Below are positions 1-64,000 of a stretch of 64,000 nt of DNA, in pieces. A program made the translations under genes and the position numbers. How positions within the stretch are numbered: position 1 is the stretch's first letter; each line of letters opens with the position of its first letter. The notes beneath the pieces were generated by a model. The model had not been told where the DNA came from. It was given only the letters and a program-made list of their open reading frames with translations, and did not search any database. Origin of the DNA: Cornus controversa (lineage: Eukaryota; Streptophyta; Magnoliopsida; Cornales; Cornaceae); NCBI GenBank assembly GCA_026545225.1, contig CM048845.1:2436501-2500500 (forward strand), read 5' to 3'.

Positions 1-95
1 GAGAAAGAGAGCTTGGTAGATAGAGGAAATTGAATCGTGTTGTATGGATTGAGGTAGGTAACTGTTGTAGAAGAGAGGAAGAGAAAGAGAGAGAG
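1..95 (+). promoter_or_regulatory. 5' leader of the ORM gene with a minimal upstream ORF
   Basis: Purine-rich GA-repeat leader directly upstream of the ORM start codon. It contains ATG GAT TGA at 44-52, a two-codon upstream ORF that ends 43 nt before the real start. The leader probably begins outside the window, so its full length and any 5' UTR intron cannot be seen. An effect of the upstream ORF on translation is inference only. Confidence 0.5.
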
Positions 96-3000
96 ATGGC
101 GAATTTGTATGTGAAAGCTGAGCCTCCGACGGATCTGAACAGGAACACGGAGTGGTTCACGTACCCAGGAGTGTGGACGACCTACATACTCATCCTATTC
201 TTCTCATGGCTCATTGTCCTCTCCCTCTTTGGTTGCTCCCCTGGCATGGCCTGGACCGTCGTTCATCTCTCCCATTTTCTTGTAAGCTCTTTTCTTTTCA
301 TTTCCTTATATCCTCTCTCTCTCTCTAGGTTTGAGAATTTTTCTTATTCTAATTCATGCTTGATCTGCTTCATGAGTTATTACTATTAATGTTATTATTA
401 CAGTTACGAGGTTGTGATTTTTGATTAATGAATGTTGGATTGTGTTTCTCAGTTTCTGAATATTCAATAATTGGTTATGGGTGAGTTGACTGTAGATATT
501 TTGCTACCATTATCATTAAATTTGATTAGGGTTTATGGTTCATAGTTTTTTCTTTTTTCTTTTTTTCCCGGATTGGTGTTTGTGGTTGATAGTTATGAGC
601 TGAGAATTCCTTTCTTTTTTTTTTTGCCGCTGATACTAAAATCACTAGTCATTTATTTTCATTGGTTTTGTTGATTGGTGACAGAAAATTACCGGATATT
701 GGTATTATTTTGTTTGTCAAGGATTATTTATGGAGTAACTGAAATATGATTTTTAAGTTACCCATGTTTTTGGGAAGGAGAGGCTCCTGCAAAGTGGGAG
801 AGTGAGAACCATGTAGTCTTTTAGCTCACAAAAGTGCCTTGCGGGAGTCGCCTCCTCCTAAGCACTCTCTCCTCTCTATTAGTGTAGCAACTCCCAAGGC
901 TTACCGATAGTTAGAGGTGTGAATTTTGGAGAAGTTTTCTGTTATTCAGTCGTAAAGCATGTAAATCAAATTACATCCGTAAAAGCCTATATATAGGCCC
1001 TAACAAAGACTAACCTACCTCTGAAAAGAAAAACTAAAAGAAATAAAATATTCTCTGACACCCTCCCTCAAACTCACGATGTGACAATGAGAAGCATCGA
1101 GAGTTTGTCAAGAAAGAAAACGAAAACGCATAATTGAATTGCGTAGAAGATACATATGATAAAGAAATAGTGCCAAGTTACTATAGAAGAAATTGCCAAA
1201 ACAGCTGGTACTGCTACGCAAACTGAGTAGAGACGATGCTGTGAAATGAGAGAAGAGAAGTGAGACCGATGATGCTGTTGTAATTTCTGCTTTTGCGATG
1301 CAATTTGAACAAAAGAAGAAGAAGAAGAAGCAATGCGATGCAAACAAGTTGTTGCTGCTATCATAAATGTTTTTGCAATTTGAGAGATGAAAAGAGAAAA
1401 GAAACGTGGTGTGATGATGTCGATGGGTTGCGATGCGTTGTTGCAATCAATGCTAAGAGATTCAAAAAATGCAAAGTCCGGATGCAGACAATGCGTCACG
1501 GTTGAAGAAGATGCAAAATTAACGATGCTTTGTGGGAATAGAAAGAATCAGCAAGATTGTTGTTCAAACAGAGAAACAATCAATTGGGCAAGGCTGCTAG
1601 TTAAGATGCTGCAAAAAGGTGTGAATGCTAACTGATTGCTAACAGAAAATTGACACAATTGCGACTTGATGCAATTTCAAACAATTACAATTCCCCAATG
1701 TGATGCGAACCAATAAACCAAGATCAGAAAAATGGTGCAAATTCGATTTTGCTGCAAATTTTGCAAATAGATATGCAAACAAATTGCAATTTCATCTTGA
1801 TGTTGTCTTTGCAAGAAGCCAAAGAAAATTGAAATGTGACACTTCCGTTCTTCTCTTATGCAAAGAACCCAAAACTGAAAAATCCTGTTGCAAAAGAAAT
1901 CACTGGAGAAGAGGCTATTACGAATCGTCAAAGTAAGATAACAAGGGTTGCAGTAATGCAAAGAGAATATAGAGGGAGAAATCGCTGTAATGTAGTAATT
2001 TTGCAAACAAACACAAACTGAGATGCGATTGCGATAGGCTGTAATGAACTTCAAGCTGCCAGGAACAATGCAATTACGGCTAAAAGAAATTGAAGAAGAG
2101 AGAATCCAATAGAAACATTGAGCGAACAGAAATTGGTGATGCAAAATCAAACAGAGATGAGAGAGAAGAGAAGATGATGTGATACAATCGATTGCAATGC
2201 GATTTGATGCAAACAATGTTGCGAACAGAGAGAGAAAGTTGTTGTGAACACAGAGAGAGAAGTTGCGAACACAAAAATTGCAAACACAAGGGATTGTGAT
2301 GACATCACAATGCAATTGCAGTTTCAAATTAGGATTGGCAGAGAAGCTGAGGTAGATGTGTGATTTGAACAAAGGAGAAGAAAGATGACTAGGCTGCAAT
2401 GAACTTAGGGTTTGTGTGATTATGTTGAATTGTGAACTTGCAAACAGATTGTTACCAACACTTAGGTTTAAACTAAGATGTGACAAACAGGGGAGCTAGC
2501 AAACAAATGTTAACTAATTGCGAACTTATTGCAAATAAATTGTGAAACTGAGGATCAATTGTGAATAATTTGTGAGAGTCGAGATGTCGAATACTGCTAT
2601 AATTAAGGACAAGACTGCAATTGCAATGGCAAAGAGAAATAGTGACTGCAATGGCATGGACGAACAGGGACTGGCTCTGCATCTTACAAACTGGTCCTTC
2701 ACGATGATGACATTGAAATCACGGCGGAGAAGATTGTTACATTGGTAAAAGCAGTAAACGTGAAAGTAGAGTCGTATTAGCCGAGTCTCTTTGCTAAGCT
2801 GTTGGAGAAGAGGAATATTGAAGATCTCATCATGAACGTTGGCTCTGGTGGAGGCAGTACTGCTGCAGCGGCGGTTACTACTCCGGCAGGTGGTGCTGCT
2901 ATCGCCCCTGCCTCTCCGGTAGTTGAGAAGAGAAACAGAAGAAGCAAAGAGTTGCGATACTGTGATTATGCCTGCGATCTTGCAATTATTGTAGAACAAA

Positions 3001-6000
3001 GATGCGTTGCAATTTGCAATCAGGTTCAAGAAGAATCTGCGATTTTCTTTTCGAATTTTTGATTTTCTTTTAGGGTTTAGGGTTTAAACCCTAAACTCTT
3101 AGGGCCAAAATCAAACCTGCTTTGATACCATGTGAATTTTGGAGAAGTTTTCTGTTATTCAGTCGTAAAGCATGTAAATCAAATTACATCCGTAAAAGCC
3201 TATATATAGGCCCTAACAAAGACTAACCTACCTCTGAAAGGAAAAACTAAAAGAAATAAAATATTCTCTGACAAGAGGCACCATCACGTATTGATCCGGT
3301 GTGTGATCATGTAAGGGAGGCATTTTTCGAGGAAGCAACAAGTGATGGTATAACAAGAACTTCCAATTCTTGTGAGTTGCGAGGGAGAGATGGTGGGGGA
3401 TTTTCATTGTGTTACACATAAACTTGGAAAGTATTTCTCATGTTGTAATCTGCAAGTTTTTAGTAAATCATTTTCTTGCCAGATTGCCCATAGACATAGG
3501 CATATTCCAAACCATATAAATTCTTATAGTTTAGGGTGTGGCTTGATCTTCTTTTTTCCCCCTACTTTGCTTAATTATACATTTGTTCATGGTCTGTTAG
3601 TTTTTGCCACTTCTAATTCCTGAAAAATGGTATTAAAGTTTGTGTTTCAAGTGCAAGGTGTTGAACTCTTGAAAGGTACGATATGCACTGTGATTAATGA
3701 TAATTTTGATCTCACTTTCCGAATTGGATTTAGACAGTTACAAGTTCACTGGCAAAGGTACTTATCAGGGAAAAATAAAAGTTTCACTGGCAAGGTCTAT
3801 ATAATGGTTTCAAATCGTGCTTAAGTAGTCAGGAAGGGAGTTTGGACGGAACGTGTATAAGTTACCGGGTTGCAAAATAGTGGATAAAGAGACTACTCTA
3901 GTGCATGTAAGCAAATGGTTAGACTTAAAAGTTTAAAAGCCTCCAAATAAAAATGTGGAAGCAGGTATACCACCTTAGGGGAGGTGCACATTATAGAAAA
4001 TGAAGTGGTTCAAGTAGGAAAGTTTGGAAGGCATCAAACTTTGCTATGTTTTAAGCTATAAGGGGGTGAATTGGTGGTTTGGAGATTGTTAGAGTTGCTA
4101 CAAAATATCACAGTTCACCTAATAAGTTGTTCATTTTCTTCTAGATGAAGAGGCATTCCTAGTTTTTGGTTTGTTGTCTTAAGATATGGGAAATGAGCTT
4201 CAAGACAATAGTTGTGGTTCACCAAAGTGGGTTTGGTTCTCAGAACATAAGAGGGTCTCTTCTTTGATACACTTGATAGGGAGTTGTAGTTGTATTATTA
4301 ATATGACAGGAGAAGGGTTTTCGTTACACCAAGAGTGCATCTCTCACTCTACAAGGGAGTTTCTCTTCACCGTTTCTTATAAAGATTTAGTCCAATCTTC
4401 TTGGGGTGCTTTCTTGGTGTTTTTAGGTTCATAAAGCTATTATGAGCATTGTAGTTTATTTATTTATTATTTTTATTTTTAAGGTTGATGAGCATTGTAG
4501 TTGTAAGAATTGGATTGTGTGAAATTCTTGTAGGTAGCTAAGTACATAATCTCTCTTGTTGTAGTCTCATCCTTTATTAGTAAATTACTTCTTCCCTAAT
4601 TACCTGTTGATGCATACTAAGTAATCTCTTCTTTTTTGTTTGTGCTTATTTTTCTTTTATTTTGACTTTACAGTACAAGTTATTTGGCTTCACTTGTTTG
4701 AAGGCTTTCTGCAGAGTGTCTGTTTTTCTTTTTTCTTTGAAGTTTTTTGTTGCTGACAAGGACAACTAGCAGCGGGTCGCTGCTCTCCCTCCCTCTTTCT
4801 CTCTCTCTCCATACACATACACACTCACACAACAAATTCTTTCTTCAATAGAAATGCAGCTTAGATATGTGTTGTGCTCATATTGAGTTCTCAGTACTGA
4901 GTGATTGAGTAAATATATTTTATTGAAAACAGAATTCTATAAATTTACGGAAAAAGTTTAAAAGGCAATATGACCCCGTAGCTGTGACTCCAAACTGGAG
5001 GCAACTTCATCTCACTTAGATCTTGTGCCTTTTAATATTTGCTTCTACTCTTTATGTGTTCATTTGATAGGTATATTACCACCGCTGAAGGTGGTTGAGT
5101 GGCAAGGCTTTCAAACTGCCTCAAATTGGCTAATCACTCCCCCCCTATGTTGTTTACTAAACTCAAAACACTTCTCTACTTGTGTGATGGACTAACCAAT
5201 GTTTATATAGACATCAATTTGTAGTCAAAACTTCCATTCAATTTTTAAATTTCCTGATAGTTAGGTTCTAAACTTCCTGAACAGTTGCAATAGAATTTTG
5301 AAGTAACGTATAACAATTTATATATTTTTTTATGCATTTTGTCTAGGTGCCTGTATGTTCTTGTATTTCACTAATAGCAAGTATGTTCTTGTATTTCACT
5401 AATAGCAAGTATGTTCTCCTTCAGGTCACATATCACTGCTTTCATTGGAAGAAAGGAACACCATTTTCTGATGACCAGGGTATTTACAATAGGTTGACAT
5501 GGTGGGAGCAAATAGATAATGGCAAGCAGCTCACTCGCAACAGAAAGTTTCTAACAGTTGTACCCGTAGTCCTGTAAGTAATATTTTATAACACAAGTCT
5601 TTTGAATTGGATACTGAAATTAAATACATGAAGAAAATACATTTTGATAACATTGCGATTGTGCATTCATATTGGTTGAAAAGGTACACGTTTTAGCAGT
5701 GATTGTCCCCCTTTAGAAATAGATGTTGGAACTAGGGCTGCAAATGAACCAAGCTGAGTTTCAGTTTGTTCGTGCTCGGCTTGGGATCCTGACGAGCTAA
5801 AAAGGCTGAGCTCAGATTTGGCTCATCATTATTTTGAAAAGCTTGGGCTCAGGTCATTTAATAACAAAAGTCATTCTAGCTCGATATAAGCACGTTTTCA
5901 AGATCACTTTGGCTCATTCATGAACTTGTACAAACATAAATGTTTATGAACATGTTCACGAGGCTATGTTCATGAACACATGCGACCCTACACGAGTTTA

Positions 6001-6975
6001 GTATTTATAGCCTGCATGAGTCGAGTCTAATAATGTTCAGGATCGGCTCGTTTACTTAATGAATGAACTCGAGCTGAGCATTAAACAAGTCCATCCCGAG
6101 TTGTTCATGAACAGCTAGGTTCATTTGCAGCCTTAGTTGGAACTATATACACAATCTATCTTATGTCATTCCCGTCTTAAATTTGTTATGGTTTGAAAAT
6201 TACACATTGGTTGTAGCAATCCTCATTTAGTTGGCACATAATCATATACCCGGATACCTGTTTGTCATCATGTAATTCTGCTTTTTCTTGCATGCCTTGT
6301 TCCTTCTGGAGTTCTGATCTGTTTCATGGAGACTTACTGGTTTGCAATATTTTGATAATATGAGCCTTATTTTAAGGCAAGGCTCAAGAAAAATGAATCA
6401 AAGTTCAAATTTACAGATCCAAATCCCCATGATCTCAAAGTCTGGGGTTCATGAGGTTGTTTAACATATGTAAAATTTTCTTTTAGACCCTATTTTATAT
6501 TGAGGATATTTCAGAAAAATTACTTGAAAAAATGAATCCAGATTTTACTTGCTCTCTTCCATTGATTTTTATTTCTACAAGAGCAGAACCAGATTGTCTT
6601 CATTCTCATGAATGCAGTGGAATAATATTTATTATCCGTTTTGAGGGAATTTATAACATATGCTGGCCTTGCTCTCCCTTCATCTCATATAATGCATATC
6701 ATTTAATTACTGATTGCAGCATGAGTGTGAGTTATGTGGAGCATTTTGCATCGACTAATCCTCAAATGGGATGTTCGATTTGAGGAGATTAGACATAGGA
6801 CTCAGTTGATGCTTATCTTATGTTCGGTTTGGGCAGGTACTTGATAGCCTCACACACGACGGACTACCAACACCCAATGCTCTTCTTGAACACACTGGCA
6901 GTTTTCGTGCTAGTGGTTGCCAAGTTCCCACACATGCACAAGGTCCGAATTTTTGGAATCAATGCAGATCAGTGA
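96..6975 (+). CDS. ORM: ORM/ORMDL family protein (sphingolipid homeostasis regulator)
   Basis: Three exons: 96-281, 5425-5573 and 6837-6975, joining to 474 nt and 157 aa, the length I recall for Arabidopsis ORM1/ORM2. The donors are GTAAGC and GTAAGT and both acceptors are CAG; the frame is kept (phase 0, then phase 2). The start MANLYVKA is the conserved plant ORM N-terminus. Family hallmarks are [13 protein letters not shown] near residues 15-27, [10 protein letters not shown] near 72-81, TWWEQ near 87-91, [12 protein letters not shown] near 102-113 and the end HKVRIFGIN. Four hydrophobic stretches (about 27-46, 50-66, 104-117, 126-142) suit an ER membrane protein. ORM proteins bind and restrain serine palmitoyltransferase, the first enzyme of sphingolipid synthesis. 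Asn17 lines up with the Asn reported to sense ceramide in human ORMDL3. Intron 1 is 5143 nt and intron 2 is 1263 nt; both contain transposons. I see no disabling change. Confidence 0.95.
918..1060 (-). repeat. 3' LTR of the intron 1 retrotransposon
   Basis: 143-bp terminal repeat matching 3131-3273 at all but one position seen. It contains a palindromic CCTATATATAGG that probably serves as the TATA element. On the minus strand it is preceded by a polypurine tract. Confidence 0.9.
2676..2936 (+). pseudogene. RPP1: Captured fragment of a 60S acidic ribosomal protein P1 gene
   Basis: The + strand frame containing 2691 reads [11 protein letters not shown], then [15 protein letters not shown], a TAG stop where P1 has Trp, [25 protein letters not shown], an Ala/Pro-rich stretch and VVEK. 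This is the order of eukaryotic P1: N-terminal dimerisation region, then the glycine hinge and Ala-rich linker. The acidic C-terminal tail (SDDDMGFxLFD type) and the native start codon are absent, so it cannot make a stalk protein. The fragment lies inside the LTR element at 918-3273, antisense to the element and sense to ORM. It is best explained as a host transcript captured during reverse transcription. Whether introns are missing, which would prove an mRNA source, needs comparison with the parent gene. Confidence 0.85.
3131..3273 (-). repeat. 5' LTR of the intron 1 retrotransposon
   Basis: Right-hand copy of the 143-bp LTR, which is the 5' LTR because the element is on the minus strand. 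The primer-binding site lies immediately inside it at about 3116-3130 and the TSD copy AGAGG follows at 3274-3278. Confidence 0.9.
3274..5424 (+). other. Rest of ORM intron 1
   Basis: AT-rich intron sequence with no coding signal. A T- and A-tract-rich part near 4450-4750 and a GA/CT stretch with CACA repeats near 4785-4835 are ordinary low-complexity DNA. A 25-bp phrase (TATGTTCTTGTATTTCACTAA core) is duplicated in tandem near 5353-5410, just upstream of the acceptor. Confidence 0.7.
5733..6135. mobile_element. hAT-type MITE in ORM intron 2
   Basis: 403-bp element with terminal inverted repeats TAGGGCTGCAAATGAACC and, on the other end, TAAGGCTGCAAATGAACC. A perfect 8-bp TSD GTTGGAAC flanks it (5725-5732 and 6136-6143). 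TIRs starting TAGGG with 8-bp TSDs fit the hAT superfamily. There is no transposase ORF. The interior is built of short inverted words around GAGC/GCTC and ATGTTCATG. Confidence 0.88.
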
Positions 6976-7440
6976 GAGCCGAGATTCAGTGAAAGAATAT
7001 ATATATAAGTTGAGTTATATATTTACTCAGTGTAATGGTAATACCTCCTTACCTTATAAATGTTGGAACTGGAAAGGGTATATTGTTTTTCTTTCTTCTT
7101 GTAGTAGTGTCCATGTCCTCTCAATTAGATGCTTGAAAGGAGAGGATATATACTCAGTTGTATGTTTTGTTTGTACACGTCAGAGTTGCTGAAATTGCTT
7201 AAAGTTTAGAAAATCGCTTTTTATTTAAATTTCTGTTCCCAGAAAGGTAAACAACTCCTTTGCTTACCAATTACCATACAGTTGATCCTATCATATACTT
7301 GAAATAATAATAGCTGCCCATGGGATGGGATGGGATGGGATGGTGGGGTTTCACTGTCTTCCTTTATAGGGTGCATTGGATAGGATCCGAGTTTGAGCAT
7401 GTGGAACCTCCTCCTCCTCCTCCGACCAAAGAAGAATAAA
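6976..7440 (+). other. Probable 3' UTR and downstream flank of ORM
   Basis: Follows the ORM stop codon. A GGGAT pentamer is repeated in tandem near 7318-7343 and a CCT trinucleotide run lies at about 7410-7422. An AATAAA at 7435-7440 is a candidate polyadenylation signal, not proven. Confidence 0.4.
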
Positions 7441-10280
7441 TGGGATGGTACGGTCCGGTTCGGTCCGGCAAGTTGACTGTATATGGCCTGATTTGCAAAT
7501 TTGGTAGTACTTCAGGTGTTATTTGCCAAAATGCCCTTTTAAAAATTTTGTTCCGTTGACAATCGGTGATAAAAATTAGTTAAGTTTTTATCACCAGTCG
7601 CACAAATATAGTACCTTATTACACAAAAGTAACTTTTAAACTTTTTGGGAACCAATTAAACATGGTTATATAACACTTGTATGACAAAATCAAAGATGGA
7701 ATGTTAAAATGTAGAAAGGAAAAGAAATAGCATGAAAATGCGGTAGAAAAAAAAAAAAAGACCGCAAATGCTAGGACAACTACAAAAGTAATCTTCTAAA
7801 CTTTATTCAAGAATGAGAAGTAGATTTGAAAACTTGTTATATCATTATTGGTTTATTACATTCCATGATTCTTCTTCATTAACAAACTCGAACAAAGATA
7901 ACATTTCATTTTTTGTATGTGAATACATATATCAGTTTTTAAGTATTTTTTTATATTCATCTCAGCTTTTGGGTCATATACATGATTTTAAAAATTATTT
8001 ACTTCAATTGTATATATTTATAATTTACACTCCAAAAATACATGTATTTGTATTATTATTTTTTCTTTCGCACGTTCAAGCAAAATTAGCAAACGTATTA
8101 TTTATTATTATAACGATGCCCTTTGGTGCACTCAAACTCCAACTCTCCTTTTTCAAAAGCAGATATCATACCATTCATATTAGTAGCCTCATATATTTGA
8201 ATTATTAGCAAATTTTTAACAAATTATTTCGGTTGACTGTCAATTCTCAAGTGCAATTCTCCACTTTTTCACGAATTTCTTGTTGACTCTAGACATATAG
8301 GAGCTATGTGCTTAAAAGAAAGAAAGAAATGCACATGTTGAGCATTCTACAATGATCAATATACAAAGTATTTAAAAATGCTCAAATTGAATCTTGAAGA
8401 GATATATATATATATATATATAGACACACACGTGTATATGAGAGAGAGAGAGAGAGAGTCCTATACAAGGTGATGAATTAAGAAAAAGAATAGGGACCCT
8501 TTCATTGGCGGTGATTATGCACACTAAGTGGCTTACAGCAAAGATAAAAGAAAAATATGTATTATAAAGAAAGGGATGTGTAGATCTTAGATCGATTGAG
8601 TAAGTGGGCGTTATTATTCTATTCCCTAATAATTAAGTACTAGCACACTCACCAAAGGTAAGGGAATGTTTTTGGGTCCCACACTCAAGAAGACCAGACC
8701 ATACAAAGGAGAGGAGGATATGTCTGACCCTTCACAATCTTTCAAATATATATATATATACACATACATATGGGCACTAATGTATATTCGTTATCATGCA
8801 TTTGAAATCGTTAAATAGAGTAATTTTAAATTGTAAATAATAAAAGATATTTTGAATTACATAATTAATTTTTTAATTACTTTTTATTATTAGATTAACT
8901 TTTTTATCCTTGTTATACCAAGCTTAAATGTAATATAAATATATGTCTATATTACATTTAAGTTTGATACAATAAGACAAAAAAATCAATTAAATGGTCA
9001 AAAGTTATTAAAAAAATAATTAAGTGGTTGAAATGTCTTTATCTACGTTTCAAAATAATTTTATTTAACAGTAACCATTAAAAGTGTATGATAATGCAGT
9101 AAACAATACATATATACACTAGTGTGTTTATATATATATATATATATAGTCTCTGCTTTTTAAAACAAAATGAAAGAAAGAAAAAGAAGGTAACATGGCA
9201 TGGCATGAGAAGGAAAGAGCATTGAGTGAATTGAGTCTTAAAAGCAAGCAAGCCTGTTTGGATAGAGAAATGAGTTAGTAAGCCTTTTTGTAGAGGCAGA
9301 CATAGTGGTTCTAAATTTCTAATTAACATAACTTTATGTTGTACTTTGAGGACCACTTTATCACACAAACTCATAATGCCATGTGAATCAAATAATTGCT
9401 TCAAACCACACTGACTTTTTTTTTTTTTTTTCTCTCTCTCCACCTCCTTTCTACTTGCTTGCTTCAAGCAATGGCCTCAATATATATCTTGACTATGTCT
9501 GTAAATTACACCTGAAAATTAACCTGTTTGCAATCAACTACTATGTGTGTGTGTGGTAGACTGTGTGAGAGAGAGATGAAATTCATTCCAAAACTACCAT
9601 TGCATGCCACTATTTGATTTTAAGAAAATTAACAATTAATAATACCATAATGTTTGCTAAACTAACAGAAAGTAATTACATATAGTTTTTTCTTTTTTCA
9701 TCCCCAAAAATCCTTACAATCTTGTACATAATACATTATTCTCTGTACCAAGCAAATCAATGATATATATATCATACTCTCTCTTCTATAACATGCATCT
9801 GGAAAAGCACAAGGATAAACAACTATATATATATATATATATATGTTTGTGTAAGGCCATGGTGGCAAGCCCTAATGAATGTAGATGCCCTAGCTTGAAC
9901 AAAAATCTGGGGCTTAATTTCTTGCTTATCATATAATTTCTTGTATCATTACACAGTATCCCAAGTGGATCACCATAATTAATTTACTGAAGCGAAACCT
10001 AAAATGAGGTTCAAAACTTAGGGTTTTGATGTGAGACGACTGAAGAAAATATGATCCCAAGTAGTAATGAAGCAAATGAAAGAGAAAAAGCCATGTACCC
10101 TATCAATCTTCTGCATGTTAGTATATATTGAAGAAATCCAAACAAGTCACCCACCATGTGAACACTAGCTATCTAGGTAGTAGCCAAGAAAAGCCACCCA
10201 TGAAAAAGCAATTAAGGACTCATATATATATATATATATATATTGCATGTTGTTCATCATCTTCTTCAATTGAATTGAAT
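7441..10280. other. Intergenic region between ORM and the Dof gene
   Basis: No gene recognised. AT-rich sequence with many simple repeats: (AT)n at 8402-8422, (GA)n at 8440-8458, (TA)n near 8748-8760, 9129-9148, 9822-9844 and 10219-10242. An inverted pair around 8920-8965 (the AAATGTAATATA / TATTACATTTAAG words) could form a hairpin and may be a small MITE remnant. The last 100 bases or so before 10280 are the likely 3' UTR of the Dof gene. Confidence 0.6.
8402..8458. repeat. (AT)n followed by (GA)n microsatellite
   Basis: About ten AT units at 8402-8422, a short CACA spacer, then about nine GA units ending at 8458. Likely polymorphic in length. Confidence 0.9.
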
Positions 10281-11374
10281 TTATATCCATGATCCAGTAC
10301 CACCACCACCACCACCACCACCACCTAACATTCCATTCCAATACCCATTTGAATGATCTCTAATATTATTATTAATATTATGCTGATCACCACCATGGCC
10401 AGTACTTGTGTTAGACACCTGTTTCAAATGATCTTTAAATTGAAACAAATGCCTCCCACTAGCACTACTAGTCTCTTGCACCCCATGGAGAGTACCACTA
10501 CTTCCAAATCCATCCAGAGAAAAACTAAGGCTTGGTTTGAATTCCTGCAGAGAATTATTAAATCCAGATGAGTAATTAATCATACTCGGATCCATCGACG
10601 ACTGCATGAAGCTGCAGGGATTCAATCCCTCCCTTGAAGAAGAACTAATCCCACTCAAAAGCTCCAGAGCTGAAGGTTGTTGATGATGTTGTTGATGATG
10701 ATGATGTTGATGAGATGAAGACATGTAGCTGTTGTTCTTGTTGCTCATGATGTCAAAGTTTGGCACTTGTATGAGTTCAGAGAGAGTTTTGAAATCATGA
10801 GTGGGTGGGAAAGACATGTTGAGATCTTGGCTCCTAATTTCATGGATAAACTTAGGGTTTTGATGATCAGTGCTGGGTGGAGGTGGAGGTGGAGGTGGGG
10901 GTAGTAGTACTTGTACCAGATCAGGAAGCTTATTCTTTAAAGATGATGGAAATGAAGTTGAAGATGAAGATGGTCTTGATGATGATGATGTTGATGATGA
11001 TCTCTTGTTCTTCCTTGAACACCCACCAACAGGTATGTTTCTAAGTGACCCACCTGCAGTCCAGTACCTTTTACAAGCCTTGCAAAAGTGTCTTGGCTGT
11101 GATAAACTGTAGTTGTTGTAGTAACAAAACTTGGTGTTGCTTGAATTGCACCTTGGACAGTTCAAAGCTTGTTCATTCCTAGCCTTTGGTACTATCTCTT
11201 CCATTGATTTCACCACTCTCTCCTAAAATTAATTAATTAATCCAAAAAATAAATAATAAAACACCACAACAAAATCAAGAAAAAGCAAACAAAGCTAGCT
11301 AGCTGCTTTACACTTTTTCCAAAAATTATATAAGCAAGCAAGAAGAAACATATTCATCTTTTCCAAACCCTTTA

Positions 11375-11405
<31 letters not shown>

Positions 11406-11694
11406 AGCAGAAGAAAAAAAAAAAAAAGCAACATATTGATCAAAAAGGAGGAGTGAGAGAAAAAAAATTAAAGTTTAATTATAAGAAGAGTGTGCATGAC
11501 TTGTACTAGCTATGAACAACATGGATCTTGTGTTAAATTAGCCAATAAAAATGGAAATTAAACTATAGATTTCGTGAATATATATAGATATATATGTATG
11601 CATATGTATGTATATGATGAGAAAAAAGAGGATAAATCAATTAAGGAGAGAGATATATATAGATCTGTACCTGTGGCCACTGAGCAGTATTCAT
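10281..11694 (-). CDS. DOF: Dof zinc finger transcription factor (DOF2.5/DOF3.7-like)
   Basis: Two exons on the minus strand: 11694-11671 (24 nt, MNTAQWPQ) and 11222-10281, joined in phase 0 across a 448-nt intron with a GTAC donor and a TTTTAG acceptor. The product is 321 aa. The Dof C2C2 finger uses Cys30, Cys33, Cys55 and Cys58 (CX2CX21CX2C) and ends with RKNKR at 78-82. Dof proteins bind AAAG core sites in promoters. After the finger come a poly-Ser stretch, a KLPDL motif, a nine-Pro run, the DLNMSFPP and [10 protein letters not shown] blocks, His and Asn runs, a [11 protein letters not shown] block and the end [11 protein letters not shown]...SW. This layout and the MxTAQWPQ start are typical of the DAG1/DAG2 group, which controls light-dependent seed germination in Arabidopsis. 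The orthology is inference. The finger has [11 protein letters not shown] and GGCSRKNKR, where many group members have KGCRRYWTEGG and GGGSRKNKR. The internal Met at residue 15 is not the likely start because the 8-residue exon 1 is conserved in the group. Confidence 0.93.
11377..11401. repeat. (TA)n microsatellite in the Dof intron
   Basis: About twelve TA units followed downstream by an A-tract (11413-11427), inside the intron between Dof exons 1 and 2. Confidence 0.85.
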
Positions 11695-11870
11695 GATGGA
11701 TGAAGGGAAAGAGGAGGGTGAAGAAGTGCAACCTTCAGAACAGAAAAATCAACTCTCTTTTCCACCAACTGGTTTTAAAAAGCAGAAAAAGGAATGTTTG
11801 AAATGGGGTTGTTTGAACGTGCTATGTACTTTATATGCATATAGAGAGAGAGAGAGAGAAGAGAGAGAGT
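11695..11870 (-). promoter_or_regulatory. Proximal promoter and leader of the Dof gene
   Basis: Read on the minus strand, TATAAA lies at 11835-11830, about 136 nt upstream of the ATG, within ATGCATATAAAGT. A CT/GA-repeat tract at 11841-11870 lies just upstream, a common plant core-promoter feature. Inferred from motif and position only. Confidence 0.4.
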
Positions 11871-12553
11871 GTTTGTGTATACTATATAGTACACTCCTTG
11901 TACCCAAAACAAAAAAATGCCCATTATTTCTCTCCCAATAATTTTTTTGTAACCAATAATAGATACAAATTAACCTATTTCAGTATATATAATAAATTTA
12001 AGGTAGAAGAACAATTAATTTGAGTATTTATGCATTTTATTTAAATAGAAATGCATTAAATGATTCTCATTAAAAGTTAGAACTTTTAAGATAGTATTGT
12101 CTTGAGTCGAGGAACTAACCTTTTCACTTTTGAGGTTTTTTTTTAAAATTTTTTTATTTTAAATTCTCACTGAATACTCTTTTTTTTGTTGTCTTCTTAT
12201 TGAATACTTGTCATTGAGATATTTAATTCATTATTGAAGTTTTGGGGGGTGTCGGTACCTATATCATGCGGTAACTATTGCAAGTTTATCTTTTCTAACC
12301 GAATAAGTAAGAGGAATTGACGGTCCTCTTATTCTTGCAAGAGCACTGATATTCAGGTTCAAATCGGATTAATTTGATTAATTTTTTGTGAGTAGAGTGC
12401 GACATCTAACATCGTGCTCATGTCATGTTTCACTCATAAATATCAATAAAACTTTGAACCACCAAATCATTATTCTTCTTTTGTACTGGGTTGTTCGTTT
12501 TTAAGTAATGATACGGACCCGAAAGGCATCTGAGTGGGGTGGGGGATGCCCAT
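11871..12553. other. Intergenic stretch upstream of the Dof gene
   Basis: AT-rich, no coding signal. The part near 12250-12370 contains TTCAGGTTCAAATC, similar to a tRNA B box and so possibly part of an old SINE, but no matching A box or tail was certain. Confidence 0.5.
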
Positions 12554-13226
12554 TGTTGAGAAAAAAACTTTGAATCATGTATCATTAAATATTATGATGA
12601 CAATAAATAAACAAGTACGAAACAATTCAAAAAAAACACATGAAGAATTACATATGGTTCGGTTAAAAAAGCCTATATTTATGGAGAACCTGAACTCTTA
12701 TAAGAAAGAAATACAACTCTTATAGATTGCAATAATACAAGTTAAAGGATTATATCAAGACTACACTCAACTCTCAACTCTTATACACCCAACCTTACTA
12801 AAAAATAAATAATACAAGTTGAAGGATTGTATCAAGACTACATTCAACTCTCAACTTTTATACACCTTACAAGTTGAAGGATTGTATCAAGAGTACACTC
12901 TACTCTGAACTTTTATACACCCAACCTCACTAAAAAGGAAATCGCAAATTCTAAACAAGAATACTCTCACTGAGAAGTGACCTCTCAATTACAATGAGAG
13001 TATTGTCATTACCTCTACGTAAGAGTTCCCTCACGAGACTACATCTCTCTCAATCTCACAAGTCTCAACCCAAAGCTTATGTATTTATTGATAGTGTCAA
13101 ATCCAATCATTGTTTGTGCAACAATTCTTGGAACCCAAGACTTGTCAAACAAGAAAGTACCTAATAAAATACAACTCTAAAATAAAAAATTATTTACACA
13201 AGGAATTTAAGACTGAATTCTCAACA
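12554..13226 (-). mobile_element. Solo LTR (Copia-like)
   Basis: 673-bp unit that starts TGTTGAGAA and ends TTCTCAACA, perfect short terminal inverted repeats of the LTR type. Flanks are CCCAT and CCCAC, a 4-of-5 TSD. No internal region or second LTR lies next to it, so recombination between LTRs probably removed the rest. On the minus strand an AT-rich TATA-like segment (ATCAATAAATACATAAGC) lies mid-element, which suggests minus orientation. It contains three imperfect tandem copies of an ACAAGTTGAAGGATTGTATC unit at about 12736-12940. Confidence 0.75.
12736..12943. repeat. Three-copy tandem repeat within the solo LTR
   Basis: Three copies of a 55-75 bp unit beginning ACAAGTT(A/G)AAGGATT and continuing through ATCAAGA, CACTC, CTCTCAAC and TTATACACC. 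The middle copy lacks the CCAACCT..ACTAAAAA tail present in the other two. Confidence 0.8.
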
Positions 13227-13396
13227 CCCACCACATAATGTCACCATTCACTCCCATAAATATCTTTTGGTTCACTTGCATAAATATCTTTTGGAAACTG
13301 CAGAATTTCAAGAATAAATCATTATTCTTGCTCTTTTACAAGAAAAATTAATCAGCATGATCAAAATTGACTATCAACTATTAAAAATTTATGTTC

Positions 13397-13713
13397 TGTT
13401 TGGTAGGAAGAAAGAAAATTAAATTAAAAGAAGAAGAACGGATGGATAAGACATTTTCATAGAAGGGATAATGTATTTCCTTCTTTTTGTTTGGTTAGAT
13501 AAAAGAGAAAGAAAAGAGGAAACACTTTACTTTCTTTATTATGAGAGAAGGGAAGAGACATTACTAGTATTGTATTTTTTTAATAATTATGAATGTTAGT
13601 ATTGTACCTTACTTTTCGTCCTTTCTCTCCATCCATATCTAGCAAATAAAAATTTGTGAACCAGAAAGAATGACTCATCCCTTCTATAAGAAGTTTCTTT
13701 CTTTCTATCCAAC
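13397..13713. mobile_element. MITE, copy 1 of a family also seen at 63677
   Basis: About 317 bp with imperfect terminal inverted repeats: GTTTGGTAGGAAGAAAGAAA at the left and, reverse-complemented, GTTGGATAGAAAGAAAGAAA at the right. Most of its length aligns by eye with 63677-64000, sharing the GATGGATAAGACAT, TCCTTCTTTTTGTTTGGTT and GAATGACTCATCC-type blocks. No coding capacity. A clear TSD was not found, so the superfamily is open. Confidence 0.7.
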
Positions 13714-14738
13714 GGATTATAACGTCCAGCAAGTAATTTTGGTGTCAAGAACTTTGGACCAATTAATTAATTGTAAAAAAAAACTATCCTTATTTATATT
13801 ATTGGTTTGCCTAAATAAAGGAGCAAGTAAATTGTTTGCCTAAAAAAATACTAATAAATACACCTGTAATTTGATTAAGAGGTATTATTATAATTGCAAC
13901 CTACTCATGAACAGCCTTCTTGATCATGCTTGATGATATTTTGTAACTTAAGAGGCATGTAAAATATACCGGCAACAACTAGTCATCAAACCAACTTGTT
14001 AGTAGTTCCAAAAACACACACATACACACAAAAGGGAAAGACAAAAAGGGGCCCTAAAAATGCTATGGTAAGTTTTATCTCTCTATCCACAATCAATATT
14101 ATATTGTAGATGTATCGGTGTTCAGGTTCGATCCCTGTTTTGATGTAGAATCAGATTCTCTCGTGTGTTGAAATTCTATGTTTGCATCCAATATTACTAG
14201 CGTAGTTGTTGTGTAAGGGATCTAATATAGTTGTTACGGAACGATTTAAAATTTTTGCATAAGCAATTAATATAGAGTAATTGCGTTAGCATAGGATAGA
14301 CACAGAATGAAAATGACCCAAGATATATGGGATCCCAATTATTTACTGTATTTTCTTGTCTTTCGGGATTGTTGCTTTTAGTTTGTTTCTACTTATATGT
14401 ATAGTTTTCTTCTCGGTTATACATTTTACATTAATTCACAATATATAATGAGTTTCTTTTCTGATTTTTAAATCAGTTTTTGTTTCAATGAGCCGCTTTT
14501 GATTTTTTCGTTGCTCCAATTAGTTGCATTTATCTACCGAACAGTTCTTTTGTAATTCTTTGTATGTATTCGCAGTCACAGTTAATAACATCATCGTTGA
14601 CTTTATATAATCACTTTTTGTTAGATTATATATTTCTTATTAGCCTAAGATTATTTGTTTATAAATAGACTTTTATGTATTGTTCACAAAATCAATTTAA
14701 TCAATACAATTATCTTTTTATATTTCTAACACACACAC

Positions 14739-14754
14739 ATATATATATATATAT

Positions 14755-14800
<46 letters not shown>
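14739..14800. repeat. Long (AT)n microsatellite
   Basis: ACACAC followed by about 30 AT units, interrupted by CATACAT near 14758. Confidence 0.95.
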
Positions 14801-14803
<3 letters not shown>

Positions 14804-15159
14804 GAATTAAGCACACATAATGTTCTACGTACGTGATTCAACTCAACCTACCTCTGTGGAGGAAAAAAATACAAAAATCTCACACAGGTTGCCAAAATAT
14901 ATATGAAATTTGAAAGTGAATGTTTGGTGGGGGGCAATATATAGAAATTGTGAATCTCACTTGTTGATCGTGTCTCATATGTAATGAATAAAATCTCAAA
15001 GTGTCGAAGACGACAATTAAACAATCAAATCCATAATCCCAGAAGTAAAAGTCTTCCCATCAACATCATCACCCACAAGGCCAAGAGATTGTAAGAAGAG
15101 TTAGTGCTCTATTTGTAGAATGAAATTGACTTGATGCTCCTGCTTTTTCACAAACAAAA

Positions 15160-15164
15160 TGCAT

Positions 15165-15197
<33 letters not shown>

Positions 15198-15220
15198 CAT
15201 ATATATATATATATATATAC
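15160..15220. repeat. (TATACA)n then (TA)n microsatellite
   Basis: Hexamer ATATAC/ATACAT units followed by a run of TA units. Confidence 0.9.
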
Positions 15221-16286
15221 TCTTCAACACTCCAGTATTATCCGAACATATCAATTATCGTATATATATATATATGTATATTGTCCGGCTGACCGAATAT
15301 CTCCCGAACTCCGGAAGGGAAGGGAAGGGCTGTGCTGTGCTACTTGGCTTCTAATGGTGGTGGCGGCTGGTGGACCCCACTAAAAAATCGTATGCGGGTG
15401 CATGCATTTCCCAACTAACTAAACCAAGTAAGGAATCAGTACTCGTCCACGTACTACCGTCTGATTCAAAAGTGCTTCTCCCCCTACCGTCTTTGTTGAT
15501 TGATGATGATGTCACATGATTGGTTTCACACGATGTGGACCGCATATACATATATATATATAACTCCAAGTGCGTTTACACGTTTTAGTATCATATTTGC
15601 CATGCTCAAACACTTGTCACAAATCCATGTAAGACTAAATTCAAAATGGAATTTTGATTAGATAAATTACAGTCGCTGAATTGTATTAGTGACTTTAGCA
15701 CAGAAGATTTTGTTTTGGGACCCACAAAATCCCTGATGAATTGACTTTACTGTATATATATATATATAGTTCATATTAGGAAAAATTTAGAAAAATGTAA
15801 ATTTAGTCATACATTCCTGATTTTATTTGGAATTAATGCTAGTCAAGATTTGTGACTATTCGGCGGAATTTTTTTCGAGATTTCGGAGTTAAATGCACGC
15901 TGGGTTCTTTCAATCTTGTAATAAGGACTTTTAACTGTATGACAGAAAATACAAAAGATTTTAATAAAATGAGATTTCATTCACGTGAAATTTCAGTACA
16001 AAGTAGAAGATTACATTAGTAAAATACAAAAGATTTTGAAAATTTGTGATTTTATTGACTTGGAATTTGAATACAGAGGAGAAGATTACACTAGACTACT
16101 GGAGAAACAATAAAATGCAACATACACACTATGGTGTTTACTTTTATTTCATAAGTAGTGAGTGGTCTTGTACAAGGAATACAAGAGATAGGCATTGATT
16201 AAAACTAAATTAGGTTAAGTAAAAAAAAAAAAAAAAAGAAGTAAATTGAATTGAATTGCTAATGATAGTCATGGGCGAGAAGATTT

Positions 16287-16417
16287 ACAATACACCTAGT
16301 GTAAATATACTCGATAAATTTGGACTATATGTGCACAAAACGTAAGGTGGATCTCACTCTATGTGCATAACACGTAAGTTCCAAATTTATCGGGTGTATT
16401 TAGACCAAATGTATTGT
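16287..16417. mobile_element. Palindromic foldback MITE
   Basis: 131-bp element whose ends are ACAATACACCTAG and, reverse-complemented, ACAATACATTTGG. Complementarity runs about 38 bp inward with about eight mismatches, including a shared GATAAATTTGGA block. It would fold into one long hairpin. No convincing TSD was seen. It abuts the LTR element that starts at 16428. Confidence 0.75.
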
Positions 16418-16427
16418 AGACGTACTT

Positions 16428-16831
16428 TGTTGGATAGTGGCTCGAATTTATGGCACCGAAAGCCATCGAAAGAGAGAAGAAAATTGGGTGCCGAAATTGT
16501 GGACAATGGGTGCCGAATTTTCTAGATTGTCTCCCTCCTTGTAGTAGATATATAGTTGATGTATATATTTGTATATGAGTGCAAGAGACAGCAGTGGGGT
16601 GTGCACCAGTAGGCAGTAGTTGTCTGAGGGGCAATATGTAGGGGCATGGTAGTTGTGCACAATCAGGGTGTGCACAATTTGAGAGAAAATTTGTATATGT
16701 TTTTGTAATCATTTTCTCTATAGTGAATCGTTGCCTCCCGTGGACATAGGCAATTGTCGAACCACGTAAATCTCTGTGTATTTGTATGTGTGGTGATTTG
16801 TTTGTTGAATTTTTGGGCTCCCGACAAAACA
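16428..16831 (+). repeat. 5' LTR of the 16.4-18.7 kb element
   Basis: 404 bp, aligning throughout with 18306-18707 with scattered substitutions such as CCGACAAAACA versus CCGGCATAACA at the end. Confidence 0.88.
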
Positions 16832-17269
16832 AATTGGTATCAGAGCCTTGGTTCAGAGCATTTTTGCTCACTGCCCAAAAATTCAAAGTGCTCAAACTTG
16901 AGTTTTGAGCATATTGGAGGGAGGGTAGATCTCACCGATACGAGTCCAACAGAACAAATCGGGGGACAAACGGAAGTTAAAAGAGCCATCACGCGCCGCC
17001 AGAAGAAATCGCGTGACCTGCACACTCCCCATGTGCTTTCACGTGCCGGTAGTCTATACGGAAAGTCACTTTCACGTGCTTTAGAGGAAGAAGACGAGTG
17101 GTGGCTATGCGCCCACTCGCTCCCACGCGCTACACATGCCTGTTTTTGAATTTGAGCTAACTCAGCGAGTCTGGACCGAGTCGATCGCTAACTGAGCATT
17201 TAACTGGTCCGCCACATTAGCGCCAACTCAGCACCACGTTAGCAGAACCGCCACGTGGCTTGATTTCCT

Positions 17270-17785
17270 AAAAATTGCAATTCTGCCCCTAAGATTTTTA
17301 TTAATTTCAATTCAGCCCCTGATTTTTCTAAAAATTATAATTCTACCCCTAATCTTTCTATTAATTAAAATTCAATCCCTTTATTTTTTGGAAATTGCAA
17401 TTATGTCCCTAATCTTTCTATTAATTTCAATTTGGTCCCTGTATTTTCTAAAAATTTTAATTCTAACCTTGAACGTTCTGTTAATTACAATTCAATATCT
17501 GTATTTTTTGAAAATTGCAATTCTGACACTGAACTTTCTATTAATTGCAATCCAGTCCCTATATTTTTTGAAAATTTCAATTCTAACCCTAAACTTTTTT
17601 TAATTGCAATTCAGTCTTTGTGTTTTCTAAAAATTGTAATTCTACCCCTAATCTTTCTATTATTTGCAATTTAGTCCCTTTTCTTTTTGGAAATTACAAT
17701 TGTGCCCCTGAAGTTTCTGATTTAGCCCTTGAAGTCCCTAAAAAAAAAATTACCCTTCTGCCCCTGAACTTTCTGATTACAATTG
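17270..17785. repeat. Tandem array of about eight 60-bp units
   Basis: The unit is roughly CAATTCTGCCCCTAATCTTT, CTATTAATTNCAATTCAGTC, CCTGTATTTTTTGAAAATTG, repeated about every 60 bp (phase points near 17279, 17338, 17399, 17459, 17519, 17579, 17637, 17698). Copies differ by many substitutions. Because 60 is divisible by three, one frame reads through several copies as a hydrophobic repeat, which is not evidence of a gene. Confidence 0.88.
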
Positions 17786-18305
17786 AAGTTTCTGTTTGGG
17801 GTGGGTTCAGCTGTGTGGAACTTTGAGGTTGGTTTGTGGTGAAAACTACCATGGTTCAAACACTGGGTATTCTTTGGTGTTTGGTTTGGACAACTTTAGC
17901 ATGTGGCAATGCAAAGTTTTGGATATTCTGACTCAACAAAGTTGGTGATAGTCTTGGTGGGCTGTCATATTTGGTTTAAATTGGGTTGATTTCAGAAATC
18001 AATTTATTTTGGGCCTCTATAGTGAATTGGGTTGAATTTGAAGTTAATTTAGGTCTTTTTTGAACTGTGAGTTGGTCCAACATGGTTGATGGCTTGGGCT
18101 TTTCATAGGCAAGCAGAAAAAGGTCAAGTTCAGCACTGACATTCATCGTGGTGCCTAAGGGCGCTTTGGAGGAGGCAACGTTGATTGGTCGTTTTTCACC
18201 AAGGTGGAGAACGTTGATTGGTGGATTTCCGCCAAGTTGGAGAGCGTTAAAATTTTTTACCAAGGTGGAGATCGTTGATTGGTGAATTCTTGCCAAGGTG
18301 GAGAT

Positions 18306-18707
18306 TGTTGGATAGTGGCTCGAATTTATGGCACTGAAAGCCACCAAAAGAGAGAAGAAAATTGGGCGCCGAAATTGTGGACAATGGGTGCTGAATTTTT
18401 CGGATTGTCTCCCTCCTTATAGTATATATATTTGATGTATATATTTGCATATGAGTGCAAGAGGCAGCAGTGGGGTGTGCACCAGTAGGCAGTAGCTATC
18501 TGAGGGGCAATATGTAGGGGCATGATAGTTGTGTACAATCAGAGTGTGCACAATCTGAGAGAAAATTTGTATATGTTTTTGTAACCATTTTCTCTATAGT
18601 GAATCACTGCCTTCTATGGACGTAGGCAATTGTCGAATCACGTAAATCTTTATGTATTTGTATGTGTGGTGATTTGTTTGTTGAATTTCTGGGCTCCCGG
18701 CATAACA
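18306..18707 (+). repeat. 3' LTR of the 16.4-18.7 kb element
   Basis: 402-bp partner of the LTR at 16428-16831, followed by the flank TACTC. Confidence 0.88.
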
Positions 18708-19508
18708 TACTCGTCATGGACTCATTCATAGTCCTCTTCAACTGTTATTTATACTTGAGCCTACAATAGTTATTTCAACTTACCAATTTCAATTTCGAAT
18801 GTAAGCATGCACTTGTATTTATCCAACCTCGTTGTCTCCACTGGTTGTCACATGTCCAATCACGTGTCAGCATCTTCTGCCACTTGTCCAATCACATGTG
18901 AATTCAACTTCAAATTTCATTTAAGTGTTTAACACATGTTTAACTCAATTGAAATCGCTTTCATGGCTTCCTTCGATTGCTCAAAGATTTGGTACCTCAG
19001 TAACACTAAGAAATTTTCACTCAACTCTTTACACAAGGGGATTGCCACATGGTCGAATCTTATCCAAGTCTTCTCCATGCATATTTATAGTCAACCCATG
19101 AGCGGTTAAAACTAACCGTTGATCATAAGCATTTTAAAATAACCGTTGACCTTAAGCGGTTATAAGTCCTAAGACTTGTGTCAAACAGTTATTTAACTGC
19201 TCAATCCTTCTAACTATCCTCAGATTCAGCCAGGCATCCCAACTAACGAGAAAGTCAAACTTGATCTTCAACCATATGTTTGACCTCTGAAATTGTTAAT
19301 TGACACCTCATTCATCTTTGTATATTTTTATCTGAATTTTCTCCCAAAGCTCTTGTCAAGTGGTTGAATCTAAAAAATCTAAACTTCGGTGAAAAAAATG
19401 AAGTTAACATAGAAACAAAATGATAGTAAGAGTGCATAAATAGAACTTAAATGGAAATTACACTATGAAATAAATGTTTTGGACATGAATTTAAAGTGCA
19501 TAAAATTA
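18708..19508. other. Intergenic stretch
   Basis: No gene or bounded repeat recognised. A short inner duplication of AACCGTTGA..TAAGCNNTTA lies near 19105-19160. The last eight bases, TAAAATTA, are the TSD of the next element. Confidence 0.5.
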
Positions 19509-20686
19509 GGGAGCTGATATTGGCACTCCACCAATATCCTCTGACACTCCACTTTCACTTTTTTGTAAAGTACAATTATAAAGGTGTCCCTCTACTATAC
19601 AATATTTGATTCTTATATTTTTAGTACCCTAATTGCCCTTCTAATTCAAGACTCAATTTTAATTTAATTTTATTTTTCTTAAAAAAAAGCTTTTTTAACT
19701 TTTTTACTTTAGGTTTACAATATAACAATCCATTTGTTACCACCCAAATATTATAGTTTAGACATTTTTCAATTAAAATTTGTTGTTCGTGTCACTATCC
19801 TATATAACTCAAAGAATCCAAATTTTGAAATATTCTATTTTTACTCACCAAACGTGTAATTTATTTTTCATATGTCTTATTTATAAAATAACATAAATTA
19901 AAATTTTGAAACATACCATCAATTTGTGAACAAACAAAATAGAAAGGAAGGAGGAGAAAATAAAAGGCAAACGAAGAAAAATATCACATTAATTTTTTTA
20001 TTTTTATCTTTTGAAATTTTGGTGCAAAGGCTCCTTAGTTAAATTAAGACAACTACAATTGAAAAAATATTTCATAGAGTCATGTTTTTCTCTTTTCATC
20101 TTTTAATTTCTAAAAGTTCTCTATTAAAATAAAAAAGATTTCCTTAGTTTTTTTAAAGAACTACATAACATAATTTTTATTCAAGTGAAATTAAACTTTC
20201 TTTTGATTTTAAATATAATTAATTTTTTTTCAAATAGGTTTTATTCATTGATGTAATGTTTGTTTCCAACTCAAATATATTTTAAATATTTCTCTAGGTA
20301 ATCTATTATTAACAACTTCTTCCCAACTTATCTAATCATATAACTTTTATTATCCGAATCACATACATTTGATTGATACTCTCTAAATCATTATATTGAA
20401 TCCTAAACTTTTTTACTTCTAAAATAAATATTGATAAATTGATTCAACATGAAAAAATAATTTTTTTAAAATCAACGAAGAAGTATTTTCACACAAAAAA
20501 AGAACGTGAGAGAGAATTTGCAATTTGGAGTTAAGAATTCTAACATTATCAAATAAGGGCAATTGGGGTATTAAAAATATAAGAATTAAATATTGTATAG
20601 TAGAGGGACACATTTGTAATTTTACTTTACAAAAAAGTGAAAGTGGAGTGTCAGAGGATATTGGTGGAGTGCCAATATCAGCTCCT
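19509..20686. mobile_element. Long-TIR Mutator-like non-autonomous element
   Basis: 1178-bp element with terminal inverted repeats of about 130 bp beginning GGGAGCTGATATTGGC and, on the other end, AGGAGCTGATATTGGC, with roughly nine mismatches by eye. TAAAATTA occurs directly outside both ends (19501-19508 and 20687-20694), an 8-bp perfect or 9-bp imperfect TSD. Long TIRs favour the Mutator superfamily. The interior is AT-rich with no ORF and no captured gene seen. Confidence 0.85.
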
Positions 20687-20694
20687 TAAAATTA

Positions 20695-22673
20695 ATGGTA
20701 CTTGAAATGTAAAGTAAGAATAAAAAAGTTAAAGTTGTGCTGAAATGTGTCATTAAAACTTGATTCTTTAATTTTCATTGTCATGTCATTAGTAATTCGC
20801 CATGTCACCGCCATGTAATGCCCAATCACTATTGTGTATATCATTTGTTAACATTGCAAAATTTACACAAGTATTTTTCTCAAAAGTATAAAGATAACAT
20901 AGGCAAGTACTCCCATTTAAGTTTCTTTTGTTATTTTAGTTATGAACAAAAAAAAAAAAAGTTTTCTGTTTTAATTTCATTTTATTTTTCTTAAAAAATC
21001 TTCAAATTCCCTATTTATTTATACTTTTATTCTTAGTATTTAATCACAGTGGCACCTCACAAACGATTAGCAAAACATGTTGGTAACTAGGTATAGTCTT
21101 TAAGGAAGGGAGAAGTAAAATTAAGGGTTTATAATAATAATAAAAAAGAAAATTTGGGCTTCTTCACGTTGTGAGTCACAACTCAGTTGTTACTTATGTT
21201 TGGGTTTTTTTTTTCCTTCTAATTTTATTGTTTTTTGTAAATATTCTATTTTTTGATAATTGAAAATAAAAAAACTGTACAAAAACTTGCTTGGTTGATA
21301 GTTTCTGAATATTGTTCTCTAAAAACTCAATTAAAAAAGTCTATTTTCATAGAATTGTTTTTTATAATTATCGGGAAGCAGTTTTCTGAATGACAAACCA
21401 AACATACTACATTTTTTTTTTCCGAACACGGTTCATTTTACTCCAATTCTAGAATGAACTAGGACTAAATTGTTCCTAATGATTCTAAAAATATAAGAAC
21501 TGAACCGAATTATAGGTGACCAGTTCGGTTCTACGATTGTGTGCTTTCTGTTATATATATATATACATATCAAGTGAAAAACTAAAATATGAAATATATA
21601 TGATGATCCTATTTATTGGGATGTATGATAAGTTATTTCTCTACACAAATTGAACAAATGATGATCCTATTTGTCCGGTCATCTTGGACTCCAAACCGGA
21701 ATCGAACCGACATTAACGGTTCATTAATTTTTAGAGCCGGAACTGAACCATTGCACATAGAACTAGACTGAACCATACGGATTAGTTTGGTCCAGTTCAC
21801 TGGTTCTAATATTTTTTTTTCGAGCACTCCTAATTTTTTCCACAATATGGTACCAGGTTATGAAGGGCACAACGTTAGCTATAGGTGGGACGAAAACAGA
21901 TCCAAGCCCAATCCTGATGTTTGACAATGCTTTTCACAGACCAGCCCAGCCCAACTAATGCCTCAAGTCTTGGGTCAATTTCTATGAGAATTGCAGAAAG
22001 TGTAGGCTGAGTTATGAAAGTCCTCTGACAACAGTCCACAGGTTCAAATGAAATTTAATTAGAAGCTGTAGGAGTGCAATCAAAGTAGTATCTCCTCTGC
22101 CTCAAGTAAGATGTTAAAGGGTTCAAATTTCTACATGAACAAATAGGTGTGAATTATTTGTAAAAAAAAAAAAAGAGTTGTGATACATGGTCCGACTTAA
22201 TTTATTTGAGTAGTGGATGACATCATAATCACATCATCACAGTGAGTGACGTCATGATCTCCCACTCACATAAAACAGTCAGATTAGTCCGACTGTCCGA
22301 CTATGTATTATTTTTCAAAAAAAAGTATTGTCTTTGTACTCGTTGCAGACATTCTCTTCTCCTATTCTTACCGTTGCGCTAAGACTTGCCCTCTCCTACA
22401 AAGCAAACGTGGAAATAAATTAATGTATATTTGGAGACATGAAATCTAGAGAAATTCCAATAATTAAAACTTTGAAACCATGTTAAATTAGCCAACTCTA
22501 CTAAAAAATTTAGTTATATATTAAGGGAAAGCCAAACAATATATATGAAACTCTCACAATTTCTTCTCAAATGCGGTAAAAAGTGATAGTTGAGGTCAAT
22601 CTGAACTGCTAGCTGCCCATTCCACACTTCAATTGCCGCTATATACTTTGCTTGCTAGCTAGTAGTCGCCAAT
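20695..22673. other. Intergenic, AT-rich
   Basis: No gene recognised. The 21420-21840 part has repeated GGTTC/GAACC words and ends in CACTCCTA, like the right end of a hAT element, but its left end was not found. 21540-21563 is a short TA repeat. Confidence 0.5.
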
Positions 22674-23138
22674 TGTTAAAGGCCTTGTCCCACGTTAGAT
22701 TTGGATGAGAAAGTGATTGGGTATAAATGAGTGGATAAATAACACTATCCAATAGTTTAGGTCTTTAGATTATTTGTAAGGTCTGACCCATTACAGTTGG
22801 TATTAGAGCCAGATCTAGTCATTGATCTGGTGTCACACCTAGCGCTCACTCGAGTGGAGACCCTCTCCTAATTAGATAGACAGGGTGGGGGAGAATGTCT
22901 AGATCGTTACGAGACCCTCTCGTAATTAGCGAAGATGGGTGGGGGAGAATGTTAGAGGGCCTTATTCCACATTAGATTCGGATGAAAAAGTGATTGGACG
23001 GGTGGGAGAGAATGTTAGAGGGTCTTGTCCTACATTAGATTTGGATGAAAAAGTAATTGGGTATAAATGGATGTATAAATAATACTAGTCAATAGCTTAA
23101 AATTTTGAATCATCGATGAGCATGCCCGACCCGTTACA
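22674..23138 (+). mobile_element. TRIM (terminal-repeat retrotransposon in miniature)
   Basis: 465 bp with short LTRs 22674-22795 (TGTTAAAGG...CATTACA) and 23013-23138 (TGTTAGAGG...CGTTACA), and a perfect 5-bp TSD CCAAT at 22669-22673 and 23139-23143. TTGGTATTAGAGCC just inside the left LTR is a tRNA-iMet-type primer site, and GGGTGGGAGAGAA before the right LTR is the polypurine tract. A second partial LTR head at 22950-23012 gives an internal duplication of tract plus LTR start. It has no coding capacity, as expected for a TRIM. Confidence 0.9.
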
Positions 23139-23817
23139 CCAATAATAGGACGGAATGAGCTTAATTAATTGTCCTTTGTCAACTCCAGTATATAATTGGG
23201 TATAAAAATGGACTTAAACGTTGGGCCCTAGCTACACATACTCTCTCTTTTCGTGCTTGTACTCTTTGAAATATCTACATATCTGTGAAATCTTTTTGAT
23301 GCTCCCCATTAGGTTTCCAATAAGATTGAATAGTCCTTGTCACGAGGAAGAAGAAACCATAAAGATGAATTGGTACAAGTTTGGATTTCCCAGTATAAGA
23401 AACATGATGTTTCCACTAAAAAATGTAACATTATTGTTCGGTGTTGGACCACCCTAGCGCTATGCTATGCATCAATTGCTTGTGAGGTTCCACCACAGTT
23501 ACCATTGCTGATCAGCATTCAATGACCGACTTTCCACCTCACCCAACACGGTGGTCCACTTTCTCTTAGGGTTACCGATCACCAAAATATTCCACTTTCG
23601 GTGGTACAAGTAGTGAAAATATCCAACTCACCTATGCAAATGAAAAAAAACTTCATTGCACATAAAATATCATGTCACCATAGTCATCAATCAATTATAC
23701 ATATTATATATATTGTCATATAAGCAAAAATATGTTTACTTCAGTTGATCCCCCTATCGCTATGATTCAACATTTAATCCATTGTTGATATCATATCATG
23801 AGCATAAAAGTATTTTT

Positions 23818-23818
<1 letters not shown>

Positions 23819-23859
<41 letters not shown>
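23819..23859. repeat. (AT)n microsatellite
   Basis: About 20 uninterrupted AT units. Confidence 0.95.
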
Positions 23860-23860
<1 letters not shown>

Positions 23861-25311
23861 CTCTATTCTAGAAAGTACGGACACTTTACCGATGATATTG
23901 TACTCGTGTCGGATACTTGGACATTAATCAAACATGTGGACACTTGGTAGTGACATTTTTCTTTTTTAGGACATTCATTGGACACTCATCGAACATGTGT
24001 CGGATACTTCGTAGTAGTGATGTATATTTAAGTATTTCGAAAGAAAATTATATGCGACTAAGTTATGATTAAAAATCTAAGCTAAATATATGTAGAAGAC
24101 TATATAAGTTTGGTTCTTTAATCTATTTATCTACTTTTGTTTATAAGTTTGTTTAGTTATTAATTGTTTGACGATGAATCGAAGTATTTATGTAATTTAA
24201 AATTTTTTTGTTAAATAATTAATATATATTAATATTTCTTCCTTGTTCGTGTCTTTTTTTTTTATAGAATTTCTTGTATTACGGCATTCGCGTCTTGTCA
24301 TACCAGTGTGATTTCTAGGCTCTATCACATGTTAATATATATATAAAATAAGGTTAATTTCATGCTATGCGTGGGAGAGCTAGAGAAGGGTAGATGCCTA
24401 GTGCATGCTAATGGTAATAAACACTTTTTAGGGAGTATCAACCATGATAGGCCCACTTTCTTGTTTGTATTTGAAGCTGTCAAGAACACAACCTTTTACA
24501 CTGAGATATTCAAAACAAAAAATCCAAATCTTGCCACTTTGCATCAGCTCCCCTTTTCCCAACCATGCCCCCCAATTGAATTGATTGATATCAATAATCA
24601 TCTCTCCCCAATGCTAGCTTCTTTTGCATAGTAGGGGTCCCCTCTCCTTACCTTCACAGATCAGTACTCCTAAGGTTGGTAATTTGTTGACCTTAATTGT
24701 CAATTTAAAACTCATTAATTTATTTAGCTCAGGTTTGGTTTGGGTTGATAATGAGCATGCATGATAAGGCTTTAATAAACGCCGAATCTACTACTACTTT
24801 GAACTTAAACTTAAACTTGAGATTAAGTAATAATATCATGGTCGTTATCATTATCTTAATCTCGTATGAATAGAGTCGGTTATATAAATTTTTATCAATT
24901 GAATGAGAATTCATCAAGAATTGACCCATTTATACAAGATTTTTAAGTAGTAAGTCATGGGTTTAGAACACAGACCACTATTGCTGGCAAAGGTTGGAGG
25001 ATATGACCACCGTTTTGACTGTTAGCGATATGGAGGTGGTGGGTGTGCCAATATATTGAAGTTTTCTCTACCATATCAATATATATTTGTAACTTGCTCC
25101 TAATCTAAAATCCATAATATTATTCCATGGATTATTGAGTTATGATAGGATTTAGATTTTATAATGATAAGTTTCTCTATTTTTTCTTTTTTGTATTCTA
25201 CCAAAATAATTACTTTTAAAATATAAAAAGTTGTCAAATAATCAATCACATAATGCCAAATAATCGATCATCAACCTAATTTAATATAGTAATTCATGAA
25301 TTAAAAAGTTG

Positions 25312-25740
25312 TCAAATAATTAGCCATGTGGATGGTGAATGAAGGCGTGGGGGACATGGCTCACATGAGGTGATAGTAAGGAGTGGGAGACACCTTCCGC
25401 ATATGTTGACAATGGGGCGTGGGTTACATGACTCTGAAGCCAGAGATTGGAAAAGATTCTCGCCAGATTTGAAATTCAAATCAACTTTATCTGGAACCAC
25501 ACCCGCATGCTTCGTCACGTGATCATCAATATTCGTGCCAAGATCGCCGGAGGAATGAGCTGGTATCATCGACTGAGGTGCAAGAACAGGTGCACCTGAA
25601 GACTTGTTTTGGAGAACCATAATAGTGTTCTTGAATTGCTTGATCTCGAATTTATATTCATCAAGCTCTATATTTTTTGCTCATGCTTTTTGAAGTTGAG
25701 CAGAAAGATCTTCAATCATTTTATTTGGTGGGGAAACGTT
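25312..25740 (-). pseudogene. Unidentified coding remnant (coiled-coil-like)
   Basis: On the minus strand, bases from about 25735 to 25440 read with protein-like composition: KMIEDLSAQLQKA, a stop, KNIELDEYKFEIKQFKNTI, then a 102-codon open stretch from 25620 containing LAPQSMIPAHSSGDLG and VDLNFKSGE. The first part is amphipathic and could be a coiled coil. I do not recognise the family. The in-frame stop and lack of flanking exons suggest a broken gene or a transposon-carried piece. Confidence 0.35.
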
Positions 25741-27392
25741 AATTCCATCGATGGTGCTGTCAGGGTGTCTCTCACGCCGAGCCCGGAGATGCTTATATAT
25801 AAGCATGATTTTCAAATTGTGCAGAGATAAACAATTCTTAGGTTGTCTACCTGAGATTAATCCACTTTTTTTTTTTGGATACTAGCAATGGAACAAGTAG
25901 GCATACATAATAAAAACCTGAATTGGCGACAAAAGACACAAATATCGCTTATAGTACGACTAAAGAGGAATGCTCGAACTGACTTTACCGCACAAACATT
26001 TATTGCCCTAACACAAGCATCTAATGTGGCTAACATACGTTATGTATCTATGTGTGTATTTAATTGAGTAAGTCATATATGAAGCCATATCCGAAGGCAG
26101 TGGAGATTAGCTCTTAAAATTTTTGGAAACTCAGTTTATCTGAACTGAATAAAATAAATATATATAAGTGATAAGTGCACAAAATTTTTTATTTTATGTC
26201 TCAAAATAAGTCTTTAATTACTCTTTGATTTTATTTAAAATGTTCTTATCTTTACATTTTATGTTTTATAGGAGTTGATTTCCAAATAAGAAGAAAAGTA
26301 GCAAAAAATGGCTGAAAGTGATATATATAGCCAAAGATAAGTATAAGAAGAATTGTATGAGAGATAGTATTTTGTGCAATCTATTCAACAAGAGGTCTTA
26401 AGTTCAAAACTTTGTAAATATTTTTTTTACACAGCTAAGTCTGCAGTCCATAATTCAAATTGAAGAAATGGAGATCAAAGATTAAATATTTAAATTCAAA
26501 ATTTTGTATTTGAATTTTTGTTTTTAAATTTTTTATTTTTTATTTTGAATTTTGAATTTTGTATTTTAAATTTTATATTTTAAAATTTTCCCACCTAAAT
26601 CATTCTCATCTAAACTCTAAATAGGAGTCTTAGGGGATGGTGAAAGGGAGTTAGAAATTGTAGAAAAAAATAAAGTGTAATTGAAAAATATTTTTCTTGT
26701 ATTAATTTTCTTTTCTTGTAAACACCCCTCTCAAGGGAGTAATGAAGCCACCATGGTGAAATATAAGTAAGTTCTTTTACATTCTTATATATTTTTTCTT
26801 TCCAAAGAATATTCTTTTATTCTGAGTTTTTATTTTCAAAAGAAAATTAGAGGGAGGATTCTTCGTGTTTGCCAAATAACGGTAATTTAAAGAATGTCTA
26901 CCTCTATTTACCTAGTAAATGTGCAAACAAATTAAGTACAAAAATAGTCTCTCATTATAATCAAGTTTGCTTTTTATGTCATATTTTTCTTCATCTTTTC
27001 AAGTTGTAATTGGATTGGTGAAGTGTATTGTTTATTGGAGGAAAAATCATATAAGAATAATAGAAAATTTATTTATGTGGATTCGTGGTGGTGGATTCTC
27101 TTCCCTTGAGATTTATTTTATTAGTTTAGTTTTATTTATTTATTATAATTCCAAAAAAAAAAAAAAAATTTTAAAAAATCATTTCATTCCATAAATTAGT
27201 GTGTGAATTTGAGCTCATTCGGAATCTCACTTGCGAGTAGTTCGATCCTACTTATTACTATATAATTTTTAGTAAATTTTTTGCAAGTTTTATTTTTGTA
27301 CAAAATGTAGAGAAACAACGACATCCGGCCATTGTTCTACACTCGTCAATAAACTCGTGACAAAAATTATTCCGGTTTTTTTTTTTTTCACT

Positions 27393-27397
<5 letters not shown>

Positions 27398-27436
<39 letters not shown>
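27398..27436. repeat. (AT)n microsatellite
   Basis: About 19 AT units after a CATACAT lead-in. Confidence 0.95.
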
Positions 27437-27439
<3 letters not shown>

Positions 27440-27900
27440 GGGGTCGGTTCCTAATCTAAGGAGAGATTGAAGGTGATGATGCAACGTTCCCATGCTTGAG
27501 AATTTTAGAGACATACAATAAATAAATTAATTAATTATCTCCTCAAATTCCTACCAACCAACTGCTATTTCATATATATCTGTCCCTGGCCATGAAACAC
27601 AAATCTGAAAGGATAGGGTATTTGGACAGATCGAGTATGGGCTGTTCAAGCATGACCCACCATCTCCCAAAAGAGCTGCAAAATGTTGTGTCATTTTCAT
27701 GCAATGGAAAATATCAACCTCGTCTTCATTTTCTTTTGGGTTAGACAACTTTAATTTGCCACTGTATATATATATATCCCCCATTTTTCTTCTAGTGTTA
27801 AAATTTTAATTAAATTAGAATTTTCAGTTTTGTACAATGTAATTACATTTTCTTGACACCTAGATATATTAATTGTCTACACATTTTAATTAAGCAAGCA

Positions 27901-27901
27901 A

Positions 27902-27953
<52 letters not shown>
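27901..27953. repeat. (TA)n followed by (GA)n microsatellite
   Basis: About ten TA units and then about sixteen GA units without a break. Confidence 0.95.
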
Positions 27954-27958
<5 letters not shown>

Positions 27959-28332
27959 AATAGTTCAATATGGGCGGCCATGCCATCAATAACTAGGTAG
28001 GTAGAAGGATTGCTGTTATTTGTTTTGACTTCTGCAGTTTGGATAAGCTTTTATGGAAATTTGGTGGCATACTCCTGTATAGTTGACCTAATTTGACTTG
28101 AAAAAACAAAAATAAAAGAAGCTCTCCCACGTGATGTAAATGAGTAATGCTACAATATTCGATTTTTATTTTTTTTTGCAATTTTAATATATAGTGTAGC
28201 ATGAGTGTTAGATAAGAATACAATCTCTCTTCTGAGATTATTTATAAAAGATTTCTGAAGCAAAATTTTCAACTTATTGGGTCATGCCAAAATAAGGTGC
28301 TGGCCGAGATAGGAGGATTGGAGACATACTTA

Positions 28333-28571
28333 GGGCCTGCTGGGTAACTTGGTCAATTTTTTATTTTCTGTTGTCATTTTAAAAAAATGAGAAGCCACAA
28401 CAAGAAATGCGTTTTTATTCTAGAAAAATAAAAGTAATTTTAAAAAATTAACAACCGATTAGACATAAGTTGAAAGTTTCAAAACGAATCTATCAATTCT
28501 AGTTTTCATTTTTAAGGATATTATAGTAATGTTAAAAAATTAAGAGCACTTGACGTTACCAAATGCATCCC
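28333..28571. mobile_element. Possible Tourist-like MITE
   Basis: Starts GGGCCTGCTGGGTAAC after TTA and ends GTTACCAAATGCATCCC. The ends match as inverted repeats with a one-base gap and resemble the TIRs of the better-defined element at 55291-56451. The right TSD is unclear (TTA occurs two bases further on), so boundaries are tentative. Confidence 0.45.
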
Positions 28572-29434
28572 AGTTAAAATCATATGAGACATGTCAATTC
28601 ACATTTTGAGATACTAATAGATAAATTTAAAAGCAATTTTTGTAGCGTGATTCATGAAAAAAAAAAAAAGAAGGTAATTTATTTATTAACTCATATGTTA
28701 TCATTAGAAATATAGCAATTCTCGATACGATTATGACAATTTAAATTTTTAACACGGGCTATCGCTTGATAAATTGACAACCTAAGAGCGTCTCCAATGC
28801 TCTCTCAAAAGTAGTGTCAAAGTCAAAATATAGCAGCCCATATATTGAGATGCGCTCCAACGCTCTCCTATGCAACCTCTTAAAATATAACATTCTCAAA
28901 ACTTTTGTTATATATAGCATCCTGCTATATCTTCATATGGCGTGACTTTTTTGTTTTTTTTGTGCACAACTAGCCATCAATTTAGCGTCAACCATCAGAT
29001 ATGAAAAACATGATATCCATCCAACGGCTAGAATCCAACAAAACAAAATAAAAAATTCAGTTCACAACAGATAGTTTTTTAACAGCTAGAATCCAACAAA
29101 ATAAAATAAAAAATTCAATATTTTTTTGAACTGTAATTTTTATGCCAATTTACTATTTTACCCTAAAATAATACCTATAAATTTTCTCTTATCAAGTTCT
29201 TATTTCTTACACAAATTTTTTTTGCAAAAGAAAAATGGAAGTTACTCAACAATCAGGGCTGACCCTGGGTACATGCCACCCAGGCGGCCGCTTTGGGCCC
29301 CCACATTTCAAGGGGCCCAAATTTATATATATGTGTGTGTGTGTGTGTGAGAGAGAGAGGACAAAAAAACAATTTATATATATGTATGTATGTATATAAT
29401 ATGAATCAAAGACACATTTGTCTTTTTTTAAAAA

Positions 29435-30177
29435 GGGTAAAATGCTCTAACACCCCCTCAGGTTTAGATTTATTACTCACATATTAAACTTGTGTCAAAA
29501 ACGACTCTAACACCCCCTTAGGTTTGGTTAAATTAGCCATAACACCCTTTGTTGCCAAAAATACCCTCAAATTCTCTCTCTTAATTAGATATTTGTTGAA
29601 TAAATTATTATTTATGCTACATAGTTCATTATTAGTTAAATTAATTTTTAATTACATAGTTTGTAAATTAATTATTATTTATGTTACATATTTTATAATT
29701 CAAAACAAATTATTATTTATGCAACATAGTTTATTGTTAATTACATATTTGTTGAATAAATTGTTATTTATGCTACATAGTTTATTTTTAGTTACATAGT
29801 TTGTTAAACAAATTACTATTTATGCAATAAAGTTTATTATTATTTACATAGTTTGTTACATAAATTATTATTTATGCTATATAGTTTATTATTAATTATA
29901 TATTTGTTAAATAAATTGTTATTTAAGCTACATAGTTTATTATTAAATATATTATTTTTTAAATAAATTATTATTTATGATACATAGTTTATATTTAATA
30001 ATAAATTATTATTTAAGCTACATAGTTTATAGACAAAGAATCTGAGGGTATTTTTGGCAATAGGGGGTGTTAAGGCTAATTTAACCAAACCTGAGGGGGT
30101 GTTAGAGCTTTTTTTGACACAAGTTTAATCTGTGAGCAATAAATCCAAACCTGAGGGGGTGTTTGAGCATTTTACCC
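29435..30177. mobile_element. Mutator-like foldback element nested in the hAT element
   Basis: 743 bp with about 135-bp terminal inverted repeats starting GGGTAAAATGCTC and carrying AACACCCCCTCAGGTTT twice in each arm. TTTAAAAA flanks both ends (29427-29434 and 30178-30185); homopolymers make 8 versus 9 bp uncertain. The core is a series of TTATTTATGCTACATAGTTTATTATTAATT-like units of about 55-60 bp, some seven copies, with no real ORF. The termini resemble those of the 43886-44061 MITE. Confidence 0.85.
29590..30032. repeat. AT-rich tandem units in the foldback core
   Basis: About seven degenerate copies of a unit containing AAATTATTATTTATGCTACA and TAGTTTATTATTAATTACAT, between the two inverted arms. 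Confidence 0.75.
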
Positions 30178-30217
30178 TTTAAAAAAAGAATGAGAGATAT
30201 ACATAGGATAAATAGTG

Positions 30218-30221
<4 letters not shown>

Positions 30222-30254
<33 letters not shown>
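30222..30254. repeat. (GA)n microsatellite
   Basis: About sixteen GA units followed by GTGTGTCTGTGTGTGTG. Confidence 0.9.
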
Positions 30255-30257
<3 letters not shown>

Positions 30258-31143
30258 TATGTGTGTCTGTGTGTGTGTAGTCATGAGTGGAAGACAAAAT
30301 CAAAGAATGATGAGAGGAGAGAGAGAGAGAGGGAGTTGTATTAAAGAAAGGAATGTTGGTATGGAAAAAGAATGAAAAAATATAAAAGAAGCAAGAGATG
30401 AATAAATAAACTTAAATACACCATTTTGTTGATTATTGTATTTTTTAATCTATTTTTTCTGTTTTAATTATTTAAGTGATTTCTGTTGTATTTTTTTAAA
30501 TCGATTTTTTTCTATTTTAATTAATTTAAGTGATTTGTGTTGTGTTTATTTTATTATTTGTTTTTCTGTTTTATTTAAGATAAATGAACCTTATTGATGT
30601 TCGGTAATTTTTTTATTTATATTTTTTGGAGCTCCAAATTCGAATCAAAGAAAGATTGATAGCTTGGATTATCTACTTATTAGATTAGTTATTTTTCTTA
30701 TGTCTACTTGAAAATTCGAATCTTTATGAAAAAAAAAATTTTTTGATTCAATCTCAAAAAAAGTTCTTCCTAATTTTTTTTAAAAAAATAATAAACAAAC
30801 AAAATGTGTCGATTGTGTCATTTTAATGAAACATATGCACTGTTATAATTTTTTTGCATTTGTGAAATTATATGTATAAAGGGCCCCTTATTTGAAAAAT
30901 TGCTTTGGGCCCCTTTTATTTTAGGATTCTCAGGGCCGGCCCTGTCAACAATCAACAAGGCCGAAAAAGTCATTCACACTGGATCAAGATGTAGCAATTT
31001 GCAATGCTTGGTTGAGCGTCACCCAAGATCCAATTGTTGGTAACTCGCAATCACAAAGTAATTTTTGGAATCGGATATTCCAAAATTATCTTCATCATAA
31101 CAACAACCAAATTATACGATCACAAAGTTCTATCCAATCTCGT

Positions 31144-31632
31144 TGGGGCATAATCCTCAAAGGATCGGCGAGAGTATGGTTCAACAAGCTTAAACCTGGG
31201 TCCATTGAGACTTTTGAGGAGCTAAAAAAGTAGTTCATGCGACACTTCATCGCTGAACAGAGGCAAATGACGCTGGCCACCAGCCTGCTCACAGAAAAAT
31301 AACAGAAGGGAGAATCCCTTCGAGATTACATCAGTCATTTCAATTCAGAAATGCTTTAAGTAGAGGAGGCTGACGACAATGTGGTTTTGACTACATTTAT
31401 GGGTTATGTTCTCCTTGGACAAGGAACCCCAACCAGTATGGTAGAGTTACTGGTCAAAGCCCAGAAACACATGAATACTGAATACGTTATAAATGCTCGA
31501 AAAAGAAAAGAGGCCAAGGATAACAAGAAGAGATCGTTGATGGGCGTCAAGGACGAGAAGGAGACCAAATACAAAACGTATTCTGTTGACCAGAATGAGA
31601 GGACACCCCACTTCAGGAGTGCAGATAGATAA
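31144..31632 (+). pseudogene. Ty3/Gypsy gag fragment (copy 1)
   Basis: Reads LKGSARVWFNKLKPGSI, then TFEELKK, a TAG stop, FMRHFIAEQ, a second stop in TEK*QKGESL, then RDYISHFNSEML and VELLVKAQKHMNTEYVI. This is the retrotransposon gag capsid region, lacking its N-terminal part. The stops make it non-functional. It resembles the gag at 35807-36277 in the same order of motifs. Confidence 0.85.
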
Positions 31633-31751
31633 GACAACAACCCCTCAAGGGGGGGTCGAGACAACTGCCTCGTGGAACAACAACCGATTGGAGAGATCAG
31701 AGTCATTGCTAGGGGAGTTCAACACCTTATGATGATCCTCTAGTTGTTACC

Positions 31752-32117
31752 ATGATGATTGCCAACTATAATATAAGGCGAATTTTGATTGATAATGGTA
31801 CTTCAGTATATATCCAGTTTTTTGAGGCATTCAACAAGATGAAGATTAATAAAGAAAAACTCAAACCCACCCGGTCACCACTGGTAAGATTCTTGGGAGA
31901 TAAAGTGTATCATTTGGGGGCAATTACTCTCCCAGTGACATCCAGAACAAGTCCAAAGCAAACTGCAGTTGTGGTGGATTTCTTGGTGTTAGATTGCCCC
32001 TCCGCCTATAATGTTATCTTCGGGCGAACAGCCCTGAACGCAATGAAGGTCATCACTTCAACTTATCACCTATTGATGCACTTCCCCACAGAGTATAGAG
32101 TAGGTGAATTGAGATGA
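31752..32117 (+). pseudogene. Gypsy aspartic protease fragment
   Basis: Open for 121 codons. Contains RRILIDNGTSV (the active-site loop is DNGTS, where related elements usually have DNGSS or DSGSS), FLGDKVYHLGAITLPVT, then LDCPSAYNVIFGRTALN and the LMHFPTE block that joins protease to RT in Tat elements. The frame is intact but the flanking gag and RT are not. Confidence 0.82.
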
Positions 32118-32246
32118 GACCATGCAACTGCCAGAGAATGTTACGTTGCATCCCTTAAAGGAAAGAAGCAACAAAAGACTTTCATTATCGAAGAAATAGA
32201 AAGGAAAGAGCATGACTGAGCTCAATCAATCAAGGACGTGTAGAGG

Positions 32247-32640
32247 TTGACGGGAAGGATCGTGGTCTTGGGCAGATTAATCTCCAGAGCAACTGATTGG
32301 TGCTTACCTTTCTTCCTTATGCTTAAGAAGGCTTTTCAGTGGACACCAGAGTCTAAGCAGGCCTTCGCAGAACTAAAAGAATATCTCATTTTCCTTCCAC
32401 TCTTATCAAGTGTTGTACCGGGAGAGAAATTATATCTGTACTTTTTAGCTTCCCCATTCACAGTAAGTTTAGATCTAGTCAGACAAAAAGGTCGAGACCA
32501 GAAACCAATGTACTACACTAGCTAGTCACTTAGAGCTACAGAGGAAAGATATCCAAAAATAGAAGAATTTGGCCTTCGCCTTGATTATCTCTGCCAGAAT
32601 GGTCAGGCTATATTTTTAAGCACACACAATAGTTGTGTTG
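32247..32640 (+). pseudogene. Gypsy RT C-terminal and RNase H fragment
   Basis: Starts at the RT thumb/connection (LTGRI-type start, LGRLISRATDWCLPFF, LKKAFQWTPESKQAF) and continues through PLLSSVVPGEKLYLYF into the RNase H start. The palm with its YxDD motif is missing, so about 1 kb of pol was deleted between the protease and this segment. Confidence 0.82.
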
Positions 32641-32839
32641 ATAAACTAACCACTTAGGTAGGTTCTCTACAAACCCGACACGTCAGGTGGACTTATAAAA
32701 TGGTCAGTGGAACTTGGGGAGTTCGACATTGAGTATAAATTGAGGAATGTCATGAAGGCCCAAACCATAACAGATGTGGTGGCAGAATTCACTCCTTCAC
32801 TGGAAGATGGATAGATGCACGATTTAAATGCAGAACAAC

Positions 32840-33290
32840 TAGACGCAGAAACTACTTGGACGTTGTTTGTGGATAGGTCAGCCAAAGCTCAAGCTAGTAG
32901 AGCAAGACTGATAATTGTCCCCCCTGGAAGGAAAAAACATCAAGTATGCCCTTCAACTTGACTTTAAGGCAACTAATAATGAAGTAGAGTATGAAGCTCT
33001 GCTAGCTATACTAAAGATGGTGATAGCTCTTGGAGCAACACGACTAATGACTTACACTGACTCTCAACTAGTTGACAGAGTCAGACCAAGGAGTTTCCAG
33101 GCGGGCAATCTGGTACTACACAATGTCACCCTAGCTACTAAAGAAAAAGGGACTGGAAAGATGGGGACAAAATTAGAAGGGTTGTTTTGAGTCGTGCAGG
33201 GCAATAGGCCGTGGGCATATTAGCTAAGAGACACTGGGCGGATGATAGCTCAATAACCCATGGAACATTGAACATCTAGGAAATTACTAC
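32840..33290 (+). pseudogene. Gypsy second RNase H fused to an integrase tail
   Basis: TTWTLFVDRSAKAQ at 32850 opens the additional RNase H; after a frameshift, KNIKYALQLDFKATNNEVEY and LGATRLMTYTDSQLV follow. At about 33081 the frame jumps directly to RPRSFQAGNLVLHNVTLATK, the C-terminal part of integrase, and ends near a WNIEHLGNYYQ-like stretch. The integrase zinc finger and DDE core are deleted. Confidence 0.8.
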
Positions 33291-33605
33291 CAGTAGGTGA
33301 TGATTAGAAGATGTATTTCAACTCAGGTTTTGTTCCTACTTTCAATAAAACAAGCCAGTGTTGTCATGCACTCGCAGAGATCGTTAGATTTAATCTTTAC
33401 TCTACTTTCACTTAGATAAGATTATTTACCTTATCAATCAATAAAAAATAATTATTTTGACTCAGTTTATTACGATGGACTTTATCACTACTTTAGTTGT
33501 CAAGCCCTACAAAATTCTTCCTTGATTAAAGGGATGAGCTGAGTGAAGCTTGTAAAAATTAAATCCCTTATTAAAGGACGGGTTGAGTGAAGCCCGTGAG
33601 AAAAA

Positions 33606-33621
33606 ATACATACATACATAC

Positions 33622-33655
<34 letters not shown>

Positions 33656-34527
33656 ATCTACATGAATGTGAGGCACAACTACTATAGAAGAAAAAATAAA
33701 GCAGCAACCATCAAAGCATATGGCATATGCAAGTGAATCAATACTAGAAATTAAAGTGTGAATATTGAAGATAAATTGTTCTCAAACATAGACAAAAGCT
33801 ATAAAAAAAAAAGGGAGAGAGTAAAAAGCTTGGAGGTCTATCTCGATCATTGCTACAAGAATCAGTTGTCTTCCCCGTTTACAGCTTTCTCTCCTTCACT
33901 CTCAGCCTCCACTTCTCAACAAGAAATGTTGCAAGAGTTTCGTTATAAAAAAAATAGTAAAGGTGATAAACTCACTAGCATAATCCAAATCGGTCCAAGC
34001 TTGAGGGAGAAAAGAATCGAAAATGGGAGCTTTCTTGGAAGCAAACTCCTTATTCTCGCCAAACAAAGAAAAACCAAAATTTCCAATATTATTGTCTGGA
34101 TTTTAGAAACAATAAATGATGGAAACCCAATTTAGCTATGAAACTATCATCATGCAAAGACATGGTGAGATTGAAAAACTTCAAAAAATAAAGAGAGATT
34201 TCTTTGAATGAAGGAAGAAAAAAAGAAAAACCTACCTCTTTTTATTTTATTTTTTAAAAATGTCTCTTTAGAAATATATATATATGTATATATATATAAT
34301 AGAATAGACTTGGATTCAAAGGAATCCCAGTGGCTTTCACACATCGGTTGATTTACCTAGGTGAACATAAATCTAGGAGTCTCAAGTAGAACTTCCGAAA
34401 TAAAGTAAGTTATATTTTAAATTGGGATTCAGTTTGTTGCGACACCTCGAGAAATTAAAACGTCGCGAGGTGAATACAAATGTGAGAGTCTCAAATAAAC
34501 TTATATTATATAAAATAAAATATATTT
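33606..34527. other. Spacer between the two Gypsy elements
   Basis: Contains an ATAC/TG microsatellite at 33607-33656 and a 125-codon open frame at 33758-34135 with no recognised family; coding is not supported. GTCGCGAGGTG and CACCTCGAGAAATT words near 34440-34475 and ACTCGAAAAGTTAAAC after 38052 suggest that one older repeat surrounds the 34528-38052 insertion. Confidence 0.45.
33607..33656. repeat. (ATAC)n then (TG)n microsatellite
   Basis: Four ATAC/CATA units, a short ATAT core and about fourteen TG units. Confidence 0.92.
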
Positions 34528-34912
34528 TGATAGAGTATTTGACTCCAATTATGAAATGTACAACGTCGAGGTTGAGTTCAAGCTGATGTGGATAAGAAGT
34601 CTAATACTTTAACGAGGACTTCTCTATCTCCAGGAGCCAGTCTCCTACTATGATATAGTCCCACTTGACCATCTCCAGGAGCCAGTCTCCTACTAAGATA
34701 TAGTTTCATTTGACCGTTATAAATACAGAGACGGTCCATATACCAGGTACGTAATTAATACCTCCTGAGTTCCTTTATAGCTTGAAAAAGCCCTTTCGAT
34801 TTCTGACTTGATTGTCGGAGCGTAATTGGTCGGTGCCCTCTCGATTACCCTTCTCTTGTCCTTTTTTACAGGTTGGTGTTTGACCAGTTCGGGGTAAATT
34901 TTTGCTTCATCA
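34528..34912 (+). repeat. 5' LTR of the gag-only Gypsy element
   Basis: 385 bp. Contains the phrase ATCTCCAGGAGCCAGTCTCC twice in tandem (near 34628 and 34673) and a TATAAATACAGAG TATA-like element near 34720. Confidence 0.9.
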
Positions 34913-34957
34913 GTTGGCGCCGTTTGTGGAAAATAATCACAAACTTGATTGTTCTAC

Positions 34958-36277
34958 ATGAATCATATACGAAGCATGATGCACCTACGATCTGGGTTAG
35001 AGACTACCACTGTAAAAGACCCTCCAGAGTAGGGCCCTCTTGCCGACCACAATCCCCCAGCACAGGACCTCCCTGCCGGTCACAATCCTCCAGCTTCCCA
35101 AGATCCTCTTGTCGACCATGACCCGCTTGCTGCCCCTGATCTTCCCGGTTGCAATGTGCCAGCTGCAGGACAAGGATGCATGTAACCCCCTGGATAGATG
35201 GATTTCCCTGGGGCACGCCCTGAAATCCCAAACGACCAGGGACGGATCGCAGCTTTGGAATTCCAAGTTCGAAACTTGAATTAAAGTCTGGCACAGATAC
35301 TCCAACAAAATGCGGCAATAATGCAGCGCCTCCCTCCTGTGGCGCCAGAACCATCGCCGGGTCACCCTATTGATCCAGAAGGGGATGATGTTGGGCGAGA
35401 CAGTGAAGTCCCAACGGACGACGCAGCTAAGAACCGAGTAAAAGGTGGGACAAACCCCAGTTACCTAGTCCCACTCGAAAAGAACCAACCCCATGAAAAC
35501 TCAGAGCACCCAGGGAAAACTACTTATTATGACATTGAGATGCAGGACCTCAGAACCAGGGTAAAAAGCATGGCCCACGCCATAAAAGGGAAGGGCCCTG
35601 CTACAGTAGAGGAGCTGGTCCAACAAACTAACCTCCCTTTCTTCACAGGGATAATGAGTTGTCCTTTGCCCAACAAGTTCAAGATGCCCACCCTTGAAAG
35701 CTTTGATGAGACCAAGGACCCGTTAGATCATCTAGAGACCTACAAGGCTCTGATGCACCTCTAAGGAATACCAGATGAAATCCTATATGGAGCTTTTCCT
35801 ACTACATTGAAGGGTTCTGCCCAGTCATGGTTCAACAACCTGAAGCCAGCATCTGTATGTTCCTTCAAAGAACTGAGCCAATTATTCGTAGGCAATTTTA
35901 TTACCTCCCGAAGGCACAGAAAGCTAGACACCTATCTCCTGAACGTAAGACAGAATAAGAGGGAGTCATTACAAGACTACATTAACCGGTTTAACAGGGA
36001 GATGTTGCAGGTCAATGCTCTAGACGATAAGGTGGCAGTTACCGCATTCATAGGGGGCTTATTGCCTTCAAAATTATTATACTCAATTTCCAAGCACCCT
36101 CTAGAAAGTATGTCCAAGCTACTTGTAAAAGTCCAAAAGTACATGAACGCAGAGGATGCCTTTGATGCAAGAAAGGCAGACAGGAAAAGGGAGGGACATT
36201 CCAGTAAGGAAGATAGAGACCCCAAGTATGGCAAAATGTCACAGGGGCAAACCGATAAAGCATCACGTCATGAGTAG
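34958..36277 (+). pseudogene. Ty3/Gypsy gag (copy 2), inactivated by stops
   Basis: Likely start ATG at 34958 (MNHIRSMMHLRSGLE). In-frame stops occur soon after (TAG in the first 30 codons, TAA near 35183), again at 35762 (ALMHL stop GIPDE) and the frame ends at 36277. Recognisable capsid blocks are PLPNKFKMPTLESFD, TKDPLDHLETYKALM, LKGSAQSWFNNLKPASV, VRQNKRESLQDYINRFN and LLVKVQKYMNAEDAFDARKA. The N-terminal part is Pro-rich with repeats of a DHNPPA-like unit. It has no zinc knuckle. It is the better-preserved of the two gag copies in the window. Confidence 0.88.
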
Positions 36278-36544
36278 GGAGACAGGGGGCATATTGACTA
36301 GAGACATTAAAAGGGAGGCAGTTGGTCCATCCTTGGATTGCTGAGCATTTGTGGAAGTGCCACCAGTAAGACTTTCTTTTAAAAGTTTCATTTACTTTAA
36401 TTATTCTAGCTGAAGCTCAATTTAATATCGAGCCTTAGGGCGATAGCTCCGAGGTTTTTGCTCGAATAATTCTCTATTTGTTACTCAAATATCAATAACA
36501 ATCATTTTCGTTTCAAAATATGTTGTTATAACTAAAACAAAAAG

Positions 36545-37170
36545 TACACAACCCTACGGGGATACACTTCCAAGGAGGGCCTTTAATGAAAAAGACGAGA
36601 TGGATGAATCCTGAGAACATTGTTTAACAACCCTATGGGGCCCAGCCCTACAAGGGCCCAGCCCTACGAGGTCCACCCTACGGGGATACACCTTCAAGGA
36701 GGGCCTTTAATGAAAAAGGCGAGATGGATGAATCCCGATAACATTGTTTAATAGCCCTACAAGGGCACAGCCCTATGAAGGCCACCCTACGGGGATACAC
36801 CTCCAAGGAGGGCCTTTAATGAAAAAAGCAGGATGGATGAATCTCGAGAACATTATTTAACAGCCCTACGAGGACACAGCCCTACAAGGGCACATCCCTA
36901 CAAGGGCCATCCTACGGGGATACACCTCTAAGGAGGGCCTTTAATGAAAAAGGCGGGATGGATGAATTTCGAGAATATTGTTTAAACAGTCCTACGAGGG
37001 CACAAGCCCAGCCCTATGGGGGCACAAGCCCAGCCCTACGGGGGCCTAGCCCTACAACGGGGACACGACCACACATTTTCAAATGGCCTTTAATGAAAAA
37101 TGTGGGATGATTAAATTCGAAAACATTGTCGACCTACCCTACGGGGGCACAACCTGTTAAAAGAGATTTT
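36545..37170 (+). repeat. Tandem array in the Gypsy 3' untranslated region
   Basis: About five copies of a 108-130 bp unit that contains CCCTACGGGGATACAC, CAAGGAGGGCCTTTAATGAA, AAAGGCGGGATGGATGAAT and GAACATTGTTTAA. Units start near 36552, 36676, 36784, 36911 and 37040. Inside each unit the short block AGCCCTACGAGGGC is itself repeated one to four times, which explains the length differences. Tandem repeats between pol and the 3' LTR are known for Tat-lineage elements and can seed satellites. Confidence 0.88.
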
Positions 37171-37265
37171 AGCAAAAGGCAGGTAAGTCCCGCCAAGGTG
37201 GTCACATGGCTTTATCAAGAGTCATGCTATTAAGTTTATTAATTAGAGTTTATTAACCAAGTGAG

Positions 37266-37332
37266 TCATTGGCATAATGGTTAGGGTGAAACCATCAGAA
37301 ATTATTAGCTAAGGTTCAATTCTTTAAAGTGA
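37266..37332 (+). other. tRNA-like segment (A and B box), possible SINE head
   Basis: TGGCATAATGGTTAGGGTG near 37271 resembles a tRNA A box region and AGGTTCAATTC near 37313 resembles a B box, 40 nt apart. A cloverleaf is not convincing and a (TA)n tract follows directly. It may be a SINE head inserted in the retroelement. Confidence 0.3.
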
Positions 37333-37336
37333 TAAT

Positions 37337-37340
<4 letters not shown>

Positions 37341-37378
<38 letters not shown>
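37341..37378. repeat. (TA)n microsatellite
   Basis: About 18 TA units inside the Gypsy 3' region. Confidence 0.95.
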
Positions 37379-37380
<2 letters not shown>

Positions 37381-37385
37381 TGGGT

Positions 37386-37580
37386 TCTTATATACCGGCC
37401 AAAGGCCGGACCGAAGAAGAAACTGCCCAACCAAACACCAAGCCCAGGAAGAAACTGGCCCGACTAAGGGCGGGCCCACCTGACCAGACGCTACCGGCCC
37501 CACCGGGGCAAGCGCTGCCGGCCCACCTGGCAGGGCGCAGCAGGGCCCACCTGGTCGGGCGCGTGCCCACGCGCGCGAAA
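37386..37580. other. GC-rich block inside the Gypsy element
   Basis: About 190 bases dominated by GGCCCACCTG, CCGGCC and GGGCG words, in sharp contrast to the AT-rich surroundings. GGCCCACCTGGNNGGGCGC is repeated near 37518 and 37545, with a related CCCCACCGGGGC between. No gene recognised. Confidence 0.7.
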
Positions 37581-37711
37581 AAAAAAAAGGAAAAAAAAAA
37601 AGAGAAAAAGAGCTTGTAGCGGTTTACAATCTACGAGTCAAGAAAAAGCCTAGCAACCTAGCCAAAGTGTTCCTAAGGCCCGACAAGCAACCCTTATGAA
37701 TAGGGGGCATC

Positions 37712-38052
37712 TGATAGAGTATTTGACTCTAATTATGAAACGTACAACGTACTCTATCTCCAGGAGTCAGTCTCCTACTATGATACAGTCCCACTTGACC
37801 ATCTCCAGGAGCCAGTCTCCTATTAGGATACAGTTTCATTTGACTGCTATAAATACAGAGACGGTCCATATACCAGGTACGTAATTAATACCCCCTGAGT
37901 TCCTTTATAGCTTGAAAAACCCTTTCGATTTCTGACTTGATCGTCGGAGCGTAGTCAGCCGGCACCGCACCGGCGCCCTCTCGATTACCCTTCTCTTGTC
38001 CTTTTTTACAGGTTGGCGTTTGACCAGTTCGGGGTGAATTTTTGCTTCATCA
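37712..38052 (+). repeat. 3' LTR of the gag-only Gypsy element
   Basis: 341 bp. Compared with the left copy it lacks about 53 bp after GTACAACGT and has an extra CCGGCACCGCACCGG stretch near 37960. It is followed by the TSD TATTT. Confidence 0.9.
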
Positions 38053-38839
38053 TATTTGAATTAAACTTCCGATGTATATATAAATGAGGAACTCGAAAAG
38101 TTAAACTTATGAGGTGTATATAAATGAGTAAATCCTAATTTATGTTTAAAAAAAAAAAAGAAAAGTGAATCAGGAGTCCACTACCACTTTATCTCGAAAA
38201 ATTTAAATGACGAAGCGAATATAAAGTCATGACTTCCAAATACAATTTTAGAGTTACACTCGACTAATATTGATTGATCAATGCTACTGACTAGTTTTTT
38301 CTATTTACTTATTTTGGTTATGCAGGCCACATGTAATTGCAAAACATTACCATGAAACCAATGGAATGTTTCCTGAACCAAAACTAAACCAAAAACAAGT
38401 ATACGCAGAAAAAACCTGCCATAAATCACTCATCATCATTAAATATTTATTTGCAATTAGAATACTTCTACACAACAATTGCAATCTATATATCTTTGAT
38501 TTGCTTTTGAAATTGATGATTACTACACTGATTTTTTTGTGTTTTCAAAATGAATAGATACACGATAGTTGTGCTCCGTGGTTTCAATATTTTTGCGATG
38601 ACTATTCAGGACTCGAAAATAGGGGCAACTGATAAGGGAGATTTTTCACGTTGACAATATAACCAGTTGAGTTAATTTGAATTTAATTTTTCATGATTAC
38701 AGCAAGATGATGAAGTAGTCATGAAGTGATTACAGTGAATCTCGGGAGACACGTCTTTGACAACCAACTCAAGCGAGGTATGTACAATCATTAATCAGAA
38801 AAAGAGCATTAAATACGCTACATATCATCTCTCCTCATT

Positions 38840-38905
38840 TATTGACAGATCAATTGACTTGATCGTCGGAGGGTCCTTGGTCGGCACCACATCGGTGCCA
38901 CCGAC
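38840..38905 (+). mobile_element. Gypsy LTR remnant
   Basis: GACTTGATCGTCGGAG at about 38858, then TTGGTCGGCACCACATCGGT, closely match the U5 part of the LTR at 37712-38052 (GACTTGATCGTCGGAGCG ... GGCACCGCACCGGCG). The sequence on both sides does not match, so it is a truncated or diverged LTR of a related element. Confidence 0.55.
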
Positions 38906-39378
38906 GTGATTTCATTATTCGTTTTGCAGAAAACGACGTCATCCCATATTCTGCTTTTTTTTTTCTTCAACAAGAAATATGGAGAATTTATTATAAGAAT
39001 GTTTTCACTAAGTTGGAAGTGACAAAATGACACCCAAAAAAAATATAGGATAAAGTTATTAAAAATAGATTGAAAAAGTTAAACATAGTCGGGGAATGGT
39101 ATGTAATAAATAAATAAATAAGAGAGAATTTATGTGACGGTTCGGTTCCATTCATACGAGATTAAGTCAATGATTTTTTTACTAAGCTTGTGGAAACTTT
39201 TTTTTTAAAAGAAAGGGAACTTAATTAATCACAAAATTCATAATAATTGAACAACTTCTTTTATATCATTATTATTACACTTTAAATGATTTATTCAAGA
39301 TGATGAACTTCGCCATTAAAATGCTTAGTAATTACAATTAAAACCATTGACCAAGCATACTTGTTGAATACATAGAAT

Positions 39379-39420
39379 CCAAAGAAAAAGAAAAAGAAAA
39401 AGAAAAAGAAAAAGAAAACG
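39379..39420. repeat. (GAAAAA)n microsatellite
   Basis: About seven hexamer units, then GAAAGGGAAAGGG. Confidence 0.92.
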
Positions 39421-39589
39421 AAAAGGGAAAGGGAGACCCGCATAAGAATCGGCACCGTCGTTATAACCGTTAATTAAGCGGATGCCACAAGTTGGGGCAA
39501 AACCGTCATTCAATCGCTCTTATACAGTGGGCTTCCTCTCACAAATACAAATACTGATATATATAGAGAGAGAAAGAGTCCAAAGGGCA

Positions 39590-40197
39590 TGCACCATCTT
39601 CCACCTTCCCTTTTCTTCGAATTCTTGTTGACAGGGAGCCCTTTTTATCGATTCCGACTCAGTTACTTACTTCGTGTTCTCTTCTCAATATTTATTTTTT
39701 CAGTCTTGATTGCCTTCAATCTCTATAATAATATATATATATATAGAGAGAGAGAGAGTTGCACTTCTACAAGTCACTATATTTCTGGGGTCCGACTATA
39801 AACCCAGGTATGGAAATTCACAAATTTTCTTTTTTCTAAAGTTCCAATTTGTTTTTTCACATTGATAGAGACATAGAGTGATTATTTTGAAATTCAATGT
39901 TCTGATTTTCAAAACTTGTTAGAGAGTCCGTAATTCTTGGCCGTGGTTTGATCACACATATCTGTGGACTTCATAACATCTATATTTGTCTGAAATTTCT
40001 TAACATCATGATATACACACTCACATGTTCTGGTGCTGATTATGATCTGGGTTTTTCATGTTATGGACTCACTCAATGGTTCACTGATTTTTTTCTGTTT
40101 GATGGAGAGTTTAGAAATTTTGTGTGGCTATTAAAACTTATATATTTATATAGTTGGTTTTATGGAGGTAGGTTTCTGTATGGGTTGAATCCGAGGA
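39590..40197 (+). promoter_or_regulatory. Probable promoter, leader and 5' UTR intron of the WD40 gene
   Basis: CT-rich leader-like sequence precedes a possible 5' UTR intron with donor CAG|GTATGG at 39807/39808 and acceptor AG at 40170-40171, which would place GTTTCTG..GAGGAATG as the start of the coding exon. This follows from splice-site appearance only; a transcript would settle it. TA/GA repeats lie at 39731-39758. Confidence 0.4.
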
Positions 40198-43100
40198 ATG
40201 ATGGCTAGTTATTGTGAAGCGAAAGAAGATCAATTCTTTGATACTTGTGATGAGATCGCTTCCGTGTCTGATTTTGGTTCAGATTGTTCTAGTTCTGGGG
40301 TTGCCAATTGTGGTTCAGATGGTCGTCTTGGGAATGAATTTTGGACTAACAACAATCTAGAGAGTGTCTGTGAGCGTCGCCAGAGGTTCTTGAAGTGGAT
40401 TGGTTTAAGTTTAGATCAGAATCCAGTTGAAAGAGAGGAGGCCCCAGGAGATAATGACATCGAAATGGGAATTGAGAGAATTAGAATTACTGAAAACAGT
40501 GGTGCTGTGCTAAGAAATTCCGATTTGGAAGACCAGTTTTTGTCAAAAGAAGCTACAGGGGGATGGATAGAAGATGATAGTTCTGATGAGGAGAATTCTA
40601 TTTGTAGTATCAAGAATTTGGAGGATGAGATAGAGATTGTCATGGATGAAATTAGCCACCATCATATGCTTGGAAGATCACAGGAAGTAAGTTCGAGTCC
40701 TCTTGGTTCGTCTTCTTTGGTTCATCAATTGTTGCAGAAAGAAGATGAGGCTGGTGAAATGGTGGATATGAAGAAGAAAGTGAAGAGGGGCTGGCTTAAG
40801 AAATTAAGTGTCCTAGCACATATTACCAATAGGCAAGGGGAAGCTAGTGTGAAGTCGAGTGATTTCAACTGGGAGTTCGGGTCTAGAGTTCCAAGAGTTC
40901 GGGTTCATCTACATGGGAAAAGGTCGAAGGAATTGTCCTCCCTTTACCCGGGACAAGAATTTCCAGCACACAAGGGCTCAATCTCGACAATGAAATTCAG
41001 TCCTGATGGCCAGTACCTGGCAAGTGCCGGTGAAGATGGTGTTGTTCGTGTCTGGAAGGTGATTGAGTATGACAGACCAAATCAATTTGACATTCAAGAT
41101 ACTGATCCTTCATGTTTGTACTTCTCAGTGAATCATTTATCCAAATTTGCCCATCTTGATGTGGATAAAAACAGAATTGGTAAGATGAAAAGGTTGAGGA
41201 AATCAACGGAGACAGCTTGTGTAATTTTCCCACCAACTGTTTTCCGGATTTTGGAGAAACCTTTACATGAATTCCATGGACACAGTCGTGAGGTCTTGGA
41301 TCTTTCTTGGTCCAGGAAAGGGGTTAGTATTATCAGAAAAAGTTTATTTCTTTTTATCCTTTGTTGATAAACCATTATTGTTTTCTCTAATTATGAAGTC
41401 AACAAACAAATTCAATATATTTTACTCAATTATTGTTGTAATTTACTGGTTAAAATGATATATGTTTCCTGGATTTTGGCTCATTAATCTTGTTTCTGAT
41501 ATCTGTCTGCAGTATCTGCTGTCATCCTCTGTTGATAAAACTGTTCGCCTATGGCAAGTCGAACATGACCAATGCCTTGGAGTTTTTTCTCATAATAACT
41601 ATGGTAAGCTTTTTTCAACATGTATGTGTTAGACTTATTTGATCATTTTGGTTGTTTTATTCATCACAATCTCAGTCTCTTTTCCCGATTCGTAAAAACT
41701 GTGATGAATTTTGATTACAATAAAAACTGATGCAGTGACCTGCATAGAATTCAATCCCATGGATGATAATTATTTCATCAGTGGTTCAATAGATGGGAAG
41801 GTGCGAATTTGGGAAGTGCATGGTTGTCAAGTTGTTGATTGGACTGATATAAGAGAAATAGTGACTGCTGTGTGTTATTCCCCCAATGGGAAGGTTTGTC
41901 GGATTTCTTGCTTCTAGCTTTTCGAGTGAAATTTAACTTAAAAATTACTTATGAATTCTAATTAAGAAGATTTTTGCTTCAATGGTGCAGGGGGGAATAG
42001 TAGGCTCCATGGATGGAAACTGCCGTTTTTATGATATAATAGGTGTGATACAATTTTTTTTATTCATACAACATTTCAATAAGTGAACACAGCAGAACTA
42101 GTTTGTATAAACTTGTGCCAAATGGCATATATATGTTCCTATCTCATTAATTCTCTTAAAATGGTTTGCGCATTCGCTGCAAGAAAGTTATTTGTCTAGT
42201 TTTCTGCCCTGCGTCTGTATTAATTGACCCGGGTGCAGCTGAACTTCTTGTATTATATTGGCAGCAACCAATTTCCCCATAATTGGAATGATACCAGAAA
42301 TGTTAATTTCCTTAATGCAGTTGTAATCTTTTTCATATTAATTAATTATAGTAAGAAATGAGGAGGATTAACATTTACCGAACATGTTTTGCATGGGTTA
42401 GATAATCGTTTGCAACTGGATGCTCAAATAGGTTTAAAGGGGAAAAAGAAGTCGCCCTGCAAGAAGATCACTGGTTTCCAGGTAATCATCTCTTGCCTTA
42501 CCTTTCTTTCTTTGTTTGTTTTTTCCCTCAGAAAACAAAAGTGTGACACACTTCATTTTCACTCTTTAGTATTCCCCAAGTGACTCTAGCAAAGTAATGG
42601 TAACTTCTGCTGATTCTCAACTTCGAATACTTTCTGGAGTCAATGTCATCAGCAAATTCAAGGGTGTGTATTAGTATCTTTATCTTTGATTCGATATAAA
42701 GAATGAAATATTGTCCTCCTTTTCTTTGGGATTCAAGCTACATTGTTTTGAATAGAACTTTTTCTTTCCTGTTTCTAGGCATTCGAAATTTAGGTAGTCA
42801 GGTACCTGCATCTTTCACCTCAGATGGGAAACACATTGTCTGGACAAGTGAGGATTCTCATGTCTATGTTTGGTGCTGCATTAGCCAGGAGAGGACTTCA
42901 TCCACAGGAAAGCACATTTGGTCTTGTGAGAGTTTCTTGGCTCACAATGCTTCGATAGCTTTACCTTGGTGTGGCATGAAAACTACGTCAGAATCACCGG
43001 ACGATCTGCTTGGTAGTATTTTAACAAATGAGAAGTGTGATGAGGATTTACACCACAAAATGCCTCTCTCTTCCCCCGATTGTTTCTCTTTGAGCCGTGG

Positions 43101-43335
43101 TCTTTTCTTGGAGTCTTTGCCAAAGGGATCTGCAACTTGGCCGGAGGAGAAACTACCGGATTCAAGCCCAGTGGCCGTGTCACCCACAATGTGCAAGTCC
43201 GAGTACAAACTCTTGAAGAGTGCTTGCCAGAATACATCCAGTTCTCCTCATATGTGGGGTTTAGTGATCGTAACAGCAGGCTGGGATGGTCAGATTAGAA
43301 CATATTACAATTACGGTTTACCTATTCGTCTTTGA
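40198..43335 (+). CDS. WD40 repeat protein, plant WDR44-like family
   Basis: Seven exons: 40198-41322, 41513-41603, 41736-41893, 41991-42042, 42402-42481, 42570-42663 and 42779-43335, totalling 2157 nt and 718 aa; every junction is GT-AG and keeps frame. Start is one of two adjacent ATGs (40198 or 40201). Residues 1-190 are acidic and Ser-rich, 191-212 a basic patch ([20 protein letters not shown]) typical of this plant family. Seven propeller blades follow: EFPAHKGSI...VRVWKV (254-288), [11 protein letters not shown]...VRLWQV across exons 1-2, VTCIEFNP...VRIWEV (exon 3), a weak blade ending CRFYDI (exons 3-4), a weak blade ending LRILSG (exon 6), [13 protein letters not shown]...VYVWCC (exon 7) and a last blade [15 protein letters not shown] at the C-terminus, after an insertion of about 110 residues. 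Human WDR44 is a Rab11 effector; the role of the plant proteins is largely unknown, so only a scaffold function can be inferred. No disabling change seen. Confidence 0.93.
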
Positions 43336-43885
43336 AATCTATTGGACAGGTTTAGATCCTTTATAGATAACAATGTGTAGTATAGTCAAATTAATTTATA
43401 CCAAACTACAGCCACAGTTGCAATATTGCTTCAAGTTTTTGTGCAAGCCAGCCAGATGTCGACGGTGAGGCTGGAATCAGTATTCTATTGGATATCAATA
43501 TTCAGGTTAATTACAGTTTAATTCTTTGATTTGTTTATTTGAATTTTTTAAGGTGCTATTTGTTCAGAAATACATAGAGGTACAATCTGCTAATGGGAGG
43601 TACAATCTGCTAATGGGGGGTGGTTAGGAGTTTGTAATATGGTTTGTATAATTGAGATTTCTGATAATGCAGAAGAAGCATATGAGCCTGGAATTGCAGC
43701 TAATCTCAGCTAATATCGTGTGCTGTACAAGTTCATGGATTTAAGTAGAATTCATGGATTTGTATAGACTTCTATTACATACTTTCGTGGATTTGTATAG
43801 ACTTTTATTAGAGACTTTAAATTTTTATAGATATGTAATGATTTTTTCAATATATTTATTTATTTGTATCCTTGAATTATATTTT
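43336..43885 (+). other. 3' UTR and downstream flank of the WD40 gene
   Basis: AT-rich. A 20-bp phrase GAGGTACAATCTGCTAATGG is duplicated in tandem near 43575-43618, and TCATGGATTT..TAGACTT is repeated near 43733-43815. The exact polyadenylation site is not evident. Confidence 0.5.
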
Positions 43886-44061
43886 GGGTAAAATATACTC
43901 ACATTTCCTATGGTTTGCTCTAATTACACACGTGTTATGTTTGTAAAAAAGTTACACTCACCTCCCTTCAACACGTTGAAATGATGAGTGTAACTTTTTT
44001 ACAAACATAACACTCGTGTGTAATTAGACCAAACTTGAGGAGAGGTGAGTAAATTTTACCC
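43886..44061. mobile_element. Mutator-like foldback MITE
   Basis: 176 bp, nearly fully palindromic: GGGTAAAATATACTCAC at the left, GTGAGTAAATTTTACCC at the right, and a long inner inverted repeat around AAAAAAGTTACACTCA / TGAGTGTAACTTTTTT. A perfect 9-bp TSD TTATATTTT lies at 43877-43885 and 44062-44070, which is diagnostic of the Mutator superfamily. Confidence 0.9.
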
Positions 44062-44110
44062 TTATATTTTTGCATACAAGTAAACTAATGGTTTAAGGGG
44101 CAGGTATAAT

Positions 44111-44546
44111 TAGGGCTGCAACTCCGGCAGGTTAGAGGTAGAACTCAGACTCAACCCTACATATGAAATGTTCAACCCTAACCCAAACCTGACTCTAACC
44201 CTACTTCCAACCTTAACTACTCAACCTATCCTTGTTATCCAAAGTGTTAACATACAATAAATTAAGATTTAAATAAAGAAAGTTGAAAAGAAAAAAGTTA
44301 TCATAATTTGAATATTATATATAATATATTTAAAATAAAAAATATGTATAAAAATAATATTACAATTTGGGTTCAGGTTGGGCTTGGGTTGTTGGTACCT
44401 CAACCCAAACTCAATCCTAATTAAGTTCGGGTTGAGGTTTTTCAACCCAAACTCAACCCTAATTGTAAAAATAATTGCCCAACCCCGTAAAAAATCGGGT
44501 TGGGCTTGAGTTGGGTTTGGGTTGCCCAACCCAAAGTGTACTCCTA
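44111..44546. mobile_element. hAT-type MITE
   Basis: 436 bp, starts TAGGGCTGCAAC and ends GTACTCCTA. A perfect 8-bp TSD GGTATAAT lies at 44103-44110 and 44547-44554. The interior is full of CAACCCNAAC and GTTGGGTTTGGGTTG words in both orientations, a composition common in plant hAT MITEs. The termini are similar to, but not the same family as, the element at 5733. Confidence 0.85.
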
Positions 44547-44554
44547 GGTATAAT

Positions 44555-45064
44555 GCAAAATGGATAAGCTATCATTTATGATTTCTGCTATTTGAAATTA
44601 TTCAATAGAATTATTAACAACTTATACAAAGTTACATATATCCCTCATCATAACAGTGCAAATAATGAAAGTTGAATGTATGATTTGGATTGGGTTGAAC
44701 CATGTTCCTTCTTTTGTTATTTTATTCGTATTATATGTTAAGCTAATGACAAAAAAGTTATGCTCATGGTAAATGGAATATTTTCACATTTTCTAATTTC
44801 TGCCTCATTGTATTAGATAGATAGGATATATAAACATGTTTTTTTTTTATATATTAAAAAAAAAAAGATTATGCTACTGCAGCACGCACCATAATATTCA
44901 CAAAAAGCAAAAGTTATAACAAACGCAAAATAACTGGCATTTACAAAAGTATAGTGACAAATTTATAATAAGTTTAAAAGCAAAATTTAAAGGAAAATAT
45001 TTAACATTCATTACTCAATATTCTTACTTCTCATTGTGCCTAACATCTCTCCACATATTCAAAG
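44555..45064. other. Flank of the Harbinger remnant
   Basis: AT-rich, no gene. Probably includes the 3' end of the PIF/Harbinger element, but no terminal inverted repeat was identified. Confidence 0.4.
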
Positions 45065-46290
45065 CTATACCAACTCTCCATTCATTAGCATTCTCTTGTT
45101 GTTGCTCTTGTGTTTGAAAAAATGGTTCAAGGTTCCTTCATTAACTGGTAATGATGAAGACGAAGAAGATTCGTTATCTTGTTCAATAGGAAATTCGTCA
45201 GATCTATGCTCCTTCCGAAGAAAGTTGTGTAGTGTTGCGCATGCTAACACTAGCTCTATTTGTGTCATATATAGGAATAGAGGTGCGGACTTGAAAATTA
45301 TGAATCGTGATTTAAATATACCAATTATCCTCTCGACAACATTCCTCAAGGAAGCATGACGAAGATTGAACAACTCAACTTCATTTGCACTTGACTAGCA
45401 AACTCTTTGAGATGATATCGAACACCTCGAAACGAAGCCAAGAATTGGCATCAATTTGGAAATCCACAATCCATTAAGAAATATTTACCTGATAATACAA
45501 TACATATACTACCAAAAAAAAAAAAAGATAAATACATACCTTGTGGCACTTTAAGTCCTTTCCTCCTTGTTAAAGCATCATTTAGCACTTTTGAATCATG
45601 AGCTAAACCCTCCCACCCACTAAGGACGTATATGAATTCCAAATCAAAGTTACAAGATAGTTATACATTTTGTGATATTATTCCATGACGATTACGATAG
45701 CTTCTTACGTCGCGTCCCGTTACCATTGCTGGAATATGTGTGCCATCAATAGCTCCTATACAATACTGAAATAAATCCAAACATTTATATTTTGATAAAA
45801 TAAAAAAAATTTGGAACTTCTCTTTCAAACCAAAGAATAAAAATCAGTCAAATTTCTGCTGGCAGTAAAGTGTGATCGACCAAATGTCTCACGTATTAGA
45901 CAATATCTATTATTTTGGCCGATAATGAGCAAAAATGTTTTAAGCATTTCTTCTACACAAATGAATCTTGTATCTTGTAATGTTGTTTTTTACCTAATAA
46001 TACTGCATAACTTTCGAAACACATTAAGATACATTCTATACCTTTGTTGAAAACGTTTAGGATCCTTATTCAATATATTATGTATATAATTGTATCCTTT
46101 CAAAGTAATTGGTCACTAAGTTAATGGACGTTAATATGTTCACCACGCATGATAATTATAAAATCATTTAGCACCTGGACTACTGCTTGATTTGCAATCA
46201 ATAAGTACTTAATGGTTTCATAAAGTTCTTCTTCTTCTTCAATTTCTTCTTCCTTTATTTCTCTCCCTCTGCTTCATTATCTCCATACAT
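45065..46290 (-). pseudogene. PIF/Harbinger DDE transposase, broken
   Basis: Possible start ATG at 46290 (MYGDNEAEGE, then a frameshift and a Glu run). Downstream pieces are RFQQRYRMYLNVFRKLC, TRFICVEEMLKTFLLIIGQN, RETFGRSHFTASRN, CIGAIDGTHIPAM (first Asp of the DDE triad, near 45750), EFIYVLSGWEGLAHDSKVL (second Asp) and LFNLRHASLRNVVERIIGIF (the Glu), ending with IELVLACATLHNFLRKEH. The order and spacing fit the Harbinger transposase domain. Several stops and frame changes separate the pieces, and one gap may be an old intron. Confidence 0.85.
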
Positions 46291-46938
46291 GCTTGATTGA
46301 AACATTATATAAATGAACACCCGATCACCTAAAGAAAATCATAGATTTTTCAATGATGAAACTAATGAATTGAAAGAAGAGTTAATTGATAACACTACCA
46401 AGCTAGAGAAGTTAGGAAAATGTAAGATAAACTAAAAAGGCAGACAAAATGAAAATTAAAAATAAAGAGTAAAATGATTGTATTTGATAGTCAAATTTAA
46501 ATAAAAATAAAAAATTCAGTGTCAAATAATCTCCTCCATCCTTGAATGTACGATATTGAATTGACACTTAAAATGCAACCATCTTATCAGGCCGCCATTC
46601 TTCAATTCAAACAGTCATAATTTGTAAAAGTTGTAACACATTAAAAAAGTAAAAATACTATAATACGAACTCAAAAAACAACAGGGTACATTGTTTCCAA
46701 CCAAAAAATGTCTTGTACCAATTAAACAACTAAATGCAATAAGTCATATTTAAAAATAAACCAAAATATTTGATAAACAAAACAAATTTTTAATAAATCT
46801 TGATATATCATGACCCAAATAACTATTCATTCCAAATTGTAAGTTATCCAATTTGGGCGCTCTTCAGGTGACATTTTCAAAAATGCATCCTTTTTGGTTT
46901 TAGTATTAAGCAACACAACCACTTTGTAACGAGCACGT

Positions 46939-47890
46939 TCATCCAAATTTGGGGTCTCCTTGATAACATCCCATATACAATTTTGTCTCTCTCTCTCTCT
47001 CCACTTTCTCTATTTCCCTTTTCTCTCTATCTTTTTCTCTTTTCTCTAATAGAATATGGACTCTCCGAAAGTCAGTGAAAGTTGAATCAATGCTAAGAGA
47101 GTTTTTCAATGATTCCAGTTTCACTAATGGTCTTCTAACTGGTGCTTTTTGAGGGAACTTCTGAACTAGTGGCCTGAAAGGGTAAGGTGAAGAAGATTGT
47201 TTGAGTGTTGGAGCTTGATGTGATGGTTCATTTTGATTCAGTACAAAAGCCTCATTTACCTCATCATAAACAAAGTCCTCTATTCCAACATGTCTATCTT
47301 CAACCCCATAAATTCTTGCATCAATATCATCATCCAATCCTAATGAGTTTTTCCCAATAGGAGTTGCATTTCTAGTTACAATTTACAAATTCTCTTAGTC
47401 ATCACAAGTTTTTGTGCGAATGCTTCTGTTGTTCGGGTGAGACTATAAAAGAAACAAGAAAATAATAATTGTTTAAGAAATGAAGTATGTACTCAAGTAA
47501 CAAAGTATAATACATTTAAAAAAGAGTTAAGAAGCTCACTTTAAAGTAATCTTCCCATACTTCTTCATCAGCAGTGAATTTCTTTGTGATTGGGTCTCAT
47601 CCAAATCCAGAGTAATGATGGATAAGCTGAGAATTTTTATATTCTTTCTTAAAGTATTTCAACCGATTCTGGTAATGAGAATGTGTTTTTTGACATTTAA
47701 GTTTTTCATTAAGTTTAGGAAGTATCTTGGTTTCTACTGTTGCCTTGGTTAGCAGGCCGTTAGCATCACGCTATCCACAACTTGCAGCATCAACCATGAG
47801 TTGTAACAACATTTTGCTCTCTTCCATAGTCCAACTACTATAATCATTCTTGCCCTTCCCTTTTCCATTTTCTTGTTGTGCATCTTCCAT
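46939..47890 (-). pseudogene. Harbinger ORF1, Myb/SANT-like DNA-binding protein, broken
   Basis: ATG at 47890. Exon 1 reads SSWTMEESKMLLQLMVDAA, a TAG stop, RDANGLLTKATVE, ILPKLNEKL, RLKYFKKEYKNSQLIHHYSG, a TGA where Trp is usual, and EEVWEDYF. A GT donor after TTTAAA (about 47541) and a TATAG acceptor near 47443 join it in frame to SHPNNRSIRTKTC. The tail at 47337-46939 is open for 132 codons with acidic DDDIDARIYG and a charged EKREKDREKREIEKVER helix. It is a typical L10-interacting MYB-like ORF1 of Harbinger elements. Two stops make it a pseudogene. Confidence 0.82.
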
Positions 47891-48310
47891 TTGTAATGTC
47901 ACTAATATATATACAAATTATTATTAGTTACTAAAGATTTCACATAATTCAAATGTAAAGCTATTAAAGGTTGTCTCATATCAAATGTAAAATATAACAC
48001 TATAATGTTTAGTTGAATTTAGAACATAACATATCATATAACACTGTAATGTTTAGTATAATATAGTTATTTACCTAAAAATATGTAAGATATAGTGCAT
48101 AAAATATATTAACTACATTGATTCAAAAAAAAATATATATTTTACATTAGGGTGATCCAGAACCATGCTTAATATGGCCAATTTGTCAAAAGAGTGGACA
48201 ACTAAATTAACAACAAACAAGCCACTATTCATTATTCAATAACATAAATATATGTATATATACATATAGGTAAGACTCAAACCTATTCCACTGTTCGTGT
48301 ACATATATAC

Positions 48311-48350
<40 letters not shown>

Positions 48351-48794
48351 CTATATATCGTGTATATATATATATGTGTGTGTGTATCCATATATGCTTA
48401 TAAAAAAGTATGCTCTGTTACTAACAACTATTGGAGGTCAAAGTAAGCATTTCGTCTTTTTTTTTTCTTCTTTTTTTTAAAGCTTTCTAGTTTCTTCCTA
48501 TACATACATACATATATGTATATATCTTCTCACTCCTAACTTACATAAGCCGAACTTGTAATTTTATCTTAGCGCACGAAAAAGGGGAAAGAAAAAAAAA
48601 GTTGTTCAACTTTTGCAACAAGTCTCATGCAACCTCGCATGTTTTTGCTTTTAGCACTTATACCTTGGCAATTGACATTATAGGTGGTGGCGTGGCTGGT
48701 TGATTGGTGATGGATTCAGATGAAATAGAGTCCACCAACACCATTAATTTGAGATTTTTGAGAGTTAATGATTTAGTGATCATATAATTTGTGA
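47891..48794. other. Intergenic between the Harbinger and LINE remnants
   Basis: AT-rich with microsatellites; the 5' end of the Harbinger element probably lies in the first few hundred bases. Nothing else recognised. Confidence 0.45.
48308..48351. repeat. (TA)n then (TG)n microsatellite
   Basis: About ten TA units followed by about eleven TG units; a second shorter copy of the TATATGTGTG pattern follows at 48363-48387. Confidence 0.92.
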
Positions 48795-50310
48795 TCAGCT
48801 CTGTGGAGTCCTGGAAATTCCAAATGTTAATTGGATCAACAAATATTTAGGCTTGCCATTTATCCTTGGCCGATCCAAAAAAATCCACATTCAACTATAT
48901 TTATTGATCAAACCTCCTCAAGAATCAAAACTCTCAAAGGAGAGTTCCTTTCCAAAGTCGGCCGAGAGGTGCTTCTAAAATTCGTGATTTCGGCCCTACT
49001 AAACCATTCCATGCAAAGCTTCAAACTCCCAAAGGCAACCATCAACACTTTAATAAGTAATATGCTTAATTTCTGGTGCAGAAAATCAAAATCCAATAAG
49101 ATTAAATGGATAGGTTGGTACAAGACGTGTGAACTCAAAGATCAAGGTGGTATAGGATTTCAGAATCTCGAAGCTTTTAATTTAACTTTGCTTGCAAAAA
49201 CAGCTTGGAAACTTGAGGTAGGTGATAACTCTCTGCTATTTAAAATTCTCAACCAGAGGTACTTTAAGGATTGTAGCTTCCTTGGCTCATCTTATAAGAC
49301 AAGAGACTCATGGGTATAGCGTAGCCTTATTGAAGCCTAGGAAATTATCAAGAAAGGCACCAAATGGCTCATAGGAGACGGTCGTTCTGTAGACTGTTGG
49401 GTGGACCCATGTCTTCTAGGCATCTCCAACTTCAAAGCTACATCAACATATACTGGTGGTAATATTCACTCTGTTATAGACCTCGTCGATCACCCCTGTC
49501 AAACTTTGATTACCTCAATTGTCCTTAAATCTTTCAACTCTAAAGATTCATCTCGTATTCTCCAAATCCCTCTCAGCTTCACAGATAAATCTAACTCCAA
49601 AATTTGGGCTCACACTCCCACTAGCCAATTCATTGTCAAAAGTGCTTATTACATTGCACTCTTCATTCTTCATCCCAACCCTCACCACTTTTGAAAAAAC
49701 AAATCGCCAAGAAAGCTCCAATTTTTTCTTTAGCAATCCATTCATGACAGAATCCCAATCAACCACTCTCTTAAATTAAATGGCATCAAAGACAATGCCT
49801 CTTGTAATGCTTGCGGCCATGTAGTCAAAACGGTGGATCATCTCCAGTGTACTTGCCTTTTTTTCTCAACTGGTTTGGAAGCATAGTCCTCTCCGAATTG
49901 AATTCTCAAATTCTCCCCCAATGGATTGGCTTCGTCGATGGACTACCTTGGCCATTGAATGGAAACAAAAAAATTGTTTCAGTGAATGTGCTAGCCTCAC
50001 CATCTTAATTTGGAAAAATTGAAATTCTTTAGAATATTTGGATAAATCAGTCATCAAACTTTGAATTTTCGATGAAGCTCTTTCATCCATTATCATGTAC
50101 ATCCGAAGTCTTTTCCTCACAAGTGATAACCTGTCCCTTCCCTGGACTCAATGATCTTGCAACAGATCTGCTCATGAGACGAGCAAGTTTGCTCGTACGT
50201 AGCTGCGATTCCTCTATTCATGTCTTCAATTTGGGGATCTCACTTCCCTCACGTGTGAGAGATGCCCTATTCGTTGACTCTTCTTTTGTTTTCCAGTTCT
50301 TGTAATACTT
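48795..50310 (+). pseudogene. LINE ORF2 C-terminal fragment
   Basis: Begins within the RT connection (VLEIPN, NKYLGLPFILGRSKK), frameshifts, then is open at 48831-49317 with GEFLSKVGREVLLKFVISAL, FKLPKATINTL, GGIGFQNLEAFNLTLLAKTA and FKILNQRYFKDCSFLGSS. After a TAG the frame goes on through LIGDGRSVDCWVDPCL to the zinc-binding RT-tail motif (CNACGHVVKTVDHLQCTC, near 49810-49860), and ends near an RNase H-like NRSAHETSKFAR. Several stops and frameshifts. The RT catalytic domain and endonuclease are missing. Confidence 0.82.
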
Positions 50311-50340
50311 GCTCTTGCTATAAAAAAATAAAAAAAATTA
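48795..50340 (+). mobile_element. 5'-truncated LINE (non-LTR) retrotransposon
   Basis: Holds only the 3' part of a plant L1-like ORF2 and ends in an A-rich tail (ATAAAAAAATAAAAAAA, 50321-50337). Truncation at the 5' end with a tail at the 3' end is typical of LINE insertion. A TSD was not identified with confidence. Confidence 0.8.
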
Positions 50341-52340
50341 CGGTTATCACATACACTAGAGTTCGATGTCCCTTCAACTCCACAAAGCTCTATCAAATCT
50401 GATAAAGATTCAAAAATGAGATCGATATTACAAAGCATCTAATAAACCTCATTCTCGGATAACTACAAACAGAGAACTAAATAAATCAATTTGGCAGGAA
50501 AAATTTGAAAATCATGCCACTTTTGTTTTCTGTGAAGGTGAATAATAGGTTAAATTACACTAAACCTCCCTAAACTTTTTTTTTTTTTTGGTACGAAATA
50601 ACCCCTTTGTTTATTAAAAAGCTGCCAAACTACACTCTTACCATCGTCAAATTTACGGTTAAAATGTCACCTAACATAAATTTTAATGACAAACATACCC
50701 TTATTAGACCAGAATCCTTAACTCAACTTCTTTTTCTTTTTATTCTTCATCATGCCATCTGATCCATCAATGGACTGATCCTTCTCATGCTCGCCTATCT
50801 CTTCTCTCTCCACAATCCATCTTTGACTTTTGATCTAAACCCAAATCAATTATTCAAAAATTCTACAAATGCGTATGAACAAAAACTAAAAATGAAGAAA
50901 ACCTTGTACTTGTGATTTTGGAATTAGATTGGAAGATGGGCGAAAAAATCATACCCTTGTTAAATACATTATATATCACAATGTTATACATAATGCATGT
51001 TATACACTTGTTTGGTGAGTACGTTTTTATCTTGGTATATATGATTATTGTTGAAATGGATTTTCATTCCAACTTTCAAAGAGAAATGATCATTCTAATA
51101 TCATTTTTTATGATTGAAGGTCAATTTTTAATAGATGAATTAAAAAAATGTGTAACAAATATTTGTTACATTATCTATTTTCAAAATTTTTGCAACATCA
51201 GGTGTTGTCATTTTCACTTTATATTTTTACTTTATATTTGTGTTTTCTTAAAACTGCAATAAAAACTACAATGTTACTGAATGCACCTGCCAACACTAAT
51301 TTTGAAAGAAGAAATGGGATTAAATAGGAAAACAAATCAAATTAACTAGTATAATAGGAAAACAACTAGATAAACTTAATCTTTAATAATCTTATACACT
51401 TCCTGATCTAGGTACAACATTACAATTGGAAGCATTTTCAGCATGTTTATATAAGGGGGTGTTAATGGTTTTTGGTAATAAAACCGTAAGCTTAATTAAT
51501 TGTAGTATATCATTTGGAAGCATTAACTACCAATATGTCATTTGAGTACATGCTTAGGATTTATTTTGCTATCACTGAAAGAAACTAAAACTAACGTGAG
51601 TAATTCATACAGAAGTTTCTAATACTAGTTTAGACAATTTCAAGGGACTACACCAACTAGACTACCGTTGCACCGCTCGCTAGTTGAGTGTCTCACACCA
51701 CACTCTCACATACGCCTACCTAAAGAGAATAAATTTATGGGCTTACTCACTGACCTTTTAACTCTTTGAACTTATTGGTTAAAAATGACATTCTCACCTA
51801 CTTATAGGCATCTTATCTATTCTCTAAAACCTTTTCTACCTTTTCTACCCTCTACAAACATCTACAAATTCTACTATAGCTTTACAAATTTTTAATATTC
51901 TAGAGATTTTTTACTCTACTATATGTATGTACACCAATGTGGAAGACTCTGGAGCCCAACTCTATTCATCTAATGCAGACGTCAACACTAGCATGTTACC
52001 AAAATGTGCTTGCGTGTCGCCTGCATGGAAGACAATAAGCTAACAAAAACCCAGCACAAGTAAGTTTTTGAATGATAAAGAGTAATATTGAGTTTTTGAA
52101 TGATAAAGAGTAATATTGTATATTATCTGGAAATGCACTACATGTTGCTTTGTTGGAGGCAGCATAGAGAGTACATCGAGCAAGCATTCGGTTAACACCC
52201 AAATTATGACAAAATTAATTATGACTCGTGGTTAAGATTTTGAGGTCTAAATCTTATATTACTCTATGGTCATGATTATGAACTCTCGATCAAAGAAATG
52301 AAAATGAATTCTTAATCTAGATGGTAGGAATTATTTAGGA
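50341..52340. other. Intergenic, AT-rich
   Basis: No gene recognised. The segment at 50550-50710 begins GTTAAATTACACTAAACCTC, like the end of a Mutator-type foldback element, but the matching far end was not found. A 29-bp phrase (AGTTTTTGAATGATAAAGAG, TAATATTG) is duplicated in tandem near 52061-52120. Confidence 0.5.
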
Positions 52341-53480
52341 TCTTTAGCTCAAAAGTAACCTAAGTGTTTTAGTCACTAGTGACCTAAAGGTTTTAGCCAC
52401 TCATGACCTAAGAGTTTCAGTTAGTAGTGACCTAAGAAGTTTTGCTATTCATGGCCTAAGAGTTTCAGTCACTAGTGACCTAAGGGTTTTGACTACTCAT
52501 GGCTTAAGAGTTTCAGTCACTAGTGACCTAAGAGTTCTAATCACTAATGACGTAAGAGTTTTAACTACTAGTGACCTAAGGGTTTTGGTCACTTATGGCC
52601 TAAGAGTTTCAGTCACTAGTGACCTAAAGGTTTCAGCCAATCATGGCCTAAGAGTTTCAGTTACTAGTGACCTAAGGGTTTTGGCCACTTATGGCCTTAG
52701 AGTTTCAGTCATTAGTGACCTAAAGGTTTTAGCCAACCATGGCCTAAGAGTTTCAGTTACTAGTGACCTAAGGGTTTTGGCCACTCATGGCCTAAGAGAC
52801 TCTCGACCAACTCACCTAAGAGAGTGGCCTAAAGAGAGAGTCGCCTAAGAGACTTTCGATCAACTCCCCTAAAAGACTCTCGATCAACTCACCTAAAAGA
52901 CTCTTGGCCAAGTCGCCTAAGAGACTTTCGACCAAGTGATCTAAGAAGAGACTCGTCTAAGAGACTCTCGACCAACTTACCTAAGGTACTCTCGACTAAC
53001 TCGCTTAAAGAGAGTTGCCTAAGAGACTCTCGACTGACTCGCCTAAGGAAAGTCCCCTAAAAGACTCTCGATCAAGTTGCCTAAGAGGCTTTTGACCAAG
53101 TGACCTAAGAAGAAACTCGCCTAAGAGACTCTCGGTCAACTCACCTAAGGTACTCTTGACCAAGTCGCCTAAGAAAAGTGTTGTCTAAGACTCTCGACGA
53201 CTAATCGACTAAGAGTTTTGGCCAATCATGGTCTAAGGAGGACTAAGGATAGTTGCCTGAGAAACTCTCGATCAAACGTCGCCTAGGAGAGTGACCTAAG
53301 GGCCTAAGACTCTCGATGACTAATTAGCTAAGAGTTTCGACCACTCATGGCCTAAGAAGGTCTAAGGATAGTCGCCTAAGAAACTCACCTAAGAGCATCT
53401 CGATTAAAAGTCACCTAAGAGAGTCATCTAAGAGCGTTTCGGCCACTCATGGCCTCGAAGTCTTGACCACACCTAAAAGG
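52341..53480. repeat. 24-bp minisatellite with three subunit types
   Basis: About 1.1 kb of 24-bp units. The first part alternates CCTAAGAGTTTCAGTCACTA+GTGA with CCTAAGGGTTTTGGCCACTC+ATGG, giving a 48-bp higher-order unit. From about 52790 the unit changes to CCTAAGAGACTCTCGACCAA+CTCG with more indels. Since 24 is divisible by three, 52489-52848 is open and reads as alternating LRVSVTSD and LRVLATHG octapeptides; this is a by-product of the period, not evidence of a gene. Confidence 0.9.
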
Positions 53481-55290
53481 ACTGAGTTTAGGCAAGATAG
53501 AATTGATATCTTTTTAGGTCTTGGAAACCAACTAAGATTTGATCCTGGTTAAAGTATAACCAGCTGCAAATTTCAAGGGCTTAAGAACTTAAAAATTAGG
53601 TCTGAAGACTACGAAAGCTAGAAATGGAAAGGACAACTTTATCATTTCTAAGGTTCAAAAACTTAAAGCTACAAATGGTATAATCTCACCCACCTCTGAT
53701 GGAGGAATCAAAATGGTCAGAGGACTCTAACCTAGGCAAGAGTCAGAGTCAGACTTGGTGGTTGAGGAAAGCTACAAATAGTAAGCAACCTAAGTCAACA
53801 ACCTGAAAGATCCCACAAGTCAAAGCCAAAAATGTCATGCCATATATGGAGAAGTGTGCTTAGATGCTAGAATAGGCTCAGTAATGTAGTTGGGAGGTCA
53901 CTTTCAACATGCACCAATTTATTGTCTAAAAGGACGGATTGAAAAGGACATAATCAGGCCTCTATAAATACTGATGCAAATCCCACAAGAAAGAGGTCCC
54001 AGCGCCAGCATCAAACATGCCTTTGTTATCTATCTTTCTCATCTTATTTTAGCTTACACATTTTACTTTCACAATTGTACCTTTCATATCTATCTAGATC
54101 TTTAGCTCCTTAGCTTTATTTTAGCTATTTTAGCTCATTAGCTTTAGTTCAGTAATTTTAACTAATTGTACTTTATTTTCTTAGCACCTTAGTTCTTTAA
54201 ATATAACTTATTTTCATGCATTAATGAAATTCATTTCTTCATGAACGTGTTGAATTTCTTACTCTGCATTTTATTTCTATTCTCGTTATCAATCTCCCAT
54301 TAAGACTGAAAGTCCTTGTCTTCAAGGCATTGAGAACCTAGCGGGGAGGGTCATTCTTTCTCCCCTTCAGTCGTCTGATCCTTAAGAGGATCGACTCATG
54401 GTCTGAAATAGAAATAGTTTGATTTACCCACACTTGTGTTCGATGGAACACTAGCACGCTGGAACATCTTATCCAGACCCATGTTACGAGCTAACCAATC
54501 TTGGATTGCCACGTGAGAGTCGTCATTGTAAGCCAAACACATTTTTGTTCTAAGTTTATTGGAAAAGAAGATTATAGCACTTGTAGACATGGTACAGTGT
54601 AGGTGGGTGGGTTTGAGAGAGAGTTATGCACTCAAAAGAAAGCAATGCAATTTCATTACTTTTCACATGCCACATTTTCTTTTCTTTCTTTAATTCTTTT
54701 CATTTTTTTTATCTTCATTTTCTCATAGTTTCTTGGAGAAGTAAAAGCTTTCTTAAAGAGTTACTAGAGAAATAAGTTAACAGCTAGACTCACCCATATG
54801 GTATGAACATACGTGAGCAATGTGTACAAAATTTCTCTCTCCACTCGTGCAATCTAACAAGGATGAAGATTCAATAGAAAAAAAATTCATAGAAGCCCTA
54901 GTCTAAATCAACAAGATATTTGCATGTTATGTTGTGTAACTTTATATTGGTAATTTAATTCCCTTTCATTCAGCACAGCGGAAGCATATCATCACATTAC
55001 AATCACTCAAGTATATATGAAGATAACAATCAAACACTTTCACGCACAACACAATATTTTACATGGCTCACTGAATTCTAGGGAGAGAGATTTTACTATA
55101 ATTGAGAAGAATATATAATACGTGGAAAACATGCCTACCACACACACTCTTTCACTCTCTCTTGGCATATTCCCTTGAAATTACGTATACTCTCTCATCT
55201 CCTCACATCACTCACCAACCCCTTGCATCTTTCCTTTCTTTCTCTCTTTTTTCTTTAACCTTACCTCTATTTATAGAGTCTTCAAACTTA
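53481..55290. other. Region downstream of the minisatellite, possible retroelement LTR
   Basis: CTATAAATACTGATGC near 53965 is a good TATA box. It is followed by TTAGCTCCTTAGCTTTATTTT-type repeats near 54100-54190 and a GAGGATCGACTCATGG stretch. This could be the LTR of a Gypsy element whose 3' untranslated repeats are the minisatellite, but no second LTR or primer site was seen. A 64-codon minus-strand open frame at 54396-54590 has protein-like composition (VAIQDWLARNMGLDKMFQRA) but no recognised family. Confidence 0.4.
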
Positions 55291-56451
55291 GGACCTGTTT
55301 GGTAACCGCTTATGTTTACTGTTTATTGTTTAAGTGTTTATATAAACAATGTTTATGTTACGAGATTTTGTTTATCCATGAACATGAGTATTCTTTGATA
55401 ACGAAAAAACGTTTGACTTATTTTAAAAATCATAAACAGAAAAACATGTTTGTTAATCTTAAACTTTTTTTTTTTAAATCAACACAATAAATTACATAAA
55501 AGTCAAGTTCATGCTATAACAAATCTATATAGCAATAATAGAGCAAGAAATATGCATAAAAAAGAATGATCCACATATATCTACACACTGCAAATTATAC
55601 TGTAAAACTATAATGATCCACAACCCAGAAGGCTCCAATAAGTAGGGGTGCACACGGTTCAGTTCCTTACGATTTTTGGGAAAACCAGAACCATTCCCAA
55701 CAGTTCGGCTTGGTTCGATTCAGTTACGGTTCTTTATAGTTCTGATTCCACCGGTTCTTTGTACACCCTTACTAACAAGAACAAAATATATATAACTATG
55801 AGAAAGTTGAAAGTTTTTCAATTTGTATAGAGTAAGAAGAGAGAATTGGAAGTCATACTCTTGCTTTTGAACTTCTTCTGCAACTACTTTCTTTTTCATT
55901 TTTTTGATTTCTATTTCCCTTTCAACATTGAAAGATGATTGATATGTGTACAAAATACCATTTTTGTTTCTTTGACAAGGAGATGGTTGAGACTTCTTTC
56001 TATTTCCTCATATAAGGGTTTTTTTTTAGCACAGGTACCCCTAAGTAACTATTTCTTATTATCAAGTATATTAGTAATTATTCATATTATACCCAATATT
56101 TTTTCCTCAAGACAATTGATTCTCTTTAATTATGTCTACACTAGATAATTCTAATATTTTTATTGTTGCATCAAGCAATAGTCTTTTATAATTTTTTTTC
56201 TTTTTCATTTTCTCACTTTTATTTTCAATTTTTAATTAAAATAATATAATCATCATTTTAGATAAAAAAAAAGGAAAAAAAGTTTTTTCTTTAATAAACA
56301 TAAACACTAAAACATCATTTTGGTGTTTAGGATTTGTTTTAAAAGTGTTTTGACAATTTATAAACAAAACAAAAATTATCAAACATGTTTATTCTAAAAT
56401 TTTATTTTTATAAACAATAAAAGTAAACATAAACGGTTACCAAATGGACCC
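55291..56451. mobile_element. PIF/Harbinger (Tourist-like) non-autonomous element
   Basis: 1161 bp, ends GGACCTGTTTGGTAACCG and, reverse-complemented, GGGTCCATTTGGTAACCG, flanked by the 3-bp TSD TTA (55288-55290 and 56452-56454). GG(G/A)NC..GTTTGG termini with TTA duplications are typical of Tourist-like MITEs. Complementarity continues inward through TTATGTTTACTNTTATTGTTTA. Larger than most MITEs partly because a hAT MITE is nested at 55643-55771. No transposase. Confidence 0.85.
55643..55771. mobile_element. Small hAT-type MITE nested in the Tourist-like element
   Basis: 129 bp, TAGGGGTGCACACGG at the left and GTACACCCTTA at the right. Flanks CCAATAAG and CTAACAAG agree at six of eight positions, a possible eroded TSD. 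The interior has GGTTC/GAACC words. Confidence 0.65.
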
Positions 56452-56734
56452 TTAATTCCTTCTTGAACAAGGATTCTCATACCTTGTCTAACAAGAAGTT
56501 ATCAATCAATCACAACTCTAAAATAAATGTATACAACTTCCTCCCCAAGTCATCAACCTTACTCGACAAGTCTTCAGGCTTCCAAAAATAAAAAGAAAAC
56601 TGTCGCAACGAATTTGAGCCACAAACCCAACACTTTAAAATGCCTTTAGTTCACTTCATAAAAGGATAAAATTTGTTTGGTTACACTCCTCAGTTTAAAA
56701 AATAAGTCTAAATGGCAATTTTCTTTTCTTTTAG

Positions 56735-56737
<3 letters not shown>

Positions 56738-56771
<34 letters not shown>
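56738..56771. repeat. (TA)n microsatellite
   Basis: About 17 TA units. Confidence 0.95.
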
Positions 56772-56773
<2 letters not shown>

Positions 56774-57137
56774 GCCACGTCCAACTAATTTTTTCCATTA
56801 TCAACTTTACATACATAGAACATCCTGTATTTCAAAAATGAACCCTATGATTGAACTCTTTTCATTTATGAAATTCCCTTAAACTTTAAAACAACATAAA
56901 TCAATGAAGCTTACCTTGCTAACATACATATAGCATCAAATTTCATCATGCAAACCTCTCTATATATGTGTATATAAAAGAGAACCTATTTAGAGCTCCC
57001 TCTTTTCCCAAGCTGTACAGAAATGATTTTTTGCTCACAGGTGAGCAAGAAAAAAAATTCATGGCATGTTTGATAACCATTGAATATGATTATTATGCTT
57101 TTTTGGTAACTACTGTTTTTACACTTAGATCATATTC

Positions 57138-57186
<49 letters not shown>
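57138..57186. repeat. (AT)n microsatellite
   Basis: About 24 AT units. Confidence 0.95.
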
Positions 57187-57188
<2 letters not shown>

Positions 57189-57309
57189 TTCTATATTACA
57201 GAAGAAAGCAAGCATTTCTAATAAAGAGGTTCTATCAATGCAATAATAAACATTAAAAAATCATAAAAGGGAAGAATAATGAAACCACCATATAAAAGAT
57301 CCATAGATG

Positions 57310-57908
57310 CAAGGAAGCACAAATACAGGATACAGGTACGACACGATACGGATACGGCGATACAAAAAATTTCAAAAAAATAAGATATGAACACGGCAAG
57401 GATACGTCAAATAAATAGAAATATAATATTATACATAAAATATTAAGTTTTATTCTTTAACCATACAATAAATATACTTAAAGCAATTATACAAAATATA
57501 AGAAGTTAAAATCTAGAAATCCCATATCTTTTCTAATATTCTTTACAATGACTCACCCACTTGATGGTTTTAAAAATATTTTATATTTTATAATAAAATG
57601 ACTCTTATTTTCTAACCTAAATTTTTTTAATATTACAATCTCAACCGCATTTTATAAAATAAAAAATTACAAATTTGCTTTGAAAAGTATCCTAAATGTA
57701 TCTCAGACATATCCTAAATGTATCGTGGCATATCCTCATGTATCTCAGTCGTATCCCCCGCGTATCCTTGCCGTATCCGATATTTAAAAAATAATTTTAA
57801 AAAATGGGATACTTTTTTGGAGTATCGGACACATATTTGGTCGTATCCGTATCAGATATATGTCTGATAAGGCCACAGAAGGTTTTTTGGAGTATCCGTG
57901 CTTTCTAG
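57310..57908. mobile_element. hAT-type MITE with GATACGG/CCGTATC subterminal repeats
   Basis: 599 bp. Ends CAAGGAAGCACAAATAC and, reverse-complemented, CTAGAAAGCACGGATAC. A perfect 8-bp TSD CATAGATG lies at 57302-57309 and 57909-57916. Many GATACGG and CGTATCC motifs lie near both ends, like transposase-binding repeats. No ORF. Confidence 0.85.
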
Positions 57909-58086
57909 CATAGATGTAATAACGGCATCCTACGCAGCTCTGTCAGGTTTATGCATGGTATGCCCCTATTACAATATTACTAGGAAGGACGAGTATAAAA
58001 TGAAACTCATTTTAGAGGATTTGGAATCGGGTACAAATTCAATGTATTTTGACCCACCATGTCTCTCAAATTATATATCAAAGGGG

Positions 58087-59428
58087 TAGGGTTGACAAAT
58101 GGGCAAGTTCAAACAAGTCAGAAAATGGGCGCGTCGTAAATGGGTAAAAGCCCAATATTGACCCACATTAAGCGGACGGGTGTTGGACGGGTCTATTGGA
58201 CCCGCCTGACCTGCCAACTCACAAATTCAAAACTGCATATATACATATTAGATCGACTTGCATCTGAACACAAATCAAACCGGGCCGAAAAACAGGTCCT
58301 CTCTCTCTCTAAAGCTGGAAATTTTGAAATATATCCTTCTCTTTTAAACCAACATACCAAATCCAACCCGACTCAAAATTTTTGACCCGATACTTAAAAA
58401 GTTGGAAATGCTTGCTCTTTTGTAATTCATCAATGAACCTAAAAAAACTGTATTTAATAAAGGAAAAAAATATTTTTTTAATAATTTCCATTGTAACAAT
58501 TACATGCATTCTTTAATTCTGATCCAGAGCATGTTTTGACTCAAATTCAACCATTTTGGATAATTCTTCTTATAGGCGGAACTCTCTCTCTCTCTCTCTC
58601 TGTCTCTCCAACAAACCCAAATATAAAAAACAAACAAATATATACAATCTTCGAATTAGGGATGCACAAAAAATTTGCGAATCCGTGAATCCAATCCGAT
58701 CCGATCCGATCCGATCTGATCCGGACGAATCCAATCCGATCCGTTAGCTAATAGATTGGTGGCGGATTAAAAAATTAGAATCCATTAGCCATGGATCGGA
58801 TTACGGATTGGAGGGTCAGAAATTCGATCCGATCCGTGGCTATATATATATATATAATTAATAATTATATGTATAATAATATAATATGCTACATACTTAC
58901 ATGGGTAAACCTAAAAACTCAATATATATTATATTTGTTTATTTAACAATTGTGTTCATTTGAGATGTGAATTAAAAAGTGTTGTAAATTTTTTTCTTGG
59001 AATTTTTGAAGTAAACAAAAAAAAATTCAAATAGGAGTGCAGACCCAATCTGCCAATCCGATCCGATCCGATCCGTTCAATCACGAATCAGATTGACAAA
59101 TTGCCACGGATCAGATCGGATTGAATTTTCGTCAATCTGTAATCCGCGGATCGGATTAGGATTATGCATAATCCGATCCGTGGTCACCCCTACTTCTAAT
59201 CATAGACATAGAGAGGGAGCCCTAAATCAAGTGTATGCGTATTTCACTTTGTTTGGGCGGGTTAGTAGTGGGTACCCGCTACTAACCCGTTAATGGCCCG
59301 CAAAATTTAGTGTCTCCGTCCACTTAGCCCATTAACAGCCCTTCTAATTAAACCATACACTTAACGGTTGTTATTCAGTGGGCGTATTTGGGCGGCTTCG
59401 CGGGCTTAAGCCCAAATTGACAGCCCTA
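58087..59428. mobile_element. Larger hAT-type element containing a nested hAT MITE
   Basis: Ends TAGGGTTGACAAATGGGC and, reverse-complemented, TAGGGCTGTCAATTTGGGC. Flanks CAAAGGGG and CAGAGGAG agree at six of eight positions, an eroded TSD at best. Subterminal GGGCG, GGCCCG and GACCCG words occur on both sides. The pairing of these two ends across the nested element is inference. Confidence 0.6.
58657..59192. mobile_element. hAT-type MITE with CCGAT pentamer repeats
   Basis: 536 bp, TAGGGATGCAC at the left and GGTCACCCCTA at the right. Flanks CTTCGAAT and CTTCTAAT agree at seven of eight. (CCGAT)n and its complement (ATCGG)n fill both subterminal regions, so the element can pair with itself over much of its length. 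Confidence 0.78.
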
Positions 59429-60818
59429 CAGAGGAGTAATACCTGACCCAAATATTTTTTGCCCACCACTACGCCGTCGTTTCCACTCTCCCAGTCTCCC
59501 TCTCTCTCGACCTTCCATCACAGTCACAGCCATAAGTGGATACTTGGAGTGGAGGATGAAATACATTCAATCTAGTTGTTGATGAGGAGGCCATGAAACC
59601 GATATCGAGGTTTTATGTTGTTTGTGAATTGAGTTTTTGTGCATATATATATGTGTGTGTGTGTGTGTGTATATGGTGTGGTTGAATTCAAAACATTGGT
59701 TGTTATTCCACTCATTCCGACATTGGAGCTCTCAGTTCTCTCTCTATATAATGTAAGAAGAAACTAAACTCATCCGATTAATAAAGACAGGTTTATTAGC
59801 AAGATGTTTCTCTGATCAGTTTCTGTGATATCAGAAACCCTAAGTCAGAGGTATTTGGTTCTCTCTATTTTTTATTGATTTGAGAATTCAAAATTGGTTG
59901 CGTTTTTTGTGTTATAATCTCCTTTAATTTTGTGACTTGTGCTGTTCACTACGAGATTGAGTTACATTTTTCAGTAATTGGTCTGAACTATCTACTTGTT
60001 TTGATGGAGTGTTTGCATGTGAACTCCTATTTCTGAACTCTATTACATACAAGTAAGTCTTTGTGAAAGACATTAGCGATAAAGCAGAGAAGGAATGTGC
60101 TATACTTATTACTATTATTATTTGATAAGTAATGTGTTCTACTTTTGATTAGTAATTGTTTTATTTCTTTTACAATCATATAACCCATCTCAGATAAGCC
60201 ATTGGGAAATTAGATTCATCCTCTTTACTTGATTATATTTAAACTATCTAGTCCTGACCAACACACACACATATACAGTAAAGACTTGGACAAACTCCAC
60301 AAACATGTTATTGAAGGCTTATTATGTTCTGCTTTACCATTATCTTCTGAAAATAAAAAACAAAAAACACAACCTTACAGGTTTTGGCAATAGAATACTT
60401 TATCATTTGCGCTGTTAGGTTCTGATATTCTATTATTTTCTTTGTTTCTTTTCCTTTAATCATGTATAAATTTAATAAGAAACCAAATAATACATAAGAA
60501 ACAAATATGTTGACTGGAAAATGAAACACTTCCTAATACGTGACAACTTAAAATATATTGCTCTTTTATCTATCCCACTTCATTTTCCTTTACTTCCATA
60601 CAGGTTGCACAAAATAAAGGAAGACGATGGAAACCCTCTGGTTACTTTTTATTACTTTAAAATTTTGACTATATAAACATGAGAATGCTGTGAAAGAAAT
60701 AGAAAAAACAGGTTATTTTAATAAATTTAGAAGACATCAGTCAGGAAGACTGCATCATTAAATGGGTGATGGTTTAGAAAATGGTACCATACATTAGATA
60801 GATATTAAAAGATGATTC
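59429..60818. other. Non-coding or unresolved region
   Basis: No gene recognised. CT-rich DNA at 59490-59520 followed by an ATG-containing stretch could be a 5' leader, but no conserved protein follows. A (TG)n tract lies at 59649-59671. Confidence 0.4.
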
Positions 60819-60911
60819 TTGAGCAAGTTCAAGCGTGGTGAATTCTCCCGGATTTCCAAGATTGAAAGGTCCAAAATATTCTCCTTCCATCAAGTGGATT
60901 ATACCTTCTAC
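60819..60911 (-). pseudogene. UXS: Isolated exon fragment of UDP-glucuronate decarboxylase (UDP-xylose synthase)
   Basis: On the minus strand 31 codons read VEGIIHLMEGEYFGPF then NLGNPGEFTTLELAQ, matching the strongly conserved VEGLxRLMEGExxGPxNLGNPGEFTxLELA segment of plant UXS enzymes, which convert UDP-glucuronate to UDP-xylose for cell-wall polymers. The upstream side has an AG (AAAG|GTAGAAGG) where an exon could start. There is no GT donor after CTTGCTCAAG, and no earlier or later UXS exons were found on either side. It is a relic or captured exon, not a gene. Confidence 0.8.
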
Positions 60912-63676
60912 CTTTCAAATCAAACACAAATCAAAAGGCATCGCTAATATTATCTATTGAAAAATAATAATAATAACTCCATGTAGTATTAAGAATTTCC
61001 ATTTACAACAAAATCACTGATCCCAGAAAGCCAATATGAACTAAATTCATAATTGAAACTATAAATACATTAGTACCCAGAAAGCAAACTACCCACTACA
61101 AGATACCAATTTTAGAGAGAGACGACATAAGCCATCCTCTTCTTTTTCCACACCCAAACACCTTTTGTCCTTCAAGCTACCAAGGGAGACAGTGATTTTG
61201 GTGTCTGCTTAGTATTCTGGAGAAAATTTCTAGCCAAAAAAAAAGAAAAAAAATAGAAAGAAAAAAGGTTGTTCTTCTGACTATATATTGACTAGAGGGT
61301 CAATGTATTTTCTTGCTTTTCTTTTTCCTTTCTACAATTTTGTTTTCAGGACAACAAATGCATCTGGAGTTGAAACTAGTCACAGGAAGGCAAAGAAAGG
61401 AAGTTGGTTCAGTATGGCATGATGCTTTGCTAGACTAACTTCAGACAAGGTCAAGTTCTTCATTTTGCTTTTAAGATGCTTGTATTGTTAAAAAAATATT
61501 TACCTGTTATGTATATCATCTTATACCAATTCAATGCTCATTTGTTGTGCAATATGTAGAAATGCATGGAGTTAGCACCTTAACATTGGAAGTATGTTAG
61601 GTCACGTTGAAATCTGTTTTTTAGCAAAATGCAGGGCTTGAAATATTTTTTTGGAAATGAATTTTGAAAAGACCTTTTTGTTAGTAAGTCCAGTCTCCAG
61701 GTTAAGTTTACATTATTGAGATTCATGAAATCGGGGTTCAATTATGGTAGACTGTTAGAGGGAGGTATTTGGCACCTCTAAAGTATCCGTGAAATATTAT
61801 GGTTACCACATTCTAAAATGATACTCCCAAATATCTTTATCCTCAAAAAAATTTCGAAAGTTTCCTTGGATTTTTGAAAAAAATGTTTTTGGGTTTTGAA
61901 AACAGATGTAACGCCCAGTGGCATCTCAATATCTGCATTGGGTGGGTTCTAAACATAGCTCCCTGTATTGGTCTAGTCTCTGTGATTCGGCCGAGTTGCA
62001 AGGGATTCAGCCGAGTCCAATACTCACTAATATATATATTTGTGAGAATTGGAATCACCCGAGAATCGGCCGAGGCTCATATGAGTCTCAAGGGAATTGA
62101 CCAAGTCAGCAAATCTCATGGCAATTTTGGTTGTAGAAAGCTGTAAAAATCAGAGTTTTTGACCTTCTCATGTTCATTGTTTTGAAAAATAAGTTTGGTT
62201 TTATGAAAACAGGGCTGAGTAAAAGAGGGTGATGGGTAAGGAATACAACAATAGTCTGTAGGGGGGGCACGTGCAGGAATTCCATAGCACTGGCAACCCA
62301 GTCAGAAAGCTTGGTATTGCATGACTCATTGTCCTTAACTTTACTGACCCCCTCTGACCACTGTCTTTCATTCAGTTGTGGTTTTCGTGAAATTTAATGG
62401 CTGCGAAATGATGAAAATGGGTTTTTATGAGAAATAGTTATAATTTTGAAAATTGTGAGAGGAATGAATGAGATTCAGATGCTTCCATTGTTCTTTTCTA
62501 GCATTGAGGGTTATACCGTATGAAGACTGCACCATGTGTGTCTTAAATTAGGTGTCCTCCTTTGGACTACCATGGACTGGACCAGGATAGTATAAACTTG
62601 GACTAGAAACATGAAGAAACCGAACAAATGCATATGATACAAAGAAATGAGTAGAATTAGAGAATTGACAGTATGACACTAAATGATAACTGAGTGGAGT
62701 CAACTAATGTGGTTTATTCTTAAATCATTGAGCTAAATCTACAAATTTTCAGATAAAGTTCTACAATATGTTAAGCATATCTAAAGTTGAAGTGTGCTGT
62801 ATGTTAATTCTCCTACTTTGGTTTTGTTGCAATGAATATTAATATATTGAAGTGTTATATATTAATCCTCCTACTTTGGTTTGTTGCAATGAATATAAAT
62901 GTAGGTTGCTAAAAGTACGGCTTTCTTAAAGTGGACCTTTTCTTGTTATGCACAATATAGCTTTTGAAGGTAGCTACTTTCTGAAATTCTGGATTGTCTT
63001 TATGCCATTCTTATCTTTACTCATAAAGGCCATTACCTAACCTTTGACGACTACAACTTAACTATGTGTATTACTTAATCACAGCGACTTACCATTGTTA
63101 CCAATGTAGTAATGACATAAGCTTTTCTTTTCTTCTCTCTCTCTCTCTCTGTCTGTGTATTTTCATTTTGGCTAGGCAAAGAAACAATGATATAGGATTT
63201 GGATAACACATTTGATATATTTTTTTTGTTTCTGATCTTTTGTAAGGTGGTTTCATTCTTCCATTTTATGGTTTTTTAATGTTTGTTATTGCATTGATGG
63301 AACCTCCTTTATAAAAAAAATGCTTGCATATTTATGGATATTTACATATATATGACAGCTTGGGGGAAGAGGGAGATATGGGTTCTCTTTTGTCCACACA
63401 CACACACATAGAGGTTTGCATGATCAAATTTGATGCTACATTTATGTTAGCAAAGTAAACTTTACTGGCTTCAGTTGATTTATGCAGTTTTAAAGTAAGG
63501 GAATTTCATAAATGAAAAGAGCTCGATGATGGGGTTCATTTTTTAAAATATAGAAAGTTCGATGTAAGGTTGATCATGGAAAAAAATAGTTGGACGCGGG
63601 GTTATATTCGGCTAAAAAGATTATGTGGTGCCTAAATGATATATTGAAAGGCTGATTTCAGGATAGTTTTGTGCTA
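60912..63676. other. Unresolved region, no confirmed gene
   Basis: An exon-like stretch near 61348-61440 follows a TTTTCAG acceptor and could read TNASGVETSHRKAKKGSWFSMA and stop, but no partner exon was found. 62790-62900 contains a tandem near-duplication of about 75 bp (GAAGTGTNNTATNTTAATNC, TCCTACTTTGGTTT, GTTGCAATGAATAT). Otherwise nothing recognised. Confidence 0.4.
62788..62902. repeat. Two-copy tandem duplication
   Basis: The block TGAAGTGT..ATTAATCCTC, CTACTTTGGTTTTGTTGCAA, TGAATAT occurs twice in a row with few differences. Confidence 0.7.
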
Positions 63677-64000
63677 CGTTTGGAAGGAAGGAAGAAAATT
63701 GGATGGAAGGGAGAGAAGAAGGGATGGATGAGACATCCCTAGGGAAAGGATGATGTCCTTCCTTCTTTTTGTTTGGTTGGATGGAAGAGAAGGGAATGAG
63801 GTAACTTCTTACTTTGTTTGTTAGGAGAGAAGGGAAGAGAGAGATTGCTAATATTTGGTTTATCAAATAATTATGAAGGGTAGTGTTGTAATTTAAAATT
63901 TCTATAGCTGTCTTGCTTCTCTTCCTTCCTCTCTTCCGTCCATATTTGGAGGGATGAAAATTTGTGAACTAGGAAGGATGACTCATCCATCCTCTTTTCT
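63677..64000. mobile_element. MITE, copy 2 of the family at 13397 (cut by the window end)
   Basis: Starts CGTTTGGAAGGAAGGAAGAA and aligns with 13397-13713 through GATGGATGAGACAT, TCCTTCTTTTTGTTTGGTT, AGAGAAGGGAAGAGA, ATAATTATGAA and GGATGACTCATCC. About 30 bp of the right end should lie beyond the window. This copy is richer in G and C than the first. Confidence 0.72.

Follow-up and report, generated by a model that had tools for sequence, protein, structure and literature searches.

A 64,000-nucleotide stretch of the Cornus controversa genome (GCA_026545225.1, contig CM048845.1, positions 2,436,501 to 2,500,500; hereafter the window) contains a small LTR retrotransposon with part of a gene for 60S acidic ribosomal protein P1 in its interior. 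How did a host sequence come to lie inside the element, in the orientation opposite to it, and has the resulting chimera moved as such? We consider it very probable that the element took 234 nt of spliced P1 mRNA, in antisense, at or just after reverse transcription, and that the chimera has since reached at least five loci by transposing as a unit.

The element and the borders of the P1 piece

As a sequence-only reading of the locus had proposed, the element is bounded (Table 1). Its LTRs are direct repeats with the ends TG...CA, the sole difference between them being one transition in 143 bp, and the target site duplication (TSD) AGAGG is found on both sides. The primer binding site (PBS) follows the right LTR and the purine tract (PPT) precedes the left LTR, both on the minus strand; the element therefore reads on the minus strand, and the P1 fragment was correctly described as antisense to it. 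We take the PBS, TGGTATCAAAGC, to be of the iMet type. In three of the other chimeric copies of the element (see below) the PBS is TGGTATCAGAGC, and in the fourth, L014, it is one base off TGGTATCAGAGC.

Table 1. Features of the element, the captured P1 piece and the host gene (positions in the window)
Feature	Position	Strand	Remarks
First coding exon of the ORMDL-family host gene (element in its intron)	96..281	+	Ends set by eye
TSD AGAGG, left copy	913..917	.	
LTR retrotransposon with P1 piece, 2,356 bp, apparently non-autonomous	918..3273	-	LTR pair, TSD, PBS, PPT
3' LTR (element orientation), 143 bp	918..1060	-	LTR comparison
Polypurine tract GAGTTTGAGGGAGGG	1061..1075	-	Adjoins 3' LTR (left LTR)
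Captured P1 piece, 234 bp: 33 bp of exon 1 and 201 bp of exon 2, intron 1 absent	2691..2924	+	Antisense to element
Exon 1/exon 2 junction within the piece (ATCACG/GCGGAG)	2723..2724	+	3,390-bp GT...AG intron here in the C6 donor
Primer binding site TGGTATCAAAGC	3119..3130	-	Directly adjoins 5' LTR (right LTR)
5' LTR (element orientation), 143 bp	3131..3273	-	142/143 identical to the other LTR
TSD AGAGG, right copy	3274..3278	.	

Without the P1 piece the element is 2,122 bp long. It has 17 ORFs of at least 40 aa, eight of which were taken into a Pfam scan. No retroelement domain (gag or pol) was found in these eight, and they accordingly held no pol domain order by which to tell Copia from Gypsy; one of them gave a sub-threshold match to P1, the source of which is the captured piece. 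No autonomous partner was found, and four ORFs from L032, a relative of the element on C9, gave no Pfam match. This relative (L032:824-8736) is split by another repeat-flanked element, with repeats of about 485 bp that are 92-96% identical. The window element is apparently non-autonomous, with no genes detected, and the proteins for its movement are presumably supplied in trans.

The element lies in the first intron of an ORMDL-family gene, between coding exons 96-281 and 5425-5573, and is antisense to this host gene. The two exons, when joined, matched PF04061 in Pfam with an E-value of 4.2e-38. A short tandem repeat of 28-bp units occupies positions 5338-5417 of the same intron.

The P1 piece matched PF00428 on the plus strand (Pfam, E 1.5e-15) and covers codons 13-90 of a P1 gene on C6. 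That match, together with 95% DNA identity to exon 2 of the C6 gene, rules out a chance resemblance, and the gene fragment recognised in the sequence-only reading is real. A genome search yielded 15 relatives in which the left flank of the piece is matched and the piece itself is not. In an alignment of 14 of these (L015-L028) with the five chimeric copies, the flanks are continuous at the insertion site in all 14 relatives; in the fifteenth (C3:76770399-76771542), just 10 bp separate the matches on either side. The continuous flanks of these insert-free relatives place the borders of the piece at 2690/2691 and 2924/2925. The limits given in the sequence-only reading, 2676-2936, need to be corrected to these.

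The piece has a blunt left junction; on the right, P1 and the element have GAG in common, which leaves about 3 nt of uncertainty in the end. This 3-nt match could be due to chance. None of the element bases at the insertion point is duplicated and none is clearly lost, the loss being at most about 3. Most relatives have a further base 10 nt left of the piece, which is missing from all five chimeras. The piece contains no poly(A) tract and both ends of P1 are missing. Retrogenes are recognised by a poly(A) tail at the 3' end and by direct repeats on either side (PMC5664825); neither was found for the piece, which is internal and without duplication.

Donor, common origin and age

When the genome was searched with the piece, seven places were found: the five chimeras, exon 2 of the C6 P1 gene, with 96% DNA identity, and a paralog on C8, with 79%. 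A protein search added further P1 genes on C3 and C7. The window piece is identical to the C6 gene at 222 of 234 positions (12 differences). Compared as spliced sequences over 241 sites, the window piece and C6 show 13 differences, one of them within the right-hand bases common to P1 and the element; for C8, C3 and C7 the difference is 27-33%. Judged by these sequence comparisons, the donor of the piece is the C6 gene, whose three exons form an open reading frame. Intron 1 of the C6 gene (L009:1519-4908) holds three copies of a 99-bp repeat. A second copy of the last P1 exon (C6:39345240-39345293; 83% match, weak, E 3.5) is present about 1.2 kb downstream of the gene's own last exon.

An intron is present at the site of the junction in all four P1 genes compared (3,390 bp and GT...AG in C6; 98 bp in C8, 338 bp in C3 and 113 bp in C7). 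It is absent from the piece, in which exons 1 and 2 are joined exactly, and we conclude that the piece comes from spliced P1 mRNA. Capture through mRNA, for which the sequence-only reading had named the loss of a parental intron as the check, is borne out by the donor and its three paralogs; the evidence of splicing consists of one junction, and the piece stops before intron 2. The exon 1 part (33 bp) has 3-4 differences from the donor. The missing intron rules out capture at the DNA level, in the style of a Pack-MULE or a Helitron. Read-through transduction, which calls for an adjoining element at the donor and the same sense, does not fit either: the piece is interior and antisense. Among the 40 of 246 candidates scored in a whole-element search, none gave an element match beside the C6 donor.

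The five chimeras, one on C1, two on C3 and two on C5, carry the same piece at one position. Their TSDs match in four cases (AGAGG in the window, CATGG in L014, ATATA in L013 and TATATA in L011), those of L013 and L011 sitting in AT-rich sequence; L012 has a truncated 3' LTR (right LTR) and no TSD. An unrooted tree was built from the interior, without LTR and piece, of 20 copies (five chimeras and 15 uncaptured). The chimeras form a clade with a support of 0.990, which joins the uncaptured copy L027 with a support of 1.000, and the four chimeras other than L014 form a clade of their own (1.000). An uncaptured copy closer than L027 may exist, the whole-element search having scored 40 of the 246 candidates. 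The piece splits off L014 in the same way as the element tree does: at four sites of the piece the other four chimeras are changed, and L014 has the base of the donor and of the three paralogs. The single clade, together with the matching TSDs in four of the five copies, indicates that the chimera transposes as a unit, as the search for further copies suggested in the sequence-only reading was meant to decide.

The rates of 1.3e-8 and 7e-9 per site per year used for dating are assumed and are values for other plants. LTR distances of 0.007 (window), 0.036 (L011), 0.015 (L012), 0.014 (L013) and 0.022 (L014) give insertion ages of 0.27, 1.39, 0.58, 0.54 and 0.83 My, respectively, at the higher rate, and of 0.50, 2.59, 1.07, 1.01 and 1.54 My at the lower rate; the date for the window is loose, with one difference over 143-bp LTRs. 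The capture is bracketed by the split from L027 (p 0.079-0.090), which it follows, and the split of L014 (p 0.042-0.044), which it precedes. Dividing halved p by the rate, this corresponds to 1.6-3.5 My at 1.3e-8 or 3.0-6.4 My at 7e-9. A second, rough estimate makes use of the 10 differences between L011 and the donor over 234 sites. Two of these are placed on the donor side by the paralogs, in one case just by majority, and eight changes in 234 bp translate into 2.6 or 4.9 My with a wide error, which agrees with the tree-based range. The window insertion is young and the capture is older, before the split of the five copies. Dating by LTRs, as had been envisaged, works for the insertion in the window but not for the capture.

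The P1 frame is broken in three of the five inserts, by a TGG to TAG change in the window, a gain of 4 bp in L013 and a loss of 17 bp in L014. In L011 and L012 a frame of 138 aa runs uninterrupted through the piece; of the ten codons in L011 that are not those of the donor, nine are nonsynonymous. These sequences would indicate no coding role for the piece; in L011 and L012, where the frame stays open, it may have one. The RNA of the element, if transcribed, would be antisense to P1 mRNA; the longest exactly complementary stretch measures 67 nt in the window copy and 91 nt in both L011 and L012.

Entry of the piece into the element

The spliced origin (at one junction), the donor, the insertion point without clear loss or duplication, the single origin and the transposition as a unit are observed; the step of entry we infer from the orientation and the junctions alone. 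The source would be the middle of spliced P1 mRNA, 234 nt of it. Entry would have taken place during or just after reverse transcription, with element DNA as the substrate and in antisense orientation, either through a second-strand switch onto P1 mRNA or through the joining of a piece of P1 cDNA into a break in element DNA. Transposition as a unit would later have carried the chimera to at least five loci of today's genome, including the one in the ORMDL intron.

Orientation bears on the choice between these routes and copy-choice during first-strand synthesis, in which reverse transcriptase leaves element RNA for P1 mRNA packaged with it and later returns. A 2026 review (PMC13317346) puts forward a model of this kind, with a switch between two unrelated RNAs that are packaged together, and abnormal template switching is also proposed in PMC1950507; a spliced piece, inside the element and without a poly(A) tail, would be in line with copy-choice. 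However, first-strand copying of a packaged mRNA would give a piece in the sense of the element, which the antisense P1 piece does not fit, and two independent jumps are not expected to resume at exactly the next element base. We therefore regard first-strand copy-choice as unlikely; with the piece in antisense, entry is better placed where element DNA is the substrate. A spliced source and a free orientation would also fit a LINE-type P1 retrocopy that landed in the element by target-primed reverse transcription, but this is very improbable, since the piece lacks a poly(A) tract and both ends of P1, and the element bases next to it are not duplicated. Hardly credible at all is a spread of the piece among the copies by independent captures or gene conversion. 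The piece does have the same ends in all five, yet there is one insertion point and one clade, four copies have TSDs of their own, and shared changes are nested in both piece and element.

End joining of a piece of P1 cDNA into a break of an integrated or extrachromosomal copy of the element differs from our best explanation in the entry step only. It would leave the orientation free and agrees with the absence of clear loss of element bases and with a join that is blunt on one side and has about 3 nt shared on the other, but it requires free P1 cDNA as well as a break in a copy that later transposed. We regard it as quite possible, if somewhat short of probable. It is also possible, and we put this forward more tentatively, that reverse transcriptase left the element cDNA in second-strand synthesis, copied P1 mRNA and returned end-to-end without loss of a base. 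The near-lossless join fits end joining as well as end-to-end template jumping, and nothing in the data separates the second-strand switch from joining at a break. If the second-strand route is true, it would represent a path of capture distinct from ordinary first-strand copy-choice, and the transcripts of the element would be natural antisense RNAs, exact over up to 91 nt, against the mRNA of a ribosomal protein.

Relation to known captures

When an LTR element has captured a host gene, the end product is often all that is known. Here, one genome keeps the intron-containing donor, a close relative without the capture, the precise point of insertion and the chimeric copies, among them L014, an early-branching chimera that retains donor bases, beside four others. 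With this complete record in one genome, orientation and junctions become usable as evidence on the mechanism of capture, and the case is a direct test of the first-strand copy-choice model.

The element resembles TRIM elements in its short LTRs and in that no coding capacity was found in it. TRIM elements have a total length of about 1 kb or less; at 2,356 bp (2,122 bp without the piece), the window element is longer.

A literature search found no on-point report of the capture of an acidic ribosomal protein gene by an LTR retrotransposon, and, by title and abstract, none on LTR captures in opposite orientation. Template switching between elements is described for the Triticeae (PMC1950507). 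For rice, sorghum and maize, a survey that started from annotated genes describes genes captured by LTR elements (PMC3726574); the likeness lies in host sequence between LTRs that is spread by transposition of the chimera, and the words orientation, antisense and intron do not occur in its main text. The 2026 review covers TRIM and template-switch cases as well as Bs1 of maize, which is likewise an LTR element with partial segments of host genes (PMC13317346). Bs1, however, made three captures and its chimeric gene is transcribed and translated, whereas here there is one antisense capture, known from sequence alone. LTR-retrotransposon-mediated retroduplication, in pepper and other plants, places spliced host mRNA inside LTR elements, and about 72% of the retroduplicated NLRs of pepper are in non-autonomous elements (PMC5664825). 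The intron loss by which such cases are recognised is found here as well, in an element that also appears to be non-autonomous; but the pepper cases concern NLR genes, some of them functional, whereas ours is an internal antisense piece of 234 bp with the frame broken in three of five copies. Host gene capture by LTR elements is already known in plants, and the present case is another, unusually well documented one.
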